Below, piece by piece: positions 1 to 37,127 of a DNA stretch of 37,127 nucleotides. Position numbers and translations under genes: made by a program. The DNA comes from a bacterium (GTDB lineage: Bacteria > Patescibacteriota > Dojkabacteria > B142 > OLB20), in contig JAKQLP010000113.1 of NCBI GenBank assembly GCA_029567095.1, positions 1 through 37,127 of the forward strand. Direction: 5' to 3'. Positions within the stretch are counted from its first letter, which is position 1. Every line of letters starts with the position of its first letter. The notes beneath the pieces were generated by a model. It had not been told where the DNA came from, made no database searches, and saw only the letters and a list, made by a program, of their open reading frames with translations.

Positions 1-84
1 TGTTACTGCCAACCGCAGTCTAGTTTAAGGTGCAACCTATTGCTTGTTAAACTATGACTATCTTAAAGGATAATTTTGAAGGTA

Positions 85-1188
85 TTATGAATTGAAGGAG
101 ATCGTGAATGTAGAGCCTTTTTTAAGCTCGCTATCAACTGACATCAGAAATCCATGGGCTTCTGCTATTTCTTTAGCTATTGCTAAACCAAGGCCTAATC
201 CGCCTGTTTGATCATTTCTAGATTTATCCACCCTATAGAATCTCTCGAAAATATATGGAAGTTCGGCTTCAGGGATTCCTATACCGCTATCAGACACTTT
301 AAGCTCCCTATCACTCGCCTCAATACTGATCTGACCTTTCTTAGTGTATTTAAAAGCATTGCTAATTAGATTATCTAATAATTCCCTGAATCTAATTCGG
401 TCTGCTTTTACTTTAGCCCCTTTATCAATATTTACTACCACTTCCACTCCTTCTTTGGCATATCCTGCTAGAACAGATCTGACCATACTAGATAGCTCAA
501 TATTTACCTTCTTTAATTTTATTTGCCCGGACCTGATCTCAATCAATTCCTGCAGCCTGTTTATTATAGCTTCTAGCTGTGAGGTATTGGCTAATAGATT
601 ATCTACGAGTTCTTTATCAGGTTTGTAAACACCATCATTAACCCCTTCGAGCTGCCCCCTGATCTTTGTTAATGGGGTCCTTAATTCATGGGTAATATCA
701 GAAACCAAATCCGCTCTTAACTTTTCTATCCTTGATAATTCGTCAAGCAGCTTATTGAACCTCTGGATCAGCATTTGGATCTCATAAGGGCCCTCTTCTT
801 CCAATCTGCCTTTAAATTTATCATCCATTAATCCTCCAATGCTTTTCTCCATCTTAGCTAAAGGACCAGTAATATTCTTAGCCAGTACAACGGCCGTGCC
901 CAAAGCAGCAACAGCGCCGGCTACCATTGAAAGCAGGGTGTTTTGGATTATGGCATTTCTAAATTGATCATTTAATATCTCCAGCCTTCTTAATCTATCC
1001 ACTTCCATCTTATTCCTCATCCAGCCCATATTAGCAAGCTCAACCTCCTGTTGTTCTAAAAATCTATCGAAAGCAAAATTAACCCTAATTATTTGATAAT
1101 AGCTGCTGCCGACACTAATAATGAAGGTAGTTAGAAATACCGCTAAAAATATCCTTAAACTGATTGTTCCAAATATCTTATTCCCCAT
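85..1188 (-). CDS. Two-component sensor histidine kinase
   Basis: This is a membrane sensor kinase of 367 residues that should autophosphorylate and pass the phosphate to the response regulator encoded just upstream. Two membrane segments (about residues 10-30 and 82-103) enclose a short extracytoplasmic region of about 50 residues. A HAMP linker follows (about 104-156), then a HisKA dimerisation helix with the phospho-acceptor in SDITHELRTPL (H167). The HATPase domain shows the N box (N273 and N277), the DSGIGIP loop near 300 and the GLGLGLAI loop near 331. The gene starts inside the end of the regulator gene (11-base overlap), so the two are translationally coupled. The short sensor loop has no recognisable ligand domain, so the stimulus is unknown. 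All catalytic motifs are intact. Family assignment is secure. Confidence 0.95.
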   Translation of the reverse strand: MGNKIFGTISLRIFLAVFLTTFIISVGSSYYQIIRVNFAFDRFLEQQEVELANMGWMRNKMEVDRLRRLEILNDQFRNAIIQNTLLSMVAGAVAALGTAVVLAKNITGPLAKMEKSIGGLMDDKFKGRLEEEGPYEIQMLIQRFNKLLDELSRIEKLRADLVSDITHELRTPLTKIRGQLEGVNDGVYKPDKELVDNLLANTSQLEAIINRLQELIEIRSGQIKLKKVNIELSSMVRSVLAGYAKEGVEVVVNIDKGAKVKADRIRFRELLDNLISNAFKYTKKGQISIEASDRELKVSDSGIGIPEAELPYIFERFYRVDKSRNDQTGGLGLGLAIAKEIAEAHGFLMSVDSELKKGSTFTISFNS

Positions 1189-1861
1189 TGAACTTATACC
1201 CTACGCCTCTAATTGTTGATATATATTTAGGATCTTTAGGATCATCCCCCAAAGCCTTCCTGATATTTTTAATATGAGCATCGATCGTCCGATCAAATAT
1301 CTCCGGGGGTATATCGGATTTATACCCATTATCCATTAACTCATCTCTTTTCATCACCTTTCCTTTATTCATAACCAAAGTACTTAAAATATCAAATTGT
1401 ACCTTAGTTAAATTTATTAGATCATCATCCCTTTTTAACACATAATTCTGCAGATCGAACATAAGATCCAATACATTAATTATAACCGGCTCACTCTCAG
1501 ATCCTGCTCTTTTCAATAATGATCTGACTCGAGCAACCATGATCTTGGGTGAGAAAGGCTTTTTGATATAATCATCTGCACCTACTTCCAGCCCTATTAA
1601 TTCATCAATTTCTTTAGTCCTGGCAGTTACCATCAAGATCGGAATCCCGGATCCTTTTCTAACTTTCTTACATACTTCTACTCCATCCTTACCAGGCAAA
1701 TTAAGATCAAGAATGATCAAATCTGGCTGTTGTGTGCTGGCCATTAATTCTCCCTGAACACCATCAGCCGCTACTACTACATCATAACCTGCGTTTTTTA
1801 AATAATCGGATTCTATCTTTCTGATCTGTGGGTCATCTTCAACTATCAGTATTCTAGCCAT
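1178..1861 (-). CDS. OmpR/PhoB-family response regulator
   Basis: This 227-residue DNA-binding response regulator is the partner of the downstream kinase. The receiver domain (about 1-115) has the acidic pair D9/D10, the phospho-acceptor D52 in ILDLNLPG, T79 and K101 in the KKPF motif. The C-terminal winged-helix domain (about 130-225) ends with the typical TIRGVGYKF signature. It is first in a two-gene operon and overlaps the kinase gene by 11 bases. Upstream are two 9-base direct repeats at an 11-base period, followed by a weak -35 and a TATACT box 8 bases before the ATG. This suggests positive autoregulation and a leaderless or almost leaderless mRNA. The regulon is unknown. Confidence 0.95.
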   Translation of the reverse strand: MARILIVEDDPQIRKIESDYLKNAGYDVVVAADGVQGELMASTQQPDLIILDLNLPGKDGVEVCKKVRKGSGIPILMVTARTKEIDELIGLEVGADDYIKKPFSPKIMVARVRSLLKRAGSESEPVIINVLDLMFDLQNYVLKRDDDLINLTKVQFDILSTLVMNKGKVMKRDELMDNGYKSDIPPEIFDRTIDAHIKNIRKALGDDPKDPKYISTIRGVGYKFNGE

Positions 1862-1869
1862 GGGCTTGT

Positions 1870-1917
1870 AGTATAAAGTCTATAGTATCCCACTAAATTG
1901 TGAATACTTTGTGAATA
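1870..1917 (-). promoter_or_regulatory. Candidate autoregulatory operator and promoter of the two-component operon
   Basis: TTGTGAATA occurs twice on the plus strand, at 1898-1906 and 1909-1917. It reads TATTCACAA on the coding strand, with an exact 11-base period. The second copy is directly followed by TTTAGT (1892-1897, a poor -35), 16 bases, then TATACT (1870-1875), 8 bases before the ATG. OmpR/PhoB regulators bind tandem direct repeats with about 11-base spacing just upstream of or over a weak -35, so autoactivation is a reasonable inference. Confidence 0.55.
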
Positions 1918-3102
1918 TCATAATAGATCATATTTAGAAGCAAACTCATCTATCCTATCAAAAGCCTTTTCGATCAGATCACTTTTAGCAGCAAAAGACA
2001 TTCTGATGTGTCTTTTGCCTGCTGGACCTGAGCTGTCTCCGGGGATAGTAATAACTTTTGCTTCATCCACCAATTTCTTACAAAAATCTATTGCTCCCAG
2101 ATCCTCAAAACCTTTAATTTTAGGAAACAGATAATAGGCGCCTTGGGGCTTGGAATAACTAAATAATTTATTTAATTTATCCATCCTGTTGCAGATCACT
2201 TCCCTGCTTTTTAAGAATTCATTATAGAATCCATTCATGGCCTCCTTGCCTCTAGGATCACTTAAAGCAGCAATTGCTCCATGAATAGCGATTGTAGCCG
2301 GAGATATACATAAGTAGGTATTAATACTGAAAGCGATCTTTGTTAAAACTTCACTGGGAGCATATACATAACCTATCCTCCAGCCGGTCATAGCAAATTC
2401 TTTTGAAAAACTTTTAATACAGATTGTATTCTTTCGCAAATCCTCAATCATTAACGGACTATAGAATTCTTCATAACTTAAAAATTGATAGGCTTCATCA
2501 AGGATCAAATAGAGATCATTCTTCAAAACAATATCAGCCAGTCTCTCAACTTCCTGCTTACTTAGCACAGTACCTGTAGGGTTATTAGGATTGGTCAGCA
2601 AGATGGCTTTTGTCTTTGGGGCAATACTTTTCTCTAATAACTCAAAATCCAATTTCCAGCCCTCATCCTCCTTCAAGGAAACAAAGACTACTTTAGCTTG
2701 AGCTATTTCCAGCTGTGATAAATGAATTGGGTAACTAGGATCGAAATATATTATCTCATCTCCTGGATTCAATAAAGCTAAGAAAGTAGCCATCAATCCT
2801 CCAACTCCTCCCACACTCAAAGCTAATTCAGATAATTGCGGCTTAAATCCATATATTTCTTCAAAATCCTTTGCGATCAATTCTAATAATTGATTCTCAA
2901 GATTAGCTGTTGAATATTGCCCAACTGCAGGGTCTTTTCTAGCCTGCTCAGAAACATAGTCATAAATATATTGAGGAGTAGGGAACAAAGGTGTACCCTG
3001 CCCCAATGATAAAACATCACTGTATGAAGCAGCATATCTCATCATCATACCTATACCGGAAGAAGGAACATTTAAAGATCTGTCGGCGAAAGAATAATTC
3101 AT
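1918..3102 (-). CDS. Class I/II PLP-dependent aminotransferase
   Basis: This fold-type I aminotransferase probably transfers amino groups between an amino acid and a 2-oxo acid in the cytoplasm. Visible motifs are the NPNNPTGT loop, the ILDEAY motif that contacts the PLP ring, SFSKEFAMTGWRIGY containing the Schiff-base lysine, and a C-terminal HIRMSFA with the carboxylate-binding arginine. The frame extends to 3153. However, a promoter with TTGAGC (3148-3153), a 17-base spacer and TACAAT (3125-3130) overlaps that extension, so I start at the ATG at 3102 (MNYSFADR), giving 394 residues. Substrate cannot be told: aspartate, aromatic or alanine-type are all possible. It is divergent from a TrpR-family repressor, and a palindromic operator lies between them, so co-regulation is plausible. 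Confidence 0.9.
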   Translation of the reverse strand: MNYSFADRSLNVPSSGIGMMMRYAASYSDVLSLGQGTPLFPTPQYIYDYVSEQARKDPAVGQYSTANLENQLLELIAKDFEEIYGFKPQLSELALSVGGVGGLMATFLALLNPGDEIIYFDPSYPIHLSQLEIAQAKVVFVSLKEDEGWKLDFELLEKSIAPKTKAILLTNPNNPTGTVLSKQEVERLADIVLKNDLYLILDEAYQFLSYEEFYSPLMIEDLRKNTICIKSFSKEFAMTGWRIGYVYAPSEVLTKIAFSINTYLCISPATIAIHGAIAALSDPRGKEAMNGFYNEFLKSREVICNRMDKLNKLFSYSKPQGAYYLFPKIKGFEDLGAIDFCKKLVDEAKVITIPGDSSGPAGKRHIRMSFAAKSDLIEKAFDRIDEFASKYDLL

Positions 3103-3124
3103 ATTGTATTGAATAATCACACTG

Positions 3125-3153
3125 ATTGTACCACTTGCCCAATCAAGGCTCAA
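3125..3153 (-). promoter_or_regulatory. Promoter of the aminotransferase gene
   Basis: On the minus strand TTGAGC (3148-3153) and TACAAT (3125-3130) are separated by exactly 17 bases. Predicted initiation is near 3118, about 16 bases before the ATG at 3102. It rules out the longer reading-frame start at 3153, which would lie in the -35 box. Confidence 0.6.
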
Positions 3154-3157
3154 ATCA

Positions 3158-3189
3158 TTGACATCAACATTGTATTATTGTAATAATAC
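3158..3189 (+). promoter_or_regulatory. Promoter and palindromic operator of the TrpR-family gene
   Basis: TTGACA (3158-3163) is followed after 17 bases by TAATAA (3181-3186). The palindrome GTATTATT-GT-AATAATAC (3172-3189) covers the -10: two perfect 8-base arms around 2 central bases. Its 18-base length and GTAnTA half-site resemble the E. coli TrpR operator layout (GTACTAG...CTAGTAC). Since the gene next to it encodes a TrpR-family protein, autorepression is the natural inference. The operator also lies between this gene and the divergent aminotransferase. Confidence 0.6.
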
Positions 3190-3198
3190 GCTAATACT

Positions 3199-3522
3199 AT
3201 GAGTAATTGGGAAAATAAAAACACAAAAGAATTATGCACTGCCCTCTTGCTGCTCAGCACTGAAAAGGAAGCAATGCAATTCTTAAGAGATCTCTTAACA
3301 GAACCCGAGATCATTGAGTTTGGTAGCAGATTTAAAGTAGCCAAAGAATTAAATAAAGGTAAATCACAAAGGAAAGTGGCCGCAGAGACAGGAGTAAGCA
3401 TAGCAACGGTAACAAGGGTGAATCAATGGCTTAAAAGAGGTATGGGGGGATATAAACTGATCTTAGACAAGCTCCACAACCTTGAAACAAAATCTCCTTT
3501 AATTATGAAGCCTACCCCTTAA
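3199..3522 (+). CDS. TrpR/YerC/YecD-family DNA-binding repressor
   Basis: This 107-residue all-helical protein has the TrpR-like layout. An N-terminal region rich in leucine (LCTALLLLSTEKEAMQFL) is followed by a helix with LLTEPEIIEFGSRFKVAKEL and a helix-turn-helix with the QRKVAAETGVSIATVTRVN signature (about residues 56-75). YerC/YecD proteins share the TrpR fold, but tryptophan binding is not established for them, so trpR is not assigned. The start follows a TTGACA/TAATAA promoter very closely, leaving at most a few bases of leader. The GTATTATT palindrome over the promoter suggests autoregulation. It converges with the histidine phosphatase gene, with only 5 bases between the stops. Confidence 0.9.
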   Translation: MSNWENKNTKELCTALLLLSTEKEAMQFLRDLLTEPEIIEFGSRFKVAKELNKGKSQRKVAAETGVSIATVTRVNQWLKRGMGGYKLILDKLHNLETKSPLIMKPTP

Positions 3523-3527
3523 TTCTA

Positions 3528-4061
3528 TTACTTCCTTTCTAGAACTATAAAGTCAGCATACAATAGATCTGATTCAAATGACTTAAATAAGACATCGTAA
3601 CCGCTCATTGCCTCCATAAATGCCCTGATTGACGGTTCATGACTGACAGCAATAACCGTCTCCTCCTCATAGGATTTAAAAATCTCATCGAATCTATTAA
3701 CCAGTTGCGCGGGAGTCTCAATTTGATCGGGCTGAATATGCATCTTACGCATATACACCACAGCAGCTGGGATACCAAGCAACTCCCCGGCATTAGCTCT
3801 TGCTGCAAGGAATTCCGGACCAATCATTCTTAAGTCTGCAGTGCCGATATTATCACATCCAATAACTTCTCCAATAACGATTGCACTCTGCCTAGTACGT
3901 AGTGTAGGCGAATGAAGAATTACAACCCCTCCGACTAAGTAAGGCATGATCTTCTCAGCAGCATCTGCAATACTATCTTCTCCCTCAATAGTTAATGTCC
4001 TTTCCGGATCAGACTTACTTATTTGAGTTTGACCATGCCTGATTAAAATCAATCTTTTCAT
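3528..4061 (-). CDS. Histidine phosphatase superfamily protein (SixA/phosphoglycerate mutase-like)
   Basis: The 177-residue protein starts with LILIRHGQT, the catalytic RHG motif of the branch-1 histidine phosphatases (R8, H9). It has the second histidine in AVSHEPSIRAF and an internal HSPTLRTRQSA segment with the conserved arginines. The size is close to SixA or small broad-range phosphatases rather than true phosphoglycerate mutase (about 230-250 residues). The substrate is unknown, either a phosphohistidine protein or a small phosphoester. A TACAAT box lies 6 bases upstream of the ATG (4068-4073), so transcription would begin on the start codon itself (a leaderless mRNA). The gene follows a small membrane protein gene after 33 bases. 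Confidence 0.85.
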   Translation of the reverse strand: MKRLILIRHGQTQISKSDPERTLTIEGEDSIADAAEKIMPYLVGGVVILHSPTLRTRQSAIVIGEVIGCDNIGTADLRMIGPEFLAARANAGELLGIPAAVVYMRKMHIQPDQIETPAQLVNRFDEIFKSYEEETVIAVSHEPSIRAFMEAMSGYDVLFKSFESDLLYADFIVLERK

Positions 4062-4094
4062 AGTAGTATTGTATCAGAAGCGCTAAGCAGATTT

Positions 4095-4514
4095 TCATTT
4101 ATACAAAATTGCCAGAACCCCACCAAATACATGTCCTAGCATCTGAAGTATAGGTGATACAAAAACCATTAATATTATCCACCCGATAAAAGATGTTTTA
4201 GGATCATATAGCCAGAAAGGATGCCCAAATTGGGCCACATCTAATGATGGATCGGTCAACCATTTAAGAGCAGGTAGCCAGATAATTAGCATTAAAATCA
4301 ATGTCAAACCGCTTAAAAGCAAAGCTGTTTTCAAGACTGTTTGTAACCTCTGCTTTTGATCTTCCTGTCTTCCTTTGTTCAAGTAATAGCCAATGGGCAA
4401 ACTTAGTAAAATATTGAAGATTGGTACTCCCATGCCTAAACCGGTCAATAGTATATTAAGTAAAACTGTAAATATTATTAGTCTAAAATTGTCCGGCAGC
4501 TTATTTAATTTCAT
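4095..4514 (-). CDS. Small polytopic membrane protein, unknown function
   Basis: This 139-residue protein is very hydrophobic, with about four membrane spans: roughly residues 11-30, 33-45 (short), 63-84 and 108-137. A charged cytoplasmic loop (NKGRQEDQKQR) lies after the second. I do not recognise a family and see no catalytic motif. It starts 8 bases after the stop of the alkyltransferase gene on the same strand, so the two are probably co-transcribed. The phosphatase gene follows downstream but has its own promoter-like box. It is likely a real gene because the frame is long, in operon spacing and of coherent membrane composition. Confidence 0.7.
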   Translation of the reverse strand: MKLNKLPDNFRLIIFTVLLNILLTGLGMGVPIFNILLSLPIGYYLNKGRQEDQKQRLQTVLKTALLLSGLTLILMLIIWLPALKWLTDPSLDVAQFGHPFWLYDPKTSFIGWIILMVFVSPILQMLGHVFGGVLAILYK

Positions 4515-4522
4515 ACATTAAA

Positions 4523-4840
4523 TCATTCAAAACTATACCTGCTTTGTTTAAAATCCCTTATCTTACCTTTCAATATTTTAAGCCCTTCATGGGAAAGTAG
4601 GAATTCCTTTTTTAGGGACCCCAAAGCAAACCCTCCCAAACTGCCATCAGATCTAACAACCCTATGGCAGGGTACCTTTGGAGCGTAGGGATTTCTATTT
4701 AAAGCATTACCCACCGCCCGGGCACTACTAGGTCTTTTAATATACACAGCGATATCCTTGTAAGTAGACACCCTACCTAAAGGTATCCTGGAACATGCTT
4801 CATACACCTCTTGTTCAAATTTTGTAATCTTCTTATTCAC
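4523..4840 (-). CDS. Single-domain O6-alkylguanine-DNA alkyltransferase (MGMT C-terminal domain)
   Basis: This 105-residue protein corresponds to the DNA-binding/active-site domain of the Ada/Ogt/MGMT family. It has the recognition helix (RAVGNALNRNP, arginine finger R41) and the active-site PCHRVV with the alkyl-acceptor cysteine C58, followed by GSLGGFALG and the lid helix KKEFLLSHEG. Alkyltransferase-like (ATL) proteins of the same size usually have tryptophan at the cysteine position. Here the cysteine is kept, so direct repair by suicidal alkyl transfer is possible. The N-terminal domain of Ogt/Ada is missing. The start codon is GTG. It lies 50 bases after the DUF1704 gene and 8 bases before the membrane protein gene. 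Confidence 0.88.
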   Translation of the reverse strand: MNKKITKFEQEVYEACSRIPLGRVSTYKDIAVYIKRPSSARAVGNALNRNPYAPKVPCHRVVRSDGSLGGFALGSLKKEFLLSHEGLKILKGKIRDFKQSRYSFE

Positions 4841-4890
4841 ATTCGAAACACACTAAAAACACAAACTATCCACAAGAGGTTCTAAATAAG

Positions 4891-5829
4891 TTACAAATTC
4901 TTCAGGTCGAAAAAATCGCATATTTTATCTTTTTTAAACCTACCTTTATACTCTTTTTGCTCCAAAGCCTGATCAATACCTATCTTTCCTATGAACAGCT
5001 TAACGATCTGGTTCGGATCCAATTTCAATATTCTTCTGGCATTAAAATAATACATGGCAGGTTTTATTATATCTCCAGGGCTTTTCGTATCTTTAAATCC
5101 GAACTTGTGTCTTGCTGCTCTTTGCCAGGCCAAGTCTTTATCGAATCCCAAGCTAATAAAATGATCAAATATATCCCTCAGGCTTCCCTGCACTCCCACT
5201 CTTGAAGCTTCGTATTCAGCAGCATGCTGGAATAATGATGATTTTAATTCAGGAGTATAGTCTTGTACGTAAGTGGCCAACCCTTCTTCTGTTGGAAGAT
5301 AATCAGGACTTCTTTTTATTCCATTGTATCTTCCATTCTCATACCTGATCACATGGGCCATTTCATGCTTAACAGAACCATCAATATCCATGTACTGGTA
5401 AGAATAGGCTTTGGAAATATACAATTTCTGCTGCTTGTGTTGTGGACGGATACCATATCCGAGATGATCATTAACAGCGATCTCATGCTCAAGCTCAAAA
5501 TATCTAAATGCCTGCCTATATGCATCAACTAATTCATCCAGTTCGAATGCTTCTACCTTTTCATATTCCCTTCCTAGATCAAATATGGCGTTACTATGCT
5601 CTGATTCAATATCAACTGCAAAATATTCTTGGGCAGCTTTAATGATTTTTTCATTATCCTGCTCTAGCACAGCCTCATACAAGGCAGTTTTCAAAAGGCA
5701 GTCTGAGTCATTCTCAATCTTTTCTTCCTCCCACAAGTATTTAAATTCAGGATTGTATTCAATATTTGAAAAGAATTTCTCCTTTTCCTCTGCTAGATTG
5801 GTCGGTGTTAGGAGCTTTAAGATATTCAT
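4891..5829 (-). CDS. DUF1704 (QEGLA-type) putative zinc metallopeptidase
   Basis: This protein has 312 residues from the chosen start. It contains KHEMAHVIR, an HExxH zinc site, and about 25 residues later LPTEEGLATYVQDY, the equivalent of the QEGLA motif with the glutamate that completes the metal site. This arrangement identifies the DUF1704 family, whose animal members (MATCAP) are tubulin tyrosine carboxypeptidases; the bacterial role is unknown. The rest is helical and charged, and no signal peptide is visible, so a cytoplasmic enzyme is expected. The frame can be extended to 5853, but that start abuts the T-tract of a terminator. A TAGAAT box (5837-5842) lies 7 bases before the ATG at 5829, favouring this start and a leaderless mRNA. 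Confidence 0.8.
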   Translation of the reverse strand: MNILKLLTPTNLAEEKEKFFSNIEYNPEFKYLWEEEKIENDSDCLLKTALYEAVLEQDNEKIIKAAQEYFAVDIESEHSNAIFDLGREYEKVEAFELDELVDAYRQAFRYFELEHEIAVNDHLGYGIRPQHKQQKLYISKAYSYQYMDIDGSVKHEMAHVIRYENGRYNGIKRSPDYLPTEEGLATYVQDYTPELKSSLFQHAAEYEASRVGVQGSLRDIFDHFISLGFDKDLAWQRAARHKFGFKDTKSPGDIIKPAMYYFNARRILKLDPNQIVKLFIGKIGIDQALEQKEYKGRFKKDKICDFFDLKNL

Positions 5830-5856
5830 GATAATAATTCTAGCACTTAGCATTAA

Positions 5857-5884
5857 AAAAGGGACCTAAAATTAGGTCCCTTTT
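5857..5884 (-). terminator. Rho-independent terminator after the RNA-binding protein gene
   Basis: Perfect 13-base arms AAAAGGGACCTAA (5857-5869) and TTAGGTCCCTTTT (5872-5884) enclose a 2-base centre. Read on the minus strand, the hairpin is followed by a run of six T. It stands 19 bases after the RRM gene stop and directly before the next gene's promoter, separating the two units. The symmetrical A/T runs mean it could also stop transcription from the other side. Confidence 0.9.
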
Positions 5885-5902
5885 AATTTTCAAAGCTAAC
5901 TA

Positions 5903-6193
5903 TTAATTATAGCTGGGTCTGTTGTTGTAACCGCCTTGTCTTTGAAATCTTGGTCTTTCCTCTCTGGGTCTTGCAACCTGAACGGTCAGAGTTCTGCCGA
6001 AAAGTTCTTTTTCGTGCATACCATCGATAGCAGCCTGAGCTTGTTCATCTGTTTCGAATGTAACGAAAGCAAATCCCTTGCCCATTGGTTTGTAAATATC
6101 GGTAATTGTACCGTATTGAGCTAATTGCTCATTTAACTGCTCCTGGGTTACTTCATAAGAAAGATTCCCAATAAAAAGCTTCTTTTTATCCAA
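5903..6193 (-). CDS. RRM-type RNA-binding protein
   Basis: A single RNA recognition motif fills residues 3-80. It has RNP2 (LFIGNL), RNP1 (KGFAFVTF) and the usual AQAAIDGMHEKELFGRTLTV ending. It is followed by an Arg/Gly/Asn/Tyr-rich tail (QRQGGYNNRPSYN) resembling cyanobacterial Rbp proteins. The role is presumably single-stranded RNA binding, as a chaperone or cold-type protein. The open frame continues to 6286, but an extended -10 (TGCTATAAT) lies at 6273-6278 inside that extension. The extra residues look unlike an RRM N-terminus, so I start at TTG 6193 (96 residues). The start codon is not certain because no Shine-Dalgarno site is visible. A strong terminator follows the stop. Confidence 0.88.
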   Translation of the reverse strand: MDKKKLFIGNLSYEVTQEQLNEQLAQYGTITDIYKPMGKGFAFVTFETDEQAQAAIDGMHEKELFGRTLTVQVARPREERPRFQRQGGYNNRPSYN

Positions 6194-6272
6194 CTGAGAT
6201 AAAAATAAAAAATAAACTAAGCAACAGGAGAATATTTCTGAAGAAATAACACTCTGCGCCTTTACAGTGAGC

Positions 6273-6281
6273 ATTATAGCA
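6273..6281 (-). promoter_or_regulatory. Extended -10 promoter of the RRM gene
   Basis: On the minus strand TG-C-TATAAT forms a full extended -10, with TATAAT at 6273-6278. Initiation near 6266 gives a leader of about 70 bases before the proposed TTG start. That leader is U-rich and might be regulatory, as in cold-induced RNA-binding protein genes. I see no clear hairpin in it. Confidence 0.55.
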
Positions 6282-6373
6282 CACATTTGAACTAAATAAT
6301 AATCAAATCCTCTTAAGTAAGCATAGAAAGATTAAATCGTTAATTAAGAATTAAGATCATCATTCTCTCTATT

Positions 6374-6640
6374 ATGAAGAAAATACTAATAATTTTCGCT
6401 CTTTTATTCTTATCAGCTATTGTATTGGTCGTTGCTCGACAACCTTCACAAGAACAATCTCCAAATCAAGAAGCCCTTTGCCTTATTACTGTTAATGGAC
6501 AGGTATACAATGTTGCTAAATTAAGGTCCACACACCCAGGTGGTGATATATATGTGTGCGACACTGATATGACAGAAACATTTAATTCCAAACACGGCAT
6601 TGATTATGGGAGACTGAGTCAGTATCTATACACTCCTTAA
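6374..6640 (+). CDS. Secreted or anchored mini cytochrome b5-like haem protein
   Basis: This 88-residue protein has an N-terminal hydrophobic segment (about 4-21), acting as signal or anchor, followed by a cytochrome b5 fold. NGQVYNVAKL is the usual opening, and THPGGD carries the first haem ligand (H54 in HPGG). The second ligand should be H74 in NSKHG, about 20 residues later. Two cysteines (C36 and C62) could form a disulfide, which fits an extracytoplasmic location. It resembles the small cytochrome b5-like domain proteins of bacteria; the electron partner is unknown. Its stop overlaps by 4 bases the end of the convergent secreted-protein gene. It has no visible neighbour in a redox operon. 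Confidence 0.8.
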   Translation: MKKILIIFALLFLSAIVLVVARQPSQEQSPNQEALCLITVNGQVYNVAKLRSTHPGGDIYVCDTDMTETFNSKHGIDYGRLSQYLYTP

Positions 6641-8181
6641 AAGGATAATGGTCTGAATAATTTCAGTATTATCACTAAAGCAGCAGCAAAAGAAATTCCT
6701 GAGATAGTAAATAATCCTATTGATAGTGTTACTCTATTCTGGATCTTTTGTTCCACTTCAGCGCTTGTTAGATCTTGAACATTATCAGTTGGCTCAAAAG
6801 TTGAAATCACAGGTTCAAGCATATCAAGGATCTCCCATTTACTATCATTTTCCTCTTCTATTACAGAAGGAGTGATAAATATTTCAATTTGAGTCGTAGG
6901 TATTACACCAATGCTTTCGCCTTCTGCGGGAGTCTCAGGGGACGGTGTTAGCGTCACAGAAACACCCAGACTTGGTCCTATCGGACTTGGGGTCAAGGTT
7001 GTAGGAACGTAGACTATTGGTGTAGGAGTTACTGTCGCAGGAATAGCTGTCGGGATAGGAGTAAAAGTTGGAGTCGGTGAATTTGTCGGTACATATGTTA
7101 AGGAATCATAAACCGAATTTGGCTCCAACACATATTTCCACCAGTCTGCGTATTTATTATCAGGAGCTACGCCACTACGACTTGGGAATCTTTGTAACCA
7201 CCACCTGAAATATCCCAACCCAGTACATCCCCAAGCGCTACAATTAATGGTTTTCCTATTCTCAGTATCAATAGGATCAGGATAATCAAAGAATTCGTCA
7301 CAGAAAGTACTGACATTTGCTGAAGAGCTCCATTGATAATCGGCTGTACTATTAGGCGCATAATGACAACTGCCGCATCCACTAAAGTTATAGCTGGGTG
7401 ATTGATAATCTACTAAGCCAAAGCGATCCCAATTATGGGCCATCCGATTTTGAGCCCAAGAGCCATAAGCTTTGCTCATAGTGCCCTCAATCCTATGCAT
7501 CAGATCTTCTACCATTTCAGACAAACCCCTCTCATAGCTAAAACCCATGATGTTCATAGGCTTATTGCAACTAGTCCCATAGATAACCGGTCCGTTTGTA
7601 TTAAAAGCCCCGGTTCCAGTTTGATTAGCTTCCCACCAGCCCATATATGGAGCGCCAAACATCCATAATTCATCAATTGTCCCGGCATTAAAGAGATTAC
7701 AAATGCCAATTGAATTAAGCATAGCTGGATAATCAGTCATTAGCCATCCACCGTAAGCATCTCTTAGGCAATTTGCATTATTGCTCATACAAGCTAGATA
7801 TGTTTCCTGGGTATACTTACTGCCGTCAGTGAATGTAGTGAAATCAGCGATCTCATTACGCTGAGCAACTGTAAAATTCACTTTATTGTTTGTCGTTACT
7901 TTAAGCCAGTCAATATACTGGGAGGCTTGTGTATCAGGATTGTTCCAGCCCATATATTCGGTTAGTTTTTGGCCATTATCAAATACAGGATTGTAGATCA
8001 ACACATAAGCCTTTTTATTATATACAGGTCCAATTGCTTGAGTAGTGTAAGCGCCTTGGACCGAAGCATTAGCTAGATACAATTCGTTTAAAGCTTTAGT
8101 AAAGGAAAAAGTCCCTAAAAAAAGACAGCTAACAAATATTAGAGACAAATATATTTTCCTCTTTAAAGGCTCAATGTTCAT
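6637..8181 (-). CDS. Large secreted, membrane-anchored protein of unknown function
   Basis: This 514-residue protein has an N-terminal signal/anchor (about 9-30) and a globular Trp/Tyr/Cys-rich region (about 35-360). A Thr/Pro linker (about 364-425), a second acidic spacer and a C-terminal membrane helix (about 487-509) ending in basic residues follow. The linker marks a cell-surface protein held away from the membrane. The globular part contains SEMVEDLMHRIEG (E225, H229, E232), NRMAHNW (H249) and GCGSCHYAPN (C269, C272, H273), which could bind metal. About nine cysteines outside the signal suggest disulfides. I do not recognise the family, and no enzymatic class can be claimed. TATAAT lies exactly 6 bases before the ATG (8188-8193), indicating a leaderless mRNA. 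Confidence 0.8.
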   Translation of the reverse strand: MNIEPLKRKIYLSLIFVSCLFLGTFSFTKALNELYLANASVQGAYTTQAIGPVYNKKAYVLIYNPVFDNGQKLTEYMGWNNPDTQASQYIDWLKVTTNNKVNFTVAQRNEIADFTTFTDGSKYTQETYLACMSNNANCLRDAYGGWLMTDYPAMLNSIGICNLFNAGTIDELWMFGAPYMGWWEANQTGTGAFNTNGPVIYGTSCNKPMNIMGFSYERGLSEMVEDLMHRIEGTMSKAYGSWAQNRMAHNWDRFGLVDYQSPSYNFSGCGSCHYAPNSTADYQWSSSANVSTFCDEFFDYPDPIDTENRKTINCSAWGCTGLGYFRWWLQRFPSRSGVAPDNKYADWWKYVLEPNSVYDSLTYVPTNSPTPTFTPIPTAIPATVTPTPIVYVPTTLTPSPIGPSLGVSVTLTPSPETPAEGESIGVIPTTQIEIFITPSVIEEENDSKWEILDMLEPVISTFEPTDNVQDLTSAEVEQKIQNRVTLSIGLFTISGISFAAALVIILKLFRPLSF

Positions 8182-8220
8182 AAAAAAATTATATCTGGAT
8201 TTAACTAATGAGTATAGGCA

Positions 8221-8976
8221 CTATCTCCTGAATAGTTCTGAAAGATCTTTAAAATTTTCCTCTATAACCATTCTCTCGCAATGCACAGCCCCTCTTTTCT
8301 TAAATACTCTATATGCGGAAGAATTTTTTGAAGAGGAAATTAATCTATACTTATCATCAATAATTTCTAAGGCGCACATATCATCTAGGGCTAAACCAAT
8401 ACCACCTGCTTTATCAATATATTTCATAAGTTCATATAGTCTTCGATCTTCTCTGATTTGGTGAGGAGAGATTGTAATATTCCCCCTTACAAACCCCAGA
8501 CATTTCAACGGATTGAAAGATCTATCTTTGGGATCAAAAAACGATCTATAATCAGACAGGCATCTCTCAAACCAGCAAACGGCCCCGGCACTAACTCCAC
8601 ACATAATCTTACCTTTCTCCATCGCTCTTTTAAGAACTTTATCTAAACCTGTTCTCTTCCATATTTTCAACATTAAATATGTATTTCCTCCCCCTACATA
8701 TATTATGTCACTTGCCATAACTTGCTTCTCGATCTCTCCAATATTAATGCCTTCCGATAATTTCAATGAACTTACTTCGCAACCCAATCTCTTACCAAAA
8801 TATTGATGCACTACATCTATATATCCTTCACTATCGCCACTTGCTGTTGGTAGGAATAATAATTTAGGATGTTTCTTAGCACTCAAAGCTATTATCTGCC
8901 TATCAATGCTTTCGGTTTCGATCTGGGTACCAGGTCTGCCGATCTCACCTCCTCCAATGGCGACAATTTTTAACAT
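8221..8976 (-). CDS. S51-family peptidase (dipeptidase E/cyanophycinase-like)
   Basis: This 251-residue cytoplasmic protein has the class I glutamine amidotransferase-like fold of family S51. The N-terminal strand and glycine loop (IVAIGGGEIGRPG) is followed by LFLPTASGDS, IIYVGGGNTY and the nucleophile elbow CGVSAGAVCW (S129). SPHQ follows (H172, candidate catalytic histidine), and a late acidic segment completes the set. PepE enzymes cleave Asp-X dipeptides and cyanophycinases cleave cyanophycin; the length is nearest PepE, but the specificity cannot be fixed. It lies upstream of the large secreted-protein gene on the same strand, with 39 bases and a separate promoter between them. A TAAAAT box lies 9 bases before the ATG. 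Confidence 0.88.
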   Translation of the reverse strand: MLKIVAIGGGEIGRPGTQIETESIDRQIIALSAKKHPKLLFLPTASGDSEGYIDVVHQYFGKRLGCEVSSLKLSEGINIGEIEKQVMASDIIYVGGGNTYLMLKIWKRTGLDKVLKRAMEKGKIMCGVSAGAVCWFERCLSDYRSFFDPKDRSFNPLKCLGFVRGNITISPHQIREDRRLYELMKYIDKAGGIGLALDDMCALEIIDDKYRLISSSKNSSAYRVFKKRGAVHCERMVIEENFKDLSELFRR

Positions 8977-9000
8977 GATTCCATTATTTTATTAAAGTAA

Positions 9001-9030
9001 AAAAAGAGGGCTAATAAAAGCCCTCTTTTT
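9001..9030 (-). terminator. Rho-independent terminator
   Basis: Twelve-base arms AAAAAGAGGGCT (9001-9012) and AGCCCTCTTTTT (9019-9030) enclose a 6-base loop. On the minus strand the hairpin ends in a run of seven T. It terminates the secreted-protein gene whose stop is at 9041, separating it from the peptidase gene. Confidence 0.9.
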
Positions 9031-9040
9031 GATTTCGAGA

Positions 9041-9625
9041 TTACTCTCCTTCAACTAGCTGTGTTACAACTAGAGTCATTAATCCCTCTCCCTCATCATA
9101 AACACTAAATAGTGTTACATCACCTTTGCTTCCCCCAACGCTCCAGCCTGTATCAGTTTCGAAAGTGAAAAGATCAGCATATCCAGCTGCTTCGACTGCT
9201 GCTTTGTATCCGGCATAAGCATTGCCTGTTACGCTCTTGTATTGTACTGACCATGTTGTTCCTTCGCTGCTGCTGATTCTGTTTACAGAATCTATTGTCC
9301 CAAATTCGAACTGAGGCACACCGGCAGGCATATCTGAAGGCCAAGTCTTGTCTTCTGTATTTATTTCCCAGCTTGTTTCGCCATCATCATATCTATAGGT
9401 ACCATCCTCTGTTTCCGACCCATTCTGTGTATCACCATCCTGATCATTGTTTGTATCCTGATCCTGTGTATCAACTTGCTCCATTCCAGTCTGGACAATA
9501 TCTTGAACCTCTTTGGGGAGCATGTCCATTATTGAAGGCAAGGATCTGGCAGCAAAGAACATCACTACGCAGCAAAGCACGCATAGGAATAATAAAGCTA
9601 CGATCGCTATAATAGCTTTCTTCAT
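9041..9625 (-). CDS. Anchored extracytoplasmic protein, unknown function
   Basis: This 194-residue protein has an N-terminal membrane segment (about 4-27, with a CCVVMFF core). A polar spacer rich in Asp, Gln, Asn and Thr (about 50-85) is followed by a compact C-terminal domain (about 90-190) starting at WPSDMPAGVPQFEFG. That domain ends in LFSVYDEGEGLMTLVVTQ. The DMPAGVP opening, together with a YxGYKAAVEAAGY helix, resembles small lipoprotein-type domains of unknown function in Firmicutes and CPR, but I cannot name a family. TATAAT lies upstream on the same strand (9664-9669), giving a leader of about 35 bases. A strong terminator follows. Confidence 0.75.
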   Translation of the reverse strand: MKKAIIAIVALLFLCVLCCVVMFFAARSLPSIMDMLPKEVQDIVQTGMEQVDTQDQDTNNDQDGDTQNGSETEDGTYRYDDGETSWEINTEDKTWPSDMPAGVPQFEFGTIDSVNRISSSEGTTWSVQYKSVTGNAYAGYKAAVEAAGYADLFTFETDTGWSVGGSKGDVTLFSVYDEGEGLMTLVVTQLVEGE

Positions 9626-9686
9626 AAATGAAAGATAAAAGATAAAATAGAGGGCAATATTTAATTATACTATAAACACACCAGAG

Positions 9687-10568
9687 TTATTCTTCCTGCT
9701 CAGTTTCCGTTTCTTCTTTTTCAACTTCTTTTTCAGTCACGTTTTCAGGCTTAATCTCATCATTTGCTGGCTGGGATGACTTCAATTGCTGCTCGAACTT
9801 CTTCCTCTCCCTCATTATTATATACATCACAACTCCACCAATGAACAAAACCCAAACAATAGCAGCAAGAACAAACAACCCATTCTGATCAGATCCACTA
9901 TCCACCTTAGCTGAAGGTGTTAACGTAGCATCAATATCCTCATCCTCCATTACTGTTGGTGTTATAGTTGGACTGGGTGTTGTGGTCATTGTAGGTGTAG
10001 GAGTAGGTGTCGCCGGTTTACTAGTTGGTGTGGGCGAAGGTGTTGGTGTAGCTGGATCATAGCCGTAAGTTACAAAACCAAAGTCCTGATTTGGGAAGTT
10101 TGTTGTATCCACTATAGCATTACCTCCTTCATAACAAGGAGTCTGTGATACTACCCAGTAAACAGTGCTTGAAGTTGAAGTTACTGTTATCTTGTACTGC
10201 TTTGTAGTATCTATGGTTACTGTCGGGAAATTAAACTCCACCCAGCTAACTAAGGCCGATTCTGTAGTCTCGGTCTTGGAAGTAACCAGCCCTCCTCCAA
10301 TTTGGTATAAATCCATCTTAACCGGGGCATTTACATCTGCTCCACCAGCCAAAGCCAACATAATTGAATTCAATTTGGTCTTCTTTGGTAGAAATGTCTG
10401 CGACAGAGAATTATGATCTTTTATTCTCCACCAGTCATCAGCTGCTGTTATGCTGGCATTATCACAATAGGCATCCTCTACTGCATCCTCTGCTAATACC
10501 GGAGCAGTATTGGAAAAAAATAATATGGATAAGCAAATTATGCTTAAAAGTTTATGTAGATTTTTCAT
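9687..10568 (-). CDS. Cell-surface protein with beta domain, Thr/Pro linker and membrane anchor
   Basis: This 293-residue protein has a classical signal peptide (about 1-26, cleavage after VLAE-like residues). A beta-rich domain (about 35-170), with SLSQTFLPKKTKLNSIML and KMDLYQIGGG, recalls carbohydrate-binding or DUF4082-like jelly rolls. A TPTPSPTPT linker (about 173-208), a membrane helix (about 228-250) and a cytoplasmic tail very rich in Glu and Lys follow. The domain order matches the larger surface protein nearby, so both are probably displayed on the envelope. Function is unknown; ligand binding is only a suggestion from the fold-like pattern. A TATAGT box lies 9 bases before the ATG. 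Confidence 0.78.
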   Translation of the reverse strand: MKNLHKLLSIICLSILFFSNTAPVLAEDAVEDAYCDNASITAADDWWRIKDHNSLSQTFLPKKTKLNSIMLALAGGADVNAPVKMDLYQIGGGLVTSKTETTESALVSWVEFNFPTVTIDTTKQYKITVTSTSSTVYWVVSQTPCYEGGNAIVDTTNFPNQDFGFVTYGYDPATPTPSPTPTSKPATPTPTPTMTTTPSPTITPTVMEDEDIDATLTPSAKVDSGSDQNGLFVLAAIVWVLFIGGVVMYIIMRERKKFEQQLKSSQPANDEIKPENVTEKEVEKEETETEQEE

Positions 10569-10664
10569 ATTTAAAGAACTATAAGTACATCATATTATTT
10601 ATCTAATACCCCCACAAGAGAGTAGAAACTATATACAAGAGTGATAAGATATTATCTTGACCAT

Positions 10665-12404
10665 ATGAAAAAAATAGTAAGTATTTACAAACCATATCTT
10701 CTTAATATCCTGATAGTCATAGCCCTGGTTTACATTCAGGTCACTGCTACTTTAGCTTTGCCTGATTACATGGCACGAATAGTTAATGAAGGCATAGTCA
10801 TTAAAAACAGTGACATCATATTAACTACCGGAGCTGAAATGTTGTTAATAACTTTAATAGGTGCAATAGCTACGATCATTGCCGGATTACTATCTTCTAA
10901 GATCGCCACAGGTGTTGCCAAGGATCTTAGGGCAAAGCTATTTTCTAAGGTTGAAAGCTATTCACTGGTTGAATTCGATAAGTTCTCTACTTCCTCTCTT
11001 ATCACCAGGTCAACTAACGATATTCAACAAATCCAGCAGGTTACTTTTATGACGCTACGTATGGTAGTTTCGGCCCCCTTAATGGGTATAGGCGCAGTTA
11101 TAAATGCCTATCAAAATGCCCCTTCCATGTCCTGGCTCATACTGATGGCCGTGATCCTCATCAGTGGTATGATCGGGATCATATTCGCTATTGCCCTTCC
11201 CAAATTTAAAATTCTCCAAAAATTAATTGATAAATTGAATCTGGTCACTAGGGAGAATTTAACAGGCTTGAGAGTGATTAGGGCATTTACAAATGAAAAG
11301 TATGAACAGAAGAAATTTTCAAAAGTTAATGATGAATTGATGCAGGTAAATCTTTTTGTTAATCGCATTTCAGTAGTAATGCAGCCTGTGATGATGCTGA
11401 TCTTCAACCTAACAAGCATTGCTATTATCTGGGTTGGCGCTGGTTTAATAAATTTAGGAGAATTAAACATCGGTAATATGATGGCCTTTATGCAATATGC
11501 CATGCAGGTCATTTCTTCGTTCCTGATGCTTACTATCATTTTTATCTTGATCCCCAGAGCGTCAGTATCAGTTCAAAGAGTTGAGGAAGTCCTAAAATCC
11601 GAACCTGAGATCAAAGATCCCAGAAATCCCCGCCCTTTCCCAAATGATAGTAAAGGAAAAATTGAATTTAAAAATGTAAGTTTTTCTTATCCAAAAAGCG
11701 ATATTCCTATTATTAAGAACGTATCTTTCATTGTTGAGCCGGGTCAAACTACAGCAATAATCGGTAGTACAGGCAGTGGTAAGTCCACTTTAATTAATCT
11801 GATACCCAGATTCTATGATCCAACCAATGGAGAGGTCTTAGTTGATGGCATCAATATTAAAGAAGTGCTTCAGTCAGATCTGCGCGACAAAATAGGTTAC
11901 GTGCCCCAAAAAGGCATACTCTTTTCAGGAACAGTAAAAAGCAATATTAAATATGGTGTACCAAATGCAGATGACAGAACTATTGAAGAAGCGGCCAAAA
12001 CAGCCCAAGCTTTAGACTTTATAAATAAATTTGAGCACGGCTTTGATAATGACATTGCTCAAGGAGGCGCTAATGTTTCCGGAGGCCAAAAACAAAGACT
12101 ATCTATTGCCAGAGCCATTGCTAAAAATCCTGAAATATACATTTTCGATGATAGCTTTTCAGCACTTGATTTCAAGACCGATTCCAAATTAAGACAGGCT
12201 CTAGCTCAAGCCACAAAAGAGGCCACTGTAATAATTGTGACACAAAGAATTGGCACCATCCTAAATGCCGACAAGATCATTGTCATGGATGAAGGTAAGA
12301 TCGTAGGTAGTGGCAGACATCAGGAACTTCTAAGTTCCTGCAAGGTATACAGGGAGATCGCTGAATCTCAATTATCCGAAAAAGAACTGGAAAGGAGTAA
12401 ATAA
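10665..12404 (+). CDS. ABC exporter half-transporter, degenerate-site subunit
   Basis: This half-transporter has a six-helix ABC membrane domain (about 1-300) and a nucleotide-binding domain. Motifs include Walker A GSTGSGKST, the Q loop VPQKG, the signature VSGGQKQR and Walker B IYIFDDSFSALD. An aspartate occupies the place of the catalytic glutamate after Walker B. This is typical of the degenerate-site partner in heterodimeric exporters such as TM287/288 or BmrCD. The frame begins with a GTG at 10641, but ATG 10665 (MKKIVSIYKPYL) gives a natural N-terminus of 579 residues. The next gene overlaps its stop by one base (TAATG), and together they form one transporter. The substrate (drug, lipid or peptide) is unknown. 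Confidence 0.93.
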   Translation: MKKIVSIYKPYLLNILIVIALVYIQVTATLALPDYMARIVNEGIVIKNSDIILTTGAEMLLITLIGAIATIIAGLLSSKIATGVAKDLRAKLFSKVESYSLVEFDKFSTSSLITRSTNDIQQIQQVTFMTLRMVVSAPLMGIGAVINAYQNAPSMSWLILMAVILISGMIGIIFAIALPKFKILQKLIDKLNLVTRENLTGLRVIRAFTNEKYEQKKFSKVNDELMQVNLFVNRISVVMQPVMMLIFNLTSIAIIWVGAGLINLGELNIGNMMAFMQYAMQVISSFLMLTIIFILIPRASVSVQRVEEVLKSEPEIKDPRNPRPFPNDSKGKIEFKNVSFSYPKSDIPIIKNVSFIVEPGQTTAIIGSTGSGKSTLINLIPRFYDPTNGEVLVDGINIKEVLQSDLRDKIGYVPQKGILFSGTVKSNIKYGVPNADDRTIEEAAKTAQALDFINKFEHGFDNDIAQGGANVSGGQKQRLSIARAIAKNPEIYIFDDSFSALDFKTDSKLRQALAQATKEATVIIVTQRIGTILNADKIIVMDEGKIVGSGRHQELLSSCKVYREIAESQLSEKELERSK

Positions 12405-14431
12405 TGGGGAATAAAGAAACAGAAACAAAAAAGACAAAAACTGAAACCTTAAACAGACCTCCAGTAGGGCCTATGGCACATGGCCGTCCCGGCATGTTAA
12501 CAGGTGGAGAGAAAGCTAAGGATTTTAAAGGGACCATGCAGAAGCTTATCTCCTACTTACGCCCCTATTGGGTCAAAATGATATCTGTGACCATCTTTGC
12601 TATCTTGGGAACAGTTTTCGCCATAATTAGCCCCAAGATAATGGGGAATATGACCGATCAGCTTGTCAACGACTACATCTCCCAAACTGCCTATGATGAG
12701 ATCATCTCCAAGCTTCCACAAGGTGTTGCCCTTCCTCAAGGAACTAAAGGAGCTGATATCTTGAATACTCTTCCCACCTCAATGCAGGAACAAATCCCAG
12801 CTGACAAACTTGAATTAATAAAAAACCTAGACCTATCACAACGACCAGAGATCCAGTGGGCAGTGCTCTTAGATTTTGTCTACCTGCTACTCTTTTTATT
12901 TGTCCTCAGCTCCCTATTTAGTTTCATTCAAGGCTGGATAACGACTGGGGTCACTCAGAACATCACCCTGAGAATGAGACAGGAAATATCTGAAAAAATT
13001 AATCTTCTGCCTCTAAAATACTTTGATAAAAAATCCTTTGGAGACGTATTAAGTGTTGTAACTAACGATGTGGACACGATCAGCCAAAGCCTAAATCAAA
13101 GCATGACCCAAGTAATTACATCGGTTGTTACCATTATCGGTATTCTTGTAATGATGCTGTCTATCAGCTGGCAGATGACTCTAGTGGCAATAATTGCTCT
13201 CCCATTAAGTTTTGGGATAATTGCCATAATAGTTAAGAATTCACAGAAGTATTTTAAATCTCAACAGGAAATATTAGGCAAATTAAATGGACATATAGAG
13301 GAAATGTATGCAGGCCATACTATTGTGAAGGTGTTCAATGGGGAACAAAGATCTCAAGAGATCTTTAATCGTACTAATGAAGCACTATATAATAATGGTT
13401 GGAGGTCACAATTCTTCTCCAGCTTAATGTGGCCGATCATGAACTTTATTGGGAATCTTGATTATGTGGCAGTTGCTATTGTCGGCGCTGATCTTGCTGT
13501 TAAAGGGATAGTTACTATTGGAGATATTCAGGCCTTTATTCAATACGTCAGCCAATTCAACCAGCCCATAATTCAAACAGCCAATATTGCTAATGTATTG
13601 CAGTCCACCGCTGCAGCAGCCGAACGAGTATTTGAATTCTTGGCTGAAAAGGAAGAAATTAGGGAAATTGAATCTCCAATAAAATTAAATGAAATAAAAG
13701 GAGCAGTTGAGTTTGAGAATGTGGTTTTTGGCTACAATAAAAATGAGCCTATTATTAAAGGATTTACTGCCCATATTAAACCTGGACAACGTATCGCTAT
13801 CGTGGGCCCAACAGGAGCAGGAAAAACAACCATTGTGAATTTGCTGATGCGTTTCTATGACGTTGATTCCGGCTCGATCAAGATCGACGGAGTCGATATT
13901 AGGGATATGAAAAGAAAGGATTTAAGAAAGATGTTCGGAATGGTTTTACAGGACACCTGGCTGTTTAACGGTACTATTAAAGAAAATCTTGCTTATGGGA
14001 ATCTAGATGCCACCGAAGAGGAGCTCTACGAAGCATCAAAAGCTGCACATGCTGACCACTTTATCCAAACATTGCCCAATGGCTATGACCTGGAATTAAA
14101 TGAAGAAGCAAGTAATATCTCCCAGGGCGAGAAGCAGTTATTAACCATAGCCAGGGCTATGCTTGCCAACCCTCCAATGCTAATTCTTGATGAGGCCACA
14201 AGCAATGTCGATACCAGAACCGAAATCCTGATCCAAAAAGCTATGGAGAAATTGATGCAGGGATCTACAAGTTTTGTGATAGCCCATAGATTATCAACGA
14301 TCAAAGATGCTGATTTGATATTGGTAATGAGGGATGGAAATATTGTTGAACAAGGTAATCATGAACAACTACTGAACAAGAAGGGTTTTTACTTTGAGCT
14401 TTACAATAGTCAATTCTCAGATCTAAGCTAA
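12404..14431 (+). CDS. ABC exporter half-transporter, catalytic subunit
   Basis: This 675-residue partner of the preceding subunit has six membrane helices (about 50-380). A long extracytoplasmic insertion lies between helices 1 and 2 (about 85-145, Gln/Leu-rich). The ATPase domain shows Walker A GPTGAGKTT near 467, a Q loop VLQDT, a variant signature ISQGEKQLL near 571, Walker B MLILDEATSNVD near 592 with the catalytic glutamate, and the AHRLST switch histidine. The non-canonical signature would face the degenerate Walker B of the first subunit, the usual asymmetric layout. A clear Shine-Dalgarno site (AAAGGAG) precedes the ATG. The stop overlaps the convergent DUF1801 gene by 9 bases. Confidence 0.94.
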   Translation: MGNKETETKKTKTETLNRPPVGPMAHGRPGMLTGGEKAKDFKGTMQKLISYLRPYWVKMISVTIFAILGTVFAIISPKIMGNMTDQLVNDYISQTAYDEIISKLPQGVALPQGTKGADILNTLPTSMQEQIPADKLELIKNLDLSQRPEIQWAVLLDFVYLLLFLFVLSSLFSFIQGWITTGVTQNITLRMRQEISEKINLLPLKYFDKKSFGDVLSVVTNDVDTISQSLNQSMTQVITSVVTIIGILVMMLSISWQMTLVAIIALPLSFGIIAIIVKNSQKYFKSQQEILGKLNGHIEEMYAGHTIVKVFNGEQRSQEIFNRTNEALYNNGWRSQFFSSLMWPIMNFIGNLDYVAVAIVGADLAVKGIVTIGDIQAFIQYVSQFNQPIIQTANIANVLQSTAAAAERVFEFLAEKEEIREIESPIKLNEIKGAVEFENVVFGYNKNEPIIKGFTAHIKPGQRIAIVGPTGAGKTTIVNLLMRFYDVDSGSIKIDGVDIRDMKRKDLRKMFGMVLQDTWLFNGTIKENLAYGNLDATEEELYEASKAAHADHFIQTLPNGYDLELNEEASNISQGEKQLLTIARAMLANPPMLILDEATSNVDTRTEILIQKAMEKLMQGSTSFVIAHRLSTIKDADLILVMRDGNIVEQGNHEQLLNKKGFYFELYNSQFSDLS

Positions 14432-14848
14432 ACCATATCTTTTCTTCATAGCAACTACTGACTGCTTGATCAACTTCTTTAATTGTTCAATATCAATGTC
14501 TGATAGCTTATTAACATATAGGCAGGAAACACTGTTTTTGAATTTCCCGATCTTACTCAATATATCTTTAAAATCATCAAATCCCGTCATTATATATATA
14601 CTTAAATTCTGCTTTCTGGGAGAGAACCCGGTTAGAGGCCAATCTCCCTCCTGTCTGCTTCTCTCTGATTTGTAATGATAAGATCCAAACCCTATTATGC
14701 TCGTCCCCCACATCTTTGGCTCCAAACCTGTCACTTCTTTGAAAATCTCTAATAAGTGCAAAGCATCGTTTCTTCTTTGTTCATTTTCAATAGAATTAAT
14801 AAAATCTAGAGGATTTGATTCGTTAACTATTGTCTTAATAGTAGACAT
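14423..14848 (-). CDS. DUF1801 (YdhG-like) protein
   Basis: This 141-residue cytoplasmic protein matches the DUF1801/YdhG pattern. It has an N-terminal helical part with RRNDALHLLEIFKEVTGLEPKMW, a central GTSIIGFGSYHYK, GDWPLTGFSPRKQNLSIYI and a late SCLYVNKLSDIDIEQLKKLI. No enzymatic activity is established for the family. The reading frame could start at 14962 and overlap the upstream gene. The ATG at 14848 (MSTIKTIVNES) fits the domain and leaves 28 bases after the stop of the upstream gene, so I choose it. It converges with the ABC exporter operon. Confidence 0.82.
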   Translation of the reverse strand: MSTIKTIVNESNPLDFINSIENEQRRNDALHLLEIFKEVTGLEPKMWGTSIIGFGSYHYKSERSRQEGDWPLTGFSPRKQNLSIYIMTGFDDFKDILSKIGKFKNSVSCLYVNKLSDIDIEQLKKLIKQSVVAMKKRYGLA

Positions 14849-14876
14849 TATTGATAGATAAGAATTAGAAGAAATA

Positions 14877-15494
14877 TCAGGATATCCAACCAGAAACGAC
14901 CCAGAAAGTACGTCCGTCTTCAAACTCAAACGATTCAGTACCTGATCCACACAAAGGTCCACAGACTATTCCCTCATTTCTAAACATTACCTTTTCAACA
15001 TATGTGTCATTTTCCACGTCATACACACTGGCCTCCTTGTAGAGTAATACATTTTTAACAGCCTCACCAATTCCTGAGGCATAAAATACTGAATATTCCT
15101 CTCGCAGATCGTCAGCTAAGCTATTTAAATCATTACTATACCTAATCCTTTCAGTAACATACTCTGTCGGCTGAGGATTGTCGTTTATTATACTAAAAGC
15201 ATATAAGAAATCGTCTTTTGTAATATATATGTATGCACTTGATGTCTTTTTCATATTAAAAGTGTCAATGATGTTACAATCTTCGCAACCTACCTCTAAT
15301 CTAAGAAGCCCCTCGCCTTCCATCTTACTCAACTGAATTTCACTTTTCTCATCCCAAGATCTGGTCTCGGGATTAACAATCCTATAATACAAATTGAACA
15401 ATGCTACAACTCCAATAAGAACGGATATCCCAATAGCCCCTAAAACAGCCAACTTTTTGTAAGTGAAATTGTTCTTAGGTTTTATTTTTTGCAT
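14877..15494 (-). CDS. Membrane-anchored protein of unknown function
   Basis: This 205-residue protein has one N-terminal membrane helix (about 13-33) after a basic start (MQKIKPKNNFTYKK). The remaining 170 residues are predicted to be extracytoplasmic. It contains two cysteine pairs, CEDC near 64 and CGPLC near 180, that could form disulfides or bind metal. Beta-rich segments (YIYITKDDFLYAF, FEDGRTFWVVSGW) close the domain. I recognise no family. It stands between the cupin and DUF1801 genes on the same strand and may be co-transcribed with the latter. Confidence 0.7.
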   Translation of the reverse strand: MQKIKPKNNFTYKKLAVLGAIGISVLIGVVALFNLYYRIVNPETRSWDEKSEIQLSKMEGEGLLRLEVGCEDCNIIDTFNMKKTSSAYIYITKDDFLYAFSIINDNPQPTEYVTERIRYSNDLNSLADDLREEYSVFYASGIGEAVKNVLLYKEASVYDVENDTYVEKVMFRNEGIVCGPLCGSGTESFEFEDGRTFWVVSGWIS

Positions 15495-15572
15495 AATTAA
15501 CTCTGCTAATAAGACATATTAATTTAAAGATAACATATCATTAAAAGAATTTTTACACGCAGTGAGGATTAA

Positions 15573-15875
15573 TTATTTAACCATGGTCAGCACCATTTTA
15601 AATCTTTGATTAGCTTTAAGTGAATGTGGCTCATTAGCCTCCATTAAGAGACACTCTCCTGCTTTCAATTTGTATTCTATCCCCGACACTTTAATATCTG
15701 CCACCCCATCAATTATGCTAATAAAGGCGTTATAAGGGGAGCTATGCTCACTTAATCCCTGTCCCTTATCAAACGCAAACAAAGTAATGGTTACATTGGA
15801 TGTCTTAAGAATTTCCTTACTTACTACTGCTCCCTCCTGGTAATTCACACTTGAAGATTTATTATGGTTTTTCAT
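15573..15875 (-). CDS. Small cupin-domain protein
   Basis: This is a 100-residue single conserved beta-barrel. The first cupin motif is partial: SEHSSPYNAFISIIDG has one metal-ligand-like histidine and a glutamate. The second motif is clear (GECLLMEANEPHSLKA). It resembles small cupins with HSSPYDAFV-type signatures, whose substrates are mostly unknown; metal binding is likely, catalysis uncertain. It starts 16 bases after the DUF3795 stop and is probably in the same operon. Confidence 0.85.
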   Translation of the reverse strand: MKNHNKSSSVNYQEGAVVSKEILKTSNVTITLFAFDKGQGLSEHSSPYNAFISIIDGVADIKVSGIEYKLKAGECLLMEANEPHSLKANQRFKMVLTMVK

Positions 15876-15891
15876 TAGTTCTTAATTAAAA

Positions 15892-16305
15892 TTAATTATT
15901 TTTCCCCTCACACTTTAAACAATACTCTCTGTGCACACATCTTAACTCTCCACAATTATGGCACTTCCATTTAATATTCTCTTTTTCAATAAACTTTTGA
16001 AGTCCCTTTGTTTTAATATGATCTAAATTTTCAAGCATGCTCATGTTGTATCTCGTTCTATATCTTTTATCGAGCTGTTTTAACCTCGTGCATGGAAATT
16101 TTAAACAGTCATAACAAAATCCTGAGGGAATCTCTTTTAGTAGTTTACAATTTTTAATTATGCAATTGGCACAGCCCTTGGTCTTGTATTTAATATTTTC
16201 TTCATTTCTGCATCCATTACAATGTTTCTTTTCTCTCTGAAAACCAAGGCAAAGTGCACAGTTCATACCACAGGGAGCTATCAATAAAGGGGTTACTTCT
16301 TTCAT
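15892..16305 (-). CDS. DUF3795 cysteine-rich protein
   Basis: This 137-residue protein carries the DUF3795 opening LIAPCGMNCALC, then a series of CxxC pairs (CNGC, CANC, CYDC) and KFPCTRLKQLDKRYRTRY. A C-terminal extension with CHNC and CLKC looks like a separate zinc ribbon. Metal binding (zinc or iron-sulfur) is likely; the family function is unknown. The start codon lies only 15 bases after the encoded CCA of tRNA-Ser on the same strand. It probably shares the tRNA promoter, and maturation of the tRNA 3' end would release the mRNA. The cupin gene follows after 16 bases. Confidence 0.88.
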   Translation of the reverse strand: MKEVTPLLIAPCGMNCALCLGFQREKKHCNGCRNEENIKYKTKGCANCIIKNCKLLKEIPSGFCYDCLKFPCTRLKQLDKRYRTRYNMSMLENLDHIKTKGLQKFIEKENIKWKCHNCGELRCVHREYCLKCEGKNN

Positions 16306-16320
16306 TGATTATTTTAATAT

Positions 16321-16410
16321 TGGCGGAGAGGCCGGGATTCGAACCCGGGAAGGATTTTACTCCTTGCCTCGTTAGCAGTGAGGTACTATCGGCCACTCAG
16401 TCACCTCTCC
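16321..16410 (-). tRNA. tRNA-Ser (anticodon GCT)
   Basis: The 90-base class II tRNA has acceptor arms GGAGAGG/CCTCTCC and a 3-base D stem. The anticodon loop is CTGCTAA (anticodon GCT, reading AGC/AGT). A long variable arm (AAGGA/TCCTT) and a T arm (CCGGG/CCCGG with TTCGAAT) complete it. CCA is encoded. In the anticodon stem, pair 31-39 appears as an A-C mismatch next to the loop. The other four pairs are normal. Confidence 0.96.
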
Positions 16411-16423
16411 ATTTAGGTACCTG

Positions 16424-16432
16424 ATTATACCA
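16424..16432 (-). promoter_or_regulatory. Extended -10 promoter of tRNA-Ser
   Basis: TG-G-TATAAT on the minus strand, with TATAAT at 16424-16429, places the start near 16417, about 7 bases before the mature tRNA 5' end. The -35 region is weak. Through-transcription would also serve DUF3795 and the cupin gene. Confidence 0.65.
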
Positions 16433-16500
16433 ACTCTTTATCCATTCTGGAAAGTTTGTTGTTTATCATTTTTTCTTTAATTAATATTTATCCTCAATAT

Positions 16501-16529
16501 TTAACAACCTTTTAAAGTTATGTTAAATT
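16501..16529 (+). promoter_or_regulatory. Candidate promoter of the pilN-pilO operon
   Basis: TTAACA (16501-16506), a 17-base spacer and TG-T-TAAATT (-10 at 16524-16529, extended form) lie 36 bases before the TTG start of the PilN-like gene. The rest of the 155-base gap between the tRNA and pilN is AT-rich, without other recognisable signals. Confidence 0.4.
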
Positions 16530-16565
16530 AATATCAATACTAAATATATTTAGGATGCTGCCCAT

Positions 16566-17177
16566 TTGAAACAAGGATTTAACTTCTTAAAACCTCAAGT
16601 AGAGCCACCATCTCCTTGGTCTAGGATATATGACTGGGTTGTAGGAACGGCCAGGGCCATTCTGATCCTTTTTGAGATCGCTGTAGTAATAGCATTGGGA
16701 GTTCGTATTGTAGTAGATGTTCAAAGCAAGAACATCGATGAACAGATCACTACCCTGGAGACTATTATGTCCCAAAGGGCTTTAGAGGAACAGAAGTACA
16801 GGGACCTTCAAATCAAGACAGGAGCTTATGCAACGATCTGGACTACAGGACAAATATACAGCGAGCTATTTGATCTTATTAATGAATACATCCCTCCCTC
16901 TGCTGTTCAATTTAATGTGAATCTCGAAGGTGATCTGATCAGAATTGATGGGAAGGCCTCTAATGCTGATATTAAACAGATGGAAAATGGTCTTAAGCAG
17001 TCAAATTTATTTAAAGATACTAAACTTACTATCCTGGAAGTTGCTAGCGACGATCCCAATTTCTTATCAAAATTCAGTTTTACAAGTCAGGCTCAAAATC
17101 CTAAATTTAGACAGCTCCATGATCCTAATTCTATTCTGGAATCAAGTGAGCCTATAATTGAAGAAAGTACACAGTAA
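16566..17177 (+). CDS. PilN-like type IV pilus assembly protein
   Basis: This 203-residue bitopic protein begins with the PilN-like short cytoplasmic N-terminus (FNFLKP). A membrane helix (about 32-52) is followed by a coiled-coil stretch (about 55-85) and a small alpha/beta domain with a fimbrial-type FNVNLEGDLIRIDGKASN core. This is the PilN layout in the PilM-PilN-PilO inner-membrane platform. The start is TTG with AGGA 10 bases upstream; no in-frame ATG is available nearby. The PilO-like gene starts 2 bases after its stop. PilM and the ATPases are not in the window. Confidence 0.8.
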   Translation: MKQGFNFLKPQVEPPSPWSRIYDWVVGTARAILILFEIAVVIALGVRIVVDVQSKNIDEQITTLETIMSQRALEEQKYRDLQIKTGAYATIWTTGQIYSELFDLINEYIPPSAVQFNVNLEGDLIRIDGKASNADIKQMENGLKQSNLFKDTKLTILEVASDDPNFLSKFSFTSQAQNPKFRQLHDPNSILESSEPIIEESTQ

Positions 17178-17179
17178 CA

Positions 17180-17827
17180 ATGGTTTACACATCGAATAAC
17201 AGACTACAACAGATCTTAGCAACCCGCAAAGGCGCCAGTGTTAGCATTGCTGGAGTGACCATCTTCATGGTGGTCTTGATGCTGCTTTTAGCAATATTGC
17301 CTGCTTATCGCTCTATCACAGATCAGCTTAAGAACAATGAAGCTAAGCTCATCTATCTTAATGATCTTAAGACAAAAAGAGCTGATATGGATAAATTAAA
17401 TGAGGAATATACACTTAATGAGAATAAGATAAAGCTGTTTGAAAAATACAATAATAGTAATGCTAATAGCGAAGTTATGCTTGCCAATTTGGATCAAATT
17501 GCCAAAAAAAACAATGCAATTCTGGTCAGCGCTAATTTCTTAGACCCGGAGATTTCTGAAGATCTTAATCTAACACAATTCACAGGTTTACTGTATAAAG
17601 AACTTCAGCTTGATTTTAGAGGGACACTTCCTGATCTATCATTAGTACTTAGTGATCTGGAGCAATTCCCTATTGCTATCAATGTTAATAGTATTACTTA
17701 TGTTCATTACGAAGAAACACAAGATAATCAGTATGATATTCAGGAGATCCCGATCAGCAATGACCCCCGCTTTACTATGAGCATTAAAGCGGAATATTAC
17801 ATTTGGACCGAAATTAGCTATGAATAG
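17180..17827 (+). CDS. PilO-like type IV pilus assembly protein
   Basis: This 215-residue protein has a cytoplasmic N-terminus, a membrane helix (about 20-42) and a coiled-coil (about 45-90, with KLIYLNDLKTKRADMDKLNEEY). A C-terminal ferredoxin-like domain follows (about 110-215) with LQLDFRGTLPDLSLVLSDLEQFP, the PilO GNYHQL-type region equivalent. It should pair with the PilN-like protein to form the alignment complex of a type IV pilus or related secretion machine. It is translationally close to both neighbours, 2 bases after pilN and overlapping the next frame by 8 bases. Confidence 0.8.
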   Translation: MVYTSNNRLQQILATRKGASVSIAGVTIFMVVLMLLLAILPAYRSITDQLKNNEAKLIYLNDLKTKRADMDKLNEEYTLNENKIKLFEKYNNSNANSEVMLANLDQIAKKNNAILVSANFLDPEISEDLNLTQFTGLLYKELQLDFRGTLPDLSLVLSDLEQFPIAINVNSITYVHYEETQDNQYDIQEIPISNDPRFTMSIKAEYYIWTEISYE

Positions 17828-18035
17828 AACATGGAGCTTTTTTATGGGAATAGCAGTATTAATGATGCTTGCGGTATTTGCTTATGAAATCGTTGTATCT
17901 GTTTCTGGCGGTAATGTAACTTTTGCTAAGACTGTAGTTTCCATAACTCCAGATCTGGGGACGACCAATATTGCCACTTTCGAACAATACTTCCCCAATG
18001 TCATGATCAAAACAGAGCAACTTGACGATAAATAA
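17820..18035 (+). CDS. Small single-span membrane protein of the pilus operon
   Basis: This 71-residue protein has one membrane helix (about 7-29) and a short extracytoplasmic tail without motifs. Its ATG lies within the end of the PilO-like gene (8-base overlap), indicating translational coupling and supporting reality despite the small size. It might be an accessory pilus-platform subunit, but no family resemblance is visible; it is too short for PilP. Confidence 0.65.
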   Translation: MNRTWSFFMGIAVLMMLAVFAYEIVVSVSGGNVTFAKTVVSITPDLGTTNIATFEQYFPNVMIKTEQLDDK

Positions 18036-18082
18036 GGCTCCTGTTAGATTTAAATCATAATTTAATTTCATAACTAATTGTC

Positions 18083-19039
18083 ATGGACCATTTCGCTAAT
18101 ATTAAAAAGGCATTCGAGCTAACCTGGAAGTACAAATTTATGTGGTTTCTAGGTTTTATTGTCGCTTTCTTTGGACAAGCACCAACTTTTAATAATAATA
18201 TCAATCTAAGCGAAGACAATCCCTCGCGTGTCACTGAGATCCTTAATCCGATCCTTTCCTGGTGGAATTCCATGAACCCTACACTGCACCTGATAATAGT
18301 TATTGTAAGTGTTCTCTTCTTTTTGACCTTCTCCATCCTAATTATGTATCTAGTTGCCAGATCTGAAGCGGCTTTAGTAAATTCTGTAACCGAGATCAAT
18401 GATGGAAAACACGTTGATCTGGGCAAAGCATGGAAACTAGGCGGTCCAAAAAGCTGGAATTTGGTTGGTCAAAAATTATTATTAAATCTTCCCCTAACAT
18501 TGATAAGCTTGGTCATCCTCGCTATATCAATTCTTGTGTTTCTGGGCACTTTTAAATCTGATCTGAGCAATATTGATGAACTAATAGCCTCTCCACTTTC
18601 TCTCTTATTCCTGTTATTTACTTGTCTATTCGTATTTATAGCATTCATTTATTCTGTTATTACTGGCGTTCTTTATACTTTCAGTTCCAGGATCAGTGTG
18701 ATACAGGATAAAGGAATAGTTGCCAGTATCAAGCTTTCTTATGCTTTTATAACAAAGAATCTTTCTGAATTATTTATGAGCTGGATATTCAATCTCATTG
18801 TTATGATACCTGTAAGTATCATTGTGGGCATAATCTCCTTTCTGGTCATGCTCATCTTGTTTATTCCGGTCTTTCTAGCCCTAATGACCTTGATGCTAAC
18901 TAATATATTTCTGTTCGTGGCTGCAGTGATAATCCTAGGATTAGTAACACAGTTCTTTGGAAGTATGATCGGAGGATTCTTCTCAGCTTTCGGTAGCGCA
19001 TATTGGACAATAGTATATACATCTCTTGAAAAGAAATAA
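18083..19039 (+). CDS. Polytopic membrane protein (GPDPase-membrane-domain/DUF4013-like)
   Basis: This 318-residue protein has about six membrane spans: about 19-36, 67-93, 127-155, 165-200, 225-260 and 265-300. The N-terminus FANIKKAFELTWKYKFMWFLGF and the central SSRISVIQDKGIVASIKLSYAFITKN match the membrane module seen beside glycerophosphodiester phosphodiesterase domains and in stand-alone bacterial proteins. No catalytic domain is attached. The function is unknown, perhaps envelope transport or scaffolding. The next gene overlaps its stop by one base. Confidence 0.75.
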   Translation: MDHFANIKKAFELTWKYKFMWFLGFIVAFFGQAPTFNNNINLSEDNPSRVTEILNPILSWWNSMNPTLHLIIVIVSVLFFLTFSILIMYLVARSEAALVNSVTEINDGKHVDLGKAWKLGGPKSWNLVGQKLLLNLPLTLISLVILAISILVFLGTFKSDLSNIDELIASPLSLLFLLFTCLFVFIAFIYSVITGVLYTFSSRISVIQDKGIVASIKLSYAFITKNLSELFMSWIFNLIVMIPVSIIVGIISFLVMLILFIPVFLALMTLMLTNIFLFVAAVIILGLVTQFFGSMIGGFFSAFGSAYWTIVYTSLEKK

Positions 19040-19536
19040 TGAAGCATGCCTTCATAGTATTCCTGGTAGGTATCTTCCTCATAATAATTGGGGTTAACAT
19101 CACTCAAAAAGTTTTGCCCTTCTCAGAAGATGAGATCATTGCCTTTGCCCAGGAAAAGGGATATTTAACAGATAATGAGCTGGTCAACGGTTTGGATGAG
19201 CTAATAGATAGGGGTTTAATATTCAGGGTTATTGATAGTAAAAGCTTAACCGCTTTTCTACTTGTTTGGTGTTCTGCTATTGTTTGCATCTTTGCCTCAT
19301 TCCATTTAGCTATAGATAAATTCTTTTTCAAACAATTCTATCAACCTCCTAATGCTTTTAAAGCCTATCGTCGAGGCGCCTTGATCGCTTTAAGCTTGCT
19401 TGGCCTATTCTTTTTGAGGATGCTTGATAGCTTAGAGTGGTATAACGCCTTAGCAATCTTCCTCCTGGCATTGTTCCTAGAAATTTTCATCTCCGGCCTC
19501 TCGAAGGAAAAGGTTAGTGAGATTTCCCAAAATTGA
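19039..19536 (+). CDS. Membrane protein of unknown function
   Basis: This 165-residue protein has one N-terminal span (about 4-22). A short soluble segment follows with EIIAFAQEKGYLTDNELVNGLDELIDRG, resembling a small helical bundle. Three further spans are at about 72-90, 110-125 and 128-158. No family is recognised. It is linked to the preceding polytopic protein by a one-base TAATG overlap, so the two are coupled and probably act together. Confidence 0.7.
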   Translation: MKHAFIVFLVGIFLIIIGVNITQKVLPFSEDEIIAFAQEKGYLTDNELVNGLDELIDRGLIFRVIDSKSLTAFLLVWCSAIVCIFASFHLAIDKFFFKQFYQPPNAFKAYRRGALIALSLLGLFFLRMLDSLEWYNALAIFLLALFLEIFISGLSKEKVSEISQN

Positions 19537-19546
19537 CTTTGTTGAA

Positions 19547-19552
19547 TATAAT
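19547..19552 (+). promoter_or_regulatory. Candidate -10 of the metG operon
   Basis: TATAAT at 19547-19552 lies 23 bases before the metG ATG, with only a weak -35. It would separate metG-tatD-deacetylase from the preceding membrane genes. Confidence 0.45.
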
Positions 19553-19575
19553 AGGGGCAGTAAGATTAATCAATC

Positions 19576-21297
19576 ATGAATAAAAAGATCTTGATAGGTG
19601 TAGCTTGGCCTTATGTAAATGGCGATCTGCACGTTGGTCATCTGGCCGGATATTTATTACCTGCCGATATTTTCGCTAGGTATAACAGACTAGTTGGAAA
19701 TGATGTCTTAATGGTCTCGGGTTCAGACTGTCATGGCACCCCTATAACTGTTGAGGCAGACAAAAGTGGATTATCCCCTATCGAGGTGGTTGAGAAATAT
19801 CACAAGCAAGACCTGGAGCTTTTCAGATTGTACGATCTTAGCTATAACCTCTATACCAAGACAACTACAAAAAACCATAAACAAGTAGTGCAGCAAATGT
19901 TCCTAGAGCTATTAAAAAATGGCTACATCATCAAGGATACTATGCAACAGTATTACTCTGAGCAAGATGATAAATTCCTGCCTGATCGTTATGTGGAAGG
20001 AACCTGTCCCCACTGCAACGCTAGAGAGCAAAGAAGTGATCAATGCGAATCTTGTGGTAGATGGCTCAAAGATGGTGAGCTCATTGATCCTGTTAGCAAA
20101 TTGACCGGAGCAAAAGTTGTTTTGAAAGATACCGAACACTATTTCCTGGATTTTCAAAAACTTGAACCACTACTAAAAGACTATGTAGCTGAGCATAAAG
20201 ATGTCTGGCGTAAATGGGTTTGGCAGGAAACCGATAGTTGGTTGCGTGAGGGCTTACAAAAAAGAGCCATCACCAGAGATATGGATTGGGCAATTGAATT
20301 ACCTTTAGAGGAATTAAGGAAATTACCAACAGAAATGCAGCTAACTGACTATACAGGTAAGCATATCTATGTCTGGTTCGAGGCTGTGATCGGTTATCTT
20401 TCTGCCAGTATCGAGTGGGCTCAGACCAATGAGCAAACAGAGGGCATAATCTTCAATAGATATGACGGACAATCTCAGGATTGGAAAGTATGGTGGTTGA
20501 ATAAAGAAGCGTTGATATATAATTTCATGGGGCAGGACAATCTAGTATTCCATACGTTAATGTGGCCAGCCCAGCTAATGGGAACCAAAAATGGTTATAC
20601 ACTTCCCCATAATGTCGTGGTTAATAAGTTCATGAACTATGAAGGAAGGAAATTCAGTAAAAGCAGAAATTGGACCATTAATTCAAGGCTTATTGCAGAA
20701 AGATATGGGGTTGACCTTGTCCGTTATTATATCTCCAGTAATCTTCCGGAGAATAAGGAAGGAAACTTTACCTGGGAAGGCTTTGTAGCTTCGGTCAATA
20801 ACGAGCTGGTAGCTAATCTCGGCAATTTTATTAATCGCACCTTGAAATTTCTTGAAGCCAGGTTTAATTCCGAACTAACACTTCACAAAGAGTCACCTTC
20901 TTTAGAAATAGCCAAAGAAATTGATGCCGTATTTAGTGAAATGTCAGCACATTTAGAGCAATGTGAGTTTGTAGCAGGCTTGGAAAGATTAATGGAATAC
21001 ACAAGATTTGGTAATAAATATTTTGATGATAAAGAAATTTGGCAAGTTATAAAGCAGGATGAAAGTAAAGCAGCCGAGATAATGTTCGACCTCTTAAGCC
21101 TGATAATTCAGCTTCCTATCCTAATGGAGCCATATGTGCCCACAGCTGCTAAAAAACTGCATTCTATGATAAATACAAATGATTTCAAACCAAAATGGGA
21201 GAAGCAGTCATTAGCTCAATTTAAATTGAACAAACCTGTAGAGATCCTATTTAGCAAGCTGGACGCCGAAACTGTATTAACCCAAAAAGACAAATGA
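19576..21297 (+). CDS. metG: Methionyl-tRNA synthetase
   Basis: This 573-residue class I synthetase charges tRNA-Met. The Rossmann signature is HVGH (H19-H22). The zinc knuckle has two CxxC pairs (C144/C147 and C157/C160), and the signature loop is KFSKS (359-363) instead of KMSKS, a common MetG form. The anticodon-binding helical domain follows to about residue 560. It lacks the C-terminal EMAP/tRNA-binding domain found in E. coli MetG. The gene heads an operon in which the TatD gene starts 4 bases before its stop. Confidence 0.97.
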   Translation: MNKKILIGVAWPYVNGDLHVGHLAGYLLPADIFARYNRLVGNDVLMVSGSDCHGTPITVEADKSGLSPIEVVEKYHKQDLELFRLYDLSYNLYTKTTTKNHKQVVQQMFLELLKNGYIIKDTMQQYYSEQDDKFLPDRYVEGTCPHCNAREQRSDQCESCGRWLKDGELIDPVSKLTGAKVVLKDTEHYFLDFQKLEPLLKDYVAEHKDVWRKWVWQETDSWLREGLQKRAITRDMDWAIELPLEELRKLPTEMQLTDYTGKHIYVWFEAVIGYLSASIEWAQTNEQTEGIIFNRYDGQSQDWKVWWLNKEALIYNFMGQDNLVFHTLMWPAQLMGTKNGYTLPHNVVVNKFMNYEGRKFSKSRNWTINSRLIAERYGVDLVRYYISSNLPENKEGNFTWEGFVASVNNELVANLGNFINRTLKFLEARFNSELTLHKESPSLEIAKEIDAVFSEMSAHLEQCEFVAGLERLMEYTRFGNKYFDDKEIWQVIKQDESKAAEIMFDLLSLIIQLPILMEPYVPTAAKKLHSMINTNDFKPKWEKQSLAQFKLNKPVEILFSKLDAETVLTQKDK

Positions 21298-22139
21298 CCT
21301 TACAGGAACTATTAAAAAGCAACTCTCTATTTGATTCTCACTCTCATTTCTCAGAGATCGAGGCAGATAAATCTCAATTGATAAAAGATGCAATTGCCAA
21401 TAATGTAATGTACATTGTTGATGTAGCGGTCGATCTAAAGAATGCAAAACAGATCTTTGATAATTCCCGACTCTTCCCTGAACAAGTGCTCCCTACAGCA
21501 GGAATTCATCCTGAGCTATTAATCCCTGGCTCTGACCTTTACAAAAAAGGATTAAATATATTAGGCCTGGAAAAACAATTGCAGGAATTAAGAAAGTTCA
21601 TTCTTGATAATAAGATCACTATAGTGGGAGAGTGTGGTCTTGATTATTTCTGGTTGGGAAAAAGCGGACTGCCTCCCAAAGTGCAGGAACAGATCAAAGA
21701 GATACAACAATATCTCTTTGAGCAACAGGTTAAGATCGCTGCAGATAATTCACTGGCAATGACTATCCATTCTAGGGCCGCAGAAGATGATGTGCTGGAG
21801 ATCCTTGAACCATATATTGATGAGCTTGGTCCTGTGGTACTACACTCCTTCACAGGAGATTATGAAAGTGCGGCAAACGCTTTAGAGATGGAGCTTTATC
21901 TTGGAATAAATGGGATCATCACATATAAATCGGCAGATACATTACGTAAAGACTTTAAAAAATTGCTAAGGGGTAAAGGCATTAAAACCCCCAAAGATCT
22001 CTACAAAGAACATTTCATGCTGGAAACCGATGCTCCTCTTCTGATACCTCGCAATATCAACTTCAAAGTAAGAGAAAATTCACCTTCCCTGATTAAATAC
22101 ATTTGGGAATTTGTATATAATCTGATTAATGAAATATAA
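21294..22139 (+). CDS. TatD-family metal-dependent hydrolase/DNase
   Basis: This 281-residue TIM-barrel hydrolase has the metal ligands in FDSHSHF (H16 and H18). Others are the glutamate of VGECGLDYFW, histidines in MTIHSR and LHSFTGD, and the aspartate in LETDAP. The family includes 3'-5' DNases and D-aminoacyl-tRNA-deacylase-like members; placement next to metG is very common in bacteria. It overlaps metG by 4 bases (ATGA) and the deacetylase by 11. Confidence 0.93.
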   Translation: MTLQELLKSNSLFDSHSHFSEIEADKSQLIKDAIANNVMYIVDVAVDLKNAKQIFDNSRLFPEQVLPTAGIHPELLIPGSDLYKKGLNILGLEKQLQELRKFILDNKITIVGECGLDYFWLGKSGLPPKVQEQIKEIQQYLFEQQVKIAADNSLAMTIHSRAAEDDVLEILEPYIDELGPVVLHSFTGDYESAANALEMELYLGINGIITYKSADTLRKDFKKLLRGKGIKTPKDLYKEHFMLETDAPLLIPRNINFKVRENSPSLIKYIWEFVYNLINEI

Positions 22140-23058
22140 AAGGAGGCTGCGGCCGGCATTTCTCTATCTTTTCATTACAGTGGCCGTGTCTTTTACTCTG
22201 GCCTTGCTTTTTGTTGGCTTTACAAAGCCTACTTCCTCCCTCCAGACAGATAATACTATTACCGATAACAGTGAAATCTCGGAAGTTTTATTAGGATCAT
22301 ACGAACAATCTTCCTATTCTTTTTATCCAATCAATAATTTCGATCTGGATTATGAGATCGAACGCAAAGCTCAGCCTGCAAATACAGTCCGGATACCGAT
22401 CCTAACATATCATCAAATTGCCCAATTACCAGCTAATCCACGCACCAGAGATTATTATGTCTCACCAGAAATGCTTGATCAGCAAATGGCCTACCTCTCG
22501 GATAAGGGATATAAAACACTGACGCCTAAGGAATTCTATGATATTTTAGCTTCAGGAAAGAATCCTGAGCAAAAATCAATATGGCTGACATTCGATGATG
22601 GGAATTACAATAATTATCAAAATGCCTTTCCAATTCTGAAAAAGTACAAAATGACAGGTACTTTTTACGTTCCTTCCCATAGAAGTGGCATCAAAGCTAG
22701 CCAATTGAAAGAAATGACGGACGCAGGGATGGTAATCGATCCCCATGGCAAAACACATATGTTGCTTCGCAATGTAACCAATAGCGATGATCTTTATCAG
22801 GAATTGGTTGTCAGCAAAAACTCAATTCAGTCCATGACCGGAAAGACAGTTTACTCCTTTTGTTATCCTGGCTGTGAATATAACGGGAGTGTTACTTCGA
22901 CTCTGGCCTCAAATGGTTACCTTTTAGGCGTTACCTGTGGGCGAAGTATTGATCATAAGCTTAGTAGAAGATTCAGTCTTGAAAGGGTTCATGTTTACAA
23001 TGATATGCAGCACTTTAAAAGCATACTATCCGGAGTTCTGTATTATCCTACTTACTAA
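22129..23058 (+). CDS. Membrane-anchored polysaccharide deacetylase (NodB domain)
   Basis: This 309-residue protein has a basic N-terminus, one membrane helix (about 10-31), a polar stalk and a carbohydrate esterase 4 domain (about 90-300). The first motif is TFDDG with D156/D157. The metal histidines are in PHGKTH (H206 and H210). Further segments are YSFCYPGCEYN and ERVHVYN. It should remove acetyl groups from N-acetylglucosamine in cell-wall or surface polymers outside the membrane. The start lies 11 bases inside tatD. The stop overlaps the convergent phosphatase by 4 bases. Confidence 0.92.
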   Translation: MKYKRRLRPAFLYLFITVAVSFTLALLFVGFTKPTSSLQTDNTITDNSEISEVLLGSYEQSSYSFYPINNFDLDYEIERKAQPANTVRIPILTYHQIAQLPANPRTRDYYVSPEMLDQQMAYLSDKGYKTLTPKEFYDILASGKNPEQKSIWLTFDDGNYNNYQNAFPILKKYKMTGTFYVPSHRSGIKASQLKEMTDAGMVIDPHGKTHMLLRNVTNSDDLYQELVVSKNSIQSMTGKTVYSFCYPGCEYNGSVTSTLASNGYLLGVTCGRSIDHKLSRRFSLERVHVYNDMQHFKSILSGVLYYPTY

Positions 23059-23618
23059 TCAGGAAGCTCAATCCTGAAATAGTCTAGATTTCTAATCTGT
23101 AGTTCTCTACTTTCCTGTTTGCTGTAATGGGCAAATTCTCTTAATGCTATCCTAATTACTCCACTATGAGTGACTACCAGAAAATTCCTTTTATGATACT
23201 GTTTCCTAAGATCTTTAAATGCTTCCCTTACCCTTTCCTCAACTTCCTCAATAGGTTCAGCACCCTTTAGTTCAGGCTGAAAGTTTTTGGTATTACTTTT
23301 TATCTCATTAGGATATTTTGAACAAAATTCATCCCAATCAAGACCATTGAGAATGCCAAAATCTCTTTCAATCAAATCCTCATGCTCTCTGATCTCCAGG
23401 TTTAATAATTCAGCAATAGCCTGAGCTGTTTGTTTTGCTCTCAATAACGGTGAGCTTATTACCAGATCGATGCCTTCTTTTTGCAATTCTAGAGCTCTTG
23501 ATTTTATTGCTTCCAATTCGCTTGTTAATATTGGCTCATCCACCCTGCCTAGTATCCTGCCATTATTATCAACAGTGGTTGCAGCATGCCTCATGATATA
23601 TATGATCATATTTTTCAT
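23055..23618 (-). CDS. Histidine phosphatase (phosphoglycerate mutase-like)
   Basis: The 187-residue protein carries IMRHAATT (RH catalytic motif near residue 9-10) and GRVDEPILT. SPLLRAKQTAQAI, ERDFGILNGL and VVTHSGVIRIAL follow with the second histidine. It resembles alpha-ribazole or broad-range phosphatases (CobC/PhoE type). The substrate is unknown. The frame can be extended to 23672, but that would overlap the divergent gene at 23650, so ATG 23618 (MKNMIIYI) is chosen; ATG 23609 is also possible. Confidence 0.88.
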   Translation of the reverse strand: MKNMIIYIMRHAATTVDNNGRILGRVDEPILTSELEAIKSRALELQKEGIDLVISSPLLRAKQTAQAIAELLNLEIREHEDLIERDFGILNGLDWDEFCSKYPNEIKSNTKNFQPELKGAEPIEEVEERVREAFKDLRKQYHKRNFLVVTHSGVIRIALREFAHYSKQESRELQIRNLDYFRIELPD

Positions 23619-23649
23619 GTTAATATGAAATAATTTTAACAGATTCACA

Positions 23650-23853
23650 ATGCAGGAACAGACAGTTCTCATCGACTATATCAACTGGGAGGGTAAAAGA
23701 GGAATTAGAAAAATAACGCCTATAAAAATATTTTTTGGCAGTACCAAATGGCACAAGGAGGCTCAATGGCTTTTAAAGGCCATGGATATTGATAAAGGGG
23801 AAGAAAGGGACTTCGCACTGAAAGATATATTAAAATGGGAACAGGCTAATTAA
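23650..23853 (+). CDS. Mini WYL-like protein
   Basis: This 67-residue protein has the pattern of a short WYL-like beta domain: IDYINWEGKRGIRKITPIKI, then FFGSTKWHKEAQWLLKAMD and a closing DFALKDILKWE. The W-x-H and QWLL segments recall ligand-sensing WYL domains, but no DNA-binding domain is attached. Related stand-alone proteins occur in bacteria without known function. It is divergent from the phosphatase with a 31-base shared control region and converges with valS. Confidence 0.72.
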   Translation: MQEQTVLIDYINWEGKRGIRKITPIKIFFGSTKWHKEAQWLLKAMDIDKGEERDFALKDILKWEQAN

Positions 23854-23861
23854 AGCACTGT

Positions 23862-26522
23862 TCATTCCGGCCATTTTTCATACATGATCGTAGCTGATTC
23901 CCCTTGGATCTTAGGCATTTCCTGCCAAATTCTTTCTGTGATAAAAGGCACAAAAGGGTGTAATAACTTAAGATAGGTCTTAAGAATGTACACCACACTC
24001 CATTTGGCGCTGGCCATGCTTTTTAATTCATCCTGGGAAGTATTTATGGGGTTTCCCTCTCTATCTCTCGTATACACTCTGGGTTTGATCTGTTCCAGGT
24101 ATAGATCACAAAATTCATGCCAGAACATCTGGTATAGCTCCTCTGCAGCTAAGCCTAATCTAAATTTTGATATCTGCACTCCGATCTTTTTGGAAAGCTC
24201 AATGGTTTTATTGATCTGTTGAATATCTAAGGGATTAAGATCAGGCTTTTGATTGGGATCTAATTCACCTACAATTCCCATCACGAATTTACTGGCATTC
24301 CAAATTTTATTTAAAAATCTTTTATACCCTTCCAGTTTTTCATAACTAACAGGATATCCAGCACCAGCTTTGTTTCCTACCAAATAGAGAAGACGTAAAG
24401 AATCTGCTCCATATTTTTCGATCACACTATCAGGCTCGATCACATTGTTTTTGGATTTGCTCATCTTTTGACCATCTGGAGCTTTGACCAAGCCATGCAG
24501 ATACACATCTTTAAACGGAGCCTTGCCTTCATGATAAATTCCCAGCATTATCATTCTACTTACCCACAGCTCGAGAATATCATAAGCTGTTTCCATGACT
24601 TGAGTTGGGTAGAAAGCCTCCAAAAGACCGTTAGCCTTTAGAGTAGCATAAGGCCATTGCCCCGAACTAAACCAAGTATCAAAGACATCGTTATCCTGGA
24701 TCCAGCCTTCCTGGGGAGAGGTAATACCAACAGCTGCCAATCCTTTGTTTACAGCATCATTAATGTCAACAACTTTTTCTCCGGCAATACTTTGAACTAT
24801 TTGACCATTCTCATCTATAGTTTCTGTTATTTCCCCTTTATACCAAACCGGGATACGATATCCCCACCACAAAGACCTGGACACAGGCCAATCTCTTAGA
24901 TTATTCATCCAGTTAAGGTATTTCTTGGTCATATATCCGGGATGGATCTTTACTTCTCCTTTTTCCACAGCTTTAATGGCGGGCTCTTTCAGCTTTTCAA
25001 CATCCAGAAACCACTGTGAAGACATAATTTGTTCAACCACAGCTTTTGATCTCTCTCCAATCATAATGCTCTGCTCGATCTTTTCGGTTTTGTATACAAG
25101 ATTTCCCAGGTCGGCCTTTACCACCTGTCTACACTGTTCGGTTGCTAAACCCAGATATTTCTGGGGGATGGGTCCAGCCATCTTAGCTTCTTTATCAATT
25201 ATATTAATATACCCCACGGCCTTTGCAGGATTTTGGGCATTCCATTCATTCATAATGACATAGTCATCATAAGCATGGGCAGGAGTGAGCTTAACTGCTC
25301 CGGTTCCAAATTCCTTGTCCACTCTGACTGAGGAAATAATGGGAATAGGCCTATTAACGATCGGTAACAAGACCTGTTTGCCAATAAGCCCAGAATACCT
25401 TGGGTCAGCCGGGTTAACAGTAACTGCAGTATCGCCAAGCATAGTCTCTGCTCTTGTTGTGGCTACACTAATGTAGTCATCTTCTAAAAGATCCAATAAT
25501 TCGATAGCAATTAAACCATTTTTTTCAATCAAGTCTGCATAACCCGGTTTCAGACTCTCATAAACATCCCTTAATTCCTGTACCGAATTAAGATTTCTGC
25601 CAAACACTTTGGTCCATTCAACTTTGATAAAAGCCTCTTCCAGATTCTTGTATATTTCGATGTTCCCTGCTTTCTTGTACACATGATGTACACCCTCTCC
25701 ACTCTTTTCTACTGCAATTAGTAAATCTCCTGTTTTAATATTCCCAAAAAATCTATCTTTTTCTTCAGGATTTAAAGCTCTGGTCTCAATGCTCTTAGTG
25801 CTATCACGCACCATGCTCAGGACCTGCTGGTCGTAGAAAGATAATGCCCAGACCATATTCTTAATCAAAGGGTATTTGATATATACTAATTCGCTTTCTC
25901 TACTGATCCTCTCGGTATCAATATCTGCTAAAGTAGTTTTAGCTTTAGGATCCCAATTAACGATCCTTACACCTTTGTAAACCATCTTATCCTGGAACAT
26001 CTTTATAAATGTCCCTAATATGGTATCGACTATTCTTGGATCCAAGGTAAAGACATTTCTATCATAATCACTTGATAAACCTATCCTCTGTTCATCAGCC
26101 ATAATACGAGGCATGATATTTATAAAGTGGTCATAGGCTTTTTTATAGAATTCATCTCTACCCATTTCTAACTTGCCCTTACCCTCTTTTTCAATGAAGA
26201 TCTTCTCAACCACTACTTCACCTTGAATCCCAGCGTGATCTTTTCCTGGCTGACCTAATACTTTTTTCCCTAACATCCTATTAAAACGCAGCATCACATC
26301 CTGATAAGCATATCCTGATACATTACCAATATGAGGCCTCATATAGGCATTGGGAGGGGGGTTAATGATGCAGAAAGTTTCCCTTTCATCCTGTTTCACT
26401 TCCTCTTCACTGAGTAAGCCTCTTTGGGCATGGTATTCCGGCTTGAAAAGTTTTCCATCTAGCCAGTATTTTAAAATTCCTGGCTCTTCCTGCACAGGAT
26501 CGTATGCTCCTTTAGTTAACAT
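23862..26522 (-). CDS. valS: Valyl-tRNA synthetase with inserted ASCH-like domain
   Basis: This 886-residue class I synthetase charges tRNA-Val. The signatures are PHIGN (residues 63-67) and KMSKS (about residue 685). The editing-domain motifs VATTRAETMLGDTAV and GTGAVKLTPAH show CP1 proofreading. The CP1 domain is interrupted at about residue 222-347 by an ASCH-like module. The C-terminal coiled coil usual for ValS is missing: the protein ends right after the anticodon-binding domain. Without the insert it would have about 760 residues. Expression is probably controlled by the T-box leader at 26543-26727. No other gene shares the transcript. Confidence 0.95.
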   Translation of the reverse strand: MLTKGAYDPVQEEPGILKYWLDGKLFKPEYHAQRGLLSEEEVKQDERETFCIINPPPNAYMRPHIGNVSGYAYQDVMLRFNRMLGKKVLGQPGKDHAGIQGEVVVEKIFIEKEGKGKLEMGRDEFYKKAYDHFINIMPRIMADEQRIGLSSDYDRNVFTLDPRIVDTILGTFIKMFQDKMVYKGVRIVNWDPKAKTTLADIDTERISRESELVYIKYPLIKNMVWALSFYDQQVLSMVRDSTKSIETRALNPEEKDRFFGNIKTGDLLIAVEKSGEGVHHVYKKAGNIEIYKNLEEAFIKVEWTKVFGRNLNSVQELRDVYESLKPGYADLIEKNGLIAIELLDLLEDDYISVATTRAETMLGDTAVTVNPADPRYSGLIGKQVLLPIVNRPIPIISSVRVDKEFGTGAVKLTPAHAYDDYVIMNEWNAQNPAKAVGYINIIDKEAKMAGPIPQKYLGLATEQCRQVVKADLGNLVYKTEKIEQSIMIGERSKAVVEQIMSSQWFLDVEKLKEPAIKAVEKGEVKIHPGYMTKKYLNWMNNLRDWPVSRSLWWGYRIPVWYKGEITETIDENGQIVQSIAGEKVVDINDAVNKGLAAVGITSPQEGWIQDNDVFDTWFSSGQWPYATLKANGLLEAFYPTQVMETAYDILELWVSRMIMLGIYHEGKAPFKDVYLHGLVKAPDGQKMSKSKNNVIEPDSVIEKYGADSLRLLYLVGNKAGAGYPVSYEKLEGYKRFLNKIWNASKFVMGIVGELDPNQKPDLNPLDIQQINKTIELSKKIGVQISKFRLGLAAEELYQMFWHEFCDLYLEQIKPRVYTRDREGNPINTSQDELKSMASAKWSVVYILKTYLKLLHPFVPFITERIWQEMPKIQGESATIMYEKWPE
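25482..25859 (-). other. ASCH-like domain inserted in the ValS editing domain
   Basis: Residues 222-347 interrupt the ValS sequence between KYPL and YISVATTRAET, which are adjacent in normal ValS. The insert has the ASCH signature. STKSIETR (K243, E246, R248) corresponds to GxKxxExR; the first glycine is replaced. NIKTGDLLIAV corresponds to the IxxGDxI strand. YKNLEEAF, a SVQELRDVYESL helix and NGLIAIEL close the barrel. ASCH domains are PUA-like folds linked to RNA binding; what it does in ValS is unknown. Confidence 0.75.
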
Positions 26523-26535
26523 GGTGTAAAAGTAT

Positions 26536-26586
26536 AAAAAAAAGAACCTGTTCTTAGAATATATATTATCTAAGAATAGAGGTTCT
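26536..26586 (-). terminator. T-box-controlled intrinsic terminator
   Basis: On the minus strand, AGAACCT...TTCTTAGA (from 26586) pairs with TCTAAGAA...AGGTTCT (to 26543) and runs into eight T (26536-26543). Its 5' arm includes the 3' arm of the antiterminator (26577-26586), so only one of the two structures can form. It ends 13 bases before the valS start. Confidence 0.92.
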
Positions 26587-26727
26587 CAAAATGAAAACGG
26601 TACCACTCTATTTCTCTGCTGCGACAGAGCACTCATTACAGCTATTCGGGCTTACCCGGCAGGTTCTAATATCAAATACGATCTCTTCCTGCCCTGTTTT
26701 AATTCTGGCGACGTTATCCAGACAGGT
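26543..26727 (-). promoter_or_regulatory. T-box riboswitch leader of valS
   Basis: The leader has a complete transcriptional T-box. The antiterminator is TAGAG (26606-26610), a 7-base bulge TGGTACC (26599-26605), GTTTT (26594-26598), a loop, AGAAC (26582-26586) and CTCTA (26577-26581). The bulge TGGT would pair with the ACCA end of uncharged tRNA-Val. Upstream are four hairpins: CCTGT/ACAGG with inner CTGG/CCAG (26693-26726), GCAGG/CCTGC (26659-26692), GGG/CCC (26648-26657) and CTCTG/CAGAG (26614-26629). Stem I would be unusually short. A GTC valine codon lies in its apical loop (26710-26712), the best specifier candidate; a GTA in the second hairpin is an alternative. Uncharged tRNA-Val should turn valS on. 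Confidence 0.88.
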
Positions 26728-26733
26728 TCCTTA

Positions 26734-26742
26734 ATTATATCA
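26734..26742 (-). promoter_or_regulatory. Extended -10 promoter of the valS leader, overlapping the apgM stop
   Basis: The minus strand reads TG-A-TATAAT. The TGA (26740-26742) is the stop codon of apgM and supplies the TGn of the extended -10; TATAAT is at 26734-26739. Initiation near 26727 gives a leader of about 205 bases. The -35 is weak. Confidence 0.7.
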
Positions 26743-27960
26743 AGCTCCAAACAATTCAGCCAGCCCCATCATATCTAATATCAAGGGCATTAAATGTGCT
26801 CCTCTGATATGACCTAGCCTGCCTCTGGCGCATTCCCTTTCATTGAAATGCTCAACATCATCATCTCTGATACCATATCCGGACATAACAACGGGCACAT
26901 CATCAGCGCTATGGGCTTTTAAAGCACAAGGGGTGGAATGATCGGCTGTAATTACAATTAAGGCATCCTTCAAATCCAGTAAAGGCGCAATCGCTTTATC
27001 AATTTTCTCGATATATTCTTTCTTACCCTCATAATCCCCATCTTCACCCAAAGAGTCTGCGCCTTTGAAATGAACAAAGAAAAAATTGTATTTATCATAT
27101 TGTTTTAAGATCATTTCTACTTTTTTGGTCAGATCAGAATCCGGCTTACCGGTTGCTCCTTCAACATTTGGGGTGTCCATCCCCACCATTCTGCCAATAC
27201 CTTTATACAAACCCCCACCCGCGATACAAACTGCATCTAAATTGTATTTTTCCTTAAAGCTTAACAGGTTGGGCGTAATTCCTGCTCCCCTAACCAGGAT
27301 ATAGTTGGCAAGAGGAAGTCCCTTCTTTTCTCTTTCCAAATTCAAGGGTAATTTAGACATAACTTTATGAGCTTTGTCTAAAAATTTTTCGAGCACAGCT
27401 GCGGTGAACATTGCCTCTTTGCTATCATCTTTGGCATGTGGAGTATGGATCTTTACATTTTCTTTGTGGGGATCGCTGTCAATAATATTTGGTGACAAGC
27501 CCTGCCCTCGCATGATAAAGCCAAGCCTATGGCCTACGCCCTTTTTAAGAATAAATTCTACCCCGTCAATTTTTGTACCGTTCAAAGCCTCTACGATCTC
27601 CTGAGTGCTTTCGATCCTGCCTGCTCTTCTATCGATCACAACAAGATCCTTATCAACCGTACCTACATTTGCTCTGAAGCAAATATCTCCCTTTTTCATT
27701 TCCATACCTATTCCTGCAGTCTCAAATGGCCCTCTGCCGTTATAGTAAACATGGGGATCATACCCGAATAACGCTAAATGAGCAGTATCACTTCCCGGTC
27801 TTACACCAATATCTACAGTATTCATAGCGCCTGATATCCCTCTTTGGGCTAATTTATCAAGGTTGGGAGTTTCTGCTGCTTGTAAGGGAGTCCTATTACC
27901 CAGTGCCTCAATTGGTCTATCACCTAGTCCATCACAAATAATTAAGATTGCTTTTTTCAT
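26740..27960 (-). CDS. apgM: 2,3-bisphosphoglycerate-independent phosphoglycerate mutase, archaeal type
   Basis: This 406-residue enzyme of the alkaline phosphatase superfamily interconverts 3- and 2-phosphoglycerate in glycolysis. The metal-binding start is ILIICDGLGDRP (D10). The likely phospho-serine lies in RPGSDTAHL (S57), and the C-terminal metal motif is ITADHSTPC. Length and motifs fit the archaeal-type (ApgM) group rather than GpmI (about 510 residues); this form also occurs in many CPR bacteria. TATAAT upstream (27983-27988), with TGGAAA 17 bases further, gives a promoter about 22 bases before the ATG. The stop codon is part of the next promoter. Confidence 0.95.
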   Translation of the reverse strand: MKKAILIICDGLGDRPIEALGNRTPLQAAETPNLDKLAQRGISGAMNTVDIGVRPGSDTAHLALFGYDPHVYYNGRGPFETAGIGMEMKKGDICFRANVGTVDKDLVVIDRRAGRIESTQEIVEALNGTKIDGVEFILKKGVGHRLGFIMRGQGLSPNIIDSDPHKENVKIHTPHAKDDSKEAMFTAAVLEKFLDKAHKVMSKLPLNLEREKKGLPLANYILVRGAGITPNLLSFKEKYNLDAVCIAGGGLYKGIGRMVGMDTPNVEGATGKPDSDLTKKVEMILKQYDKYNFFFVHFKGADSLGEDGDYEGKKEYIEKIDKAIAPLLDLKDALIVITADHSTPCALKAHSADDVPVVMSGYGIRDDDVEHFNERECARGRLGHIRGAHLMPLILDMMGLAELFGA

Positions 27961-27982
27961 ATTTAAACATTAATGAGGCTCA

Positions 27983-28011
27983 ATTATATTCACATTCCCC
28001 ATATATTTCCA
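27983..28011 (-). promoter_or_regulatory. Promoter of apgM
   Basis: On the minus strand TGGAAA (28006-28011), a 17-base spacer and TATAAT (27983-27988) precede the apgM ATG, with an expected leader of about 17 bases. Confidence 0.55.
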
Positions 28012-28051
28012 CAATTAACAAAAAATTAATTAAATACTGTTAAAACTCAAT

Positions 28052-28750
28052 ATGCTAGTATCAATGTTCAATACTGCTCTAGATCTAATTTTTCCTATTA
28101 CCTGCTATTTCTGTCATAGACCAGGGAAAGATCTTTGTTCTAACTGTGAAAGTAAATATTTTAAGCCTTTTACTAAAACCAAATGTCATGTCTGCCATGG
28201 CATTCTAAGGATACCCGGAGTTTACATACATAGACTCTGTGTTAGGAATTCAGCTCTTGATGGGCTATTTGCCACATATGTACTTAACGAGCACCTAAAA
28301 AGGTATATCGGACAAATTAAATATGGCTTTTATCTTAAAATGATCGATCCTTTAAAATTAAAAGTCAGGCAAACATTATCCAATAGAGCATTTTCATATG
28401 ATCTAATAACATATGTGCCCTTATTCTCTCAAAGACAAAGATGGAGAGACTTTAATCAGGCACAACATTTGGCACAAGTTGTCGATTTTAGAGCCCTTCC
28501 ACTTTTAAAAAAATTTCACTCTACTAAGTCCCAGGGCTTTCTAAACAGGAATATGCGCAAAATAAATGTTAATAATTGCTTCAGGGTTATTAATAGAAAC
28601 GCTGTTAAGGATAAGGTAATTTTAATTTGTGACGATGTATATACTACAGGCTCCACTCTTAATGCCTGCGCCAGGGTCTTGAAAGAAGCAGGTGCCATAA
28701 AAGTTTATGGATATGTTTTAGCCATAGACGAGCTTGCAGCTGATGCCTGA
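28052..28750 (+). CDS. ComF-family phosphoribosyltransferase-like protein
   Basis: This 232-residue protein starts with a double zinc-ribbon: CYFCHRPG, LCSNC and CHVCHG (about 18-52). A phosphoribosyltransferase fold follows. The PRPP-binding loop is VILICDDVYTTGSTLNAC (about 190-207), and PLFSQRQRWRDFNQAQHLA is the family's conserved segment. ComF proteins assist uptake and processing of DNA during natural transformation, possibly with helicases; the phosphoribosyl activity is unproven. It could act with the pilus proteins at 16566-18035. An ATG four codons in (28064) is an alternative start. Confidence 0.92.
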   Translation: MLVSMFNTALDLIFPITCYFCHRPGKDLCSNCESKYFKPFTKTKCHVCHGILRIPGVYIHRLCVRNSALDGLFATYVLNEHLKRYIGQIKYGFYLKMIDPLKLKVRQTLSNRAFSYDLITYVPLFSQRQRWRDFNQAQHLAQVVDFRALPLLKKFHSTKSQGFLNRNMRKINVNNCFRVINRNAVKDKVILICDDVYTTGSTLNACARVLKEAGAIKVYGYVLAIDELAADA

Positions 28751-28802
28751 TTGCCCAGGAGTCAAAAAGCCTGTATCCTATAGATATATTAAAAACACTG
28801 TT

Positions 28803-29783
28803 ATGAATGACCGCTACTACATGGATATTAAAAAGTTTCCGCAACAGTTTAAAAAGGGGGCGGAACTTGCTAAAGATATTAAGGTTGAGGGCGAATTTAA
28901 AAGAATAATCTTATGCGGCATGGGAGGCAGCTCCTTTTATGCTCATATCCTTAATGATCTGTTTGCCAAGGATGCGCAGATTCCTTATCAAATTGAGACT
29001 GTAAAAACCTACGATCTGCCTGATAACGCTGATTCCTCATGTTTGTTTATTCTCTCTTCGGTTTCAGGAAATACAGAAGAGGTGCTCTCCTGTTATGACA
29101 AGGTTGATAGCAGGGGGTATAAATATTTTGTGGTCACAGCTGGCGGCGAATTATTAGAAAGAGCCAAACAAAGGAATGCTCCTACTGTAGTAGTCCCCCT
29201 GGAAACCCAACCCAGACTTCTCACGGGCTACCTTATGGTTGGAGTTTTAAAAGTCCTAACCAACTCTGGTCTGATTCCGGATAAATTCCCTGAGTTGGCC
29301 CCCATCTTTGATCAGCTCGATAGTTTACTTGATGAAGAATATGCTAAAAAAATAGCAAAAGATCTTTATGAAAAAGTACCTCTCATAATTGGATGTGACA
29401 ATATTCCTTCTGCTGCCATGTTCACCAAGATCAAATTCAATGAGAACTCAAAAATGCAAAGTTACTGGAATGTTTTCCCGGAGGTGAATCATAACGAAAT
29501 GGTTGGTTATACAAACTTGATCATGCCCGCCTATTTCCTGATCTTAAAAAGTAAATTTACCCACCCCAGGATCCACAAGAGAATAGAGATCTTTAAAAAT
29601 TTAATGAAAGATAAAGGTGCTGGTGTTGAAGTGATCGAATTAAAAGGAGAAAGCTTTTTTGCTGAATTAATGTATATGCATTATCTGGCTGACCATATTT
29701 CCTACTACCTAGCCGATGAATACAAGGTGGATCCAGAACCTGTGGAAATGGTTGAAGAATTTAAAAAGCTATTAAACCAATAA
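28803..29783 (+). CDS. Bifunctional phosphoglucose/phosphomannose isomerase-type SIS protein
   Basis: This 326-residue protein has two SIS (sugar isomerase) domains. The first shows CGMGGSSFYAHILNDL and LSSVSGNTEEVLSCY, the sugar-phosphate-binding loops. The second is C-terminal and contains NENSKMQSYWNVFPEVNHNEMVG, with the glutamate and histidine conserved in archaeal-type PGI/PMI. It should convert fructose-6-phosphate into glucose-6-phosphate or mannose-6-phosphate. The frame could start at 28734 and overlap comF. The ATG at 28803 (MNDRYYMDIKKF) fits the family N-terminus (MxDxYxxxIKxFP) and is chosen. Confidence 0.9.
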   Translation: MNDRYYMDIKKFPQQFKKGAELAKDIKVEGEFKRIILCGMGGSSFYAHILNDLFAKDAQIPYQIETVKTYDLPDNADSSCLFILSSVSGNTEEVLSCYDKVDSRGYKYFVVTAGGELLERAKQRNAPTVVVPLETQPRLLTGYLMVGVLKVLTNSGLIPDKFPELAPIFDQLDSLLDEEYAKKIAKDLYEKVPLIIGCDNIPSAAMFTKIKFNENSKMQSYWNVFPEVNHNEMVGYTNLIMPAYFLILKSKFTHPRIHKRIEIFKNLMKDKGAGVEVIELKGESFFAELMYMHYLADHISYYLADEYKVDPEPVEMVEEFKKLLNQ

Positions 29784-29788
29784 TTGCC

Positions 29789-30355
29789 TTATTCAATACA
29801 GCAATCTATTGCTTTTTTAACAAGATCCCCCAATTTACCAAAAAGTCCGGTCTTTTGAGGTGTTTCTTTAGACTTTGGAGCAGTCTCTTTAACCTTGTCA
29901 TGTTTATTCAAAGCCTCATCCGGGATCTTTTTTACATCCTTTACATCGATCAGGTCTAAATTTAAGCCCCAGAATAAGGAGTAGAGGTCGTAAGAATTGC
30001 TAAATATTTCTTGTGCTTCTTCTTTCCTGCCCATGGATTGGAGTTTGGTTCCGTATTCCATAACTCTCATACTAGCCGCTAATAAATGCTTGGAGATACA
30101 CCATACTTCACCCTCATAATCTTTGATTATTCTTTTCAGCAGATTTTTACGCATTTCCCTAACCTGCATCAATAGCTCATAATACTTATTATCCCCTGTT
30201 TTAGCTCCAGTGAAGAAGAAATGCTCCTCCATGCTAACTAGGTTCATAATAGCTATAGAAAGATCCTCATCCGATGATAAATCCATCTTATCCTGCTTCT
30301 TCATGGATAGAGTCTTTTGAATGAATTGATCGATCTTGTCTTGTTTATCTGCCAT
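29789..30355 (-). CDS. Cytoplasmic protein of unknown function
   Basis: This 188-residue helical, highly charged protein has a central region with EEHFFFTGAKTGDNKYYELLMQVREMRKNLL, suggesting a four-helix bundle. EGEVWCISKHLLAASMRVMEYG follows. A Lys/Pro-rich linker and a short amphipathic C-terminal helix with two cysteines (LVKKAIDCCIE) might contact the membrane. I cannot name the family. It follows the redox membrane protein gene after one base, so a joint role is probable. Confidence 0.75.
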   Translation of the reverse strand: MADKQDKIDQFIQKTLSMKKQDKMDLSSDEDLSIAIMNLVSMEEHFFFTGAKTGDNKYYELLMQVREMRKNLLKRIIKDYEGEVWCISKHLLAASMRVMEYGTKLQSMGRKEEAQEIFSNSYDLYSLFWGLNLDLIDVKDVKKIPDEALNKHDKVKETAPKSKETPQKTGLFGKLGDLVKKAIDCCIE

Positions 30356-30356
30356 T

Positions 30357-31367
30357 TTAATAAACTAAAAAGTAGAAGATTAAAGTAAGTAAGATTAAGA
30401 CTGTAATAGGAAATACCACCTTTTGGAATGGGAACATTACAGAGCCTTTATTCTTTTTAACTAGTATATTTGAACTAATTATACCTGTAATAAAGCCAAT
30501 TGTTCCTAAAATTATCCCTAATAAAACCTTATCCATACCCCAGAACTTAGAATAGGGATCGCCAATTACGCCACTCGAAGCAAATGGGATTATTACTAAA
30601 CCGTACATTAACAAATACACAACCAGTTTATGATATTTGAAATTCCACTTTTTCTTCTTTAGCCAATCAATGGTCCATAGCGATGTTGAAAGAAGCAATC
30701 CCCCGATCCATACTCCGGCGATCAGATCATCTATACCTAAATATTCTGCAAAGCCAAGACCGGCCCCTACTGCCACTGTACAAACAGGACAAAAGGCCTG
30801 GCTTTTTACTAATACACTAAAAGGGAATAGCAAGCTTACTGCGATTATTATCGACATTTCCCTAACCTTCTTCCCGCCCAGCTTATACCCCAAAGCAACT
30901 AAGCCTATCATTCCTCCTGTCATTATTGCTATAAATATTAGGGTGTTGCGCTTAGCTTCCTCAACTGGAACTCCGGTTATAACAGGGGCCAAGGTCGGCT
31001 CAACTCCAGTTGGTATTGAATCAATTGCCCCTAATACATCACCTGTTTCATTAATATTATTGATTAAACTCTCAATGCCTTCCTTCCCAAATACACACTT
31101 ATCATCTACTACTAACACAGGTAGCTCGGCCTGCTCCTGAATATAGCCACATCTTTCAAGCTGTCTCTCCATGACATTACTTCCCTCGCTGACATCTATT
31201 AGTCTTACTTTTATGGAGCTATTGCCCCCGGCTGCTAATAATTGTTCTTCATATTGAAGGCAATTTTCACACGTGGCATCATAAAAGAGATATCCCTTGA
31301 ATCTGATCCCTAGAACGAGAGTTGAAAGCAATAGGGGTGCAAGTAGCAAGAAGAAGAACTTTTTCAT
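30357..31367 (-). CDS. Membrane protein with thioredoxin-like domain and membrane CxxC
   Basis: This 336-residue protein has a signal-like N-terminus (about 3-20) and an extracytoplasmic thioredoxin-like domain (about 22-110). The domain has CENC (C33 and C36) after the first strand and an LPVLVVDDKCVFG segment (cis-proline-like LP). A Pro/Thr linker leads to about six membrane helices (141-335). The third pair has AFCPVCTVAVG (C193 and C196), a CxxC near the membrane face. Two CxxC sites joined to a membrane unit suggest a DsbD/VKOR-like thiol-disulfide relay across the membrane; this is inference. A TATGAT box precedes the gene. Confidence 0.75.
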   Translation of the reverse strand: MKKFFFLLLAPLLLSTLVLGIRFKGYLFYDATCENCLQYEEQLLAAGGNSSIKVRLIDVSEGSNVMERQLERCGYIQEQAELPVLVVDDKCVFGKEGIESLINNINETGDVLGAIDSIPTGVEPTLAPVITGVPVEEAKRNTLIFIAIMTGGMIGLVALGYKLGGKKVREMSIIIAVSLLFPFSVLVKSQAFCPVCTVAVGAGLGFAEYLGIDDLIAGVWIGGLLLSTSLWTIDWLKKKKWNFKYHKLVVYLLMYGLVIIPFASSGVIGDPYSKFWGMDKVLLGIILGTIGFITGIISSNILVKKNKGSVMFPFQKVVFPITVLILLTLIFYFLVY

Positions 31368-31454
31368 AAATTATTGTGAAATTAATACCCAATTCTATCA
31401 TACCTGACAGTTTAATTTTTCTACGATAAAATTTTCGGTCAGGATTAGTTTTGG

Positions 31455-31463
31455 TGATATAAT
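31455..31463 (+). promoter_or_regulatory. Extended -10 promoter of the rodZ-like/lexA-like operon
   Basis: TG-A-TATAAT at 31455-31463 is a full extended -10, 15 bases before the ATG at 31479; the -35 is weak. Confidence 0.65.
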
Positions 31464-31478
31464 ATCCTCTATCCACAT

Positions 31479-32438
31479 ATGATCAAAACAGCACTACAGA
31501 TAAAAACAATTGGAACTATTCTCAAAGAGAGAAGAAAAGAGCTTAAGCTTGAGCTAAAGCAGGTTTCCGAGATCATAAAGATCAGGGTTGACTATTTAGC
31601 AGCTCTTGAAGAGGGTAATTATGCAATATTCCCTTCCGAAGTTTATCTAAAAGGGTTTCTCAAAAATTATTCCAAGTATCTTAACATTTCTACCGAAAAA
31701 GCCCTCGCTCTTTATAGAAGAGAGAATGAAAGAAAGGAAAATCCCAATTCCCAATTAATAAACAAATCCAATTCCCCAGGAAAGCAGTTCGTTTTTACTC
31801 CAAACAAGATTATTACGGTGATAGCTGCCCTTTCCATATTAGCTATCGTAATTTATCTAGGATCATTTGTGGGACAGGTCCTTAAAAAACCCGATTTAAA
31901 ACTGACCTCTCCGGTTGCTTTTGAAGAAGAGGGCGACGTTTCTTACAAAACTGATGCCAATAATATTGAATTAGCAGGTAATGTTGAGATCGGCTCAAAA
32001 CTTACCATAAATGACACTGAATTGAAATTAAATAACTTTGAAAAGTTCAGTAAAGAATTCCCACTTGTTGAAGGACCTAATACATTTATGATCAAAGCGG
32101 TCAGTCAGTTTGGCCGGGAGAAGATCATTAATCTGACAATTTCCAAGGAAATATCTTTAACTCCCACCCCTACGCTGTCTCCGGCTATCGAATCATTAAA
32201 AATTAATATTGAGATCGTTGATAAAGATACCCAAATAACACTTTTTGTTGACGATGAGAAAAGAACAGAAAGGCTTTACAAAGTTGGTTCAACTCTCGAA
32301 TTTGAAGCTAAAGAAAAAATCGAACTGCGCTCATCTAGGCCTGATTCATTAAAAGTAATACTTAATGGAAAGGATGAGGAATTAAGTAGTGTAATAACGG
32401 TCTGGCGCATTACAGAAGATGGCATAGTTAAAGAATAA
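31479..32438 (+). CDS. RodZ-like HTH/membrane protein
   Basis: This 319-residue protein has an N-terminal helix-turn-helix of the RodZ type (about 10-75, with LKQVSEIIKIRVDYLAALEE and YLKGFLKNYSKYL). A basic stretch and one membrane helix (about 113-135) follow. Two beta domains come next: a Big-like repeat (LTSPVAFEE to NLTISK), a Thr/Pro spacer (SLTPTPTLSP) and a DUF4115-like end domain. In other bacteria RodZ links MreB to the elongation machinery; no mreB is in the window, so another role is possible. The LexA-like gene starts 1 base after the stop. Confidence 0.88.
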   Translation: MIKTALQIKTIGTILKERRKELKLELKQVSEIIKIRVDYLAALEEGNYAIFPSEVYLKGFLKNYSKYLNISTEKALALYRRENERKENPNSQLINKSNSPGKQFVFTPNKIITVIAALSILAIVIYLGSFVGQVLKKPDLKLTSPVAFEEEGDVSYKTDANNIELAGNVEIGSKLTINDTELKLNNFEKFSKEFPLVEGPNTFMIKAVSQFGREKIINLTISKEISLTPTPTLSPAIESLKINIEIVDKDTQITLFVDDEKRTERLYKVGSTLEFEAKEKIELRSSRPDSLKVILNGKDEELSSVITVWRITEDGIVKE

Positions 32439-32439
32439 T

Positions 32440-33054
32440 ATGCTTAAAAGTCTAACTAAAAAGGAAAAGGAAATACTTGATTACATCAAGATCTCAACCC
32501 AGATCCATGGGTATTCTCCTTCCCTGATCGAAATTAGGGACCATTTCCGATTGAATGCTGTCTCAACAGTTCATGAGCATATCTCCAACCTTAAAAGAAA
32601 AGGCTACATATTAAAAGAAGTTTCTCAAGCCAGAAGCATTAAAATAGTCGATACCGATCCAGCTGACAAACAATTCATAGAGATCCCAATCTCTTTTGAA
32701 CTGTATGAAGAAAACATACTACGCACTAGCATAGGGCGCGATTCCATCTTTGTTCACAATAATAATTTAAAAGAGGAAGGCCGTCATTTTGCGATCAAGA
32801 TCAATACCCTTTCTTATACCAATGCTGGAATCAATAAGCATGATGTATTGGTGATCAGAGAATGTGAGGAATTAGGTTTTACAGCAACTGCATTAATCTC
32901 AATAGGTCAAAACTATTTCCTGGGAGAAATTATTGAGAACAAACAACTTCCTGCCTTTAAAAAATTCTTACCGGATAAGGCCTTAATATTGAAGTTCAAA
33001 ATTGAAGGGGAAATTGTCCTATTACACAGAAATTATTCTCTATCCTTGAAATAG
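32440..33054 (+). CDS. LexA-like repressor with apparently inactive peptidase domain
   Basis: The N-terminal 65 residues are a standard LexA winged helix (LTKKEKEILDYIKIST, GYSPSLIEIRDHF, STVHEHISNLKRKGYI). The C-terminal 120 residues align with the S24 fold. The motif GDSM-x-x-AGI appears as TLSYTNAGI, keeping S125. The cleavage-site equivalent (VxxGRVAAG) reads IPISFELYEEN with no Ala-Gly, and the lysine position (TVKR) reads FLGE near 160-163. So self-cleavage is unlikely. It probably binds DNA but may not respond to RecA. It lies 1 base after the rodZ-like gene and overlaps the convergent yidD by 22 bases. Confidence 0.85.
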   Translation: MLKSLTKKEKEILDYIKISTQIHGYSPSLIEIRDHFRLNAVSTVHEHISNLKRKGYILKEVSQARSIKIVDTDPADKQFIEIPISFELYEENILRTSIGRDSIFVHNNNLKEEGRHFAIKINTLSYTNAGINKHDVLVIRECEELGFTATALISIGQNYFLGEIIENKQLPAFKKFLPDKALILKFKIEGEIVLLHRNYSLSLK

Positions 33055-33344
33055 AGGATCTTAAATTTTTCCGGTACCTTATCTATCCCTCCTTTTGAAA
33101 AAGGATTACAGCGTATAATTCTTACTGTACCTAATATGCCCCCTTTTATCAAACCATGCTTTTCTATTGCCTGATAAGTAAACTCAGAACAGCTGGGGTG
33201 GAATACACAAACTCTATAAGCACTAGGATTGGCCCAAAAACTATGATCAAATGAAAAGAGTTTTTGATAAATCCTTATTAATAAAAGGACTGATTTCTTT
33301 GGAATGTTTAAAACTAAGTTAATGATTTTTAATAGTATTTCCAT
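33033..33344 (-). CDS. yidD: Membrane protein insertion efficiency factor YidD
   Basis: This 103-residue protein has the YidD signature: an N-terminal amphipathic helix with LIRIYQKLFS, then CVFHPSCSEFTYQAIEKHG. GILGTVRIIRCNPFSKGGIDKVP follows. YidD assists membrane insertion by YidC. The open frame reaches 33629, but this crosses the DnaA boxes and the extra residues are non-conserved. ATG 33344 (MEILLKIIN) gives the normal size. In many bacteria yidD sits with rpmH and rnpA next to dnaA; here only yidD is seen, still divergent from dnaA. Confidence 0.92.
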   Translation of the reverse strand: MEILLKIINLVLNIPKKSVLLLIRIYQKLFSFDHSFWANPSAYRVCVFHPSCSEFTYQAIEKHGLIKGGILGTVRIIRCNPFSKGGIDKVPEKFKILYFKDRE

Positions 33345-33432
33345 AAATTGATATTTAGCATTCTTATCGGAAAGATTTCGGAGACTTTTTTCTGTACTCT
33401 TGAATACTCCTAATCGATAATTAATATCTCTA

Positions 33433-33511
33433 TGTGGATAAATTGAAATTAAGTTCAAAGTTTTTAAACACTTGCAATCTTGTCCACATTTATGTATCTT
33501 ATTGTGTATAA
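33433..33511. other. DnaA-box cluster upstream of dnaA (oriC part 1)
   Basis: The 254-base gap between yidD and dnaA holds three DnaA-box-like 9-mers. TGTGGATAA (33433-33441) is the complement of the perfect TTATCCACA. TTGTCCACA (33480-33488) has one mismatch. TGTGTATAA (33503-33511) is the complement of TTATACACA. They may form part of the origin and autoregulate dnaA. A TATTAT/TATATC region before the ATG is a likely promoter. Confidence 0.7.
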
Positions 33512-33598
33512 ACAACCTTCCCCAAGTTGCACTCAAAAAATACGCCCTTATTGGGATGAGGTTCTCTATGCCCATATTATATCTTACTTCTTCACAAA

Positions 33599-34993
33599 AT
33601 GGACCTAGCTCAGATCTGGAAAGTTGCACTAGCCCAAATTGAGGTAAAGCTTGACTCCCCTGCTCATTTTAAAACATGGTTTAAAGACACTAACCTTTTA
33701 GAGATCACCGGTAATAAAGCTGCTATTGGCGTAAAGAATTCCTATACCATGGAATGGCTGCATGACCATCATCATAAACTTATTAAAGAAACATTATCCT
33801 ATGTACATGGCAAGGAAGTAGAGCCTTTCTATGTTATAGATAAAAGCCTGGTTAATAAGCCCCAACCCAAAACAAATATTGAAGAAGAAATTAAAAAAGA
33901 ACCCATGATCGGCTTTATTGCCAATGATGGTAATAATCCCCAGATCTCACTTAGTATTAAAAGGGCCAATCTTAAAGATGACTATAATTTCCAAAACTAC
34001 ATTGTTGGATCTTCTAACAAAATGGCCCACGCTGCGGCTGTGGGGGTATCCAAGCAGCCAGGTGATGTTTACAATCCCTTATTCATATACGGTAAAACCG
34101 GTGTAGGGAAAACCCACTTGGGACAAGCGGTGGCCAGACAAGTACTGGAACATGACTACACTAAAAAGATCCTTTATCTTCCCTGCGAAGGATTTTTAAA
34201 TGATATGGTCAAATCCATAAAAATGGGGAAAACGCTGGATTTTAGAGCCAAGTATAGAAACCTGGATATTTTAATAATTGACGATATTCAATTCATTTCC
34301 AAATGGCAGGAAACTCAGAATGAATTCTTTAATACCTTTAATGTTCTACATAATGATAAAAAACAAATAGTCTTGATCTCAGATAGACCGCCTCATGAGA
34401 TCACTGGTATTGAAGAAAGACTCAGATCAAGGTTTCAAGGTGGAATAACAGTGGATGTGGGGCAGCCTGATTATGAGATGAGGCTCGCAATTATTGAACA
34501 CAAGGCTCAAAGAATGGGATTGTCAATTGATCCAAAAGTCTATGAATTCATAGCCAAATTGGTTGAGGATAATATCAGGGAACTGGAAGGTGCTTTAAGA
34601 AAAGTTGCTCTTTATCAATCCATGTTCGGGCCTCAAATATCCTATGAAGAGGTGGAAAAGATGCTTGGGAAAGATAAAAAAAGCAGACGTATGAAGGTTA
34701 AAGTTCCTCTAATCTTGAAAAGGGTGGCTAAAGAATTCGATCTAACTGTAAAAGATCTTAAGAGTGAGAAAAGAACTGCTCAAATTGCCTTTGCTAGACA
34801 AGTAGCCATGTTCATTTTAAGAGAAGATTTCGGTTTCAAACTAGAGCAGATCGCAGCTTTTTTGGATAAGAAGGACCATACAACAGTAATGCATGCTGTA
34901 GATAAGATAAAAAGCAAATTAATGATCGATGAAGGTTTTAGAGCTCAAATGGATGCTTTAAGAGACAACATTATGAACGACAATGAACTTTAA
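33599..34993 (+). CDS. dnaA: Chromosomal replication initiator DnaA
   Basis: This 464-residue initiator contains all four domains. Domain I is about 1-80 (IWKVALAQIEVKL). Domain II is a short linker. The AAA+ domain III (about 125-350) has Walker A GKTGVGKTHL (K171), Walker B ILIIDDIQF (D228/D229) and the sensor arginines in EERLRSRFQGG. DNA-binding domain IV carries the helix-turn-helix and the signature DKKDHTTVMHAVDKI near 425-438. It binds DnaA boxes at both flanks and opens the origin. dnaN follows after a 306-base gap. Confidence 0.98.
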   Translation: MDLAQIWKVALAQIEVKLDSPAHFKTWFKDTNLLEITGNKAAIGVKNSYTMEWLHDHHHKLIKETLSYVHGKEVEPFYVIDKSLVNKPQPKTNIEEEIKKEPMIGFIANDGNNPQISLSIKRANLKDDYNFQNYIVGSSNKMAHAAAVGVSKQPGDVYNPLFIYGKTGVGKTHLGQAVARQVLEHDYTKKILYLPCEGFLNDMVKSIKMGKTLDFRAKYRNLDILIIDDIQFISKWQETQNEFFNTFNVLHNDKKQIVLISDRPPHEITGIEERLRSRFQGGITVDVGQPDYEMRLAIIEHKAQRMGLSIDPKVYEFIAKLVEDNIRELEGALRKVALYQSMFGPQISYEEVEKMLGKDKKSRRMKVKVPLILKRVAKEFDLTVKDLKSEKRTAQIAFARQVAMFILREDFGFKLEQIAAFLDKKDHTTVMHAVDKIKSKLMIDEGFRAQMDALRDNIMNDNEL

Positions 34994-35299
34994 GACTTAT
35001 CCAGAAAAAACGAACTTTATTAGGTATGAGGATTCGCGTCTGACAGAACGTATTCGTTTGATAGTAAATGATTTTAACAATTCTCAAAATCATACACAAA
35101 CCTACTTTTAAGCAATAATTAAATTTGATAAGGATAATTACAAAAAGATCATGAGAATAATCCAGAAGAAATCCGCAAGAAAAAAATCAAGATTTTACAA
35201 AGTAGTATTTATTATTGAAGAAGCTGTCCACATATCTACATCCTATACTTATACTAATACTATTTATTAATATATAATTTATTATTATTACAACTCATT
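34994..35299. other. dnaA-dnaN intergenic region, probable oriC part 2
   Basis: This non-coding region holds DnaA-box-like 9-mers with one or two mismatches: TTATCCAGA (34997-35005), TCATACACA (35090-35098) and CTGTCCACA (35224-35232). A very AT-rich end (35250-35285: alternating T/A with TATAAT at 35273-35278) could be both the unwinding element and the dnaN promoter. I see no gene in it. Confidence 0.6.
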
Positions 35300-36430
35300 A
35301 TGAAGATCTCTGTACTACAAGAAAATCTCGCAAAGGCCCTTCTATTTGTAAATCGCGCAGTATCTGTCCGCCCCAATATCCCTGTTCTTGCTAATGTCTT
35401 GCTGGAAGCTGATAAAGGAAAGATCAAATTGTCTGCTACCAATCTGGAAGTGGGTATTGCAACGTGGATAGGTGCCGAGGTAGCTGAAGCTGGTAAATTA
35501 ACAGTGTCTGCCAAACTCCTTACTGAATTTGTAAATTCATTGAAGAAGGGCAAGCTGGACATGTATGAAGCCGACCAAATGTTTGAGGTTAATTTTGTGG
35601 ATAATAGAGCCCAGTTCTTTATCATACCAGCAGAGGACTTTCCCAAGGTTCCTGAAGCTGAGGGAGAAATCCTTATGGAGATAAATGCCTTAGAGCTGGC
35701 TGATGCCATAGCTAAGACCTCCTTCTCTGCCGGTGTGGATGAGTCGCGACCAGTTCTAACAGGGGTACTAATGTTGGCCAAAGAAAAGGAATTAACTTTA
35801 GTTGGTGTTGATGGATTTAGATTATCCAGGAAAGTATTACAAATGGATAAGGTCATTAAGCAGGATGAATTCAAGGAGATAGTTCCTGCTAAAAGTTTGA
35901 TAGAGGTTGAGAAATTGATCAGAGAGGTAGCAGATGAAAAAATGACAGTCTCTATCTACTATTTAGGAGCTAAAAATCAATTGCTCTTTAAAATTGGGGA
36001 CTTAGAATTCTCCACCAGACTTATTGAAGGAGATTTTCCTGATTACGAAAAGATCATTCCTACAGAGAACATTGTTAAGTTTACAGTTGCTAGAGAAGAG
36101 CTTGTTAATGTAATTAAGATCGCATCTATCTTTGCTAGGAATGTAATAGGCAATAAGACAAGATTTAGAATTGAACCAGATCAGAAGAAATTAAGTTTGT
36201 CTGCCAGCGTGATAGATATAGGTAAAAATGAGAGTAAGATAGAGCTAGAGGAGTCCATGGGGGAAGAATTTGAGACAGGATACAATATAAAGTTTTTAAA
36301 CGATATGGTGAATGCCATCAAAGGTAAAAAGATAGAATTTCAAAGCAAGGGACCTCAAGCTCCCGGTGTATTCCTGGATCCTGATGATAAGCAGTATATT
36401 CACATAATAATGCCGATGAGGTTGGAATAA
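35300..36430 (+). CDS. dnaN: DNA polymerase III sliding clamp (beta subunit)
   Basis: The 376-residue clamp has the three consecutive clamp domains. The start is MKISVLQENLAKALLFVNRAVS, domain 2 includes SFSAGVDESRPVLTGVLM and VDGFRLSRK, and domain 3 ends in the conserved HIIMPMRL. It forms the dimeric ring that tethers the replicative polymerase. A TATAAT box (35273-35278) lies 21 bases before the ATG. The next gene starts 1 base after the stop. Confidence 0.97.
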   Translation: MKISVLQENLAKALLFVNRAVSVRPNIPVLANVLLEADKGKIKLSATNLEVGIATWIGAEVAEAGKLTVSAKLLTEFVNSLKKGKLDMYEADQMFEVNFVDNRAQFFIIPAEDFPKVPEAEGEILMEINALELADAIAKTSFSAGVDESRPVLTGVLMLAKEKELTLVGVDGFRLSRKVLQMDKVIKQDEFKEIVPAKSLIEVEKLIREVADEKMTVSIYYLGAKNQLLFKIGDLEFSTRLIEGDFPDYEKIIPTENIVKFTVAREELVNVIKIASIFARNVIGNKTRFRIEPDQKKLSLSASVIDIGKNESKIELEESMGEEFETGYNIKFLNDMVNAIKGKKIEFQSKGPQAPGVFLDPDDKQYIHIIMPMRLE

Positions 36431-36431
36431 G

Positions 36432-37127
36432 ATGCAAGAAGGAGTACAAACACCCTACCATACACGAGAAGCCTTTAATCCTGAAGGAAGAGAGGCATTA
36501 AGTCGAAGCCTCTTTGGAGTATTTAGAATGCCTGTAGGTGTTCTTAATGCCGAAAGTATTATTGGAGCAGGAACGCAGCCTTTAAAGGAGATTTTGGATA
36601 GACTCCATCCTCAGGATAGGTCTAGATTACTAAGACCCGATTCGTTTTTTAATTCCGATCAACAGCCTGAGATCTTTTTATCAAGGCAAAGATTTCCTGG
36701 TAAGACCTACGATGACCCCGATGATTGGGATCAGGGGTTTTATCTACCAATAAGCTTTGGAGCCGCAGAAGAAGACGGCGGAATTGTTATAGAGTTGATT
36801 GATCAGACCGAGGCGATTACAAGGACTATGATAGACCCTTTAACTGGACTCTGGAATCAATCAACTCTAGAGAATGATCTTGAAGCATTGGGGCAAGAGA
36901 ATCGACCAGTGGGCGTGCTTTTTTTAGATCTTGATAATTTTAAGCCAATTAACGATAAGATAAACCATAGCGAAGGAAATATAGCCCTCCATCAGACAGG
37001 TGAGGATTTGATCGAATTTAGGTCAAATTTTATTGAGGCTGCATATAAGAGATTACAAACTCAAACTGGGGAGTTGAACGCCGATCCCGTTGATAAGGGA
37101 GTTCTTAGAAGAAAGTATGAACTTTTT
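36432..37127 (+). CDS. GGDEF-type protein, cut by the window end
   Basis: An open frame runs from ATG 36432 to the end of the window (232 codons without stop). The first 135 residues are a PAS-like or unrecognised sensory part (FRMPVGVLNAES, FYLPISFGAAEEDGGIVIEL). A GGDEF-domain start follows with DPLTGLWNQSTLENDL, VLFLDLDNFKPINDKINHSEGN and a following helix. The RxGGDEF loop should come shortly after, but about 35 residues of unrelated charged helix occupy that place, so the domain may be degenerate or have an insertion. The start is 1 base after dnaN, so the two are probably co-transcribed. Confidence 0.7.
   Translation, partial: MQEGVQTPYHTREAFNPEGREALSRSLFGVFRMPVGVLNAESIIGAGTQPLKEILDRLHPQDRSRLLRPDSFFNSDQQPEIFLSRQRFPGKTYDDPDDWDQGFYLPISFGAAEEDGGIVIELIDQTEAITRTMIDPLTGLWNQSTLENDLEALGQENRPVGVLFLDLDNFKPINDKINHSEGNIALHQTGEDLIEFRSNFIEAAYKRLQTQTGELNADPVDKGVLRRKYELF

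Follow-up and report, generated by a model that had tools for sequence, protein, structure and literature searches.

A predicted ASCH domain nested in the editing domain of a Candidatus Dojkabacteria valyl-tRNA synthetase, and further guest domains in class Ia synthetases of Patescibacteria

What is a segment of about 125 extra residues doing inside the editing domain of a valyl-tRNA synthetase (ValRS)? The question was raised by valS in a stretch of 37,127 nucleotides, here called the window, which covers positions 1 to 37,127 of contig JAKQLP010000113.1 (assembly GCA_029567095.1; genome G000). The organism belongs with Candidatus Dojkabacteria (WS6), in which the nearest named relatives with the same ValS architecture were found, for example WS6 OLB20. 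The host gene (23862-26522, minus strand, as are all features of the window described below) encodes 886 amino acids. In NCBIfam the protein matched PRK05729 (E = 2.4e-217, score 724 against a curated cut-off of 704) and TIGR00422 (667 against a cut-off of 612), which are scores at the ValS equivalog level. The top PDB match of the AlphaFold2 model of the full-length protein (pLDDT 85.4) was in Foldseek the ValRS 1GAX of T. thermophilus.

The signatures of the host were intact. Class I signature 1 was read directly as H64-I-G-N67 (26322-26333), the final H of HIGH being replaced by N throughout the taxonomic class, and H64 and G66 were invariant in alignment A3. Signature 2, K686-M-S-K-S690 (24453-24467), was also read directly and was invariant in the same alignment. 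The editing-site motif T355-T-R-A-E-T360 (25443-25460) follows immediately after the insert, and its residues T355, R357, E359 and T360 were invariant as well. The window ValS thus shares the catalytic core, the CP1 editing domain, the anticodon domain and both signatures with the standard bacterial ValRS (T. thermophilus 1GAX; TIGR00422), but differs from it by the ASCH domain at the first CP1 hairpin and by the absence of the C-terminal coiled coil. The latter is a trait of the whole class: at most 15 residues were found beyond query residue 884 in 45/45 aligned ValS open reading frames (ORFs), a few of which end at contig edges. Because all 45 lacked the coil, with or without an insert, its loss does not depend on the insert, and the proposal of the first-pass annotation that the insert replaces the lost coil is not sustained.

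The extra segment had been placed at 25482-25859, between KYPL and YISVATTRAET, and these coordinates were correct. They correspond to residues 222-347 in the first CP1 hairpin. In a phmmer comparison with 1GAX, residues 47-218 and 349-886 were aligned and residues 219-348 were left unmatched, with just 4 residues of 1GAX between the two blocks. The segment was mostly absent from the 45 ValS ORFs of the class, and close relatives devoid of it read KYPL(short loop)ITVATTRAET at the insertion point, the short loop in G003 being 'KYPLKQEIDGINHITVATTRAET'. The insert lies approximately 10 residues ahead of the editing residues R357 and T360.

Searched as a single sequence, the insert of the window displayed no significant match in Pfam, NCBIfam or PDB, and homologues were needed for its identification. 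The curated cut-off of PF04266 (ASCH; 21.2 bits) was exceeded by the orthologues from G001 and G031 (29.9 and 25.1 bits) and was also passed by the insert of G035, and the window copy was part of the same alignment at 42-44% identity. A profile made from 33 related domains matched three archaeal proteins in the PDB, PH0355 (E = 4e-22), PF0455 (6e-21) and PF0469 (5e-15). The isolated insert was modelled by AlphaFold2 with a pLDDT of 93.1 and a pTM of 0.85. Its folded core, residues 224-344 (25491-25853), was predicted to consist of a strand (224-229), a helix (232-239), two strands (267-272 and 280-291), helices within 294-335 and a final strand (337-344), and the order of these elements was the same in the full-length model. 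Foldseek matches of the insert model in the PDB were led by PH0355 (E = 2e-7, target TM 0.79), PF0455 and ZmASCH (E = 4e-4), with EF3133 and other ASCH/PUA-like structures as further matches, at 12-14% identity. Based on homology and structure prediction, the insert is an independent ASCH (PUA-like) domain nested in CP1. This bears out the ASCH-like domain named in the first-pass annotation, and the models gave a separate ASCH fold instead of the mere extension of CP1 that was raised there as the alternative.

Alignment of 21 embedded and 11 free-standing copies located the ASCH signature, of the GxKxxxxR type, at K243-S-I-E246-T-R248 (25779-25796). In the window copy the G of this motif is replaced by Ser; most other copies have Gly. 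K, E and R were present in 21/21 embedded copies; among the free-standing ones K and R were found in 11/11 and E in 10/11. The loop L250-N-P-E-E-K-D-R-F-F-G260 (25743-25775) was diagnostic for the embedded subfamily: L, N, P, R, F and G occurred in all 21 embedded copies and E254 in 20, whereas each loop residue was found in only 0-4 of the 11 free-standing relatives. Although the embedded copies, from ValS and LeuS, are only 29-44% identical to the window copy, twelve positions were invariant among them (K243, E246, R248, L250, N251, P252, R257, F259, G260, K273, N335 and G336). With the ASCH family PF04266 (PH0355/PF0455, ZmASCH, E. coli YqfB and human TRIP4/ASC-1) the window copy has in common the fold, the element order, K-x-x-E-x-R and the terminal G-x-x-A-I-E strand. 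It differs in being nested in ValS and in its LNPEE..R[FY]FG loop, which is rare among the free-standing relatives compared.

Single-stranded RNA cleavage and nucleic-acid binding have been reported for ZmASCH, together with the GxKxxxxR motif and the ribonuclease cleft residues Tyr47, Lys53 and Ser128 (PMC5615036). YqfB hydrolyses N4-acetylcytidine, for which Lys21, Thr24 and Arg26 are needed, by a Lys-Thr-Glu triad with Thr24 as the nucleophile (PMC6972931). When K-x-x-E-x-R was read against K21-x-x-T24-x-R26, the position of Thr24 was occupied by Glu (E246) in 21/21 embedded copies. Amidohydrolase chemistry of the YqfB kind appears unlikely in the insert, judged from the motif, because the nucleophile Thr is replaced by Glu.

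An ASCH domain was found at the CP1 site in 7/45 aligned ValS ORFs of the class, those of the window genome G000 and of G001, G012, G030, G031, G035 and G038. Six further genomes of the class have the same in-frame domain at this position, so the insert is not a chance event. The ValS of G367 also carries an ASCH domain at a comparable position, after 'SRQLWWGHRIPVWY'. On a ValS core tree built without the insert columns, the presence of ASCH required 7 changes for the 7 ASCH-bearing rows, which is a scattered distribution. Two genomes of one genus differed in this trait, the ASCH domain being present in G038 and a short loop taking its place in G053, with flanks of 82-86% DNA identity on both sides.

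The guest tree did not follow that of the host. A branch (93/73) set all 21 embedded copies apart, and those of LeuS formed one group (99/94). The G030 copy was located with the copies of G000 and G001, whereas in the host tree G030 neighbours G038. In AU tests, a guest tree in which G030 was held with G038 was rejected (p = 0.023), and so was a host tree in which G000, G001 and G030 were held together (p = 1.5e-40). The guest alignment is short (131 columns), and on its side the conflict has a p of approximately 0.02. Monophyly of the ValS copies of ASCH was not rejected (p = 0.46). This comparison of sequences points to a probable passage of the guest from one ValS gene to another, within the limits of so short an alignment. 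A single ancient insertion with nothing but later losses was not favoured, given the conflict between the two trees. A viral origin was set aside, as no relative was found in viral_contigs.

A scan of 84,980 genomes with patterns from the insert alignment gave 21 loci with the diagnostic motif, all of them in LeuS or ValS and two read with genetic code 25; the patterns were derived from the embedded copies, so that a subfamily devoid of the motif would escape them. Free-standing ASCH relatives that lack it occur widely in the phylum. In the window genome itself, a search for a free-standing ASCH of the embedded family found none. The LeuS hosts belonged to Moranbacteria, Buchananbacteria, Kerfeldbacteria, Nomurabacteria, Liptonbacteria, other Paceibacterota, Absconditabacteria, Gracilibacteria and one Pacearchaeota. 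The ASCH site in LeuS differs from that in ValS and comes after 'SRQRYWGEPIPLVHC', and the same LeuS proteins also contain NUDIX, Ham1 and Ser_hydrolase domains.

Some single LeuS loci deserve mention. The 1355-residue LeuS at L090:3964-8028 (plus strand) contains three guests, a serine hydrolase, ASCH and Ham1. In the Absconditabacteria LeuS of L087 (frame of 6001, plus strand, code 25), the ASCH domain is accompanied by what by eye seems a DUF559-like segment, 'RQHPFGRYIVDFYCDELKLAIEIDGKIH'. The Pacearchaeota LeuS at L081:4306-7515 (plus strand) is archaeal and carries the same embedded ASCH subfamily as the bacterial Patescibacteria, which suggests either a transfer between domains of life or a binning error.

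The first CP1 hairpin of ValS was found to accept other domains as well. It holds a HAD hydrolase in G007, a small barrel together with Ham1 (ITPase) in G042, and ASCH together with Ham1 in G035. The insert of G009 exceeded the Pfam threshold for pyrophosphatase and has relatives in seven more ValS. In these eight pyrophosphatase-like inserts the segment of the Asp motif of family I pyrophosphatases was missing in 6/8 and altered in 2/8. Most copies of the pyrophosphatase-family domain in the ValS CP1 of L004, L021, L024, L025, L031, L034, L037 and L038 have lost the catalytic Asp segment; it is a guest kept as structure. G023 has a 75-residue small-barrel insert and the barrel of G042 is degenerate, and both may be remnants. 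A second guest site follows residue 604 (24711-24713), which is empty in the window ValS. In sister genera it harbours a histidine phosphatase (G003, G004 and G030) or a serine hydrolase and a histidine phosphatase (G002, G005 and G007). A third site near residue 519 contains a GNAT-like domain in G048.

Directly downstream of valS, the window encodes a free-standing histidine phosphatase (23055-23672; His_Phos_1, E = 9.4e-40). The six relatives closest to it in the class (E = 2e-37 to 2e-18) were all located inside ValS, in ORFs of 965-1281 amino acids, and every free-standing relative in the class was weaker than these. The gene and its ValS-embedded kin in sister genera represent a gene and domain pair in both states. 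The phosphatase could be either the source of the ValS guest or a guest since released.

IleS is the third host. In G042, G031 and G035 it carries a NUDIX domain in the first part of CP1, in the place corresponding to the ValS site; the three IleS of Dojkabacteria relatives with NUDIX in CP1 were recorded at L099:1665-5153 (minus strand), L100:927-4340 (plus) and L101:3-3350 (plus). The IleS of the window genome (1320 amino acids; L140:849-4808 on contig C46, minus strand) contains two inserts, neither of which was recognised by Pfam. One is a CYTH-like domain in CP1, identified by a PDB search in which a profile made with two orthologues matched NE1496 (PDB 2FBL, E = 4e-10), a CYTH protein. 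The other is a histidine phosphatase in which RHG has decayed to RNG, identified by comparison with the intact orthologue of G005. Judged by its length (890 amino acids), the LeuS of the same genome has no insert.

How, then, is the insert best explained? Homology and prediction indicate a ValRS with intact signatures and a complete, separately folded ASCH domain with a conserved predicted pocket in the first CP1 beta-hairpin. The comparison of hosts shows it to be one of a set of guests gained and lost at fixed permissive hairpins in the ValS, LeuS and IleS of Patescibacteria. We consider it the somewhat favoured reading that the insert is an autonomous guest domain with an intact predicted pocket, exchangeable among class Ia synthetase hosts. 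Such a guest would most likely be an independent worker, as it keeps K, E, R and G of the pocket and the LNPEE..R[FY]FG loop alike in both hosts. The same loop occurs in two hosts with different sites and therefore most likely serves the domain itself, not one host contact. The pocket would most likely bind a nucleotide, a modified base or RNA while the domain is tethered to the synthetase, the tether would let it be expressed and located together with an essential enzyme, and the reaction and editing of the synthetase would be largely unaltered.

Contact with tRNA-Val, as the first-pass annotation suggested, would instead make the domain an auxiliary module that helps ValRS hold its tRNA in charging or editing. 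PUA and ASCH domains are related in fold and tied to RNA (PMC7641849, PMC5615036), the insert lies close ahead of R357 and T360, the same subfamily is present in two editing synthetases, and the conserved pocket would be compatible with contact to tRNA on the host. The proposal is weakened, however, by the HAD, Ham1 and pyrophosphatase-like domains in the same hairpin, for which no tRNA role is expected, and by the placement of the LeuS copies at another host position. Sister species manage without the domain altogether, and the class lacks the coiled coil regardless of the insert. On balance we regard a tRNA-holding role as rather unlikely.

The decayed guests count against the autonomous-guest reading, since the phosphatase in the organism's own IleS and the pyrophosphatase-like inserts without their motif indicate that some guests are retained purely as structure. 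The ASCH insert might accordingly be a neutral passenger or structural relic with no present function, which slipped into a permissive hairpin and was kept as clean removal is rare. The patchy presence and the possible remnants in G023 and G042 would agree with this. Yet K243, E246, R248, G336 and the LNPEE..R[FY]FG loop were kept in essentially all 21 embedded copies in spite of their low identity, which is unexpected without selection on the pocket, and makes a functionless relic improbable. An assembly or frameshift artefact has a negligible chance of being the answer, as the ORF is uninterrupted and in frame in seven genomes of several families. The same applies to an intein: the insert starts with IKNMVW, has the ASCH fold throughout, and was found to have no splice-junction residues, intein-type ends or Hint domain.

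The autonomous guest fits a wider, moderately favoured picture in which ValS, LeuS and IleS of Patescibacteria serve as a chassis with a few permissive hairpins, where small autonomous domains, mostly enzymes, have repeatedly been inserted, exchanged, moved between hosts and left to decay. ASCH, Ham1, NUDIX, CYTH, HAD, histidine phosphatase, serine hydrolase, pyrophosphatase-like and GNAT domains appear in its repertoire, and the ASCH subfamily of the window would be one known only in the nested state.

The first-pass annotation knew of no described ValS of this architecture, and the open-access full text, with few subscription papers covered, gave no ValRS or LeuRS with ASCH and no nested domains in Patescibacteria synthetases; the nested ASCH is thus provisionally undescribed. 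The insertion modules of class I synthetases, such as CP1 and the leucine-specific domain, are likewise nested in loops of the catalytic fold, but the survey describing them counted modules common to more than half of the members of a family and left modules within editing domains, ValRS among them, undissected (PMC10810186). The guests described here are, in contrast, patchy, exchangeable and common to ValS, LeuS and IleS. NCBIfam NF040702, an IleRS with an N-acetyltransferase domain, is a precedent for a class Ia synthetase that houses an enzyme domain as guest, although with another guest and another host, and the window ValS matches it via general synthetase homology only. The lineage-specific insertional domains of RNA polymerase (BEAN and HABAS) are also polyphyletic insertions in an essential universal enzyme (PMC11515920); those are small insertional folds, whereas most of the guests here can be recognised as members of enzyme families.

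Synthetases are present in all organisms and under strong constraint, and in three of them whole, exchangeable domains sit at fixed hairpins. In these genomes a synthetase gene may for this reason pass for a fusion or a misassembly. The embedded ASCH is a concrete and testable subfamily with a conserved pocket that lends itself to assays of the domain by itself, and the guests together offer a natural series for how an essential enzyme comes to accept a domain within it, whether that domain gains a role by tethering and how it moves between genes.
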